Assembly (NCBI RefSeq): GCF_964275005.1
Contig: NC_092694.1
Location: 30,832,359-30,896,358 of the forward strand
From: Diadema setosum
Taxonomy: Eukaryota > Echinodermata > Echinoidea > Diadematoida > Diadematidae
Direction of reading: 5' to 3'
DNA: 64,000 nucleotides
Shown piece by piece: positions 1 through 64,000 of this stretch (the first letter of the stretch is position 1; the number at the start of each line of letters is the position of its first letter). A program made the position numbers and the translations under genes. The notes below the pieces were generated by a model, which was given only the letters and a program-made list of their open reading frames with translations, had not been told where the DNA came from and did not search any database.

Positions 1-2646
1 CAGTTTAATTTTGGAGATACATTTATTGAGTGGATAAAGACATTATATTCTGAACGGAAGTCTCACGTTCTAAACAATGGTTTTTTAACCAATCGTATAT
101 CCATGCAAAGAGGTATTTTCAGGGCTGCCCCATATCTCCATATTTATTTTTGTTTGTTATTGAGGTCATGGCCTTATTAATAAGACAGAATGAGCAGTTG
201 AATGGGATAAAGATAAATAATCATGAAGTGAAGATTTCTTTATTTGCTGACGATTCTGTATGTTTTATAGATGGAACTAGAGATTCTTTTGGTGTATTGT
301 TTGATATTTTGAATTGGTTTGGTAGATATTCTGGATGTAAGATTAATTTAACCAAAACAGAGGCACTTTGGATTGGGTCAAAGAGGGGATGTAAAGATTT
401 TCCTTTGAGAAATCAAGGAATCACATGGAAATCCTCTGACTTTAAATCCTTGGGGGTTAATTTTTCTTTGGATTTGGGTTTGATATTTGATCTTAATTAT
501 AAAGAGAAGTTAAAAAGAATGGCACAGACTATAAACTGCTGGCGGATGAGGAATCTCTCTTTAATTGGTAAAGTATGCGTAATAAAGTCCCTTGTTTTGC
601 CACAGTTAATTTATCTTTTTTCTGTGCTTAGTATAAAAATCCCTCAAATTTTTTTTAATGATTTGAATAGTCTCTTTTTTAAGTTTATTTGGAATGGTGG
701 TAGGGATAGAGTTCAAAGAAAATGTTTGTATAATGACTATATTCAATGTGGTCTTAAAATGATTGATCAATGGGCTTTTGCACTTGCTCAAAAAATGACA
801 TGGATTAAATGTTTGTTAGATGAAAATTATGAGTCTGTCTGGAAATCTATTGAATTATTGGCCCTAGAGAAATTTCATAGAGACCTCAAGATTCTTTGGA
901 AAGCATATGCCCCAGAAACAATTTTGCGATCTTTGCAAAACTCACAAGTGGCTGAGTCATTACGTACTTGGTATATTTATAGAGAATATGCTACTTTAGA
1001 ATCCTATGATTCTAAATTTTCTGAGATTGGGTCTTGTCAAGTGCTGTGGTTTAATAGATTGATTCGTTCAATATCAAAAAAGTATTTCTATTATGAAACT
1101 TGGTACGAAAAAAATGTTTCGGGAATTTCCGACTTGTTGAACCCACCCCTCCCTGGTCATAAATTATTTGAAGAATTGATTTTAGATTTTGATATTCCCC
1201 TTACAGACAGAAGAAAATTCAATTTCTTATTAAGGAATATTCCTAATGGATGGTTGGACGATACTGCATTGAATAGTTTAGATATTTGTGATTCTTTGGT
1301 TATTATTTTGAATGCCCAGAAAAAAGTACCCAGACATGCTTACAAAATATTAAATGTGCTACATGTCCCTGAGAAAAGATATGAATAATGGAAAAGTCAA
1401 ATAACAGTCCCTGATGATATCATTTGGGATAATGTACACAAGATTGATTTTACTTGCACTATTGATACTAGGTTACGCTCTTTTTATTTTAAAGTTTTTC
1501 ACAAATCCATAGCTTTGAATGCTTTTTTTTTTGTATAAAATTAAAAGGAAAGACTCACCAAACTGTACATTTTGTGGGAAAATGGAAGAGACTATGGTTC
1601 ATTTGTTTTGCGATTGTGAGAAGGTTATACCAATTTGGAGATATGTAGTAAACATAATAGAAATCCACATTAATAATTTTAAGCTCTCCAATTTTGAAAA
1701 AATTATTTGGTTTATTATCAGATCAGTTTTTAACATACCTTGTATTAGTTGTAAAATATTACCTTTATATTTGTAAATTTAGGAATGAAGTACCAACTGT
1801 TGATTTTTTTAAGAGTTTTATTAAGCAAAAAGAAACAGTATTATCTAGCTAAGAAAAGAAATAAGCTTACTTTACATTTCAAAAAATGGAGATTTGATTT
1901 ATGATATGTTTGAATGTTACTTTAAAATTGTTTCATACCCCTTGGATTAAGTTTATTTCATATTGTGTATTGGTATGCTGAATACTTGTCATTGTATTTT
2001 GCTCATTGGAATCTCCATGATCTGTCGCTGATACAAAGTACAACCATGTGTAGTACTACATTGTAGTTAGTGAATTTGCCGGCCCTCTGTCTGGCCTTTA
2101 TGTTTTCTCCAGCTTTGTTGGCGCGCCTTGGACATGAACTAATTGCTCAATGGTTTTGGAATTTTTTTGGCTCTAATTTTTTTTTTTTTTTTTTAACAGT
2201 CTGTTATGTAATCTTTTCCTGTCAGGGATTTCCAGGTCTGATTTAGGCTTTATGTAGTGGTTTGAATTACAATGCTAAAGATGTCTCGAGATGAGTTGAG
2301 AATGTGTAGTTTTGAGGGATGATTAGATGAGTAAATTTTGATTGTGTGGGATAAGGTGTGACTTTTGTCGTTGAATAAGAGGGTATGGTCCTCTTTCAGA
2401 CCTGGGGACCCCACTGGGGGAGCCATTCTCCCTGGGTGTGTTATGAGACGGGGGTCTTTGAGGAAGCTTTACCTTACTACTTATTGATGAATCATGGTGG
2501 TTCTCTTTTTATTTTATCTCTGAATTGCTCTTGTCACTTTTTCTTCTTTTTTTTTTCTTTTTCCCGTGTTTGCTGATTGATGATTATTTGTAAATATTGT
2601 GATTTTATGTGATTTCGAAATAAAACATATAAATTAAAAAAAAAAG
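1..2646 (+). mobile_element. LINE, L1/Tx1-like, 3' part of ORF2 and 3' UTR (decayed)
   Basis: This is a non-LTR retrotransposon fragment that continues off the left edge. Reverse-transcriptase palm motifs are visible: QGCPISPYLF at about 118-150 and the catalytic FADD box (SLFADDSVCF) at about 238-267. The segment SGCKINLTKTEALWIG (about 330-380) is typical of the L1/Tx1 group. The main frame runs to the stop at 1386-1388. Coding similarity then continues in other frames to a cysteine-histidine motif (CTFCGKMEETMVHLFCDC, about 1564-1617) followed by PIW, the usual C-terminal knuckle of such elements. A frameshift near 117 separates the first residues from the FADD frame, and another lies near 1530, so the copy is not functional. 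The 3' UTR ends in AATAAA-like sequence and a short A-run at about 2637-2646. The family is clear; the exact clade is an inference. Confidence 0.85.
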
Positions 2647-2744
2647 ATCGAGAGCAACGTCCGACTCGGTCTAATTTCTTTCAATATAATATATGCAACC
2701 AACAATGAGGCACCGCACACGTTTGGGAAGGGAACTATCTCTCG

Positions 2745-2794
<50 letters not shown>

Positions 2795-4290
2795 AGTTGG
2801 CACCTTAGGGAGACATATTGGGGGGAAGTGTCTTCATTAGGGAGACAACTGGTCATTAAGGAGACAATTTTTGTGTCTCCATTGCGTAAACTGCCATTGA
2901 ACATGTATATAATAAATTTGCATATAAAACAAATGGAAATGTCTTCCAAATGACCCATCTAGGAGTATATATATATATATAATACATAAGTCTAAACCCC
3001 AAACCCCTTGAAACTGTCTCAAGGGGCGACCAATGTTGTACAGAGGCGGATAAATGTTGGTCTGCTCTGTTAGCTTCTCTCTGTACACTGGTCGGGGGTC
3101 AGGTAATCACATAGACACCAATCATCATCAAATTTCCAAATGTTAGAAAGAGACTAACTATTGCTTCACAACAACAGTGAATATAAAATGCGGGAGAAGG
3201 ATAAAATTTACATGGATAATGTCATTATTCACCGACCTGCCTTCTCGTAGGTCTGAAACAGAGACTTAAACAGAAACAAATTTCTTTTCTTGCTACACAA
3301 TGGAACACATCACTCATCACTTAACTCTTCTACACCTTTTGGAGACCATTACTTCTTTAACACTTCTTAAGGGAAGGGGAGGGGTTTTGTTAGTAGGGAT
3401 AAATAATGTTAGTGGGTGTGGCCACTTATCTCGACATCTCGACGACGAATGAGGTCCTCGTCTGCATGTCATTGTCGATCTCGTCAGCGGGGCTGGGGCG
3501 TCCATTGAGCGGTCTGCTTTCACTGGTTCATTTAACAATTCATCACCATCATTGTCCACTTCGTGTCAGTCTGACAGGGCGCTTCAACATCTCCGATGAT
3601 ACCAGTTGACTATTTGGAGTTCGTTACACCCCAGATTGGTGTAAACCAAAGTCCTGTACTCTCTCGTGATGCGCAGTTTCTCATTCTCCTGTCGTTGTTT
3701 ATCGGTTTATAACTAATTAACTCTTCGGCAGTCCAACCACGATCCTCTTCACATTCACAGCGTCGATAGAGTTTAGTTGATTAATATGGGGGGGGGGGGC
3801 ATGATGTACAAGGAAGGGGATCTCCTGACTCTATCTCTGTGGTGTCCAACTATTCAAAGTTCTTCAAAGTTCCGAAATACTCTGCAGCCTTTGCTTCGCT
3901 ACACAGTGTGAAGCCGCTCCCATCGTGCTTGCAATTCTCCAACTCTCACTCCTCTCTCTATTTACTCAAACTTGGTCTTTTATAACAAATTTTCTATTGG
4001 TATTCTTTCCCTAAAAGTATTTCATTGGCTAACTCTTATTTTGGGGTGTGTTGTTCACTGGAATAGATTAATTTCCCTTTGGTCAGATGTTGGGAGAGGA
4101 GAATTGACAAAAAAAAGGAAATCTAGCTGGAAGCAAAATAAAGGGTTTCATATACTCCAAGAAGGGGAAAAGACTGATTCATATTGACGTCACAAGGTGA
4201 CTTGGAAAACGACTGCAATGTTCTGTTTTCTTTAACTTTCTATCCTATTCTTTTCTATTCTAAATTATATGTTCTAGTAGCCATCTGGGC
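2647..4290. other. Gene-free repeat-rich stretch
   Basis: I see no supportable gene here. It contains an (AT)n run at about 2743-2790, a shorter TA run at about 2966-2980 and a G-run of 12 at 3788-3799. The GC-richer piece at about 3310-3610 has open frames on both strands, but I could not match either to a known protein. Confidence 0.5.
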
Positions 4291-4321
<31 letters not shown>

Positions 4322-4336
4322 GTATATGTGTGTGTG

Positions 4337-4373
<37 letters not shown>
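4291..4373. repeat. (TA)n(TG)n microsatellite
   Basis: A TA run passes into a long TG run. It directly abuts the left end of the CACGGATTGTCGCC array. Confidence 0.95.
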
Positions 4374-4374
<1 letters not shown>

Positions 4375-4625
4375 GCGACACGGATTGTCGCCCCTACACG
4401 GATTGTCGCCCCTACACGGATTGTCGCCCCTACACGGATTGTCGCCTCCTGCTCGGGGCGACAATCCGTGACGGGCGCTGGCGGCACGGATTGTCGCCCT
4501 CGTCACGGATTGTCGCCTAGCGACAATCCGTGCAGTTCCCAGTTTTTGACCTCGAAGGCGACAATCCGTGTTGGCAAAAAATTTGTTGCGACACGGACTG
4601 TCGCCCCGTCACGGATTGTCGCCCC
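4375..4625 (+). repeat. Array of CACGGATTGTCGCC units, copy 1
   Basis: The 14-mer CACGGATTGTCGCC, or a one-base variant, occurs eight times forward (starting near 4379, 4397, 4415, 4433, 4485, 4504, 4592 and 4609). It occurs three times as the reverse complement (near 4457, 4519 and 4558). The first four units are spaced exactly 18 bp apart; later ones are irregular and can pair as hairpins. A TG microsatellite precedes it and another follows at 4693-4722. A related array in the opposite orientation lies at 6575-6724. Open reading frames through it are by-products of the unit length. Confidence 0.9.
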
Positions 4626-4688
4626 GGGCTCGGGGTGATTCCTCCGGTGTTAAGCTTTGGTGGGATGGGTATGACTGGTAAGTTATGC

Positions 4689-4692
<4 letters not shown>

Positions 4693-4726
<34 letters not shown>

Positions 4727-4730
4727 GTGT
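4693..4730. repeat. (GT)n microsatellite
   Basis: A long GT run lies 70 bp after the CACGGATTGTCGCC array and is followed by more diffuse TG-rich sequence to about 4850. Confidence 0.9.
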
Positions 4731-5161
4731 TTGGAGTATAATAATACAATATGTAGAAACTGTGCATGTGTGGTGGTTGTATAGTGGTAGTGGTTTGTTT
4801 GTCTGTGTGTATACGTGTGCCTGTATGCTTACGTGTGTATGTGGAATATAGTGGCGCTACTGTGGCAATACAAACGCCTTCAGAGTGTATGAGCACGTGT
4901 TTAAAGAATTCACACCAGCGTTGATCTAAAAATAGTGTGGGTGTGTCAACCAATACCAGCGGTGAGGCGGGCTAGGCGAGAGAGAGACCGAGAAAAAATA
5001 CATACGAGGGAGGTACCCTCCCCAAATGTTATTTGTCTTTGTTCATTTTTCACTGCAGTCATTTTCTTCCATCAGTCTTATAAAGAACGTCCATACCACT
5101 ATTCTTTGTCCCAGAATAGGTTTGGCATGCTTTATGCATGACCGAATAATTTCCACACGCC

Positions 5162-5163
<2 letters not shown>

Positions 5164-5195
<32 letters not shown>
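5164..5195. repeat. Poly(A) tract
   Basis: A run of about 32 A, possibly the tail of an unrecognised retroelement copy. No coding sequence is seen next to it. Confidence 0.8.
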
Positions 5196-5198
<3 letters not shown>

Positions 5199-5855
5199 TC
5201 AATCGTTAGTTGATTTTAGCACAAACGAACTGCCATTGCACACCGCTAATACATACGTAATAAAAATAAACACCAACAAACACTCAAACAAATCCTCATA
5301 ATGCAAATAAATCCAATTCAACACTTTTTTCCTTGATATTTATTGATTTCATTCAAATCATTCATAAATCGACCCATTCTGGGTGTAACATGAACAAAAA
5401 AAGTTACAAATGGCAATTCGAAACACAAACAAATCCATTTGTCAATTTATACCACAAAAAAACTCACTTCAACATAGATAACTCGATTATAGACCAACCC
5501 TACTAATAATTTCTTCACGAGAAAGTTTTGACATGTAGGGCCCTACCAAACCTATATTCCTTGATTATATTGGTTTGGATCATGTAACACCTTCTTACTT
5601 ACAAGGGCATATACATAAAAAAACACAAATACATTACACAAATCTAGAATGAAATCAGTCATAAAAAAAACCCGACCACCCCCTCCCCTCCCCAACCGAA
5701 ATAAATCTAGGGCCTACATCTATCCTAAATATTAAATCCTACCAACATCTGTCATACCATTTATAACTATCCTTCTTCAAATCCAATCCCCAACCCACCA
5801 ACCCCTGATTAAACAAAACCTAAATCATCCCACAACCACATTCACCAACCCAAAT

Positions 5856-5863
<8 letters not shown>

Positions 5864-5894
<31 letters not shown>

Positions 5895-6080
5895 CACGAA
5901 GGTTCGTTATTCCGATGTTTCGTTTTTTTCCGAGGCTTCATTTATCCGAAACACACAATTACCTATACCTAGAGGTTCGTTGATCCAAAAATGAAATTCG
6001 GAATAACGAACCTTCGGAATAATGAGCCTTCGGACGAATGAGCCTTCGGACGAATGAGCCTTCAGAATAACAAACTTTTG
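5864..6080. repeat. (CA)n followed by TTCGGAATAACGAACC-type minisatellite
   Basis: A CATA/CA microsatellite (5864-5896) leads into short units built on CGAAGGTTCGTTATTCCG and its reverse complement. Examples are GGTTCGTTATTCC near 5900 and AATAACGAACCTTCGGA near 6002, then three diverged units (GAGCCTTCGGACGAAT) to about 6060. The units are partly self-complementary. No gene function is proposed. Confidence 0.75.
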
Positions 6081-6370
6081 CAATAACGAAATGTAACCCC
6101 CTTCCCACATACCGACGCACACCCGAACCGATACCACATTCCTTCCTGATGAAACGATTTCCCAATGTTGATAAATAAGACATAATGGACCGAATGCAAG
6201 CTCCACTCCGAATTCATATACAAATCTGCCAAACAAACTTATTAAATTCAAAGCTGCTGATAAAATCAATATCAACGTTTATGCCAGCAACAGCTTACTA
6301 GGTATCCCTCCCCACGCGCAGCTAAAAAACACATACGCAAAAAACTGACATGATAAACACATTCTTCCAT

Positions 6371-6412
6371 CACACACACACACAAACACACACACGCACA
6401 CGCACAAACGGA
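6371..6412. repeat. (CA)n microsatellite
   Basis: CA-rich run with interruptions. Confidence 0.85.
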
Positions 6413-6574
6413 CACTAAATTATCATGTGCACGCGCACATACACACTTCCTTGAAACCTCACCATGACTTTTTACATGGCATGTTTGCATGGATGTAGCC
6501 ATGTAAGTTATGTGTTAGTATTTCAATGATTATGTCCAGAACGATATTACCCAGCAAAATGTGCTTCGAGGGCG

Positions 6575-6724
6575 GGCGACAATCCGTGCCGCCAGCCCTC
6601 GTCACGGATTGTCGCCAGGCGACAATCCGTGACGGGGGCGACAATCCGTGCCGCCAACGCCCGTCACGGATTGTCGCCCCGAGCAGGAGGCGACAATCCG
6701 TGTAGGGGCGACAATCCGTGTCGC
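6575..6724 (-). repeat. Array of CACGGATTGTCGCC units, copy 2 (inverted)
   Basis: This array matches copy 1 (4375-4625) in reverse complement. It has five units as GGCGACAATCCGTG (near 6575, 6618, 6637, 6689 and 6707) and two as CACGGATTGTCGCC (near 6603 and 6664). Linkers such as the CTCCTGCTCGG and GGCGGCACGG segments are also shared, so the two arrays are copies of one element and not chance repeats. It too abuts a TG run (6727-6742). Confidence 0.9.
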
Positions 6725-7494
6725 AACATGTGTGTGTGTGTGTCAATTGCAATCACAAGTACTTAACTGCATAATTATTTTAAAAGATGATTGGGAACAT
6801 AAGACTCATACCCATAGATAGAATACAGAATTAGGTTCTTCCTCTTCTTTTTTGTTCCTGCACTAAGCTAAAAGCACTGGAAAGCACACTGTATACTTGC
6901 GTAAAACACCCCAAAACAACAACAGCAAACAAACAAACAAAAACTCACTATGATCCATTTTTACAGGGCAGAAAAAGAACTGTAAAAAGCATAGGAGACA
7001 GGAAGAAATACGGTACCACCACTGTAATTGGACGAATTGTATGTTTTTGTATAATCTTTACATTTTTGAGCGTATAAGGATATCATCACTTTGTCTTTAC
7101 TATTTTATTATAAGCACTGTCAATCATTATTATTATTATCATTGACTGGTGTGGTGCTATAATCTCATCAGGAATTTCACCCACGTATTGCAGGAGTAGT
7201 ATTAAATGCTGACCTACAATAAAAACTCATTTAACTGCAGACAAGCTTAAGACTCTATCTTAATCATCATGATCGCATTGTCATAGGGTTTTATTTTTGT
7301 CATTAACTATTGTGAATTCAGCGACAAATTCACAAATGCAAATTTCGCCCACGGATTAGGCCTACTTTAGACTTGGGATGTCCCTTTAATGCCACCATGG
7401 TCTCGGCGGAATCCGATCGAACATAAGAAAAGTTATCGAGTCTGTCAAGAACCTGTGTCAAGACTGACAAATTGGTGCAGATGATTGGGGCAGT

Positions 7495-7590
7495 TGACCA
7501 TGTAATTTTTGAGATGTTTACCCGACAACAGGGATTCGAACTGGACATCTTGGGACTATGAGCCACGCTGAGCTGTACAGGTTTTCCCAT
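7495..7590 (-). repeat. tRNA-like SINE head, degenerate
   Basis: Read on the minus strand the segment shows AGCTCAGCGTGGCTCAT and then a pol III B-box-like GTTCGAATCCC (about 7530-7541 on the plus strand as GGGATTCGAAC). The spacing is roughly that of a tRNA-derived SINE. No clean tRNA fold is evident, so a functional tRNA is not claimed. Confidence 0.4.
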
Positions 7591-8634
7591 ACAAGCTGTG
7601 TACTGCAGAAAAAAAAAATCAACGGCCACATGACGAAGCTCAAAGTCCGGGGCTCAAAGTATCGGCTACAACATTTCGAAACCTGGGATAGGGATCCAAC
7701 CATGGAGCTACAAAGAAATCTTCATAATCCAACCAATGACAAGTGAGCTATACTGCTAAATGAATAAAATCATGTCAATTGGCATTTCAATAGGCTTTTG
7801 ATGGGAGTTACACTCAACAAGTTTTGCTTTTTAGTAGGTTCTATCGTATTTCTCTGTAGCATTCTTTTACTTTGATTGAAAATGACACATCGACCGCTAT
7901 GTACTGTGTTTGTATTTTTCATATATATCCAAGCTGGACATTCTGTATGATTATATTTTGTTATATTTTATGTATTTTCCATCGAAAAATACGAGAGCAA
8001 CATTGAAATTTCGAAAGAAAAAGTCTGTCATAGAGATAGTACGTTCAATGGTCAAATTTCCAAAGGGAATAACATAACTTCAATTGATATCTTATTCTAT
8101 CCATAATAATGACGTAATCAAATTCAAAAATGGTGTAAATGAAACTTTGATAGGAAAGTTGATAGCAAAAAATACAACTTACTGAAATCTGGGTACAAAT
8201 TGGTCAGGGGTTAGTGAGATACGTTCGCTTGAATTTTAATTCTTATTTTCAATTTCGTGCAGGAATCTGATAACTGAATCATTTTGCCAGGCTTAAAGAC
8301 CCACTAACTGAAATCATTCATCAGCTTTCAGAATATGTAACAAACGACTCGCACTTACGCCCACGAAAACATCAAATCATTAGGCCTACTTGAAATGGAG
8401 ATTCAGATAACAGTGTGTTAGAAAATGATGTCATGGTGACGTCACGGTTGACTGATCTCACTGAGTTTCAAGATATTTTATAACCTTTAGACTTTTTCTA
8501 AAGAACAAAAACCCAAGCATTACTTTCTGTGAGTAGAATGCCAACATTTTCCCAAATTTGGGAGGGGAGAAACCCTAACCAGCAGCCTCCCCCTTCTCGC
8601 TGACATTGATCTCTCAGTATGAAGTTCGAGCTCA

Positions 8635-8935
8635 GTTCAATTCTGTTTAATTGAGATTTATTTCCATTCCATTTGTTTACAAATATGGGGAAAACAAAAA
8701 GTATACACTATACAATCATTGTTTTCACATTTTCTTTTTAGAAAATACATAATAAAAGTATCACGAAGTATGATAAACTCTTTCATTCAATTACCAAAAT
8801 ATCAAAGTACACTTGAAAGATTGACAACAACAAAATACAATAAGCATTACAATGAAAAAAAAAATGGCCCACTGAAAAGCAGAGCTTGTAAGACGTGGGT
8901 CACTTTCGATATATAATGTAGGCCTACTAGATATC
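8635..8935 (-). mobile_element. Possible LINE 3' UTR remnant
   Basis: On the minus strand this AT-rich piece ends in a AAATAAATCTCAATTAAACAG-like tail. That is similar in style to the tail of the minus-strand LINE at 11540-14455. No coding remnant is attached, so this is only a suggestion. Confidence 0.25.
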
Positions 8936-9480
8936 ATCCGGACTTAATTCGTATATTACAAAAGCTCATTATGTCTGCTCTTAATGCCTTCTAGTGAAAC
9001 TCTCGTTACGGGCCTGATAGGCCTATCAGGCGAGCTGCTATTGTTCCATCCATCATACTTCCTTCTTTCTCTAATTGCGCAGACTGTTACTTTCAGCGTT
9101 ATTGTGTTCACTAAATATTTCCTATTATTCAATGATTAATTGAGGTTGGCCAAACTCTCAGAGTGGATGGACGCCTAGCTGCAGTGAACATCACATTTGT
9201 GTAGACAACAGTAACATCGTCTTCACGTATAGTTATCTGAATGGAATATGGACATGCGGTTTAATTGTCATTATTAATCCTGTGCATCTTGCACCAAGCC
9301 ACTGCATCCAGCGGTAAGCTTTCTGTACCTTCTTGCATACGATTGCTTCACTCGCAGCAGTGCAGGTAATATTTGTTGTAGGACAGTCAACGCAGAAGTC
9401 TCTGCATCTGTAGTAAAAGAGCCACTACTCTACTACTCTGACGAGAAACGCGTCGCCACATCAGGAGGAGGAAGTCCGCG

Positions 9481-10882
9481 ATGCAAGGTAATAGGCGTAA
9501 AAGTTACCTTCCTTTTAACTTTGCCGTAAATTTTCAGTTTTGATAAATGCCATGTGATGTAATATATTAAAGTCACAGACAGACAGACAGACTCACACAC
9601 ACACACACACACACACATACGCACACACAAGCAACCCGTTAGAAGTTAGATTTTAGATAGAATTAACGCTGAGATGAATTACAGTTTCGGCTGCAGGATG
9701 TTAAATGTATTTTCACTTCGATTGGAGTTAAGAAAAGATAGTGACAGACTAAGCTGAAATTAATGTACTGGGATGTTTCAGTTGAAATCAATTTCAAATC
9801 ACGAAATAATGACGAAATATTACTTTCAATTTGAATTATAGTTATGGTCTTTTTTTAAGTTTAGATGGGAAGCAGTGTATTTGTTACTCTAACTTATTCC
9901 GTAGTGTATTGAAGTGACAAAACTTTGAGATCTATTTGGGTTTTTAAATAAACCGACCTCGATATTCTTGTGATAACAATTAAGCAGCATGATACCGAGA
10001 TATTTCCATATCAAGCGTCTTTTGATATGATGTAAAGTAGTTAACGGAAACTTTTTTTTTTGCATACAAATTGATAAAAGACAAGTTCACATTTATAAAC
10101 ACGTGAATTTAGTGAATGCAGTAATATTATTAGAATATATCGGTGAAAGCTTGAGGAAAATCAGACAATCCGTTCAAAAGTTATGAATTTTTGAAGTTTC
10201 TGCGCAGTCACTGCTGCTGTATGCATGAAAAGACTGCCGTAACTACGAAAGCATATGACGTCACTGCGCAGAAACTTTAAAAATGCTTAACTTTTGAACG
10301 GATTGTCCGATTTCTCTCAAACTGTCACAAAAATGTTTTACTGATATTGCTGCATTCTCTCAATTCACATTATTATGAATAAGTAGTTGTCCTTTAAATA
10401 ATACAAAAAAAAATCATCAATATTCAGGTTGTCCTGGTTGCCCGGTTACCATCGCTGTGGTGAGCATCATATTCTTGATAGTCCTCGTTACCATGGTTGC
10501 ATTTTGCCTGTTTCACCGATGTCAAAAGGGGTGAGTGTCTTTTATAGGCTGCACCTAATCAGTTTCGCGGGGGGGGGGGGGGGGGGCGGGGGAGGGGGGA
10601 GTTAAAAGTCAAGTTGCTATTACACTAAATATCAACGTCACATTCATATATAGTACATGGATTTTCCCCCCTTTTCATAGGGATAAAAGCGTTTGCAAAT
10701 TTATTGTTCATTGAAATCGCATTTAAAGGACGCTTTAACTCTCTCAGTCTTATCGGCAACATTGTGTTGTTGATAATGGTGATGTGCAATGGTCAATAGC
10801 ATGTTAAATAATTTTAATAGATCAAACCCACATATTTCATTCAATACTTCTAGACTGAAAGCAGAAATGAATATATTCTATG

Positions 10883-10950
<68 letters not shown>

Positions 10951-11440
10951 TGTAGCTTATGCATGACAAGGATCCAGCTAGCTTCATTCATCCATTTCAA
11001 AGAGCAGGGTGCTCAGCCTGATGAAGTGGTCTCTCACCCTAATGTGTGTCAGGGTATATTGTGTCTTTGTGCGTCTCTGGAGCTGACTCCATAGACACAC
11101 AGTCCCTTGACCACACAAGAGAGATAGCATATGCTACAGATCATGAGTCTGCACATGGTACACACATCACTGTTTTGATGCAGTTCAAACGTCACGCAAT
11201 CCAACTACTTAGTGTAGGCCCGAATCCTGATGAAGGCCATGATATAGGCCGAAAGATTGACAAAAAATAGAATTAGAGAGCAATAATTACGTCAGCTTCA
11301 AACTTCAAACTACACAGACACATATCGTGCGATGAAGGGCATGTATATACCAAATACAGGCTCAGTGTTTCTTCTCCATAATGCCATATACAACGAGAAG
11401 TCGGAAGAACTCCTTCCGGCTCCTTCCGACTTCTCATTGC

Positions 11441-11511
<71 letters not shown>

Positions 11512-14500
11512 GGCCCTATATATGTATGTTTATATAGATATATTTGATTTATTTGATTTGATTTATTCATTCATCTGCAATTTTTTTATCAACATAATCA
11601 AACATAATATATACAAAATTAAATATGAAATTCATTATAACTAGTTTCTACAATTTCAACAATTTTGATTACAAAAACATTTGTGACACAATCACAGCTG
11701 TGTTATGAATTACATACAGAACGGTCGCCAATAATAAGCTATAAGCTTGACCCTTTGGCAACCGATGATACAATACGTTAATGCAATAAGAGAAGGGGGT
11801 CCAACATGATGCTCGTGGATAAGGGGGATAATAGGAGAGACAGAAAGAGCAAGAAAGAGAGGATGATAGAAACCTTCCGATACCAGGCTTGCCAGATCAA
11901 ACTCACAATAAATACATACAAAATGTCATGTACGTGATTATAGATTACAGTAATGTATTCACATTTCACACGCAAATAGACATGATACAGTGTATCGAAT
12001 AAAGGTTAGGCCCTACATTGACTTAAGAATAGAATGGAAGAGAAATAAGAGCAACTACGAAATATACACAGTTCAGCGCCCTACCAGGGCGTATAGATGA
12101 GTATAACTTGCCCGACATAACGAGAATAATAGACAGCACAGACAAAGACGTATGGGAGGAGCGCAGAATGGGCACAGGCAGGTGCTCCCGTATATGTGGA
12201 GAGTCTCAAGAACAAACATGTATAAAAGCCAGAGATAAAGAATGAATAGAGAGGGTTTCTGCAAAGAACATCACTGGTCGTGCTGGTACTGTGTGATCAA
12301 CATGTTCTTAACTGCTTTTTTTGAATGAATATATGGACTTGATGTTACGTAATTCAGGGGGTAATTTATTCCAAATATCTGGGCCGGCGTGTCTTGCGGA
12401 TTTGTGGGTTAAGAGTGTTTTGGGGTTACATAAGTGCACGTTTGTTGCTTGCCTTGTTGGATACGAATGAACTTCTGCATTTGAATTAAACATATTTTCG
12501 AACGAACACGGTAATGAATTAGTATTGAAGCGGAACATGAAAAGTGCGTTTTGCAGAATATGAATATCTTTTACCTTTAAAGTCTTAAATCTAGCCGATT
12601 ATTATTGTCACACGAATTATTTCTTCTTTGAAAACAGACTCCTTAAGGTTGCTGACTTGTTTTTATACAACTTAGGCACATTTATGTTTCAGTTATCAGC
12701 AAACGGCTTGCCTGACGTATTTACTCATATGTTTCAGAAAAACTATATCGTCCATGCTTACCCCACAAGACAAAGAGAATCACTTCACCTTCCACGTACT
12801 CGCACACTCCTTGCTCAAAAAACAATTGTTTTTACCGGACCTAAATTCTGGAATGATCTTCCCGCCGATTTAATCAATTGTTCTAGTATGTTTACATTTA
12901 AACAAAAATTGAAATTAATGTTAATAAATGAATATAATCAGTCTGTAATTATTACACCGGTATTTTTTCATGGAACCTGCGTTTACAAGCTTTGCTTTTG
13001 CGGTTCCATCATATTTCACAAGTTATAGAGAATAGTCTTATGTACATTGTGTATGCTGACACACTTTTTTCTGTTCATGTCCCGACGTAATGACATATTT
13101 TGTATCTTACTTGGTTTGTATTCTTTTTTTGGATGTATTTTGATGTCAAGTGAAATATGAAAATAAACGTGCTGGAACTGTTCACTGTGTCTCGAGTGCA
13201 AGACCAGTGCAGTTTCAGTTATTCAATTCAATTAAAAGAGAAAAAGAGGGGATCTGTGTGATCATAATAACCAGCATTTGCACATATACGAATAGCTTTC
13301 TTTTGCAATTTGAATATGGTATCACTGGCATACATCGAATTTGCCCATATGATATTACAATAAGAAATGTACGGTAAAACCAGTGTGTTATAAAGCATGA
13401 TTAAGATATCCAAAGGCAAATAGTGTTTTTAGTTTGCATGATATTCCAACATTTCGAGCAATGGGAGATGTGATATATTTCACATGGTCTTTCCAACTCA
13501 GATTTTCATTAATTATAATCCCAAGGAATTTAGTAGATGATTTCTTCTCAAGCGAAATACCATTTATTTTCAAATAACATTCAAAATCACTATCAATATT
13601 TTTCCTCGGATGTTTGAAATTCGTTTTAGGTAAATTCAAAGATAAAACATTACTTTTAAACCACTGAGACAATTTGGATAATTCAACATTAATGATCTAA
13701 CAAGACACCGAAAATCCGAGTTGGAGAGAAATACATTTGTATCACCAGTAAAAATGATGGATTGTAATATATTCGAAGCATTGGGTAAATCATTGATATA
13801 AAATAAAAACAACAATGGCCCTAATATTGACCCTTGCGCTACGCCGCATTCAATCAACACTGTTTCAGAATTACAGGCGTCAAAACATGTGTATTGCTTT
13901 CTATCGCATAAATAACTTGCGAACAGCTTGAGAGCAGTTCCTCTTATACCGTAATAATATAACTTTGACTATAAAATGGAACGGTCAAGAGTATCAAATG
14001 CTTTGCTCAAGTCCATGAAAACACCTACAACATGCTTTTGGTCAGCTAAAGCATTTGATACTCTATCATATAATTGAGCTAGTGCCAAATCAGTTGAATG
14101 TGATTTCCTGAATCCATACTGATCAGGATGCAGAATATTGTGTTTGGTCAAGAAATTTTCTAAACTATTGTATATGATTCTTTCCAATATTTCAGAAATA
14201 CTAGGTAACAAAGAAATGGGTTGGTATTACTAATACATGAAAAATCATCTTTTTTATACACAGGAATAATTTTTGCGATCTTGAGTGGGGTGGGGAATAT
14301 TCCGGATAATAAAGAGAGATTGAAGATATGAGAGAGAGGCGTAATAATCAATTCAATAATGTGCTTCAAAAAACAGTGATAATTTCGTCGTAACCAGCAG
14401 AATGTGATGATTTCAAAGTTAATGTTATATCTATAATTTCTTTCTGATCAGTATATATTATCTATATAACCATAACAATAAATCTGATATCCCTAGATCC

Positions 14501-14980
14501 GAGAAGTATGTCCAAGGAAAGATTGCCACAATCAAGCGGGGCGATGAACTTGCGGACACTGGTGACGTGTACGAAACTGTCGCACAAACCGACACGCCTG
14601 ACGTCAAGACTTGTTCGAATACGTCTGGGTATGAGGAGGTATCGAAGACTGCACAAAACCATGACAACGAGGATGAATCAGCCACTGAACAACCTCCAGA
14701 CCAGAATCTGGGAGAAGAGCTAGCGAAGGGAGACACACCTCCGGTGGACAATTTGTTCGATGATAAGTATTATGACGTTCTTCATATCGATTCTGAGATC
14801 GGAAAAGATAGTCATCGTGTTAAAGGAGAGCCACGTCACAATGGTAATAACGATTCGTCGGGTGCTGATACAAGTGACTATTATTCACTGGTGATTCCTG
14901 CCAATGGTGGGCTGGAAAACAATGCTACAAACCAGCATGAACCAGTGTGTAGCAGTGATGTGTACGGAGAACCAGCTTGA
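9481..14980 (+). CDS. Putative single-pass transmembrane adaptor/receptor tail with tyrosine motifs (3 exons, 197 aa)
   Basis: I do not recognise a named orthologue. Model exons: 9481-9487, 10428-10530 and 14497-14980. Splice phases agree (GTAATA donor, CAG acceptor; GTGAGT donor, TAG acceptor). The product begins MQGCPGCP, followed by a membrane segment at about residues 9-31, a juxtamembrane HRCQKG with a cysteine that could be palmitoylated, and an acidic 160-residue tail. Tyrosine sites in the tail are VYETV (Y62), SGYEEV (Y82), YYDVL (Y129), SDYYSL (Y165) and VYGEP (Y193). Y82 and Y165 fit the ITIM pattern (S-x-Y-x-x-V/L). The minimal outer part resembles LAT/PAG-type adaptors, which recruit SH2 proteins beneath the plasma membrane. 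An in-frame stop at 9439 precedes the chosen ATG, which has G at -3. Alternatively, the phase-1 membrane exon joins an ectodomain exon I did not find. The tail exon is strong; the 7-nt coding first exon is the weak point. Confidence 0.6.
10071..10397. mobile_element. Palindromic TTAA element, family B copy 1
   Basis: The two halves are inverted copies of each other: CAATCCGTTCAAAAGTTATGA near 10166 and its complement CTTTTGAACGGATTGTCCGA near 10291. The right end is CCTTTAA; the left is AAAGACAAGTTCAC. It matches 57708-58288 and 59223-59850. It ends 30 bp before the transmembrane exon at 10428. Confidence 0.8.
10569..10598. repeat. Poly(G) tract
   Basis: A run of about 18 G followed by further G-rich sequence, shortly after the transmembrane exon. 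Confidence 0.9.
10887..10947. repeat. (TA)n microsatellite
   Basis: About 60 bp of pure TA. Confidence 0.95.
11443..11515. repeat. (ACAG)n(CA)n(TA)n compound microsatellite
   Basis: ACAG units pass into a CA run and a short TA run. Just before them, CTCCTTCCGGCTCCTTCCGACTT forms short direct repeats. Confidence 0.9.
11540..14455 (-). mobile_element. CR1/Jockey-group LINE, 5'-truncated, interrupted by a second LINE
   Basis: On the minus strand the reverse transcriptase reads in order. IIPVYKKDD is near 14255, then LPSISEILERIIYNSL (14211 down) and HPDQYGFRKSHSTDLA with VFMDLSKAFDTLD (palm A, to 13969). After these come GVAQGSILGPLLF (about 13845), the palm C region and KFLGIIINENLSWKDHV. The C-terminal segment continues at 12538-12308 (HSYPTRQATNVHL ... 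GPDIWNKLPPELR). The palm C box reads FTGD in place of FADD, and frames are broken in several places, so it is dead. A tail of AAATC/ATGAATGA-like units ends near 11540. The element lies in the second intron of the adaptor-like gene. Its 5' end is about 40 bp from the exon 3 acceptor. An unrelated piece in the opposite orientation fills about 12545-13220. Confidence 0.8.
12590..13220 (+). mobile_element. CR1-group LINE 3' end, nested inside the minus-strand LINE
   Basis: A forward open frame encodes the typical C-terminal tail of CR1-type LINEs: ADLFLYNLGTFMFQL, then HAYPTRQRESLHLPRTRTLL, GPKFWNDLPADL and FKQKLKLML, with the stop at 13026-13028. A 3' UTR with AATAAA near 13160 follows. It aligns in style to the interrupted host element's own tail (YPTRQ ... 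GPDIWNKLP) but differs in sequence, so it is a different subfamily. Its insertion separates the host LINE's coding parts at 13228 and 12538. Boundaries are good to about 40 bp. Confidence 0.75.
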
Positions 14981-15712
14981 CTCTTCAATTACCATTATAA
15001 TTGTGATTTTCATTCTGCGAAGATTTCTCCACATTTCACATCATACGTTAAGAACTCCTTGAATATCATAATCATAATTATCCCCTTCTGCAAATTCTAA
15101 TAAGCAGACAAAGAGAAGGCTCACACTACAATAACTTTTTGGAACTGGAGGTTAATGATGTAGCCACCCTCGCTAATGCAAATATAGTGTTCTTATTTTC
15201 TCACGAGCAGCTTACACATTTTTTCCATTTCTTTCATCCTGAAAAACGAGATAACCGGCGTTATCACAATATCAGAAATACTGTTAGTCGTCAATATCCT
15301 AACACAAAAAAGAAATGTCGTTGATTTGGAACTCATTATTATCAAATGGTCTTGAGGTACACGCTAAAAGGAAATTGGTTGAGCTTTGCACATTAACATT
15401 TCCGTTTAAGCATTTCCATAAGCATTTTCATATGCTCTGAAGAATTAAGGTCTATTTTCAAAGCGCTTTGAATGTCTTTGTATGTATGTAATGTATGACT
15501 ATTTGCTCTATTTAATTGCTTCACAGTTTGGTGGTTTTTATGTCGTACTTTGACTATACATTGGTGAACTTGTCATATGGCATGGGATTCATTGGGTTTA
15601 TTTCTGTTTACCAATGCACTCTACTTTTTTCATCTAATCACATATTCTGTTTGTACGTATTGTACATATTGTATGTATTATCCATTTCTTTTGTTTCTAT
15701 AATGACGGAAGT

Positions 15713-16083
15713 TTAAAGGGGATTGCTAGTAACTGTTCAGTGGGAATCAGTGGGAATGCTGGGGATGATTGTTCCAATTCTTGTGCGATTCATTTAAGAG
15801 TACATAATGTATCTATTGTTGTGTGAAAATTATTTGCTTCAGAATGGTCTCATATTCAAGTATACTGTGTAGTTTAATGTTTCCAGGCTAGCATGCCTGT
15901 ACAGTGACGGGGCATTAAACTGCACATTACTTGAATATGAGGCCATTCTGAAGGAAATAATTTTCACACAATAATATTATAATATAATGCACTCTTTCAT
16001 GAATCGCACAAGAATTGGAACAATCACCCCCAGCATTCCCACTGATTCCCACTGATCATGCAGTTACTAGCCATCCCCTTTAA
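15713..16083. mobile_element. Palindromic TTAA element, family A copy 1 (371 bp)
   Basis: It starts TTAAAGGGGATTGCTAGTAAC and ends GTTACTAGCCATCCCCTTTAA. The two roughly 170-bp halves are inverted copies, both including CAGTGGGAATCAGTGGGAAT and the ATTATTTGCTTCAGAATGG block. A short spacer around TGTACAGTGACGGGGC separates them. The other copies are at 21202-21566 and 33081-33448. No coding capacity. Confidence 0.9.
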
Positions 16084-16856
16084 CAAATCTTAATCTGATG
16101 TTAAACAAAATATAAAGAAGACTGGACTTTACATTTTCTTGTGTCATGAATTTCAAACTATACAAAAATGTTTTAAGTACCGTACATCACTGTTACAGGT
16201 ACGAAGGTATGTCATTCAAGTATTTGAACGATCAGTTTCTATTTTCATGGATACCCCTATGATTTCTTTCGCTAAATAATGCTTTTTATCGAAAGATCAG
16301 TATCAGTCTTCCAGTCTTACATACATATTACTTTTGTGACTCATTTGGTTTGCACATAAAAACAATGTATACATTGATATAATATTGTGTATCCAAATCG
16401 TCATACAGATTAGTAAGCATAATTAAGAAAACACCAAACCAGGCTAGTTGTGATAATACGTTTGGTCATTGAAATCCATTTGAATGCCTACTGCGTTTGT
16501 CACAGAACAGATATCTTGCAATTTATAACATTTTTTTTTAACAAGAACATAAATGTTCAATTGAACATCAGAATATTCTCCTTAAACAAAATAATGAATA
16601 CGACATAGGCAAATTATGACGAATAAGTGGATTGATTGTGCGAATTAGACTGCAAATCAAATACATTGCATGGAATTTTACTATGTATAGGGTCATATTG
16701 ATGTACCTGAGAATGATTTCAATTGATTTTGTGCTATGTAAATGCTATTTATATAATGATTATACTGCACTTATAACTTATAATCCATGTATTACTTTAC
16801 ATTGCCAGGGATGGATGTAGTAAACACTAATATGATTTGTGTGGAAACATAGTAAA

Positions 16857-16950
16857 TGAAATGAAAGAATGAATGAATGAATAAATAAATGAATGAATGA
16901 ATGAATGAATGATTGAATGAAGGAATGAATGAATGAATCAATCAATCAAA
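16857..16950. repeat. (TGAA)n microsatellite
   Basis: TGAA units with occasional TAAA and TGAT variants. It could be the 3' tail of a LINE whose body lies to the left, but no coding remnant is visible. Confidence 0.9.
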
Positions 16951-18689
16951 TAGGAGAAATGTCCTTTCTAACTTTTGATTCGTTGCTCAAAAACGCAACG
17001 CATACTGCAGTACCTGATACATGATCACTAAAAATTAAATACAGAAGAACCTCAGACACCAGAAGATCTCGATACAGAAGTCTGGAGTAGCATAGGCCTA
17101 GTGATACAACCCTTTGTACTCTGTACATACTTTTATCTAAATTGTCAAAGTTATTCACATTTAACACACTCCGACTTTGACATTACCATAATTGCTTAGC
17201 GCATATTATTGTGTCATTTAATTAAATATTGTGCAATATTTTACACAAATAATGCGCTAACCCCATTTATGTTATTATCGTGGAGTGGAATTTCACATTG
17301 TTGAGCACGTGCCATGAAGAAAACCTGTAAAATTGAGGGTTTGATCGTTTCGTGTTTGTTATCAAGACCTATATCGCTTGTTATAGCGGATTGTGTATTT
17401 GAAGATATAACGCCACCTCCAGAATACGAGCCCATATTAATGATCACGACTTCCCTAATTTGTACTATCCTAGATTTCAATTGATGCTTAGATTTTCTTT
17501 CATCAAATCAATTTCTGTTTCGATCGCTTGACGGCATCACAAAAGCCTAACGAAACAAAACTCAAGTGAGGAGAGAAAGAGAGGGAGAGAGAGAGAGAGC
17601 GAGCGGGAGAGAGGTAGTGAACTGACGGGGAGTATTGCCATGCTTGTTATTATGCCTTATAAGAATACATCACTAGAATGAAGAATGAAAAGTCCTTCAT
17701 TCTCCTATTAAAGGGGTTTCTTTCGCCAAAAAACAGTAATTTCATTCCCGATATAGGAGTTTAAATGAAAAAAAAGAAGAAATAAACTTATTTTCTAGTT
17801 CTAAATGTTTTCAAAGGAGTCCCAAGCTGGAAAAGGGGGAAAAATGAGCCAAATTTGGTGGAGATGGCTTCTGCTAGTGATTACACTACAGCTGAATCAA
17901 GTGACCTTCCAGTTGACCCCATCGTTGTACATGTAGAAACTGACTGATGGAATTCATTCACTTCCATGTAAATGAATCAAAATGTGATGAAATGCAGTTC
18001 AAACTGTTATATATATAACTGCCATAATGTTGACAGTGATATAACTTGTCAAATTAAGACCCCAGGGGCAGTTGGAAGTACCAAAATAGTAAAAAGTATT
18101 CGTTTTAACAATTTTCTTAACCTTTTCCTTGATAAAATGCTAATTATCTCAAAAGTCTAAAATTTTGGACAAAAGTACTAAAACTTGAAAAGCCTTGATC
18201 AGATTTACCTCAAACTTGGCAGGAATATTTATTTTGTTTCCACACAACAAACAATCCTATGAGGGATTATCTTTGTATAGGTACCCCACAAGCAAAGTTA
18301 TCAACACAGATCTTAAAGTCAATTTCTTGTTTTTCTTTAAAATATTTTAATTATAGTATACGTAAATGATGAAAATTATGCCAATGGTCTCATAGGATTG
18401 TTAAACATACCATGTGGCATCAAATTCAGTTTATACTACATTATGTATTGAGATAGTTTATCAGTTTGAGAAGTAGCGTGAAGACTATTGCACTACAATT
18501 TGTTGTGAATATTAATGACCTTGAGAAATTTGCATGTAATTTGCATATATAATGATATAATTACAAATCTCAAGAAGATTCAGATTCTCCAGTGTCTCAT
18601 ATTTCTAAATATATAGTTTGCAAGATTTTACTTCTTCAGGTAAAGATATATTCCCAATTCTGTAATGCCATGAGATTCACACCATTTTA

Positions 18690-18750
18690 CCAGACTGGCG
18701 ATGTCCCTCCATGACCACCATAAATTTCGGCGGGATCCGATCGGATTGTC
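18690..18750 (+). repeat. Low-copy repeat upstream of PPIE
   Basis: The words GATGTCCCT, CCACCAT and TCGGCGGGATCCGATCG recur in the same order at about 7377-7421 (TCGGCGGAATCCGATCG). It lies about 200 bp before the PPIE start codon, so it may contribute promoter sequence. Function unknown. Confidence 0.5.
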
Positions 18751-18943
18751 GAGGTATCACATATCCTCCCGCAGCAGGGTGACTGACAAGACGTACGGAC
18801 TCATACGTACACTGTCCACACGTCACGTCCGATATTAGTACACGTGCATAATCAGTAGCGTGTCATCGTCTCGTCGCGTCGTCGACGATTCTTGTATAAA
18901 CTCTAGTCTGGGCGGACACATGCGAAGACTGACGGAAAGGACA

Positions 18944-21900
18944 ATGTCGACCACAACAAACTCTAAAAGAATTGCCTATGTCGGTGAGTTATGCATTATC
19001 TCATTGTCAGCAGTGACCGTTACCATTTTGAATACCTTATCTAGAATATAGATTAAACATGAAATAACAAAGCGTAGCGTGACAAAGTGGAGTAGCGTCT
19101 ACCGGCTGCAGTCCCACTCCACCAAATCGGCGTAAGGGATATTTTCCTCCCTGACTCGGAGTCATTACTCATATCATATCGATAGATCTAGTTACTTAGC
19201 TCTATATGGTCTAATTTATTCGCATTGTCAACACATTTACCATAGGGCTTAGGCTTTAGCTTTGAAATAGTCCTGCTCATACGGAAATTTTGGGGAACTA
19301 CAAATTATGTGGACTGTCATGACGAATGGTTAGATAGATTTTAATTGTAATTCATCCACGTGTTTTACTTTTTTTTTTTTGTCTTTGCGTGTCGTGTATG
19401 TGCAGTGTGGACATGAGTAATTTCTACACAAACTGTATCTGTCAATTTACACGGTAAAACTAAAAGTTATTAAATAGTTAATAGGGGCTCTAGAACCCCC
19501 TCTTACAGTTACTGATAAACCTGTCTAACGTGACAACTGTAAACAGCATGTGTTGTGTTCATGTTGATCGCGTGTTGATGTGATTGGAATTTCAGAAAAC
19601 AATATGTTTGCAGTTGATGTTTTGTTCTTCCTATTCATCTTAATCTAGAACTCTGCTAGAAGTTAAATTTACCGAACACTAACCCACAACTGTAGAAGTA
19701 CAAATAACGTTAGTAATAGAAGTCAATTCCAATGTGTTGTAATTCCCATGGACAAAATCATGTTCTGGGCAATTCCGCGGTTAGTAACGTTACATTTGAA
19801 CAAATTTAGATATTTGTTTTTACCACTAAATTACCATTTATTCACTTCAAGTCAAAATTATGTCAAAAACATGTTCATCCTTCCCAGGTTTATGATACAG
19901 AAAAGAATGAACACAATCCAAGAAATATTAGAATTGCTATAGCAACTTAAAGGGCTGGTTAGTAACGTTACGAAAAAAGGACATGACAAAAAAATCAATG
20001 TCTTGTAACAAAAAGTGTGCAAAAATTCAAGTTACTTCAAACAAAGTGTTGCATTAATTTCAATTATTGCATCATGACAAATGTTCATGCAAATTTTTTT
20101 AGCAGTTCGACCAATAATTTTTTAGCCAGACCCCCAAAAGCATGGTTAGTAACGTTACGGTTAGTAATGTTACATTTGTCCAGAGTAATTCCGCAGGTCA
20201 TTTCACCCTTTTGTAATTGACAAAATGTCACATGACTTCTGGAGTATTTAAATGTATTCATCTTTTACCCTTTAGCAAAACTTTGAGGAAAAAATTTCAA
20301 AGGAACCCACTGTAATTTGTATTTAAGTGAATTTCAGCGTCCCCAGTCCCACATGTACATTTTAAATGATGGTTTTAGATCTCACAAAATCAATGAATAC
20401 GAAAAACAAAATCTACTGAATTTGAAAGACCCTAATGATTGGTGAACATCCATGGCATTAGTTGATACCTAGATTAAAGGGTAAGATAAAGAGGCACATT
20501 TCTTTTATCCATGTCATGTCCACCTAACTGCGGAATTGCCCTTCTACACTCTTGGCCTCAACTACTAACATTAAATTTTACCATACTACACTAGTACAGG
20601 GAATAATTTTCCTGGTATCGCATCGCAATTTGCTATGCATTTTTACAACACTGGTATACAAACTAACTTGTGTAGCTGTTTTCTTCCATAGAACTGTACA
20701 GGATACCATTTGAAATATTGTTCATCATCTGAAACTGCTAATCAAATTTGAGGTGGAAAATTATTCCATGCCATATCAGTGCATGTCATGCAGAGCTGCA
20801 GAACTGTAGGGCTGCAACCAAAAGAACACATTTTGCAAAAATATTCCTACTGTACAGGGTTGGTAAAATCTTGATTGAAATGTCAAAGTATTGGTTCAGG
20901 TACTTACATATGTATGGTAAGTTTTTGTCCACTTTTTAGAATTTTATGAAATCTACAAGTATTTATGAAGAGTTCCTTCTCAAAAGTGCTAAATCGACTT
21001 TCAGTCAAAAGGAGAAAAAGTAAAGCCCTCATTTTTATTTCACAGGCCTCTGAAGCCTTTTCATGCAGTGACTAATTTAAAATGTCCTACAGGCTACCAT
21101 GTTGTTTATGATTACACCATACCTCATAATAAACAGGATCAAGGAAATGTGCCTTCGTTTATAGAGCAGACAAATCAGTGCCTACACTGATACAAATGTA
21201 TTTAAAGGGGAAGGCTAGTAACTGATCAGTGGGAATCAGTGGAAATGCTGGGAGATGATTGTTCCAATCCTTATGGGATTCATTCAAGAGTTCATTGTAT
21301 ATCTATTGTTGTGTGAAAATGATTTGCTTCAGAATGGTCTCATATTCAAGTAATGTGCAGTTTAATGCTTCCAGGTTAGCGTCCCTGGTCAGTGACGGAG
21401 CCTTAATCTGCACATTACTTGAATATGAGACCGTTCTGAAGCAAATCATTTTCACACAACAATAGATATACAATGAACTCTTGAATGAATCCCATAAGGA
21501 TTGGAACAATCATCTCCCAGCATTTCCACTGATTCCCACTGATCAGTTACTAGCCTTCCCCTTTAATGAATTGATATTTTGGGGGATTTTATGGACTTGC
21601 CGCCTTTTGAAACAAAACTTGTATCACAGAGATTTACGAGTGTGTGATTAGCTACTACTTTTTGTGACTTTGTGCATTTTCCTGGGATGATTTGTTATCC
21701 CTGTGTATTCTCTTTTGTTCATCCCTCCAAAGAATTTAATACATGTGGAAATGAATATTTCTCAGCCAGTCATTGCATATTTTGTATGTGGGTATTTACA
21801 ATCTGGGAAGCTACACAGCTACAATGTAAGAAAGCCAGCCTGCCTGGCATTTTTCACGGGTCAAAGTGCAATAAAGTTAATGACACTGGTTTCTGATTGG

Positions 21901-21962
21901 CTCCTGCTGGATGTAGCACCTTTGGAACAAGGCTTGTTTCTCTTTGCCTGATTTCTATTATA

Positions 21963-21996
<34 letters not shown>

Positions 21997-23495
21997 TTTT
22001 TTTTCTGGTAAGGATCCCATTCTTCAGAGTTTACTGTATGGGACTTTTAATAATGAATTAAATTTCTGTGAGAAAGTCCTATTTCATAAAAAATAGATTT
22101 GAAGCATCTTTTGGAGAGGAACTTGTATGTAACAGTATTTGCACCTTTGACTAATATATGGATTTGCCTTTTCTGTTTTATCTCCTTGCCTCTCCAGGGG
22201 GCTTGGCTGAGGAGGTTGATGAGAAAACCCTTCATGCAGCATTCATCCCCTTCGGCGACATCATGGACATTCAGATCCCGCTGGACTATGAGACCGAAAA
22301 ACACCGTGGCTTTGCCTTTGTCGAGTTTGAGTTTGCCGAGGTACATGTATGTCTATTTGAGGCAGCACATTTTTTTGCAGGATGAGCTTGGTACTTGTAC
22401 GTACTTGACTGCACAGGAGACTTTCATTATAACAAAGTCCTCAAGACCAGCAGTATATTTATTAAACTTATATTGAAATTTTGTTGTAGCCTCACAAACA
22501 AAGTATAGAGGTAGTGATCTTGGGATCTGATATGAATTTTTACTTCATTGTAATGAAATATAGTTACAACCATGTTTGTTATAACTGAAGCATGCTGCTT
22601 TTCTTGCCCGTAAAGTTAGCATTCATAGTGATTGGAGTATAAAATACTTGCGATAGTTTAAATGGTGAAAGAGTGTAAAGTACATCTGCTGCTTTGTTAC
22701 TGAGCTTGAGAAGGCTATCCAGTTGCCATGATGCCCAGCTCATGTCTTTGCTGAATGGATAATTGTCCAGTCTCTTGGTGTGCCCAGTGATGAATGAATG
22801 AGAAATGGACTGTCTAAAATTATTTATTAATGTATGAGACTCTCACACATCTGTGTACAGGAGAAGTGCAGAGTGCGCAAACGGCGAACGTTTGGCACTA
22901 ACTTTAGGGTGGGAATCATTCATTCACGTGTGTAATTTTGACTCTGCTGAAAGGCTGATAGTTAGAGGGGACTAAGGCAAAGGAAAGAGCTGTTTATGAG
23001 TCAGATTTTATCCCATATTTATTTTTTTTTTTTGTATTTATGTTCAATAGTTCAGAAGCTTCAAGAAAAATCATAATGGAAATTAATGAGACTTTTTTTC
23101 ATTTCACAACTCTGTTGTGTCTTTAAAATGTCAAAGAATAAAACATGGAGTTTGGCTTCCATTACTTTTGCACTATCTGACCAGTCACTGTCATAACTCC
23201 ACAATCTTTCCCAGTATGATGATTGTGTAATTTCTTTTTTGGCAATATTTCTTTTCTTACAGGACTGTGCAGCTGCAATTGATAACATGGTGAGTATGAT
23301 GCTCCTGAGATGTGATACACATTTTGCCATTGTGCACTGGACAAAATGAGGAGCAGCCAAAACATTTTCTTTGTGAGCAAGTCTCCCAAAAGATTTGTCC
23401 ATTGAGTAAAGCAAAAAGATAAGTAAACTGTCAATGCAGTGCAGAAAATGTGTAAACTACAGTATTTTAGAACAGATTGTCACATTTTACCAATA

Positions 23496-23569
<74 letters not shown>

Positions 23570-25335
23570 TTCACATTTATAAAGCGCATAATAATTAGCA
23601 AAATTCTCTATGCGCTTGACACAATCGATCATGACATAACATATAATATACCCATACTTCCTCTTTCTGCATTTGCTAAATGCAGATGGTTTGCGGAAAC
23701 TTACTCTTTATCAGTATTGAAGAAAAAACATACAAACAACAAATCTTTCTTTTTTTAACACATTATTGCCTTACTCCCACAAACAAGATACTTCCTTGCA
23801 TTAAGAGAAATATGCAGTTGCACTGTTTATGCTAGATGTAGTAAACAGCTATTGATATGAGAGGCTCTTTAAGAGTCATTAAGATTAGTCAAAGTTTCAT
23901 TCAACATGTGTAATGATACAAATTAGTTGATTATTTTTTTTTGTAAGGACAGTTACAGTAACAGAAACATCAGAATGAAAGAAAGAATTTTGCATGTATA
24001 CTATATTTGTAAATGTTTAATTTTTATAGACATTTTTTATTCATGTTCAAAGGAGTTTGATTTAATGAACATTTTTTTCCCCTAGCTGTTCCAAAATCTG
24101 TGCATACCCAAGCATCAGCAGAAATTTCCAGATCTTTGGCAGCATTACATGTTGTTTAGCCAAACGTCCATGTGACTGAACATAATTTGTTGCTAAGTCG
24201 GAGTACGGTATCTGTACCTGTCCCCAGAATGATTCCGAGCTCTTTGGTCGCACCATCCGTGTGAACCTCGCCAAGCCCATGAAGATCAAGGAGGGATCAG
24301 GGAAACCGGGTAAGTGAGGCGCATCAAGTTTCATACTTTGTTTCCTTTTTCATGGTAGTCTAGTGCCAGCTGAGATCTGTAGTGTCATGGCATGTCAGTT
24401 TGAAGAGCTTGCAGTGCCACCAAGTGAGAGCCCTGACTGAAGGACTGATTGTTTCAACCTGAAGCTAGCTTGAACAGAGTTCTAGGAATGGAGTAGCTGC
24501 TCTTGAAGTTGATATTTTGGAGCAGATTGATAGTCCTTTGTCAGGATGACTCTCACATAGTGACTCAGCAAACTCTTCAAGCAAACACGCCTCATCATGC
24601 AAACCAACACATTCAAATAAGACTTGATCACTGTGTGTCAGTTCCTGCTCTCTGTTCACTGGGATTTATCGTTAATGTTCACTGGGATTTATCATTAATG
24701 AGCTATCTTCCAAGCTAGAACACTGACTTTTACGATGATAGTGGTATTTTTTCCTGTGACACCTGATTATCACGCTGATTATTAAAAGCGAATGCAATTC
24801 TAAAACTATGAGTCAAGTTGAACGATCCATTCAAAATGTATGAATTTTCACATTTTTGGTTTATGTCATATTCTGGCCTCTGGACATTTTTTTTTTTTCA
24901 TTGTCACAGCTGTAAGAAAATGTGTCAAGTACTCAATGAATGCCATCGAGAACTGATATCATTTTTTAATTTGTATTATGTTTTATTATGTATTACTCTA
25001 GGGACATAAAGATATTTGTAGTCACTGAGGAACTGACTGTAACTTTGTAAAATTGATAACTTTGTGCTCAGTTTTCCTCAAAACTTTTTTGTGATTTGTT
25101 TTCCTATCATTTTTTTTTTCTGCATTTGCTGAGTCTATTTCAAAGATTGTACATGTAGGGTGCTGTACTTCTTGTTTAACAGTGCCATCAAGACTTAGAG
25201 GAGAACGGGTCGTAAATGCCCACGAGATACTGTAATCTCGCCAAGTGGGATGATGATCGATGATACACGAAGGAATTTGCTTTTATAACAGAAGTATGAT
25301 TTTAATCGGACACCAGCGTATTGCTTCAAATTAAT

Positions 25336-25411
<76 letters not shown>

Positions 25412-28400
25412 GGTCTTATTTACCCAGGGTAGCCTCTTCAGTGTTGCCACTGCTCTACCAGAGGGCCCTGCCATTATTATTACCCCAGCGTTGCTAGGTA
25501 CCCATTTATACACCTGGGTCGAGAGGGACATAGTGGGTAAAACATCTTGTCCAAGGACGTAAGCGCTGGGCGGGATTCGAACTCGGGTCCTCCGAACGGG
25601 AGTCGGGAGTCTTATCCACTATGACATGCTACAATGTAAATTGTAGCATGTCATAAATGGAAGGCAAAACAAGTGAGGGAATGACTGACCATTTGCAGAT
25701 CTATAATTTTTTGATGTACTGTGATTCTAGGCAGTTGTAACTGTACAATGAATTCTTCCAAGTTTTTTCTGAGACTTTTTCTGAGCACTTCCTTTTTGCC
25801 AAGATTCTGGTAGGGCAGTTGCATAATTTCCACATGAAAAGGGGCAGCCTATCAAAATACAATGGGACCTTGTTACAAAGAGGTCAGATATTAAAAAAGG
25901 AATTAAACAAAATTATAAAAAGCTGATATTTTAGATTAAAACTTTGTATACTTTATGTGTTTGCTTTTGTACCCTGATATAGCGAGAAACAGTTTATAAC
26001 TAGAAAAGCACTCTGAGAGCGCAGACCTCTGCCAAGCAGCTTCTTTCCACTGATGATCTTGCTCTTCCATAGATATCACATGGTGATTTCCACACACTGA
26101 AAAATCGCCTGATTTCCCAGTGTACTAGTAGAAACCTTTGTTACGTCATAAGAACTCCCAAGTTCATTGACCCTACCTGGCAAAATACCAAAAATCCTTC
26201 ATAAAATCCATAAAAATTTCCTGATCACTACCAGAATTTAATCATTTGTTACTTGGGTCATTCTCAACCTTTCCCGCAAGTCTCATCCAAATCCATACAC
26301 AACTTTTTGAGTTATTTTGCACACGGACAAACTAACTATCAAACAAACAAACAAACAAACAAATGGTAACGAAAACATAACCTCCTCCCTTGGTGGAGGT
26401 AACAAGGTAATTGCCATCGGTCATCACATATCAAGTTTCCCCTGTACTCCTTTAATATTGCTATTAATGCCCTTTTTTCATGGTCTGACCTGGTTGCAGT
26501 TTGGTCTGATGACAACTGGCTCAAGAAGTATGCCGGAGCAACTCTGAAGAACGAGGAGGGAGGAGTGGTCGGAGGGGACGATGGTGATGCCACGGCAACT
26601 AAGAGACCAGCTGAAAAGTCTGATGAGGTGACGATGTAAAGAAACTTCAGTTGCACAAAGTCATGTGATTTGTGATGCAGGTCTGAAATTCATTTCCCAA
26701 ACAGAACTTTAGAGTTTAATGATTTCTGTATGCAAAGTGGGCAACTGTCCAAGACAGACAAACAATCACCAGAAGTGTCCCTGATGAATCATAATTTCCT
26801 CATGTAACCACAAGGGTATGTTTTTCCATGACACAAGGCACTCCTGTTGTTGTGAACAGAGTTAGTGCATTAACAAAATTTTGTTATAATGAAAGATTCA
26901 GGCCAGCAAATTCTTATCCTCAAGGTCTGAGATGCAAAATTTCCTTGGATTGTAGCAAAATTTTGATATAATGAAAGAAAACTGCTGGTCCCGAAGACTT
27001 TGTAATAATGAGAGTTGCCTGTATTAAAAGGCATCATGTTTCGTAAGGGCATATGAATACAGTGGGTTTTTCTTTGGACCCTTACACATCGTTTTACACT
27101 CTAATGATTGTCGTTTGGTGGTATTTGATCATGACAAGAGATTTGTACTGTGCTGTACGGAGTATACTATCTCAGTGTTCTCCCTGAACCTATGGAGCTT
27201 CACGACATAAGTTGCTGTTCCCACATATTTTTGTCTACTTAGGGCTCACATCTTGAACATGACACCGATGTTTTAACTCGTGACTTACAGGAACGGGATG
27301 TAGTTTTCATTTACAACTGTAATGGTTTACTGTATCTTAGAGACAAGAAGTTGATAATTGACAAGTCACATGGAGGATGAGGATGAAATACATGTAGTTC
27401 TTTAACCCTTAACATGCCTAGGTTCTTGGCTGTAACCTGCCAAACTCTTTTATCACCATTTAGTTAACCCATTGAGGACGAGTCCCGAATATACTCGGGC
27501 AAGCCTCTATGGGAAATTCGTGTTGTAGCAAAATCAAACTGTCCTCAACGGGTTAAATATCATCCAATTTGATATTGGTTGTACAATTGTATGGGCATTG
27601 TAAGTCGGCCAGCTCTTTCGGGCATAAGAGTTTGTCTCAGTCCAACAGGAAAGCTACGATGACATGGTGAGAATTTAGGAGGATTACATGTAGGTAATCT
27701 CGGCTGATGGGCAGTTAGTTTCCAGACATCTGCGCCAATCGGCTAAAAATAGCACTGCAGTTCATATGCCAGTTGGTGAACGAAGCACATTGAGGGTTAA
27801 TTCTTGACTGTACATTTTGTAACATTTGTATCTGCAGGCCACAGAACCGGCACCCAAGAAGTCCAGAGCCAACCCACAGGTGTTCTTCGACATCAAGATC
27901 GGCAGCAAGCCGGCAGGAAGGATCACAGCCCAGCTTCGGGCCGATGTAGCACCCATGACAGTAGGTCAGTTGACTCTGAAGATCTTGTGGTAAAATACTT
28001 GACAGAGAAATCACCCGGTTGTCTGCTCGATTTGGAACAATACAAAGATAATGTGATCGGCCTTCTACAGTATATCAATACATCCTGTACAGTATGTACA
28101 CCCAAAAAATACAATCAGATTTTTGCATTGATAACAGCCAATATGATTAAACCGTCTAAATGATACTTCAGGGTATTAAAATATAACATCTTAGCTCTAT
28201 TTTGCAGAAAACCCCATTCAATTTGGTTAAGCGGTCACAGAGAAATGTGGATTGTTGTAAAGCATGTCATCATTCTGATTCTTCAAAGTTTAGCACTTGG
28301 ATGCTCTTGGAACTGCATATTAATGTGTATACACAATAGACAGAACTTGGAGGGAAGGGATTCCTGACATGCTCTACAAAAATCCTCATTTCTCTTTGAC

Positions 28401-31400
28401 AACTTAAGCAAATTAAATGGGTTTTCTGTAAGATGTGGACAATGAGTTATAGTTTCGTACACTGAAATTGCGTTCGGATTGATTAACTATTTTTAAAGTT
28501 ACCGTTGCGGAAGTTACAGTATGGGGACATACGGTATATAATAAAAGTTTGGTCTTCTGCCTTTAGTGTTTTAAGGGAATACAAAGAGCTAAGGATAAAT
28601 GAAACTCCTCATGAGATTGTCAGTATCAAATTTTCTCCCAAACGCTTTGTTAAGTCATTGTCAGACAAAATTTGCTATGCCAGTAGGCATTAAAACTAGA
28701 ATGTTTTTAAAATGGCTTCAAAACAGGCACAAAGTATGGGTCGAAGAGGAGCACTATAAAAGAAAAATATAAGAGAGAAAAGACATACATGTGTATATCA
28801 TTATCTATCCTCTGAGTACAACGTCTGAGTTATATAGTTTTTTTCACCCTTGTCTCTCACTCTTTCTTACTTTCTCTCTGTGTCTCTGCATTTTTTCCTT
28901 CTTTTTTTTTTGTTTGTTTCCCAAAGTGTTTGTAATTTATTATTCTGCCCCTCGTCTTCTGATAAAGCTTGATGTGTTCACAAATATTTAATCAAGTAAA
29001 GCACTGTGAACCTTTTTGCTTGACCATGGTAATCAAAAGTTTGATTGAGCAGAAAACTCTGGCAGGGGAATATCTTTCGAGAGAAACTGTATAAAGGCTT
29101 TGTCAAAAAATATTGATCTCGTGGTAAATGCAGATCTATCATTATGTTAGTAGTATGAGTTTTTAAAGAGCCTAAAGTAAGTAATACTTTGTATGAGACA
29201 GGGGCAGTGTGATTGTCTTACAAGTGAAACTAAATTCTACGTTTCCATCAATAGTTACTGGTGTGTCAGTTAAGATGGAATTAATGCCTTTATAAAGCAC
29301 TATGTAATGGCCTCTTAAATCTTGTGTTACCTCCATATATTCAGTCTTGCATATCATTGCTGGGGTGACAAGACCGTGTATCTACAAAGTGGCAAATGTT
29401 CAGGAGAGCAAAAAAACATGGCAGCCAAAGCACTGCATCAAATGGGAGAGCCTTTTCTTTGACATGCCATGGTGACTTTATTTGCTGGGATAAGACAGGA
29501 CATCACTTAACTGCTTATCTGACCATTAATCCAAAAAAAGTAATTTTCACCAAAATTTCAGATACGAGGTCCTGTCGCCCTAGCGACGATATGTAATTTA
29601 CTGTTGGAATAAACATTATGTTATAGACACTGTAATTCTGGGAACCGGCATGTTTCGTTTGCATGACAGTAATCTAATCCCTTAGTTTGTTCACGGACTT
29701 CCTTTTTTTTTTTAATCACAGAGAACTTCCGATGTCTGTGTACCCATGAGAAAGGTTACGGCTACAAGGGCAGCATATTTCACAGAATCATCCCGCAGTT
29801 TGTATCCTTTTATTAAACCCCCTGAGTGTCCCAATGTGTCTTGTACTGGGCTCACGTGGTGCATTTAGGACAAGCACAGTGATATATTGGCGAGAGACGG
29901 ATATTGGAATGCATGTAAAGAATGTATTGTTCAAAACATTCGTGGAATTTCACTTGTAGAAAGGACAACATCTTGATTAAACGAAACATTAAAAAATTCA
30001 ATGTTTGAAGAGATTATCGCATTTCCGGCATGTTTCACTACTCTTTAGTGGAATTCGCAATTCCATGTAGAGTGTACGTGTACTTATTTTAGGGAAACGT
30101 TCCCATTAAATTTTGCACAACACACACACACGCACACACATGATGCAGTGTTGGTTCCATGTGTCCACATACCTGACTGCTGCTAGAGTATGTGAGTGGC
30201 ATGCAGCAAGCGTGCTAAGGGGCCGTTTCAATGGTCAAGTCCTGCAGTCGTTAGACACGCGACGTGTAGATGAGATGAATGCATTGGTCCTGTTGTGAGC
30301 TCAGTGGTTATGGTTTCGGATGCTGAATCATGGCAAAATGCCCTACAAGTACAAATCAAAACCATGCGCTGCCTCAAGTGTGTGAAAGCCAAGGTTGTGC
30401 ATTGTGCTTGAAAGGCCCTTGTGATGTTTACATGTACATCCGTACATGTACATATTATTGTCGTACCTTTCCTGTGAAATGCCAGTCCATAATGACTTCT
30501 ATTGTGAATAGATCTTAACATTGCAAATTCAGCAATTTGATCAAAAGAACGTGTCAAACGTTTTTTAATAGTCTTTCCATTTTTCATTTTGCTCTGCACT
30601 CACTGATGTCCACCCCTGGGAAGACTGTCTTCATTGCTATTTGTGGTATCATCACCATGAAAACCAGAAATCATTATCGTATCATTCATTTGGCACCTTT
30701 GGATTTCACAGCTTGTCCTTTATGAGTGAGAGAATGTCAGAAGCTGACTGAGGTCATTGAATCTTCGCACAATAAGGAAAATCAACAAAAACTTACTGTG
30801 AACTTAAGTTATCCAAATTTTGTTGCTGATTTGAGAATCTGTTATAAGTATAGCAATAAAGATGCCTTCGAAAAGTATGCAGCTGCTACAAACATTTTAT
30901 AATTGCACATGAAAAGAGTAGAAATGAATAATATTTTTTTTTTTACTGTTGATGAAAAGTTAACGATAAACTTTTTATCAAAAGAAAAATATTTGGAGCA
31001 CACAAAAATGTTGTTTCTGGGACCTGATTGGTTATAGACATCTTTTCTGTACACAGTCTTCTTTCCACTATGATTGGTTATGAGGTACAGGTGCATACAT
31101 GTATGCGTAGCAATGAGTCACACATTTTGAAAAAAATTGTTTTTGTGTTTGATACTGATTCTTTTTGTAATGAATTGATTCTCATTATTTTGTCAACCAA
31201 ACAAATGCTTTATTACAAAATCTTTACACGACTTTCTAAGAGCAGATCTTACATTTAGTAAGCAAATAATCAACGTTGGTGAAGGTGATGGGACAAACTA
31301 TCACTTCCGAGGCGATCTGGATGTAGCTATCTTTCCGAAGCGCAGTTGAGGAAAGATAGCGTACACATTCAGATCGCCGAGGAAGTGATAGTTTGTCTCA

Positions 31401-34400
31401 TTGCCTGAAACTAAAAGTTGATTATTTGCTTTATATTCCACATCTAGGGTCCTAGAAATTCCCATTATATTCCACATCTGAAACCGTTTTAGCTGTCTTT
31501 AGGTATCCTTAGGGCTTAGGCTACGTGTGCGCATAGATGACAAAACAATGAATTTGCTGCACGCACCGCGCGGCACTGAAGTGAAAGTGCGTTGCACTGT
31601 GTACTATCAAGTGACCTAGTTAAATGATAGTCCACTGTGCAACGCACTTTTATTTCGCGCATACTCATCTCGCGTTAAAGCCCAAACAAAGTTCTGGTAC
31701 GTCTGCAAAAGTTGTCAAATTTCGCTCCCAAATGTGAACGTATGCCTAGGAAATGTGCGGAATAAAGCTGTAATAACAAGATATTCGATGGGCAACGCCG
31801 AAAATGCGAAATATAAACCAAAGAGGTTCAGTCTCAGAACTTACCCGAACGGGGTCAGGCTAAACTTGGACTCGGGTTTAACTCGGCCTCGCTTTGACCC
31901 TCTGGATTGTACAGTGTTGTACTATGGGAGCGGCCTGTATGAACTATGTTGTAGCGCTTCACGTTCTGGCTACTCGCAGTAATAATGGTCCGAGTTGTTA
32001 CAACGCGCGCATCAAAAACCTCTTCGGCGCACATGCAAAATTAGTGTGCGCCTATCAAGCACCTCTAAAAACAATCAAAGACGCTTGATAAACAACAACA
32101 AAAACTTCAAAGACCGCGCATCTGTCTCAGCAATGCGCAACTGAGGTGATGTGCGTATAGGCTTGAGGACTGCGCGCTGTCCATTTGTTTTGTACAGGAT
32201 TAGCATGCACTTTCCTGTGTGTTCAGTTAGGCCTCATTTGGTATTATACAGTAGAATATGGCGATCACAAACTGCATGTAAGTTGTCTGAAATAGGGTCG
32301 AGTTCTCCCTGAGACCGAGTTAGTCTGGAGCCTTCTGGAATAAAAGTCGGTTTTCCGACTTTTATTATTTTTCTCAAAATACTCCAAAAGGACTCATCAT
32401 TCCGGCAAACCGCGTCAGCCAGGTAAGTTTCTTTGTAGACTCTTTCGATATATTGCAAGCAAATATGAAATGGTGCCAGACGGGTTTTCAAGCCCTTACC
32501 AGAACTTTGTTTTCACTTTAAGACTGTATGGACTGCCAGAGATCAGCAAAACAAACAGCTGTCGTTATATATTATAGATGACAAAACAGTGAATTTGCTG
32601 CACGCACCGCGTGACACTGAAGGGAAAGTGCGTTGCACTGTGTACTATCTAGTGACCTAGTTCTTCTCAGGTGATGTGATGGGCAAAACTACGCTTTATC
32701 ACGTGATCAACTCTTGACCAATCCTATAGCAAGATTCTTAGTATGTGGAATATAATTCTTGCTGCTACCACAGACTTACAAGATACATTGTAGTTGTCAA
32801 GTCATTTGTGACATTAAAAAAATATATATATATTTTAAAAGCCTTGACCTAAAGCCTATACCAGATGTGTCAAGGCGGTGACTTCACCAATCACAATGGG
32901 ACTGGGGGGAAGTCAATCTACGGCAAAAAGTTTGCAGATGAGAACTTTGTCCTAAAGCACACTGGACCAGGTGAGTCAAAGGAAATATTTACTACACTCC
33001 ACACTATATTTGACTCGTAAGAAAGAGTAAAATTCAACATACTGTTTTCACATTTTGAGCATAATGAAAGAGCACTTGACTTAAAGGGGATGGCTAGTAC
33101 CTGATCAGTGGGAGTCAGTGGGAATGCTGGGGAATGATTGTTCCAATCCTTGTGGGATTCATTTAAGAGTACATTATGTATCTATTGTTGTGTGAAAATT
33201 ATTTGCTTTAGAATGGTCTCATATTCAGGTAATGTGCAGTTTAATGTTTCCAGGTTAGCATGCCTGTACAGTGACGGGGCGATTAAACTGCATATTACTT
33301 GAATATGAGACTATTCTGAAGCAAATAATTTTCACACAACAATAGATATATAATGTACTCTTAAATGAATCCCTCAAGGATTGGAACAATAATCCCCCAG
33401 CATTCCCACTGATTCCCACTGATCAGTTTTACTGGCCATCCCCTGTAATATACCTCTTTTAAACAGCAAGGAATGATATTACACTTACCATATGACATTG
33501 TCAAATGGAGGGCATACTAGTATGTGCTTTTCATATGAAGAATTAGATTTTGTGGAATTCTCTATGTAGTTTCTTCTATATCCTTTTCTGTACTTGACAT
33601 CACAAAATCTTGACGTTTTCTCATCCAGCGATGGCTGGCTTTTCAACGTTTCAACAGATTGTCAGATTTTCCTCAAACTTTCACTGATGCGTTCTATTGA
33701 TATTGCTAAATTCACTCCTAACCACATGCATAATATTTGGATTTCATTCCCCTCTTGTGTGAAAACCACTCCTGAATCTGTAATTGCTCCCAACTCTTAG
33801 CTGTATTACAAGTCTATACACCAATTTATAGTTACTCCCCCTCAATCCCCCCTCAGAGTGCACTTTCAACAATATTGAACAAATATTAAAAAGGAAAAAA
33901 AGAAGTTTCACCTGACCATGTGAATGATAATTGTACCATGAGTAGATTACAGTGATCTTAACCTGATCATGATTTTTACTAGGAAATGCTGACTTTACAC
34001 ATAAAACATAGCACTGCTTGTGTCTGGGTTTTTTGTTCCCCCCAAGGTATGCTGTCGATGGCTAACTCGGGACCAAACACCAATGGATCTCAGTTCTTCC
34101 TGACCACAGAGAAAACAGAATGGTAAATGTACCTGGGGAGTCTACCCCATTAGAGTGATGTTATGGCTCAACGTTTACAGTTTTATGATTTCATTTTCTT
34201 GTTTCACCTGATCATAGTTTTCTTCATCTCTTCTTTTTTCTAGAACAATATGTCTGCTTTACTAGATGTTTATATTTGGGACCTATGCTATAGGCCTATT
34301 AAGCATAATGCATTTGAGTGAGGTTCCACTACTTTGGTTGTTTTGTCTCTTTCATTTTGATGTCATTTCAGAGGCCTTAGTCATAATTAGATATGATTTT

Positions 34401-34799
34401 TTTGTTCACGATCACCTATTCACATTTCAGATATGTTGGTTCTGCTACTAGCATATTTTACTATTAATGTATCTGAAATAAGAGCATATGTCACCATTAA
34501 TTTCATTAACACATTCACCCAAACAACAGAATTACTACGAGGAGTTTACAAAATTCATTGATTACACACAACATTTGTTCTTTGATAGCAGACCTATTGT
34601 ATATGTGTGCAATGCAGTACTTTATTTCACCGTTAATTACTTCATTGCAATTTGATTTTCCAGGCTGGATGGCAAACATGTAGTCTTTGGTCAAGTTATC
34701 GAGGGGATGAACATCGTGAGGGACATGGAGGCAGTCGGGACGAAGTCCGGCAAGCCGCGAGAGACCGTCACCATCACGAACTGCGGGGAGCTAGTATGA
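18944..34799 (+). CDS. PPIE: Peptidyl-prolyl cis-trans isomerase E (cyclophilin E), 10 exons, 314 aa
   Basis: PPIE is a nuclear spliceosome-associated protein that binds RNA and isomerises prolyl bonds. Exons: 18944-18983, 22198-22340, 23263-23289, 24228-24309, 26500-26627, 27838-27964, 29722-29801, 32865-32970, 34047-34122 and 34664-34799. All junctions are GT-AG and join in frame. The RRM covers residues about 8-86, with RNP2 IAYVGG (10-15) and RNP1 RGFAFVEF (50-57). A charged linker (98-150) includes [13 protein letters not shown]. The cyclophilin domain (about 152-314) keeps the catalytic and cyclosporin-contact residues R204, F209, Q212, F262, W270 and H275. Human PPIE, as recalled, is 301 aa, so this is complete, with a slightly longer linker and N terminus. 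The start ATG gives [15 protein letters not shown], matching the short human N terminus. Exon 3 is a 27-nt microexon, and the exon 5 donor (GTGACG) is weak. Orthology is very secure; exact start high. Confidence 0.96.
19767..20541. mobile_element. Non-autonomous DNA element with GTTAGTAACGTTAC repeats (PPIE intron 1)
   Basis: Terminal inverted repeats of about 18 bp: GGGCAATTCCGCGGTTAG at the left, and CTAACTGCGGAATTGCCC at the right, one mismatch. The tetramer TTCT flanks both ends (19763-19766 and 20542-20545), a likely target duplication. The interior contains GTTAGTAACGTTAC near 19780, 19958 and 20142, and a one-base variant near 20158. The core GTAACGTTAC is palindromic. No transposase frame is present. 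The superfamily is not assigned. Confidence 0.7.
21202..21566. mobile_element. Palindromic TTAA element, family A copy 2 (365 bp)
   Basis: Best preserved of the three. It starts TTAAAGGGGAAGGCTAGTAACTG and ends with its complement to TTAA at 21563-21566. The arms are so alike that translations of the two strands begin with the same peptide ([12 protein letters not shown]). It lies in PPIE intron 1. Confidence 0.93.
21958..22003. repeat. (TA)n then poly(T)
   Basis: TA run followed by about 25 T, about 200 bp before PPIE exon 2. Confidence 0.9.
23498..23568. repeat. (AAT)n microsatellite
   Basis: About 70 bp of AAT/TAA units in PPIE intron 3. GCGC-containing sequence follows (TTCACATTTATAAAGCGCATAAT style), as at the 3' ends of some tRNA-derived SINEs. 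Confidence 0.9.
25337..25637 (-). mobile_element. tRNA-derived SINE with (TTA)n tail
   Basis: On the minus strand, starting near 25637, the sequence begins with a tRNA-like head. It has TAGTGGATAAGACTCCC (A-box region) and CCGAGTTCGAATCCCGCC (B box). Next comes a body with CCTTGGACAAGATG and CACCTATGTCCCTCTCG-like blocks, then a (TTA)n tail at 25411-25337. The anticodon-loop position of the head would read CTCCCGT. A short palindrome (GCTACAATGTAAATTGTAGC) lies just outside the head at about 25628-25647. It is in PPIE intron 4. Confidence 0.75.
25990..26405 (-). repeat. Interspersed repeat, family M copy 1
   Basis: Read on the minus strand it starts TTACCTCCACCAAGGGAGGAGG, passes a TTTG run and AAAATAACTCAAAAAGTTGTG, and ends GCTTGGCAGAGGTCTGCGCTCTC then GTGCTTTTCTAGTT near 25998. 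The same end appears on the plus strand at 57190-57250. I recall this type as very common in marine invertebrate genomes. No coding capacity. Confidence 0.7.
27464..27556. mobile_element. 93-bp TTAA mini-palindrome, family K copy 1
   Basis: Ends are TTAACCCATTGAGGAC and GTCCTCAACGGGTTAA, inverted with one mismatch. The TTAA target and the following CCC fit piggyBac-type termini. A second copy is at 39119-39210. Confidence 0.75.
28100..28512 (+). repeat. Interspersed repeat, family F copy 1 (about 410 bp)
   Basis: Matches 48760-49177 in the same orientation through CAATCAGATTTTTGCATTGATAAC, GGTCACAGAGAAATGTG, TAGCACTTGGATGCTCTTGG, CTGCATATTAATGTG and GGATTCCTGACATGCTC. No inverted termini or frames were seen, so the class is unknown. 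Confidence 0.85.
31261..31430. mobile_element. 170-bp palindromic element
   Basis: Bounded by AGCAAATAATCAAC and its complement GTTGATTATTTGCT. The arms contain ACAAACTATCACTTCC, GGCGATCTG and AGCTATCTTTCC with inverted partners, and the centre is around GAAGCGCAGTTGAG. TA flanks are possible. Lies in PPIE intron 7. Confidence 0.8.
31431..32752. mobile_element. Composite repeat with internal duplication, outer element E
   Basis: TATATTCCACAT near the left end and ATGTGGAATATA at the right end form inverted ends. A block of about 88 bp starting ATAGATGACAAAACA and running to GTGACCTAGTT occurs twice in direct orientation (31534-31622 and 32573-32660). Element D (31675-32521) sits between the two blocks. 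The segment AAAGTGCGTTGCACTGTG also has an inverted partner at about 31634-31651. Confidence 0.6.
31675..32521. mobile_element. TTAA element D (847 bp) nested in composite E
   Basis: Left end TTAAAGCCCAAACAAAGTTCTGGTA; right end, read inward, TTAAAGTGAAAACAAAGTTCTGGTA. The ends are inverted and bounded by TTAA. The interior is GC-richer than its surroundings. It has a forward frame (31734-31982) and a reverse frame (32491-32234) that I cannot match to a transposase, so it is treated as non-autonomous. Confidence 0.7.
33081..33448. mobile_element. Palindromic TTAA element, family A copy 3 (368 bp)
   Basis: Starts TTAAAGGGGATGGCTAGTACC and ends with GGCCATCCCCTGTAA, the right TTAA being mutated to GTAA. 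Lies in PPIE intron 8, about 110 bp after exon 8. Confidence 0.9.
33590..33735 (+). mobile_element. Half copy of family B element
   Basis: Only the right half is recognisable: CAGATTGTCAGATTTTCCTCAAACTTTCACTGATGCGTTCTA matches the right arms of 57708-58288 and 59223-59850. A TTGACATCAC and TTTTCTCATCCAGC block precedes it as in those copies. The terminal CCTTTAA is not found. Confidence 0.7.
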
Positions 34800-36126
34800 T
34801 GGACCCCGGCTTGAGGCCCCGCCCGCCGGGTTCGTGGGCAAACTCCCTGCCTCCCATTGAGGGGAGAAACTTTTGGCCGATGTGCTTGTCTCAAGTATGT
34901 AGACAGGCAGGGGACAGTCACAGGAGGAGATAGAATTTTTGCAGAAGAACAGGAAGGATTGTCCATAACCAAGTTTGCGCTCGGTTGCAACAGTGGTGAG
35001 GATCGTGATATTGACTGTGAAGTCTGCGATGGAATAGGAGACACAGAAAGAATATGGATGACGACATGAGCTCTGCACCAATCAAGCTTGTGTTTCATCA
35101 ATCTCACTTGCCTCTCACTCTCTGACCTGCCCCTCACCTTTGCTTGCCCCTCAAGTTTCTATGAAAAAAAGAAAAAGAAATGAGAATGGGCATCTCATCT
35201 GGTGCATAGAGCTCACTTGTTGCTCATTTAAAAGTATTACATTCGGTACTTCTACACTGCGGTGTTTACAATACCGCTTGATGCTGATGAGACAAACATT
35301 CATCCTCCATGTAGCAGAAAACCGGATGATTGAAAGCAGGAAGCTTGAACATTTCTTGAGATATTTATATCTCTCTCTTTCTCTCTCATCTGCTGAAGAA
35401 TGGACAGTACAAAATGTTGTAACAGAACCAGACTATTCCATATCGTGGCCCTCAATTTGGCTTCCCTGATCTCCTTGTGTTTTTGAAGCAAAAATTCTTG
35501 TCTATTCACAATGGTGTCAACCATGTAGCGCTCAAGCGTGGTCCATTAAATGGTGTAGATGTGACCTTGTTATAACAGAATTCCCCTGAGCATAAACAGA
35601 ATGAAAAGGATGAAAATACCTGCAAAGGAACATAAGCTTGCTGGGTATACCTTTACTGTAGTTGCAGTGTGATAGAATGGAACGATACTGTGAAAGTACT
35701 GTGGGATGTGATAAGTGTTCCTCTTTAATGCTGTTCAATAGTTTGTGCGGGAAACTTTATGCCTTACGTTTTTTAAGAGCTCAACAGACATTGTGTAGGG
35801 AACTGCAACTCCCACATATGAAAGCCAGCCCTTTCAGAATGTTCTTTGTTCTCTGAAGGAAGTTTCTACAAGTAGGTTAGCTTATGCAAGCTCAGATCTA
35901 TAAAAATAAGCATTCGTCATCTCTGCAGTTAAAAATTAGTCCACTACAAAGATAAAGGGTGTTTTGATGTAAGCAGGGTAACAAAACCAAAGGATTGGGG
36001 CCTAGACAAGGTTTAAGATATCAGACACCATCAGATTCTACCCTAAATTTGTCTTTTCTGGTCACTTTCCTTGGAATAGTTGAAAACTAATATTTTCTCC
36101 ACACTGTGACTTAGGCTGTACCTATT
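34800..36126 (+). other. PPIE 3' UTR and downstream sequence
   Basis: No coding exon follows the PPIE stop. The transcript end cannot be fixed: AATAAA occurs at 36293-36298, 36373-36378 and 36608-36613 (all inside or beside element I), and at 38704-38709. None has other decisive support. Confidence 0.4.
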
Positions 36127-36901
36127 TTAACCCTAACTTACCTGGGCTATTTTGTGAGCTTAAAGTCCTGGGGGGGGGGGGGGCATGATGGCCCCCCCCC
36201 CTTATGATCTCGGCCGCGGATTGCGCGTTCGTAAGAAAATTGACACGCGAGTCACTCATGATGCAATCTATTGGGCTGTGTGGATAAATTTCAATAAATC
36301 GCTCTATTTTATTTTGTATGAATTAATTATGTTAATTTATGCATGAACTTAGAATTTGGCTGTAAATCATTAAATAAAGCCCCCAAACTTCAAAATTTTT
36401 TGCTTGAAGACTCTTTGGTGAATTCTGATTGAATTTAGGTGGAAAAAAATTGTTATCAATTTTCATTTCTTGTGTATTTTATTGTTTTTATAATTTCTTA
36501 TGTATTTCTGTGTTTTTTCACTTTTTGTTTTTTATTTTTTTTTTTAATGGGAATCTTTGGTGACACCATTTAAATCATAAGAATCATAAAATTAATTGCT
36601 TTTAATCAATAAAAGTAAAAATAATGATACAATTATGATTTTGAGATAGAAACCTAATTTGCATTGGTTTTGTACACAAAATCACGTTTTTGAGCAATTT
36701 TCGGTCTGACATGCACTTACATAATGCTGCGTAACTTCAGAACCGCATACCCGGACGTCGCAAATTTGGTCTTAAAAGTTGTGCAAGGCTTTAAGGTAAA
36801 TTGTCACGAATTGCCGTGTGGATGGGTTAATTCTCGCGCTGTGGAGATGTTGCGCGAAGTGTCGAGGGGGGGGGGGGGGCATACCGGTAAGTTAGGGTTA
36901 A
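36127..36901. mobile_element. piggyBac-type non-autonomous element I (775 bp)
   Basis: Termini TTAACCCTAACTTACC and GGTAAGTTAGGGTTAA are perfect 16-bp inverted repeats including TTAA. TTAA followed by CCC is the signature of piggyBac ends. Next to each terminus is a G-tract: G14 at 36170-36183, followed by CATGATGG and a C-tract that can fold back, and about 14 G at 36866-36879. The AT-rich interior has no transposase frame. Confidence 0.8.
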
Positions 36902-36949
36902 GCCCAAACAAATGCTGATCAAATCAATTCCCTTATGACAGATCCTGTA

Positions 36950-37175
36950 TGTACTGTAAACGCAGAAATTTTTGCAGTACATTAATTTTTTGCGTATTTC
37001 ACGCTACTTATGGCTAGCGTGAATTCTTAAACCCATGAAAATATCTTCACAATTTTCTGTGCACATTTTGAATGGGTTGACAATTGTGCAACATACATTC
37101 AGGAACCCATGAATATGTTTTTTAGCTGCTCGGCGCGAAAAATTATTCACCCCAAAATATTGACGTTTACAGTGT
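36950..37175. repeat. GTAAACGC/AATTTTTGC-type repeat
   Basis: GTACTGTAAACGCAGAAATTTTTGC at the left and GACGTTTACAGTG at the right are inverted, with CGCGAAAAATTATTC near 37133. A similar CGCGAAAATATCTG style occurs at 38270-38290 and at the window's right edge. Confidence 0.5.
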
Positions 37176-38095
37176 GTTTCTAAAAGACTGACCAACAGTT
37201 TCTTCAATTTATGATGGATTTGAAATCTTTTATTGCACATGAAAAAGAAATTCTGACCCTTATCATTCTCATTTTCCTGACTTGTAGTTAACCTGTACAT
37301 GTATTTTTTTCACATTTTTATTAATCAATGTGCAGGGTGCCTCAAAAACAGTTCTGCTGTGTACAATTTGCTGGTTTACTGCTGGAGTAGATTTTGTGGA
37401 TTTTTGTTTTTCCCCAGTGAACCCAGTGATGAGTTATTAAATCATTATTTTTCTGTTGACTATATTTCAATACAGTACTTTTAATCCAGATTGTATGCAT
37501 TGTTTATTAGCTTTGTGTTACTTTCGGGATGTTGGGGGGAAAACTTTTGTTGCTAGGCTTCAGCCAAGCCTTGTGTGTGAGTGGGTGTATGTATGCGCAT
37601 GCACGCTTGTCTGGTTATATGTACGTGTATGGTTATACAGTCCGCCTTGCCTAAGTCGAATCTATTTGGATTGAAGAAATAGCTTTGACTTCTAAAGAGA
37701 AAGTTTGACTTATGAGGGAATAAAATCAATAGAATATAAAGGTGACTTAGAAAGACCTTCAACTTAACCAATTATTCGACTTATGCAAGGTCAACTTTAA
37801 GCAAAATTGTCACTGTACTTGAGGTGCAGTGTTGATAGGGATGTAATGGATCCCCCAACCAGGGAATATAAGTGCATTTACATGTAGGTGCACTGTACTT
37901 AATTTGTCCAATGCCTAATATGGTTAATGAGTTTGCATCTGTTTGTGCGGCATCCTTTTATGTGGCTGTATCCATGGCAACCAACATATTCTCATCAGTA
38001 CGATAAAAAGTATAAATACAGGGGATCCTCGTTATAACAAAGACCTAAAAACTATGAAATGTGTCGGGTTTCTCACTAATCAATGTACAAAAGCA

Positions 38096-38312
38096 AAGAA
38101 ATATACTGTATAAGCTGTTATTTTCACAAGGATTTAATTTTCCTGAATTTGTGCATCGTTGGACGGCGAATTTAACAACATGCGAAAATCGCCATGCGCT
38201 ATGCATTTATAATGGCCTTGTGTCAATACAGGAAAACAACATTTTTGAAAAAACAATGTCCGTGACCTCATTCGCGAAAATATCTGTATGCGAAAATAAT
38301 AGCTTAATACAC
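38096..38312 (+). repeat. Interspersed repeat, family G copy 1
   Basis: Matches 54548-55095 through CTGTTATTTTCACAAGG, GGCCTTGTGTCAAT, GAAAACAACAT, GTGACCTCATTCGCGAAAATATCT and TGCGAAAAT. It lacks the 243-bp insertion present in the other copy. Confidence 0.7.
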
Positions 38313-39118
38313 CAGTAAAAGAGTTGCGACTGGCAAAACAAACTTTTTATGAGAGGGTTTTGTTATATCTCACCTCTGTATAATGAGGTTCTACTGTACA
38401 AGTATCACTCTCTTGGAAAACACTAAATGCGTTATTTTGAGCAGATGTGTGGATGACCGTCTCCAGTGACAGAGAAAGTGACCGGGGGGAGGGGGGGGGG
38501 GAGGGTAGTTCACTTAATGAAACTGAAGTGGAACTGTATATAACTAGAATTGCAGTGCATTCTTGTCTCATCAAGTGCGCCCCCCCCCCCCCCTAAACAC
38601 TACAGCAAAGTGGGCAGCACACACCAGACGTTGAGCCATTTTGCTTTAGTACAGTTTAAGGTGAGCTAAAGTGAGGACAAAATTTAATGATGAGCCACAA
38701 CAAAATAAAGGTTTTGTTTTTATGCTTGTATTTTCTTTTGCACTTTCTGTTTAAGCAAGAAATCTTTAAATTATACACATACAGACAAAACGCAATGTTA
38801 CAGTGCTGTAGATCACACCCACTATACATTAATAATTACAGGATGCTCAAGTGAACACATAGTATGTAAACATTCATTTCACATAGACCGATACAAAAAA
38901 ATTACACTTACTCAAAGAAAACTTGATGCTGCTTTACTTATTTCCAAAAAAGGAAAAGAAAAGAAAAACAAAAACAAAAACATTGTCTACACATTTTTCT
39001 TTGGTGGCTGTTGCTGATTGAAATACAGAAAAACTGAGACTTTCCATGATCACCTAATTATTTCATCAGACAGGTAATGTGGTTGATATAACATGACCAT
39101 GGACAATTCTGGATATCA

Positions 39119-39210
39119 TTAACCTGTTGAAGACTAGTCCTGAGTACACTCAGACAGGTGTCTATGGAAATATGTGTTGTTTCAAAATCAGCCCATCCTC
39201 GATGGGTTAA
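39119..39210. mobile_element. 92-bp TTAA mini-palindrome, family K copy 2
   Basis: TTAACCTGTTGAAGAC at the left and CATCCTCGATGGGTTAA at the right. The interior GAGTACACTCAGACAGG, TCTATGGAAAT and TTGTTTCAAAATCA aligns with copy 1 at 27464-27556. Older-looking than copy 1. Confidence 0.75.
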
Positions 39211-41206
39211 AAATACATTCACATTTGAAGATTGTGTTGATATGAAGTTCAGAAGTATCAATAACAAGTTTCTAACAAACATAAATAGATGTTTGAAAGG
39301 GGGAAAATCAAGTATCTTGGTTAATTTGCGAGGACCATTTGAAACAAAAATAGTGGATCCCCTTGAAACTTACCAGTAAAAGGTATGTAGGGCAAAACAA
39401 AGTTATAATGTACCTACCCTTGGCTGTTCCAAGTTATATCAGTGACGTCACCGGTTTTGTATCTGACACATTTCCTTCAGACTGTGGAATAAAATTCTTA
39501 GAGACATTTTCCTTAACCTTCCTTTCCAAAATTTCAAATCATTAAGTTGAAAATTTGGGAGACCAATGATATTTCCAATACATTGTCACAAGCTAGAAAG
39601 ATGGAATGTATCCTATTGCAGTATCTACAATGTATATTATAATTTGCAACAATTAAAGCCTGCATAATATAAAGTTCCTCTTACAAATGATGCTATGTAC
39701 ACACATTACTTGGAAGCTCCTCTTTGAGTAATCTGGTCTGATAAATTACAGACATAAAAAAAAAGAAGTCATACAGACATGACAGATTGACGAGGAAAAC
39801 ATGCGCAAATTTTGAATATGTCAGCCTGTGGTGTATGTAAAACGTCAACCCTACTACGAAACAAAAATCAAACCACCCCGGCCAAGAAAAGAGAATGAAG
39901 TGAGGAGAAATCTACATATGGCATCTTTGTTTACCTGTCTTGTACTGGCTCCTACGAAATGCATTCCGTATTTCGTAAATCATGACTTGCAGAATAATCT
40001 CAAGGATGGTTGAAATCACAAATGAAAGCAGGGGGGTCAGAATGAGGAACGAGCTTATTGTACCATCCTTTGTCGAGAGTAATTTAAGTAATTTCATCTT
40101 TTGAGAGAGAGAAAAAAACAACAACCTACATTTCTGTCACAAACATCAGTCAACTCATAAAATTTATGATAAAAACACTTATGAAATATGTGGTGTATAC
40201 CATATCTGATTTCCGACTTGCATTGTAAGAAATTCTGGCTAGAGTGAGACTCAATGTATAAGATGCAAAATTCTTTGTACGATTTTATTTACTGTTCCCC
40301 CATTTTTTAAATCAAAACATGAGTATCTAAGAAATGTCACTTTGAATTTTCATGGAATAACATACCTACAAGTTTTGGATACTTTTTGTCGTCTGTGTTT
40401 GTGGGGGTGAATTTAGTAAGTAAAGGGGAGTAAATGTTCTATTGCCAGTGACTTTCCCTACTTTTACATGATGGCAATACTGAAGGCAGAGACACTTGTA
40501 TTTACAATCAATCACCAATCTGCATTGTATGAGCACAGGGGGGAAAAAAACACACACAAAAAAAAAACCAACATGAAATCTACAACATGTGAATATTTTG
40601 GTACATTCCCACCACCCTTTTACCCTCTAGAATAACCCTATGAAATATAAAAGTAGTAGGTACGCATTGAAATGATATTCTCAGTGGTGTTTTTCTTGCT
40701 CATATGCAGATGTAAATGTATAAACTAATACAAAGTATTGAGTATTCCGTAGAATGGTATAAAACTAGACATTTAATTATTAAGACTTCCCTTGTGTACC
40801 CACACATAATGAAGTCTCTGTGTACTTTCTAACAATATCTCAAAACCTGTCCACTCATTTTTCATGACTAGGCTGACAATTCCTCTGAAAATTCTGAAGA
40901 AGTCTGCACATTCAAAAATACACAGTGATTACGTTCATATTGTTGACTGAAAAATACAAAAAACGATTTGGTCATTCAGATTGTGAATACAACATACAGC
41001 ATCAGTTCCACAAAAATACAGTTTAAAAAAGGCATCATTACTTGATTACACTAAGCATGACAATTTCTTGTCGTATAATGTATGACTACAAGGGACAAAT
41101 ATGATTACTACACGTATGCATTTCTTTTTTTTTTTGGGGGGGGGAGGGGCAATATCTACAAACAAGCTGAAGAACCATGGTGTTATTATAAAGCAAAAAA
41201 AAAAAA

Positions 41207-41261
<55 letters not shown>

Positions 41262-44200
41262 TAAAGCAGTGGGACCTGCAAAATCACGTTGTTACGAGAG
41301 GATTTTGTTACATGTATAACCTACCCCTTAACATCTGGAAGGTTCTAATGTATAAATATCGCCCTCTTGGAATTAAAGAAAACATTTCTATTACAATCTA
41401 CATGCATTACTTATTTATTTTATGTCTGATTTTGTTGATACTTAAACCATTCTATAAACTTGATTTCAGTCTATTCATTAAAGACAACTTGAACTTTTAG
41501 TGAACTTGCATGTTAAGTTGCACAATTTAACACACAGTGTATATGAATGGCTGTATCACTTAAGTTCATACATGACAAGGCATTATGATTTCCCGTCTTT
41601 GTAAAATGATTGGGGCAAACCCGAGAAGAAGTGACACATGATTTGTAACTGCAGGTCCAGGATCTTATCTTCTTTGTTACCTACTCTTTCAACTACAGGT
41701 ATTATAGTTATGATCGGTCACTGTGGTCAGGAGTTTTATAGTTTAATACAACACAAGTGACTACAGCACCACTCGATATGGCAATTCTTCAATAGAGACC
41801 CCCACAAAATAATATAGGCATGTTTACAAGTGCTCGAAGCCGTACTTGAAGAAGAGTTGGCCAAATGTTGCCACTGAGGGTAGCATTCACGACTGGCCAT
41901 CTTGATACATTGTGCATGTTTTCACGATTTCTAAACCTGTTTCATTTTATGTTTGCTTTCAACATCATTATGTTCAAAGTGCCTTTATAAGGGGAACAGA
42001 CTTCTGAGCTCATTTCTAAAACTGAAGTCTATTTTCATCAGATGGTAAACATTTGTATGTGGAAATTTTCTTTAATTAGTTGATAGTTTTACAAACACTT
42101 CTGAGTCATCGAACACATAATTTAAAACTGATTTGTACCTTTTATGAACTTGCATTTTACAGTTCTACTGATATGCTATGAGCATATAAAACTAGCAGAA
42201 CTCATGGATCCATATAATACACAATTTTGACAATACTTGCATAGGATAGTAGTGGTACTTTATCCATTTACATATAAAAGATTTCTCCTTTTTCTTTCTG
42301 GTTTGGTTAAATTTGCCATAACCTCTGACCTTAATCTGGTATTGCCTCATGTTTATTATTTTATTGTAACAGATTTCTGACTACATAAACAAACCAACCC
42401 AATAACAACAAAAAAAGATACACACACAAACCACCAAGAGAAAGAAGAAGCATAATTCATGCTGATGTCATAACAAGACAGAAAGGACACAATACAGAAC
42501 TACAAATCAGCTCTCTGCGGTCAATAAATAAGTTTAAATATAATATACTACAAAATACACATACATTCATTCTGACCCAGTATATACACAAATAATTGTC
42601 TCTGGCACTTTAAAAATGTGCTAGGGCATAAAAGAGTGAGAAAAAAGGGAAGGGAAAAGATGGCCATTACTGTAGAACAAGGAGGTGGGCTTCCTCCAGA
42701 GGTTTCAAACAATCTTCCAGAATGGATTTTCTTTCTTACGCTGAGGGCAAGCTGCGTGGTATCTCATTCACAAAAAGCAACAACAAGATACCTGTACCTT
42801 GGTCCCTTAATTGCTCAGGAGAAAAATAGCAGGAATGTGATCTACAGGTGAAATCTCATTGATATCGGTCCTGTCTGAAAACACAAGATACAGCCCCAAA
42901 TTCATGTGTATCCATTCAAGTTAAACTTCATGTTTTCAATTGTACATGCTACCTTTCATTCATGAAAGTACATATAATATGTAAATTTTTTTCAAGCAAG
43001 TCACCCAAAGATTTCATTAGTTGTTACAAAATTGCATCCATTATCATCATCAAAAATGTGCATGACAACTACTTGTATAAATTAACATGTAAGATAGGTT
43101 TCGTGCTCTTACTTTTCCACACAAACATTTGCGCAGTACAAACAGTTCTTTCTTTTTTGTATGAAATTCAAGTTGAAAAAAACAACAACACATGAAATGT
43201 TTTGGTATCTATGAAAAATACACAAAGCTACAATCTTTTTGAGAAGACTTTACTATCGCCACCAATAGCCCATTTCCACCTTCTCTTTAACTCTGAATCT
43301 ACCTCAGTGCTGGCTTCTATCCCCATCCAACCTCTACCCTCTCTGACCTCCAACATCTGGACCAGAGAAGCTACAACCAAATCATCGTCATTTTATTTAC
43401 ATCCCACTGGCCCGCTTTATACGGATCACCCACTCAAAATACTCATTTCAAGATATTACAATGACACCCTTGTAATAAGACTAGCAGTTAGCCAACTGTG
43501 TATTTCAGTCAATGGAAGTGCGCAAGACTACTCATAGGCCTTATGTTATACACCATCAATACTGTAACTAGCAGTCTCCAAAGCTGGCCTGACCTCTTCA
43601 AGGATAGTGGGGATCATTCAGCAAATGTGTCAGACCAACCATTCTTCTTTTGTTTTTGTTTTTTGGAACTACAATGTATTTAATATAATGTGGTTGATGT
43701 GCTGATTGTACACCCTTGCTGACCTATTTCATATGAAAAAAAAATCCTAAGAAACAAAGAAGCCTCAATACATATAGGTCCTACAGCTGTGATAGAGTGT
43801 GTATTATAATTTATACAAAGTATCATATTACAAACTGACATACAAACCAAGGCATACCATGCATAGCATGGGAAATATAAAACTTGTATTGCTCACGAGT
43901 GCATGAAATCTCTCTACTTTGTGAATACCAAGGCCAACAGAAAAACACAAAACTATAAAACAAACACAAAATTGCAGAATATCTACTTGTACCTTCACGA
44001 CAAATCCATGACAAGTGAACATCATGCAGTGCTACGAATTCTGTGATATGGCTGCAAGTGATAGCGACCTTCTTACATTTGGTTCTATCAGTGCTATCAC
44101 GGCAAGCCCAACAAGACCATTGTCTCTCTAAGGGTTCATTTTGGAGATTCTTCATGTAGAAGGGGGAGGAGTAACTTTGACCCTTGATTGGAAAATGGCA

Positions 44201-47200
44201 CAAAAAAAAAAAAAAAAAAAAAAAAAATCAGGCTACCAGAAGGGAGAGACTCTTTTTTAATACCCAAACTCAATTTGCAACAATAATTTTCGAATCTAAA
44301 CATTCTATATGCCCTCAGAAAATCAGTCGAGGTCACATATATATGCCAATAGGAAGGTGTTATGATGTCACAGCCTTACAAAACTCCCACATACCCACAG
44401 ATCCTTACTACATTTTCTTATTAAATTAAAGCAAAGAAATTTTTCTCAGTTAAATAAAGAGTCGTTGTTAATAAGTCATCGACTATCAAATAAAAAGAAT
44501 AATTTCCTATTTTTATTCTTGGAAAGTGTCATGATCATACCCTTTGTGATTGTGTTTGCAGTCGCTCCTTCACAAAAGCATGTGTGCAATCAAAAAGAGA
44601 TTATAATAATTTTGTTTGTTCTATCATTGTTTTCTTATCAAAGTAAAGTGGAGTATACTTGAGTTAGGGCCAAAGTTCATGCCTGTCCTGTCGCTAGGCA
44701 CATGACGAACAAAATATTCTCCAACACTAATAGTATTATGCCATGCATGTATATTTCCCCGAGCATGATATTTTTTGTGGAGTTGGACTTGTAGGTTAAT
44801 TCTGAAAGCCGTTGAATTCACTGTCAAAAAAAAAAAAAAAAAAACGACGACAGGAAGAGAAACCAAACCTAACCACTTTCAGGATAAAAGAAATGGATTT
44901 GCCTTTCCCATTCTGGACAAAATAGACAACGCGTCTGTGTGATACAGGAGACAATATTTTTTAGAGTTATTGATTTTGCAATGATCAGTAAGCTCAAAAA
45001 AAAAAAAAAAAATTGAAAACAGCAAATTACACTGCATAAAACTACAGTATATTCTTTATATGCAACTTGATAGGTAATAACCTCACTAACTGTCATATTG
45101 GTGTTGTGTATCCTACAATGTACACGTAATTGCATACTGTGTATAATTTGATAACTGAGCAAAAAATGTTTTTACACATAAAATCAAGGTGTGTGCACTA
45201 GATTTCTTTGAAAACTATGCCGCTGATGTGACAAAATCTTTGGTTCTGCAACTACATAACTGTATTGACTTTGGATCTATATATCAGTTACTAATACATT
45301 GATTAATCTGAATATTGTTGAAGGCTTGACTGAACACACAGAATGAACGTATCTTGAGGAGATGCAAATTTGGGTAGAAAAAGACAAAGAAAGGGAGAGA
45401 GAGAGAGAGGCAATGATATTTTGCATGGTGGTTAATTGTTGTTGTTGCACAATATATATTGGGCAAAATTTATAGAGACTTTGGTTATTTCTATTTAAAA
45501 AAAAGAAAAGAAAAAAGAGTTTGCCTTTGAGAAGACTAATAATAAAGTGGCCATGCACAGGTATGTTGGCATCTACACTTTGTATTTTCCATTTGAGCCT
45601 TAGGCAATTCCTTAATTTTGGACAAGAGCCCCAATATTTACTGCTCCAAACGCTCACAACTGATGGACATTGCTCTTCCAAAACATTGTTGCTGCTCGTA
45701 AAAGCAAACAAAGAAATAAACTATCATGACTTTTAAAAAAACAACAAGAAAAAAAAAATAACTTTACAAAACACACTCCTAAGTCTACAGTACTCTAGTA
45801 ATACTGCAAATTCTGTAAAATGGAACATATGATATGCAAACTTGCCATGCAATCTATGACGGCAGCAAAATTTAGAATGCGCTTTGATGAACCTATCAAT
45901 AATGGGTGTACGTTGGCATACAAGTGTAACAGCAGTTACATAATCAAATACAATGTATAACTTGTTCCATACCAAGTGCCACAAAGTTTGGTCTCATCCC
46001 GATTTGTAATGTATGGCAATCATCCGTCTAAAGGCAAGTACAGTATATATTCCATTACAGGAGTTATCATTTGTAGTTGCCCTGCTGGGCTAGTATACAA
46101 CTTGCTTGCATGCCCAGTGGCAAAGTTGGGTTGTCCAGGGGCAAGTGGATGAGTATGTTTGTAGGGACCCTGAGTTATATAAAAAATGGAAGCATAGCCG
46201 TCTGTAACTCTCTCATATCACAGCTAAATTCTTTCTGCGCAATCTCTAAAAGGAAAGTGTACAATTCTCGTGCCATTTATTTAAGTTCAGTCAAAATATA
46301 ATCTCAAAATGACTTGCTGCACAGTCTGAGGTTGCAAGACAGGCTTTGCTACTTTTAAACAAAAGTCTTTTGCACAGTAAATCATACATGTACCTGCTAA
46401 CTTCAGAGCTCAATATACCATAACAAATGAAAGTAAATTTTGCAACAACAAAAAAAAAAAAGAATACCTCTGTCATTAACTTAAAATATTTCAATATCAA
46501 CAGATGGTCACAAAAATAGGAACACATGATGGAATAACATTTCTTCCTTCATTCAAAATAGAAAGAAAAAGAAGAAATATATTTTAAACAACATAAAAAT
46601 TGACATGTGTGGTAGGTGTTTGGGTGCACATAGTGACCAGCATGATTTTATATTGGAATGGAATAAACTATCTTTATCGACTTTTTAATGACATGAGCTA
46701 TTAAACGATAAGCAGCAATAAGCTACATGTATAAACAACTTAACATAGGATAGGGGCAAGACATGACAATGATTGAGAGCCAAAATAAAATTGGCCAAAA
46801 TCTGTGGAAGAGATTCATACAGAACTTACAACACCTTTCATTTCCTTTACTCTCACACCAGTGGTATACTGTAATATGTCTACTTCATATTTCACTTTGG
46901 ATATTTCTCAGCTGATAGTACATAGCACGTCTTTTTTCTTGCTTTCGCCAGCATTTTCAGAAATTCAACTGCATGTAATTATTGTTTCAAAGGTTATTCA
47001 TTCTTAGCCATACACTGCTTTGTATCCCGTTATCATCACCGCAACATCATTTCTTTTTCTTTTTCTTTTCTTTTTTTTTTTTTTACATATGTGAATGAAA
47101 TTCTACAAAGGTAACAACCTCTATGTCTTTGGAAGTAAATTTATCTACGACATACAGAATATATCTTCTTTTTTTGCAGCCTACGTGACCGATTGTCAGC

Positions 47201-47249
47201 GGTTTGGTGAATTCAGCGTTGGGACGTCGCCCCTCTGTGCACAGCGCCC
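39211..47249. other. Convergent intergenic region, including likely HMBOX1 3' UTR
   Basis: No coding exon is supported in this 8-kb AT-rich stretch. It has a TA microsatellite (41211-41259), several A-runs (44201-44226, 44825-44844, 44997-45013) and a GA run near 45392-45409. The HMBOX1 mRNA must end here or further left. A minus-strand AATAAA (TTTATT at 46276-46281) is one possible signal, not a firm one. A long conserved 3' UTR cannot be excluded. Confidence 0.4.
41211..41260. repeat. (TA)n microsatellite
   Basis: About 50 bp of TA after an A-run. Confidence 0.95.
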
Positions 47250-50200
47250 TCACGTGTCTGCCTCAGTCTTGATGGTGGTCTCGTCATGACGCTCCTCCAC
47301 CGCCTTCATCAACGTCATGATGGAGTTGTTGACCTCTACCAGCTGGTTGGCGACCTCTGTTGGGTCCTGGTGGGGGTCGTTGACCCCTGACTCCATGTGG
47401 TTCCCGATGCCTCCATTGGGGTCGTCGTCGAGGTCACCTGGAAAGACCAATTTGAGAAAACATTTACAAAGAAGTCAGGACTCATGGGTGATTAATCTTC
47501 TTTCCTGCCCAAAACTGTAGTAAAAAAAACTGCAGCATTCACAATACAGGGTCTACATATACAAGTAGGCCCACATTTTGTTTTGATGGTCCAACTCCAT
47601 AGCTACAGCTATGAGTAAAACTCCCTTTCGAGGTCTTAATACAGTGAAAACTTGTTATAACGAGGCAGGATACAGCAAGAAACCTGACATGATACGCTCA
47701 TATTACGAGCTCTGTTCCTATCCCTGATGTAACAAGATACCCAATATAAAGAAGAAATTTTGGTCTTCCCAAGACACATGTTGTGATGAGGTTCCTCTGT
47801 AGCACCCTAATCCACACAGTATACATAAGTAATCCAGAACAGCAGTGCAGTTTGATGGAAACACACTGCTGCCATTTGCTATGAATTTTGGTGCACAATC
47901 TTGGTTCACCACCATTCTATGACACTTTTCCAGAGCAAATTTGTTTTCTGCTGAACATTACCAATGAGCATTATCATCACTGTCACAAACTACTTGTCTT
48001 TGCCTATGCAGGGCACACACAAAACTACATACTGGGGCCTAACCTGAATCTCTCAAAGACAATAAAGAACGAATTCAGCATCACTTCTTCATGAGGTCAG
48101 CAGTCCAATTTGAGTGAGAATGGTCTAGTGGATTGCACACCAGACTTTCTATCGTAATGTCCAGGGTTCAAAATCCGTCATAACACTAGACTCCCTGTGA
48201 TCACTTTATCCACACTTCCCTCTCTCATAAAATGTACAGAATGATCTATCAATATTAGATAAAAATCTGTTTCAACATTGTAACTTAATGCAATATGAAG
48301 TATGCAAAACGAGAAATGAAAGAAATAGCAGTCAAGATGAGGGGCTTCCATGTAAGTGGGGTAAATGCACTGAAGGTGTTGATCCAAATTATCATAAGAA
48401 ATTCAGTCTATCTACGGAAAGCCTGAGTAAGATTGTCTTACCAGCCAATCTGCTTATCTGCCAGTTAATAATCCCTTGTTGTATAAATGTCTGAGCAACC
48501 ACCGTCTGGTAGCATAGTTTTATTAAAGCCTTCAGATGCGTTCCTCATGATAATGATGAAGGGTATCATTTTGCTCTTAATATGCATCATGTAGTTCCTG
48601 CTTCTTGTATAAACATTCATAATGGCAAGTTCATGTTTAGAGATGTTCTTGTCATGCCGTAATGAGATAACAATGTGTTGGAAAGTACTTTGTACAACAC
48701 AGCACACAGGGAAGAGGTGCTACATACAACAACTACATAAAGTATGTCCCCCACCCCCCACCCCCCCCAAAAAAAAAAAAAAAAAAAAAAAATGCAATCG
48801 GATTTTTGCATTGATAACTTCCAATATGATTAAACTGTCTCAATGCTATTTCATGGTCTAAAAATATTTTGGTTAAGTGGTCACAGAGAAATGTGAATTG
48901 TTGGAAAGCAGGTCATGGGTCTGATTCTTCCAAGGTTAGCACTTGGATGCTCTTGGGACTGCATATTAATGTGCAAACACAATGGACAGAACTTGGAGGG
49001 ACAGGATTCCTGACATGCTCAACTAAAATCCTAATTTCTCTTTGACCACTGAAGCAGATGGGATGGGGTTTTCGGTAAGATGTGGGTAATATATTAAAAC
49101 TTATAGTGTCATACTCTGAAATTGTATTTGGATTGATTCATGATTTTTAAAGATTTTTAAAGTTATCTCTGCAGAGGGTCCCATTGTAATTTTATTTTAG
49201 GAAAAAAGGTACAGGAACTTTTTATTGTCATTATTCCCTCAAGACACACACCAACCTGACATGTCTCCCTCGTGGGTCAAATCTGTGCTGGAGTCTTCGA
49301 TGTACTCCACGGCATCTGGAAGAGAATCGTCGTCATGGGAGGCTCCCCTAGCAGCAAGAGATTCTGCCGCTGGAAACAATGAATCAGGAGAAAATGTTGA
49401 ACTATCATACGGTACACAATCACGATTTATGAGTACTAGAACTTGATATCACACTTTAATATTAAAATTGTTACTGTCTTTACAGTGCATAATTTGTATT
49501 TCTCATCCAGTCATTTCATTCAGGTGTTAAGTAAATTTGTAATTTGTTTCATTAGATACATGATTAGTGGGGTCTTGAATGACTGACACATTGATCTATA
49601 AACCTACATGTGTCAATGGATTTGAATATCAATACACACATATGTGACTCTGCATCACAAAAACCACCAAAACGTCACCAGGAATAGATTCTCAGTTAAG
49701 GGCAGATTCTGGAAGAGCAGACTCTCAGCTTTAAAATGATGTACATAACTCAATTCAAATGGACTTTCTTAACATGTCTAAATAATGTAAAGAAAGTACA
49801 TGCTCTGAAATGGTGTTCACTGACAAAAGAGGCTCTGAAGTTTAGGGTCTGTTCAAGTGCTTAATCTCGCTATTAAAGCTGTGCTGCGTGCAATGAATGG
49901 GACAAAAAACAGGATGTAAGCTCTAAAGCAACCACCACGAAAGGATTATTAGATTACGCTGACATACTGTCACAACACATTCTATTCATGACTAATACCA
50001 ACTTTCAAAGCAGTAGCATCATCCTTTTAGACATGATTGGAGTTTGAAGTAAAGAGCATGTACATTGTAAAGTGGTTTTAAGAAATGAAAAAGAAAAGTC
50101 CACATAGACATACATTTGTACCTATAGTCACACTAGTCTACAAAAACAATGTTCTAGAAATACTGAAAAAAAAAAACATGAAATTTCCCATTTGTTTCAT

Positions 50201-53200
50201 GACTCTTTTCTTTCTTTTTTTTTCCGTAAAAGAAAATATATTTGCAGCTAAACATTCAAGGCAGCTTGCTAACATAAGAGCAAGCAGAATTATGTCAGTG
50301 GGTGATATCCAGCTTTGCGTATCCCTCTGTTTGGATTTGATGGATTAAACTTTGCGGTCACTTGGACCTTCCCAAACTGCAAACTGGTCGATTCCATAAA
50401 CTTGACTCCAGCACACAGTTGCCTGGGATTTCTCCACCTTCTCAGCTGATCACTATATTCCACCAAAGTTATGTCCCTTCATCTATACATAGATTATGAA
50501 GATCGTAGGCCTTGACCATTGATTTTGAGAACTGATCTTTAACTATCAGTGATCTTTGACCCCTGGCAACCCCAAGATTTAATATATCGCATAAGACAAC
50601 CTTCAGTGCAGAGCCTAGACAATTTAAGTTGATGCTAAATGTACTTCCAAGCTGACCAATCAGGGGATTGTCCTTGACCATTGTGATCAAGGATTTGACC
50701 GTAAAATGCTCTGGTGCGGGGACATCGTACTTACCCATTCTCTTCTTGCGGTTTGCGTCTTTCCGCCTGTTGGCAAACCAATTGTACACCTTGCTGGGAT
50801 TTACTCTGTTGTGCTCTGCGATGTCTTGTCCTGCATTGAAAAAAAAAAAAAAAGTGGAGAAAAATATAGGGTCATTCACATGTGAACACCAACTTTATAC
50901 ATAAAATCATGGGATGACAGAAAGTGTCTCCAGTGGTGAACCCATAGTCCATCCCATACTTATGGTGTCTGTGATAAGCACACTGGCAAGTGGAAAAAAA
51001 AAAACATTTGAGTGAAAATGCAACCCATGATTGAGATTGAGATCAAGGTCTAGTCGTCTGGATGTAACATAAACAGTAAAATCAAGCAAACAGAATGGGG
51101 GAAAATTTCACTAAAGTCAGTCAGAATATTTAAAAGTTTTGAAAGATAACCTGCATTCACAGAACTGAGTAATCAGTTTCAGTTTCAGACACATAAAGAG
51201 ATCACATTGTGATCTCATAAGTCTCTCATTTACTTCCATACAAAATTTTAGGTTTAGTGTTCGTTTGCTTTGATAATATCCACCATATCAATTTAATTGT
51301 CAGTAATGCAGCATTGCTGTATTGACAATCTGTAAAGGGGAAGGGGTCACGGTTGCAGAATAAACCAACAAAAACTTCAAACTATATTTCTTTGTCTTTG
51401 AACCAAATAGAGAGTTGTAAGACAACAGCACTATCACAGTGTTTAATTTCAAGACATGATTGTGACTGCCAAGAGTGTTTCACAAGTACAGGAAAAACTT
51501 CAAATTTCCCTCACTCTCATTTGATTTAAAAAAAAACAACAAAGCACCTGTAAACTCCTACTGTTCCGTTTATTAGATTATCAATAACTATCATTGTCAA
51601 CTTGAATGTGGGTTTGACTTTTTGCTTCGGGGAACTATAGCACTGCGTTCTACCAGGGCATAAGTGTAGCTCACCCGGGATCTGCTGCATGGCGTTACAG
51701 GTGTCGGAGAGGCGTACCCGCTCCAGGTCGTTGGGGTAGGGGTTCTTCTTGAAGTACGCCTCCAGCACCTTCAGACAGTTGTCCTTCCAGACGAAGCGCT
51801 CCCGCCTCTTCCCCGACACCACCTGGGTGTTGGCAGTCTGCGAGGGCGACTGGTAGGGCAGGTAGCGGGCAGTCGACCGCCGGTGGTGCTGGGAGATGAT
51901 GTGTTGCTGGGGAGATGGCTGCCCATCTTGGTCCTGGAGACTATTCAGCAATCCTGAACAGACAGCAATATTTACATTAATCAGTCTGTTGTTCTTCTTT
52001 TGTTCTGTATGCATGAGTGCCAACCTTGCATGAGTCAGCATTATTGAAGTATTCTGAGGACTGAAGAGGCATTATACATGTATTTGGTGGAAAGTAGTAT
52101 GTTTATTTTTCCTGCAATACATCAGTCATACGCAGAAATACAATTTGGGAACAATAGTAACTTCCATGAAACCTGAAGTATTTTTTGGCAAGAAACAGTA
52201 CAAAATATTGCCAAAAAGAGAGAGGTATATTTGGCATCTCTGTACATACACTGTAATGTGACACGTATTTCATGTACTGTGAAGGCATGGCAAGAGGAAG
52301 GAAACATATATAGCATTAACCTGATGCGGACGGACTGGTTTTGCCATAACACACATTTCCCATGGATACCTGCCCAAGTATTCTTGGGACTTGTCTCCAA
52401 CAGACTATTTAAAGAAAGAAAGAATTATTAGGGAGTGCTGTACCTAGTGCCTCCAGCTCTTTCCGTTTGGCCAGATACCAGCGGTAGAGCATGGCCTGGG
52501 TGCTGCGCCTCATCACGTAGCCGTGGAGCAGAAACTGGGAGATGTAGCTCTGGCTGATACCTGTCGCCTGGGCGATCTGGTTCTGGGAGAGACGATTCAG
52601 GTTCAGGAATTCCTTGATGTCCTCCTTCACATTCATGTGCCCTTTCCTGGGTGAAGAAGGAATGACTTATGCAAATTAAAGGGATGGTATAGTATCGGTC
52701 AAAATGAGGATTCAGCCTTTAACTTTTTGCAGGATGCTCACACACTACTTTATGAAATTCTATAAGGAATTCTAAGTTCATTCGATTAAAGCTGGTCTTT
52801 AAATGGCTGAGATATCCAAAAACACAGTACAACAAAGTGATCCTGATAAAAGGTGGGTGGTCCCACCTTTTATAAGGATTAATTTGTTTTAGATATCTCA
52901 GCCATTTCAAAACCAATTTTCATCAAATGAACTTTTAAAATTCCACTCATAATCATTATGTTATTTCATATTTTGTAAAAGGTTTCTTATAATCTCAAAT
53001 ATCATTTTTAAAAGATGGAAACCAGTAGCCCCATCTCAACCGAAACTGTACTACCCCTTTAAGTATAGTTGTAATTGAAGACCAAAAGTCAGCATGGAGG
53101 CACACAGTCGTCATACAGCCAAGCACAAGTTAACAGGAGACTGGTACTGCATGGATTAAAGTGAACAATTTAGAATTGTCTGTTGAGTTTGTACATTAAT

Positions 53201-55720
53201 CATAAGACGGATACATACACACAAATGAAGTCTCTGACATGGTATGCCTCAGCACACGAGAACTAGAATAAAAAGAAAAATAAATAAAACATAACCTGAC
53301 CTATTCATAACAAAACAATCACAAGGTTAAGACTAGAGATAATCTGTCACCTGAAGAAAAAAAAACGGAATAAAGTCTGAAAGGTTAAGTTTGCTTCAGT
53401 TCCAGGTGCGAGGAAAGCTTGTGACATTTTGGATGCTATAATGATGCAACATTTTTCTGATAAAGATAGATTTGAATAGTAATTCTATGTCCCCTCATAT
53501 CTGTCTCTGCCTCTTTATTACCTTTGTGTTGTCTTTGTTGGTTTAATGTTACTAAACAGAATTGATGTTCAAGTCATTATTGTGGGCCTATCCCTTTGTA
53601 ATTTAAGCATAATTTATCATTTGCAGATGAAACAAAACCCAGCATTAGTGCTTCAAAATAGTTCTAAAATGTGAATTAGGGATAGAAACAACCAAATTTG
53701 AAAAATGTAATCAGTATAATCAATGTAAAGTATTGCCAAATGTACAAAATGTGAACAATAGTTATGATAAAAAATGTTTGCGGACTACATGTAAACCATC
53801 TACAGTTATGGTTTATTGAGAAAAGTAGTGATATTTCCTTTTATTTTAGGCTTTATTGCAAAAATTTTATATGGTAGGATGTTTTGTGATACCACTGACC
53901 TACACATTTGCATCAAATGTGATATCTTGAATATTTTTCAAATCACTGCTTCCAAAGGTAAACAGGACCTTTAAGTGTTTGTTCCTTCAAAGAGCTAAGA
54001 AGAAAAGACAAGAATTATGAGACATTATATCACCCCAAGGCTGTTATCCCAGTTAGAATAGCACACTGAATATTGATGGTCTGCTAAACCTATACCTTAA
54101 AATACAATTGCAATGTGTACACCTGTACAATGCACATAACTACATTTATTATGAGTAGTCTTGAAGTACTCTATAATCTTATCTATATTTTGATGAACAC
54201 CATACAAGTTAACTTTTCATAATGCTTTAATTTGTATGTCAACAATGTAAGCAAAATATGAAACTGAAATTCAAACTGAAACTAGTCAATTTTGAAATCC
54301 AGGGAATCTTTGTAATCACGATAAACATAGAGCCTATCATCTCCAGGGTACAATTATTCTTATACATTGTAGCTGTGAGACCCAGTGCATTTGTTCCCAC
54401 ACACTGTGGATTAACTTGTAAACATGTATGGCAAGCAAAGAACAGGTTCATGCACACTGTAAGCATTCTGCATAGTTGGTACTTGGTAGTGCTTGATTTA
54501 CAGTACCCTTACAATGTATAACAAATTTGATAATCTCATAAATAGTAGGCCCTACTGTATAACTTGTTATTTTTGTGGGGGTTTAATTTTTGTGAATTTC
54601 GCAAATCACAGTTGGACCGTGAATTTGTAAAACAAGATGCAGAAATTGCAACTGATTGACAAATTGCCCTACATCGACGTAAATAAGCACTGAATTGATC
54701 AGTGTTTTTTAGTAGTAGCCATGATAAAAAATCATGGGCGTACATACTCGAGCAGGATTCGAACCTACGACCTCCTGATCACCGGACAGGCGTCATCTCC
54801 ACTAGACCACCGAGCTTTCGCCCGACAGCAAGTGTTGGTTCTAATCCTTATAGCATGCAGCGGGTACTGCTTTGTTATTCAAATTCATGAATTTCTTCCG
54901 TCGAGATGTTTACATCTCGACGGAAGAAATTCATGAATTTGAATAAGATGCAGAAATGTCACCATTGCGCTAAGGTACAATGGTGTAAGAGTGTGCTTAT
55001 GAAGGCCTTGTGTCAATTCACGAAAACAACATCTCGCAAAAATGTCTGTGACCTCATTCGCAAAAATATCTCTACATGAAAAAATCAGCCTCTGCAGTAA
55101 TTCTTTTTTCTGGTGATATTAAGCAAGAATCAGATGCACTTTTAAACTCTATTTGAACATAATCCTTGAACTTCATATGATTGTACATGAGGATGAAGCA
55201 TCAACCCTTGTGAAAGAAAAGTGCAGAAGAGAATGCACAAACAAAATATTGTTGTCATCACTTCCAAACTTTCTTTCATGGTCTACTGAAGATTCAAAGA
55301 GTGGTAACTGTCTCACCGGAAGAGTGCTTCCACTTCCTCATTGGACACGCTGATTTCATCCATCCCTAGGCGACCGTCTCCATTCTCCTGGTAGGTATGG
55401 CTACCCATGGAGGAGAGCAGCGTTACCAGGGAGGTCCTGCCGCCGGGCGATCCTTCCTCCTGGCCCAGCCCGCTGCCATCCAGGGCGGAGTTCCTGTTGG
55501 TCACCGTCAGCTGCTGCTGGGCCTGGTAGCTGCTGATTGGCGGTGAGGCGGCCGATGTCACAATGGGCTGTTCCACTCGGGGTGGGAGGGGTCCCAGCTC
55601 CGTGTCCAGCTTGGCCATGGTGTCGCACGCATGGATGATTTCATCTTTGGTCAGCCCTGTGCGCACCAATCTCCTCAGGAGTTCTATTTGCTCAATGGTG
55701 TAGCGAGGCTCACCCGCCAT
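47250..55720 (-). CDS. HMBOX1: Homeobox-containing protein 1 (HMBOX1/HOT1-like), 6 coding exons, 427 aa
   Basis: A nuclear DNA-binding protein; vertebrate HMBOX1 (HOT1) acts as a transcription factor and binds telomeric double-stranded repeats. Coding exons in order: 55720-55317, 52646-52444, 51953-51675, 50830-50735, 49369-49256 and 47437-47250. All splice sites are GT-AG and phases agree (2,1,1,1,1). The N-terminal HNF1-like motif is MAGEPRYTIEQIELLRRL, followed by TGLTKDEIIHA (residues about 1-32). The POU-specific-like domain (about 139-200) has NVKEDIKEFLNLNRLSQ, TGISQSYISQFL and LYRWY. The homeodomain (about 252-327) begins RRERFVWKDNCLKVLEAYF and ends KVYNWFANRRK. An extended loop between its helices is split by intron 3 after IPG. 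The acidic C terminus ends with VNNSIMTLMKA and IKTEAD, as in human (420 aa, recalled). The start ATG has an ideal context (GCGCCATGG). HNF1 itself is excluded by the YTIEQI and C-terminal matches. Confidence 0.95.
48117..48182 (+). repeat. tRNA-like relic in HMBOX1 intron 5
   Basis: AATGGTCTAGTGGATTGC followed by CCAGGGTTCAAAATCCGTC has the spacing of pol III A and B boxes. The fold is imperfect and there is no acceptor-stem match, so it is more likely a SINE head or tRNA pseudogene than a working tRNA. Confidence 0.45.
48748..49177 (+). repeat. Interspersed repeat, family F copy 2
   Basis: Starts with a C-run passing into an A-run (about 48749-48792). It then matches 28108-28512 from ATGCAATCGGATTTTTGCATTG to TTTTTAAAGTTATCTCTGC. 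Lies in HMBOX1 intron 5, about 80 bp downstream of exon 5 as transcribed. Confidence 0.85.
52676..53062. mobile_element. Palindromic TTAA element C (387 bp)
   Basis: Left end TTAAAGGGATGGTATAGTATCGGT and right end ACCGAAACTGTACTACCCCTTTAA are inverted. The inner arms share GGCTGAGATATC with GATATCTCAGCC, and the centre AAAGGTGGGTGGTCCCACCTTTTAT folds back. It ends 29 bp before the HMBOX1 exon 2 acceptor (minus strand). Confidence 0.85.
54679..54921 (-). mobile_element. tRNA-derived SINE inserted in family G repeat
   Basis: On the minus strand the head reads AAGCTCGGTGGTCTAGTGG (A-box region), then CGCCTGTCC, and GTCGTAGGTTCGAATCCTGC (B box), covering about 54825-54745. Near-identical words flank it (ACATCGAC left, ACATCTCGAC right), suggesting a target duplication. 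Its left-edge body is short and AT-rich. Confidence 0.6.
54877..54944. repeat. 68-nt near-perfect hairpin
   Basis: Arms 54877-54909 and 54912-54944 are exact inverted copies of 33 nt (ATTCAAATTCATGAATTTC at the outside, CGAGATGT at the inside) around a TT loop. It spans the right junction of the SINE insertion. Confidence 0.95.
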
Positions 55721-56083
55721 GGCGCCGTTTGCGATGCCTTTCAAAATGGCCTTCCTCCAGATAGTTCTTCCAGATTACCCAATATCAGTCTGCATAAGCA
55801 GTAAAAAGAAAAGCAGAGCCCCTGACACCACTCAAAATGAAAGACACATTGTAATCAAAACTTTTTTCTGAATTGATGGTTATTACAACTGGTCATTTTT
55901 CAGTGGAATGTAGTAAATACAGTTCACACCACAAACTCATTTTATACAGTACATTTTTCAGTAGATGTACATAAAATTTATTTTGAATTTTAATTCCTAG
56001 CCTTTGCAATTCTGTTTTCTTTGGTTTCATTCTTTTTGTATAATAATGAGTTTCCCTTTACAGCAGTTCAACCATTAATGTCT

Positions 56084-56644
56084 TTAAAGGTAGGGAATCC
56101 CATTTGTATGCCTCAAATGAAGAGTTGTATAAATACAGTGGTATGTTGAAGAGAGTATCATTTTAGAAACTCTCATAAAGTATTGAAAGTGGAAGGTAAC
56201 ATTTAGTACATTTTTATTGACCGTTAGATTTTGAATTGAATTTTTTTCGGGGCTCACCGTAAATTCCAGTACATTACTAGGCTACCTTTGCAGACCCATG
56301 CACTGCATGTGTGTCCATCATGTATATTTTGTGAAGAAAGTTCATCAATACTTACAAACATTTCTATATACATTCTTGCCACACACTCCATATGTTATTA
56401 CATCAGCTCTTATACTTTTAGATTTGTGTTTATAGATAAAAAAATACAGAAGACTGCAACAAAAAGGCTCAAGTGTGGCTGACACACAGAACTACTGAGT
56501 AGTTGAGTTTTGTGCATTATTCAAATTGTAGATAACTGTTGACTTCCAAATTTCTCAGCAGTGGCCTAAACAAGTCCCCTGAGGTTCATATTTAATGTTT
56601 TGCTGCATTTTGGGAGGTCTGTAAAAGATATCCCCTACCTTTAA
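56084..56644. mobile_element. TTAA element J (561 bp)
   Basis: Left end TTAAAGGTAGGGAATCCC and right end ATATCCCCTACCTTTAA are inverted and bounded by TTAA. No frame of note. Single copy in the window. Confidence 0.7.
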
Positions 56645-56766
56645 GGAAATTAAGAGAAATGTTTGATGCCACCATGTCAACTATATTCAGCAAGCTCGAG
56701 CCTAAACTTGATGCACCAACCTGTAACGCCAAATGCATTCCTGTGATGTTTATCAACAGTACCAGA

Positions 56767-56822
56767 ATTCAAATTCATGAATTTCTTCCGTCGATGTAGG
56801 GCAATTTGTCAATCAGTTGCAA
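56767..56822 (-). repeat. Uninterrupted fragment of family G
   Basis: In reverse complement this reads TTGCAACTGATTGACAAATT, GCCCTACATCGAC, GGAAGAAATTCATGAATTTG without a break. It shows what 54678/54922 looked like before the insertion. Confidence 0.8.
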
Positions 56823-57255
56823 TGAAGTACTAGAATTTATGATCATATCATATTTCATAGGGGTCATAAAGGACAAGACATTAAAGTACAGTGTAAGCTG
56901 TAATCTCCCCAAAACTCAAGAATGGATGATTAAATTTTCACCAAACTTGCAGGGTGTGTTAATAATGAAGCTGAGAAAGAAAAAAAACAACAACTAAATT
57001 TGAAGATCATGAGGTCAAAGGTCACAGGGTCATAAAAGTCAACGAAATAAGATTGATCTCTCAATAACTCAACAATGGATGATCAAATCTTCACCAAACT
57101 TGCCTCTGAAATACATTGTGTAGATCCCTGATATGTCCCTTTCCCTCTAAGTTTGTGTTGAAGATACTGCTTATAGGTCCTACGAAATGACAAAATTCAA
57201 ACCATGGCTGCTTGGTGGAGGTCTGCTCTCCTGAAGTGCTCCTCTAGTTTTGAGT
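56823..57255 (+). repeat. Interspersed repeat, family M copy 2
   Basis: Contains two related tandem sub-blocks: AACTCAAGAATGGATGATTAAATTTTCACC near 56913 and AACTCAACAATGGATGATCAAATCTTCACC near 57066. It ends GCTGCTTGGTGGAGGTCTGC then AAGTGCTCCTCTAGTTTTG, matching the end of 25990-26405 in opposite orientation. Confidence 0.7.
57012..57024 (+). promoter_or_regulatory. Perfect DR1 nuclear-receptor half-site pair
   Basis: AGGTCAAAGGTCA is two consensus AGGTCA half-sites spaced by one base, the class bound by HNF4/RXR-type receptors, followed by GGGTCA at 57027-57032. It lies inside repeat family M, 1.3 kb upstream of the HMBOX1 start codon. Occupancy is unknown. Confidence 0.45.
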
Positions 57256-57707
57256 GTGATTATTTGCACTACTTCAAGAATTAGTTTTAACTTTTAATCT
57301 GAAAGGCTACAACAGAAAGACTCAAATTCCTTAATATTGAGCGCCAAATGAAAATTGATATTTATAACTATTAAAGCAAACTACTCTGCAAGGTCACATT
57401 TCATGCAAAATAAGACAAAAACATTTCTGCATGTGAAACATGGTTCTTTTTAAAAACGTCTTCTATTATTCCCTCCTGTGCACTTTGATCTTCGGCAAGA
57501 AGATCTTGGATAAAAATTTTCTCACAAAGAAGAAACAAAGCTCACTGATATGCGCTGGTACAGGTTACATATTGCTTTGTTCATGCCCAAAGTGTGGAAC
57601 CAACCATTTCCATACAATTCTTTGATCATTACCATCTCTTCTTTTTTTTTTTTTTTCAAAATACCTTGCAGATCGTAAAATCTCTCACATACTCCCTCCT
57701 TCTCCCT

Positions 57708-58288
57708 TTAAAGGACAAGTCCACCTTCTTGTATTATATGTGGATTGAGTGAATTCAACAATATTAGTAGAACACATCAGTGAAAGTTTTGGGAAAATCG
57801 GACAATCCGTTCAAAAGTTATGAATTTTTAAAGTACCTTTACAGTCACTGCTGGGTGAGAAGACTACTACAATGAATGTCACATACGTACAACGATATAC
57901 AATGTAAGGAAAATAAAAAGAGAATTTCACAAAACTTCGCTTTTTGAATAAAGTGCACACTTCTTCGACTTGCTATTGACGTATGTTAAGGGTAATATTA
58001 TTCCCCCTGCCTTGTGAAAGAGAGAAGTCGAGTGTTCATTTGTTATGCGAGGAAAGTGGAAATACAGTGTATGTTGAATTTTCTTTATTCTTTCCTTATC
58101 TTGTTGTACACATGTGACATCACAAGCTACAGTAGTCTTCTCATCCAGCTGTGACTCAGTAGCAACTTCAAAAATTCATAACCTTTGAATGGATTGTCCG
58201 ATTTTCCTCAAACTCTCACTGATGTGTTCTACTAATATTGCTGCTTTTACTCAACCCAAATGACTACGAAGGTGAACTTGTCCTTTAA
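57708..58288. mobile_element. Palindromic TTAA element, family B copy 2 (581 bp)
   Basis: Starts TTAAAGGACAAGTCCACCTTC and ends GAAGGTGAACTTGTCCTTTAA. The arms share CGGACAATCCGTTCAAAAG with its complement, and AGAAGACTAC with GTAGTCTTCT. Its central unpaired part includes TTGCTATTGACGTATG and ATTATTCCCCCTGC, also seen near 63475-63520. Confidence 0.9.
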
Positions 58289-58455
58289 GCACGCCCACAG
58301 CCGAGCAATGAACATCGATCTACACCTCACTGAATGTGCACATAATGCTCGCCACGCCAACAAAAACTTGCGAAACCGACAAACTGCATTCCTGTCTGGA
58401 GATTTTGTTTGCATGCGTCTGGTTGAATTGTTTTGATGAATTGTACATGAAAACT

Positions 58456-58561
58456 CCCCCCCCCCCCCAAAAAAAAAAAAAAAAAAAAAAAAAATAGTAC
58501 TAGGTACATCATATCTGCAATATTTCCACACAGAAAAACTCCAAAGCAGAAGAATGAACAA

Positions 58562-58600
<39 letters not shown>
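58456..58600. repeat. C-run/A-run and (GA)n microsatellite
   Basis: 13 C then about 26 A (58456-58494), and GA repeats at about 58564-58599. Long open frames across these runs are artefacts of simple sequence. Confidence 0.9.
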
Positions 58601-58601
<1 letters not shown>

Positions 58602-59222
58602 GTTCCGCATTGTAGGTGTACTTTAGCACTAAGCCAACGTACAAACTTATTACAATAATTGTAAATGTTGCCTATATACAAAAGAACTTTGAAAGCTCTC
58701 CCACTGCCATGCACAATGTACTTGTCTTTTTCTGTCCCACCATTGAATGGAAATCTCTCACTGAACAAAAACCACAGGAGGACAGGACTGAATGCGTCTG
58801 TCGGTTCACGCGGTACCGACAGAGGCATCGCACTTGAATGGTCTGTCGGTGACTGGCATAAAGGGAAGTTAGTGTCCTATAGCATTCCAGTATAATACCA
58901 CTACTAGACACCTGTACAACTGTACAATGTACCATACATACATTATTTTGTAGCCTTTTATGTCATTTGTTTTCTTGGGCACTTAATATTCCAACAAACA
59001 CATCCATTCAAATTACCAATAAAGAAGACTTCATAATCCCTAAAAGACAAAACAAAACAAAAAAATACAAAAAAAAGGAAAAAAAATGCATAACAATTTG
59101 CTCAAGAGAAGACAATGGTATTCTTTTCTCATGTTATATTCTTTTCTGATGCATACAATAGGCCCTACTGGCTCTGCCTGTTTGATGTGCAGTTGTGTTG
59201 CTGTACATTGTATTGCAAATTT

Positions 59223-59850
59223 TTAAAGGACGAGTTAATCTTCTTCATGTACTAGTTCTACATGCGGATTGAGAGAATGCAGCAGTATTAGTAGGGCCTA
59301 CATGTACTGTACTTAGTAGCACATTAGTTAAAGTTTGAGGAAAATTGGACAATTATGAATTTTTGAAGTATGAGTTCCACGATCGCTGGATGTGAACACT
59401 ACATGTACTACAGCCTGTGATGACATTTGTTTTGAAAAGATAATATTTTAAAAATTCAACATATTTTCACTTTTCTCTAGGAATAAAAGAGCAGATGACT
59501 TGCCTCTTTCAGAAGGCAGACAGAATATTATTACCCATAGCATAATGTCAGTTATAAGTTGAAGGAATGGGCACTTTTTGTCAAAAAATGAAATTTTGTG
59601 GATAATATTTTCCTTAAATATTGTTCTATACATGTGACATCATTAAAATTCTGTAGTTTATACTGTACTCTTCCTATCCAGCAGTGACTGCACAGAAATT
59701 TTAAAAGTTCATAACTTTTGAACGGACTGTCCGATTTCCCTCAAACTCTCACTGATGTCTTCTCCTTATATTGCTGCATTATCTCAATCCATATGCACAT
59801 GACAGTGTATGCATGTACACTGTAATGTATGAAGGTGAACTTGTCCTTAC
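59223..59850. mobile_element. Palindromic TTAA element, family B copy 3 (about 628 bp)
   Basis: Starts TTAAAGGACGAGTTAATCTTC and ends GAAGGTGAACTTGTCCTTAC, the last TTAA being eroded. The right arm carries CTTTTGAACGGACTGTCCGA and TCACTGATGTCTTCT. Confidence 0.85.
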
Positions 59851-61439
59851 CTTGTAAGGTTGTATCGGTTTGTATGTTGCTGTTACCATTCAAGCTTATT
59901 ATGGCCACAAAATGTACACAGTACACAATGTACAACTATACAGCATTTCAATTTTTTATTCATAAAAGATGTTAATAGGAAATGAAATGGTAACTTCCCA
60001 TAATAGCAACAGCCAATCAGGAAGCTGGATTCTTGTCATTACCATGACAATTGCCATTTCAGCAAGAGTTGCTGTCATATCAACTTTTTATGAAAAGGGA
60101 CCCAGGTCTTCTTCAGAACCACAATCAGTGTATTTATATTTTCATTCACTGTCTAATTTCCTCCCTCTATAGAAAAAGTAACGTTGCATACATGAGTTAA
60201 AAATGAGTTAAATTACAAATGAGGGTTTTTTTGTGTGTGTTTTTTTTTTTTAGGTTGACGAAAAATTGTACAGAAAGAAGTCAGTGATCTCAGAGAATGA
60301 AGCTGCATACACATGCCGTATATAATCTGTACATATTCCCTGCATTCATTTCTCTTGTACATTATGAATAGACAGACCATTTATCAAAAGTGCATGTACG
60401 GATTGTAGAGTGTATGAAGAGTCATGTAATAGTGTCATATCCTTTGTTATAATGTGTGCACGTGTGAATCCCTATGGCAAGACATTGACACACAGATCTA
60501 AGAGTGACTCTACATGTAGTCAGACTGATGGTACCAGATGTGACATGAAAAATGAGATATCTTCTCACTGAGTTTTAAATTACAAAAACTTTTTCATTAA
60601 ATCAATATTTTGCTCTCAGATTCAAACTGAAACTTGGTGAGTCAATATGCAGAAATAACAGAAAAATGATATCAACAAGGAAACAGGAATCTGCGTTCTA
60701 CAGCTGTAGGCCTACAGCGGTTATGACCACAACAACGGGATATTACAAATGTATATTTTTGTACACATTTTGTACTTGAAGTGGAACTATTATACTAAAG
60801 ATAGAGAAAATATGATGGATGAAATAAAAATAGGAGGCCAAGGCAGTAACATTTTTATGTGTGGGTATACAGCTGTAAATGTTTACAACTGAATATGCAG
60901 CATTTGTTGTTTTTTGATTTTATTTTCACTTTTTGGCTTAAATAATAGAAAAAAAAAATCAGACAGAATACCAAAAATTCTGAGAGAACACTGTACACAT
61001 TTTGTATTCACTAGCATCTAAATAATATAAAATTTATCTACCTATCTTTGTTATATTTCATGGTGTTAAATTCACAATACGGTACATATATGTACAGCTA
61101 ATGTACATGCACTGAAAATCACATTATGCTTCTTGTAAGTTCTGTTTATTTGTATTCTACACTTTGACACTTTCAACAAACATTTTTTTTTAAAGAATAT
61201 TGTAACAGTTTGAAGTTAAGCAAGGATTACAAATGTCGCACAGTATTTTTCAAGCATCAAAGAATTCCTTTGTAAAACCTTGATAAGAACACAGATACAT
61301 GTATACTGTATGCAGTCCTAATTGCCTATCTATCTGAAGTGAAAATCCAATCTTTGTTGAGGCCATAAGATTGAAAATGAATATTCAGTAAAATGAAGCA
61401 AAAAGAAGTTTTTTAAAGTCTCATTAAATCAGATAATAA

Positions 61440-62590
61440 AGAAAGAAAAGTTTTGTATATTAATGACTTGAATACCACATTCAAGTGACTACTTTACTGT
61501 TAGATTGTTTGCCGATGATTCCAATCTATTTCATACATTTCCAGTCGGAAAGTACAAGATAGATTTGAGAGAAGTAACCGCAGAATTAAAGAAAGTCCTA
61601 GACTAGTGTAATGTTAATAAAGTTACTATTTAAATTTGTCAAAGACAAATTACATGCTAATTAGAGGACGTAGACAGGCAATTAATGTGCAAGGCAGAAT
61701 TCAGATCATGGATACAGATCTGCATGAAGGAGATGTTACAACTTTTATTGGAGTAGACATCTATAAACATTTGACATGGAAAAGTCATATTGCCAAACTA
61801 AAATTATGTATACGCAAAAAGGTTGGTATCCTATACCGACTGCGAAACTTTGTACTTGCTATATAAGACATTCATACAGCCTCATATCACACATGGTATC
61901 GAAGTTTGGGGGGGGGGGAGCTAAAAAAGTTGATCTTAATTCTATATTATTAATTCAAAAAATGGCACTATATTGTATGTGTGATAACATTCAGTACGTA
62001 CATGACAAGGTCAAGACCATTATTCAGGGATATTAAGATACTTGATGTTTATCAACTGCATAGATTATCTATCTGTAGTTTTATGTATACATGACTTGAT
62101 TAATGAGAATTTGCCACATTCTCTGTCAGAATATTGTTCATTAATTCAACATGGATATAGTACAAGGAAAAAAGAAGATGAGAATCTTTATATACCAAAG
62201 GTAAAGACGAGCTTGGGAAAAGAGTGTTTATCTTACACATTTGTACCTTGCCTGCACAATTTTTTGGAATGACCTACCAATCAAAATTAGGAAGAAACCA
62301 TCAAGGTCAAGTTTTTAAAAAGCTGTCGTAGAACTTTTGTTAGAAAGTTAATGTACTCCTGACATTTTGTTAGCATATATTTTACCTTTTTAAATGTAAA
62401 TACTATTTTTTTTCCGCTATATATAGACATTGTTTAATATGTTTTTGATATACAGCTGTACATGGATTAGAGATTATTATCAGTAGATTGATTACGTCAC
62501 AAACTGTTCATTTAATCAGATATTTTTTCCTTTCTTTAGTACTAGAGTTATTATTAATTGGTAATCGTAACACATTACTGAACCGTAATA
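61440..62590 (+). mobile_element. CR1-group LINE remnant
   Basis: TATTAATGACTTGAAT encodes YINDLN, then the reverse-transcriptase palm C box reads LFADDSNLF (61505-61531) in another frame. Further pieces are FIGVDIYKHLTWKSHI (about 61746-61790), RKKVGILYRLRNF (about 61816-61855) and the C-terminal HGYSTRKKEDENLYIPKV (about 62151-62205). Next come FVPCLHNF and FWNDLP-like sequence near 62265 in a shifted frame. Several frameshifts and stops make it dead. It is 5'-truncated and differs from the LINEs at 11.5-14.5 kb. Confidence 0.75.
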
Positions 62591-62963
62591 AAGTAAGAAA
62601 TAATTATACTTCATAACTGCATAAACTGTAAGGGGCCAGACTTGACTAGCATTCATGCTATTTTCTGGTTCCTATTATCCTCGCTTTTTTATATAACTGA
62701 TACGACTATAAACATGTACAATGATTGTTTTTGCATTGGATAATGAATTAATTCATTCACTGATTCATTCATAAGTTTCATATGTTTTCTCAGAACAATG
62801 ATATTATATGATACATGTACATACATGTACGGTGTACATTGTAGGTTACCATCTGAGAACTGTATAGTATCTTATGCGAATTGTGATCAATGATGGAACA
62901 AGTTTCCTCCATTAATTTGTCAAAAATGAGAAAGGGGGATATACAAATTGCAATGCCCCTATA

Positions 62964-62988
62964 AACACACACACACACACACACACAG
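62964..62988. repeat. (CA)n microsatellite
   Basis: Short pure CA run. Confidence 0.9.
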
Positions 62989-63261
62989 TCACATTGACTG
63001 TCTATAATTCAGCAACTACTGTAATCCTCCCCCATTCACAGTCACTACATGCTGCTTTAATGCAGTGACTATAAAATTTGATGCAAAGAATTAAAAACAA
63101 AAACATCTTACAGAACTTTATTTGACAAAAAGTAAAGTTCAAGTAAAGACTTACATTTATAGGAGGTGATGACATCATTCAATAATCATCTCCTCTAAAT
63201 AACATAACAAGTACTCTGTAGTACATGTACACCGTAACTCTAGTTTAAACTGTCTTCAAGG

Positions 63262-63830
63262 GAAATGAAATGAAACTTGGATTGAGTGAATGCTGTAAAC
63301 ACAAGAAAATCATACAACTGCTCAAAAGCTTTTACCGGTTTTGTTCAAAGTTTTGTTGCCATCCTCACTGGATGAGAAGACTACAACAGACATTTGAGCT
63401 GTCAACGCAGGACAATGATAGTTATAAAAGAGAATGCAAACAAATACAGTGTAAGCATTCATTCCTTCCACTTGCTACTGATATGTATTCAATTCAGGGT
63501 AATATTATTCCCCCTGCTTTCTGAAAGAGATACATGCAAAGTGCTTTTATTATGCCAGAAGAGTGTGATCATATCATATGAATATGTACAGTATACCATA
63601 TCATGAATATTTTTTATATTGTTGACCAAGCCTACATTGTATGGTGATGTCACAAACTTTTAATACATAGTCTTCTCATTGAGTAATGGCAGCACCAAAA
63701 CTTTACAAATTCTTAATTAACTTTTGAACAGATTGTGCAATTATCCTCAACCTTCACAGTACTACTTGTAAGTGTACAATGTATAATACTGGTGCATTCA
63801 CTTTATCCATGACACAGTACATAAATATGT
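63262..63830. mobile_element. Degenerate family B copy 4
   Basis: GGATGAGAAGACTACAACAG, CCACTTGCTACTGATATGTA, GGGTAATATTATTCCCCCTGC, TAGTCTTCTCAT and AACTTTTGAACAGATTGTGC follow the same order as in 57708-58288. The terminal TTAAAGGACAAG sequences are not recognisable, so the ends are approximate. Confidence 0.7.
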
Positions 63831-63935
63831 ATTTAGGTTTCATTCCCCTTTTAGGAAAATATGGGAAATCGAACACTTTCAAATTTTCCATAGTTCATGT
63901 ATCTGATTCTAATGAAACTTCTACGGCCTGCTACT

Positions 63936-64000
63936 GTACGAGCTGAAATTTTCGCGTACAGATATTTTCGCGAATTGCTACTAGGAGAACATTTTCACGT
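63936..64000. repeat. CGCGAAAAT-type repeat at right edge
   Basis: TACTGTACGAGCTGAAATTTTCGCGTACAGATATTTTCGCG resembles the ends seen at 36955 and 38270. It is cut by the window edge. Confidence 0.45.

Follow-up and report, generated by a model that had tools for sequence, protein, structure and literature searches.

A probably non-functional, ectodomain-less copy of a tandem receptor gene family in Diadema setosum

The window analysed here is the whole 64,000-nucleotide stretch of Diadema setosum DNA at C10:30832359-30896358, in a genome of 912.7 Mb. We consider it likely that the three-exon feature in this window is the 3'-most copy of a tandem receptor family, a copy without ectodomain and probably a non-functional relic. 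By sequence comparison, its 5' and signal-peptide block, stalk tip, membrane exon, tail and downstream region are homologous to the other copies (the relatives); recognisable ectodomain exons are absent, the signal-peptide frame is broken and the stalk tip is shifted by 4 bases. An internal deletion of the ectodomain exons would have fused intron 1 with the stalk exon, and a copy so deleted would be unable to make the receptor; its tail frame may not yet have decayed. What had been suspected to be an invertebrate adaptor can now be read as a traceable receptor-gene truncation, and the more interesting object is the family itself, a receptor cluster with tyrosine-rich repeated tails.

Structure of the three-exon feature

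The following features were located in the window.

9024..9429, plus strand: 5', signal-peptide-exon and start-of-intron-1 block common to relatives (blastn); putative promoter region
9248..9313, plus strand: broken signal-peptide exon, its ATG at 9248 in the wrong phase for the donor and followed by TAA at 9275
9430..9441, plus strand: fusion zone of intron-1 sequence and stalk-exon sequence, with homology borders on both sides
9442..9487, plus strand: remnant of the stalk-exon 3' tip, Ser/Thr-rich, ending ATGCAAG/GTAATA
10053..10413, no strand assigned: inverted-repeat (MITE-like) element, reverse self-match 73%, more copies in the region
10428..10530, plus strand: membrane exon, phase-1 start, GCPGCPV, membrane segment, HRCQKG
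12308..14447, no strand assigned: probable LINE reverse-transcriptase fragments (open reading frames) in the last intron
14497..14980, plus strand: Tyr-rich cytoplasmic tail exon including the stop codon, best 11 relatives 47-56% identical
14981..15397, plus strand: region past the stop codon with homology in relatives; its position fits a 3' UTR

The preliminary description had proposed three exons in consistent phase encoding 197 residues, and 9481-9487, 10428-10530 and 14497-14980 indeed have GT/AG borders and splice in phase to 197 codons plus a stop. The single membrane segment proposed was recovered as the most hydrophobic 19 residues (13-31, mean 3.1), followed by one juxtamembrane Cys (HRCQKG) as had been claimed, without CxxC. 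The tail of 160 residues, described as acidic with at least five tyrosine sites and two ITIM-pattern sites, contains 34 acidic residues, 12 Lys/Arg and 8 Tyr, and both ITIM-pattern sites were found. The phase-1 start of the membrane exon was seen again in the relatives; this exon shows 68% identity with the membrane exon at C10:30716255, and its donor and the tail acceptor both have counterparts in the relatives.

The proposed first exon stood only in part. The junction 9487/10428 is the family junction, but ATGCAAG (9481-9487) is the last 7 bases of the stalk-tip remnant and its ATG is an internal stalk Met codon. In the 2 kb upstream there are 17 possible phase-1 first exons of the form ATG..N/GT, below the shuffle mean of 28.6, so a short first exon like this one is expected by chance; 7 of the 17 have a GTRA donor (shuffle mean 4.7).

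Tandem family in the genome

With the 197 residues as query, the genome search found 45 matches; six of these, to membrane exons (L016, L021 and four rows without locus), were set aside. The remaining 39 merged into 23 tail loci, a lower bound because the search scores only the best candidates. Twenty are located at C10:30.13-30.85 Mb, two near 10.25 Mb and one at 4.10 Mb. The frame is open to the query end in 11 loci (in one only from residue 104), and the other 12 have a stop, a frame break or an early end. The window joins this family by homologous membrane, tail and downstream sequence: in the tail alignment (A2, nine rows) the window tail shares 49-55% identity with the other eight rows, and blastn alignments spanning the tail and 14981..15397 show 71-72% identity to 30783876-30784749 and 30815832-30816641. 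L009 and L011 (near copies of L006 and L010), L008 (which has a stop) and broken tails were left out of A2 and of the eight tails used for dN/dS. No such family appeared in the titles and abstract openings of the papers listed in literature searches, which is weak evidence of absence.

The genome has 29 matches to exon 3 of the relatives; all lie on C10, and the window contains none. Within the 200 kb upstream of the window, exon 3 was found in ten gene copies. At 22 of the 23 tail loci an exon 3 is found 2,968-15,007 bases upstream, and at those of the 22 on the plus strand (all but one) no second tail intervenes; the window is the exception, the nearest exon 3 being 34.7 kb from its tail and beyond the tail of another gene. 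Subtracting these 22 from the 29 exon 3 copies leaves 7 without a listed tail locus of their own; partial copies are therefore common in the family.

Through tblastn over 256 kb, exons 2, 3, 5 and the stalk each gave 8-13 matches at E<=0.01. In the window and the gap from C10:30816700, only noise was found among the matches listed, the best (E 0.041) covering six residues on the opposite strand. A hidden ectodomain in the window was rejected, exon 3 being found there neither by the genome search nor by tblastn, and exons 2 and 5 not being seen there among the tblastn matches listed. It is extremely improbable that the feature is a complete receptor whose nearby ectodomain exons are too divergent to recognise. 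The phase-1 start of the membrane exon would agree with it, but the identical searches recover the relatives' exons many times, the signal-peptide and membrane exons are only 1.1 kb apart, with the inverted-repeat element taking up part of this distance, and the stalk tip abuts intron-1 sequence. The earlier alternative, that the feature is the end of a fast-evolving receptor, holds for its descent but not for ectodomain exons lying elsewhere, which appear deleted in this copy.

The window exons might also serve as an alternative 3' end of the upstream gene e (C10:30797242-30816313), whose stalk exon would be spliced to the window membrane and tail exons to give two tails. Gene e lies on the same strand, its signal-peptide exon, exon 3, exon 5, membrane and tail exons are all open, and the phase-1 junction is identical across the family. 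Its stalk exon was not located; it already has an open tail of its own, and about 26 kb containing reverse-transcriptase-like frames (assigned by eye) separates it from the window exons. We regard this arrangement, predicted from sequence, as very unlikely.

Gene anatomy of the relatives

The relatives, as read from the 200 kb upstream of the window, are probably single-pass type I receptors. Their signal-peptide exon, which ends in phase 1, is followed by a multi-exon ectodomain, a Ser/Thr-rich stalk, a phase-1 membrane exon and a Tyr-rich tail. One ectodomain exon is marked by the motif CDFESSxCGM..GCW and another by ISFIAV......IRIDDI. The alignment of nine relatives' ectodomains (A1) has 16 invariant columns; rows e, i and k are without exon 2 and row h without exon 5, and an uncertain exon between exons 3 and 5 (near C10:30781045, gene c) was omitted.

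Pfam scans of five assembled relative models found no MAM domain, no Ig domain above cut-off and no phosphatase domain in the tails, and nothing above cut-off names the ectodomain; the PDB sequence search with the ectodomain also gave no match. By hhalign, the ectodomain profile matched two MAM sequences (MDGA1 and enteropeptidase) with P 0.00015 and a probability of 51%, colinear over 93 columns, and 15 column shuffles gave P 0.05-0.82. A genome scan for MAM placed none in C10:30.1-30.9 Mb among the 150 of 598 candidates scored. The ectodomain would be called MAM-like rather than MAM, divergent and shortened, and its profile may resemble the second half of MAM. Set beside the MAM proteins, which include receptor phosphatases mu and kappa, neuropilins, MDGA1 and enteropeptidase, it may share this profile, but differs from them in the missing Pfam and PDB matches and in a tail without phosphatase domain.

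In two relatives the open frames reach 592 and 1289 residues and show visible Tyr-motif repeats, with 21 and 45 Tyr, 10 and 17 YxxPhi, and 1 and 9 YxN, respectively; since they were read stop to stop, some intron sequence may be part of their 5' ends. Each has two ITIM-pattern sites, as the window tail does, and none has ITAM spacing. The cluster is an expanded one, and its tails carry varying numbers of phosphotyrosine-motif repeats. Judging from the motifs and general receptor biology, the intact relatives are most likely ligand-binding receptors with a MAM-like head on a Ser/Thr-rich stalk; Src-family kinases would phosphorylate the YxxPhi and YxN tyrosines of their tails, and the phosphorylated tails would recruit SH2 proteins.

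Broken signal peptide and stalk-tip fusion

Through blastn in C10:30.64-30.90 Mb, the block at 9024..9429 was found as eight blocks on the plus strand and one on the minus strand with 61-74% identity, and an additional 96% fragment, duplicate j (C10:30794309-30794824), matches window 9107-9627. The signal peptides are open in relatives c, e, h and i; in the window, the in-phase ATG at 9241 runs into TAA at 9262. The left homology stops at 9429 in four relatives and the right homology starts at 9436-9441, from where the window matches the relatives' stalk-exon 3' end and next intron up to 9571, including ATGCAAG/GTA. The stalk tip was matched by blastn in k (74%), g (72%), a (71% and 65%, two copies) and b (66%) with E of 2e-10 to 1e-5, and that of gene c aligns only within the multiple alignment. 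Because the window stalk tip is 4 bases longer than those of a, b and c, the upstream frame is shifted against the ATG.

Duplicate j shares with the window both the out-of-phase signal peptide and the fusion, at 94% identity across the latter, and the fusion is therefore not an assembly accident of one place. Both defects are most likely older than the duplication which gave j.

A different outcome of such a loss would be an adaptor born from the receptor: after loss of the ectodomain, translation would start at the former stalk Met at 9481, giving a product with about 8 outside residues, the membrane segment and a phosphotyrosine tail, with LAT/PAG-like function. We regard this as rather unlikely. 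In its favour, 9487/10428 is an ancestral junction in correct phase, the 5' block is kept, and the basic residues past the membrane segment fit a C-terminus inside. Short reading frames upstream speak against it; those from the ATGs at 9241, 9248 and 9254 are all closed before 9481, so re-initiation at 9481 is possible. The further idea that a deletion-born adaptor competes with or modulates its parent receptors and reinvents LAT/PAG, the repeat tails of the parents being copy-number-tuned signalling platforms, is unlikely. If the truncated copy is expressed, it would give a direct view of an adaptor arising from a receptor.

Tyrosine motifs and constraint on the tail

The window tail has six YxxPhi sites, against a mean of 1.12 in shuffled versions of it, none of 5000 of which has as many; with its 8 Tyr, the tail may offer several docking sites. 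The two ITIM-pattern sites are modestly above chance (shuffle mean 0.24, P 0.023), and two YxxL/I sites show no clear excess (P 0.106). These two are 36 residues apart, and the ITAM spacing (a YxxL/I pair 6-12 apart) is absent. The tail is expected to be disordered. The open frame and the YxxPhi excess fit an adaptor that arose by deletion; the Tyr of the YQN site, present in L004-L007 and L010, is missing in the window as in L002 and L003 (A2), which counts against it.

So do the dN/dS values of the window tail against seven relatives, 0.72-1.21 (NG86) and 0.96-2.19 (YN00). The values among relatives, 0.51-1.08 (NG86) and 0.75-1.59 (YN00), are high as well, so a high ratio alone is no mark of a relic; YN00 gave no value for 3 of 28 pairs, and the use of open tails alone biases the ratios towards constraint. 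The frame is open over 160 codons; of the neutral simulation runs, 14% still had it open at 63 substitutions, the number estimated from pairwise distances, 49% at 20 and 3% at 130. With 14% of neutral runs open, the open tail is modest evidence of constraint. Taken together, dN/dS, the simulation and the YQN loss favour weak or no constraint on the window tail.

An open tail of this length in a family where 12 of 23 loci are broken or short, the YxxPhi excess, and the retained 5' block with possible re-initiation at 9481 count against a relic.

Comparison with known adaptors and receptors

In LAT/PAG-type adaptors the extracellular part is natively very short, no signal peptide is present, and there is a juxtamembrane palmitoylation CxxC. 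The window protein is similar to the vertebrate adaptors LAT, PAG/Cbp and SIT in its predicted short outside part, one membrane segment and acidic multi-Tyr tail, but differs in its descent from a receptor that carries a signal peptide and an ectodomain and in its single juxtamembrane Cys. Its short outside part comes from the absence of sequence homologous to the longer receptor. The reading as a LAT/PAG-like adaptor whose N-terminus is natively short is not supported, given relatives that carry signal peptides and ectodomains and an ATG homologous to an internal stalk codon. It is further weakened, as is that of an adaptor born by deletion, by the juxtamembrane Cys being present in only one of the seven membrane exons caught by a sequence-pattern search; no Pfam model passed its cut-off.

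A relationship to LAT/PAG by sequence was rejected (Pfam SIT 14.8 of 27.6 bits, RHEX 16.6 of 27), and the PDB search with the window protein gave no match.

ITIM/ITAM immune receptors (FcR-like, CEACAM and others) occur as tandem, fast-evolving and partly broken gene copies. The family resembles them in this and in its YxxPhi tail sites, but shows no ITAM spacing in the two long frames or the window tail and no Ig domain over cut-off in the scanned models.

Mobile-element sequence in the introns

In the last intron, RVT_1 was matched at 13636-13968 with E 0.0018, below cut-off, and the remaining LINE-like frames were assigned by eye. The MITE-like element at 10053..10413 lies directly 5' of the membrane exon.

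Ectodomain exons and long tails of relatives

Judged within the exon-3 and tail match lists, seven copies of exon 3, an ectodomain exon of the receptor family, had no tail locus of their own; they are possibly secreted forms or relics. Their positions on the contig (C10) are:
30110705, 30149476, 30351539, 30387866, 30491871, 30684520, 30770690

Repeated tyrosine-motif units make up the tails of two relatives, open frames of 1289 residues (C10:30635266-30639132; tail-search loci L025, L030, L026, L004) and 592 residues (C10:30596372-30598147; L024, L023, L007).

Retroelement-like sequences and repeats

Window 54-1388: reverse-transcriptase frame of a LINE-like element (RVT_1 over cut-off)
C10:30732548-30736471, minus strand: 1308-residue open frame (L040)
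Window 4255-4971, window 6459-6752, C10:30767150-30767832: dispersed minisatellite-like repeats

The LINE-like element appears to start upstream of the window. The 1308-residue frame, judged by eye, looks like a gag-pol type retrotransposon, and broken family members lie near it. When the minisatellite-like repeats were translated, RGDNPCRGDNP or GRQSVTG came up repeatedly at several sites.

Probable HMBOX1-like gene

Through domain search, two domains were detected:
Window 51526-52071, minus strand: homeodomain
Window 55313-55774, minus strand: HNF-1 N-terminal domain

Both probably belong to a single HMBOX1-like gene on the minus strand (window 50469-55774).
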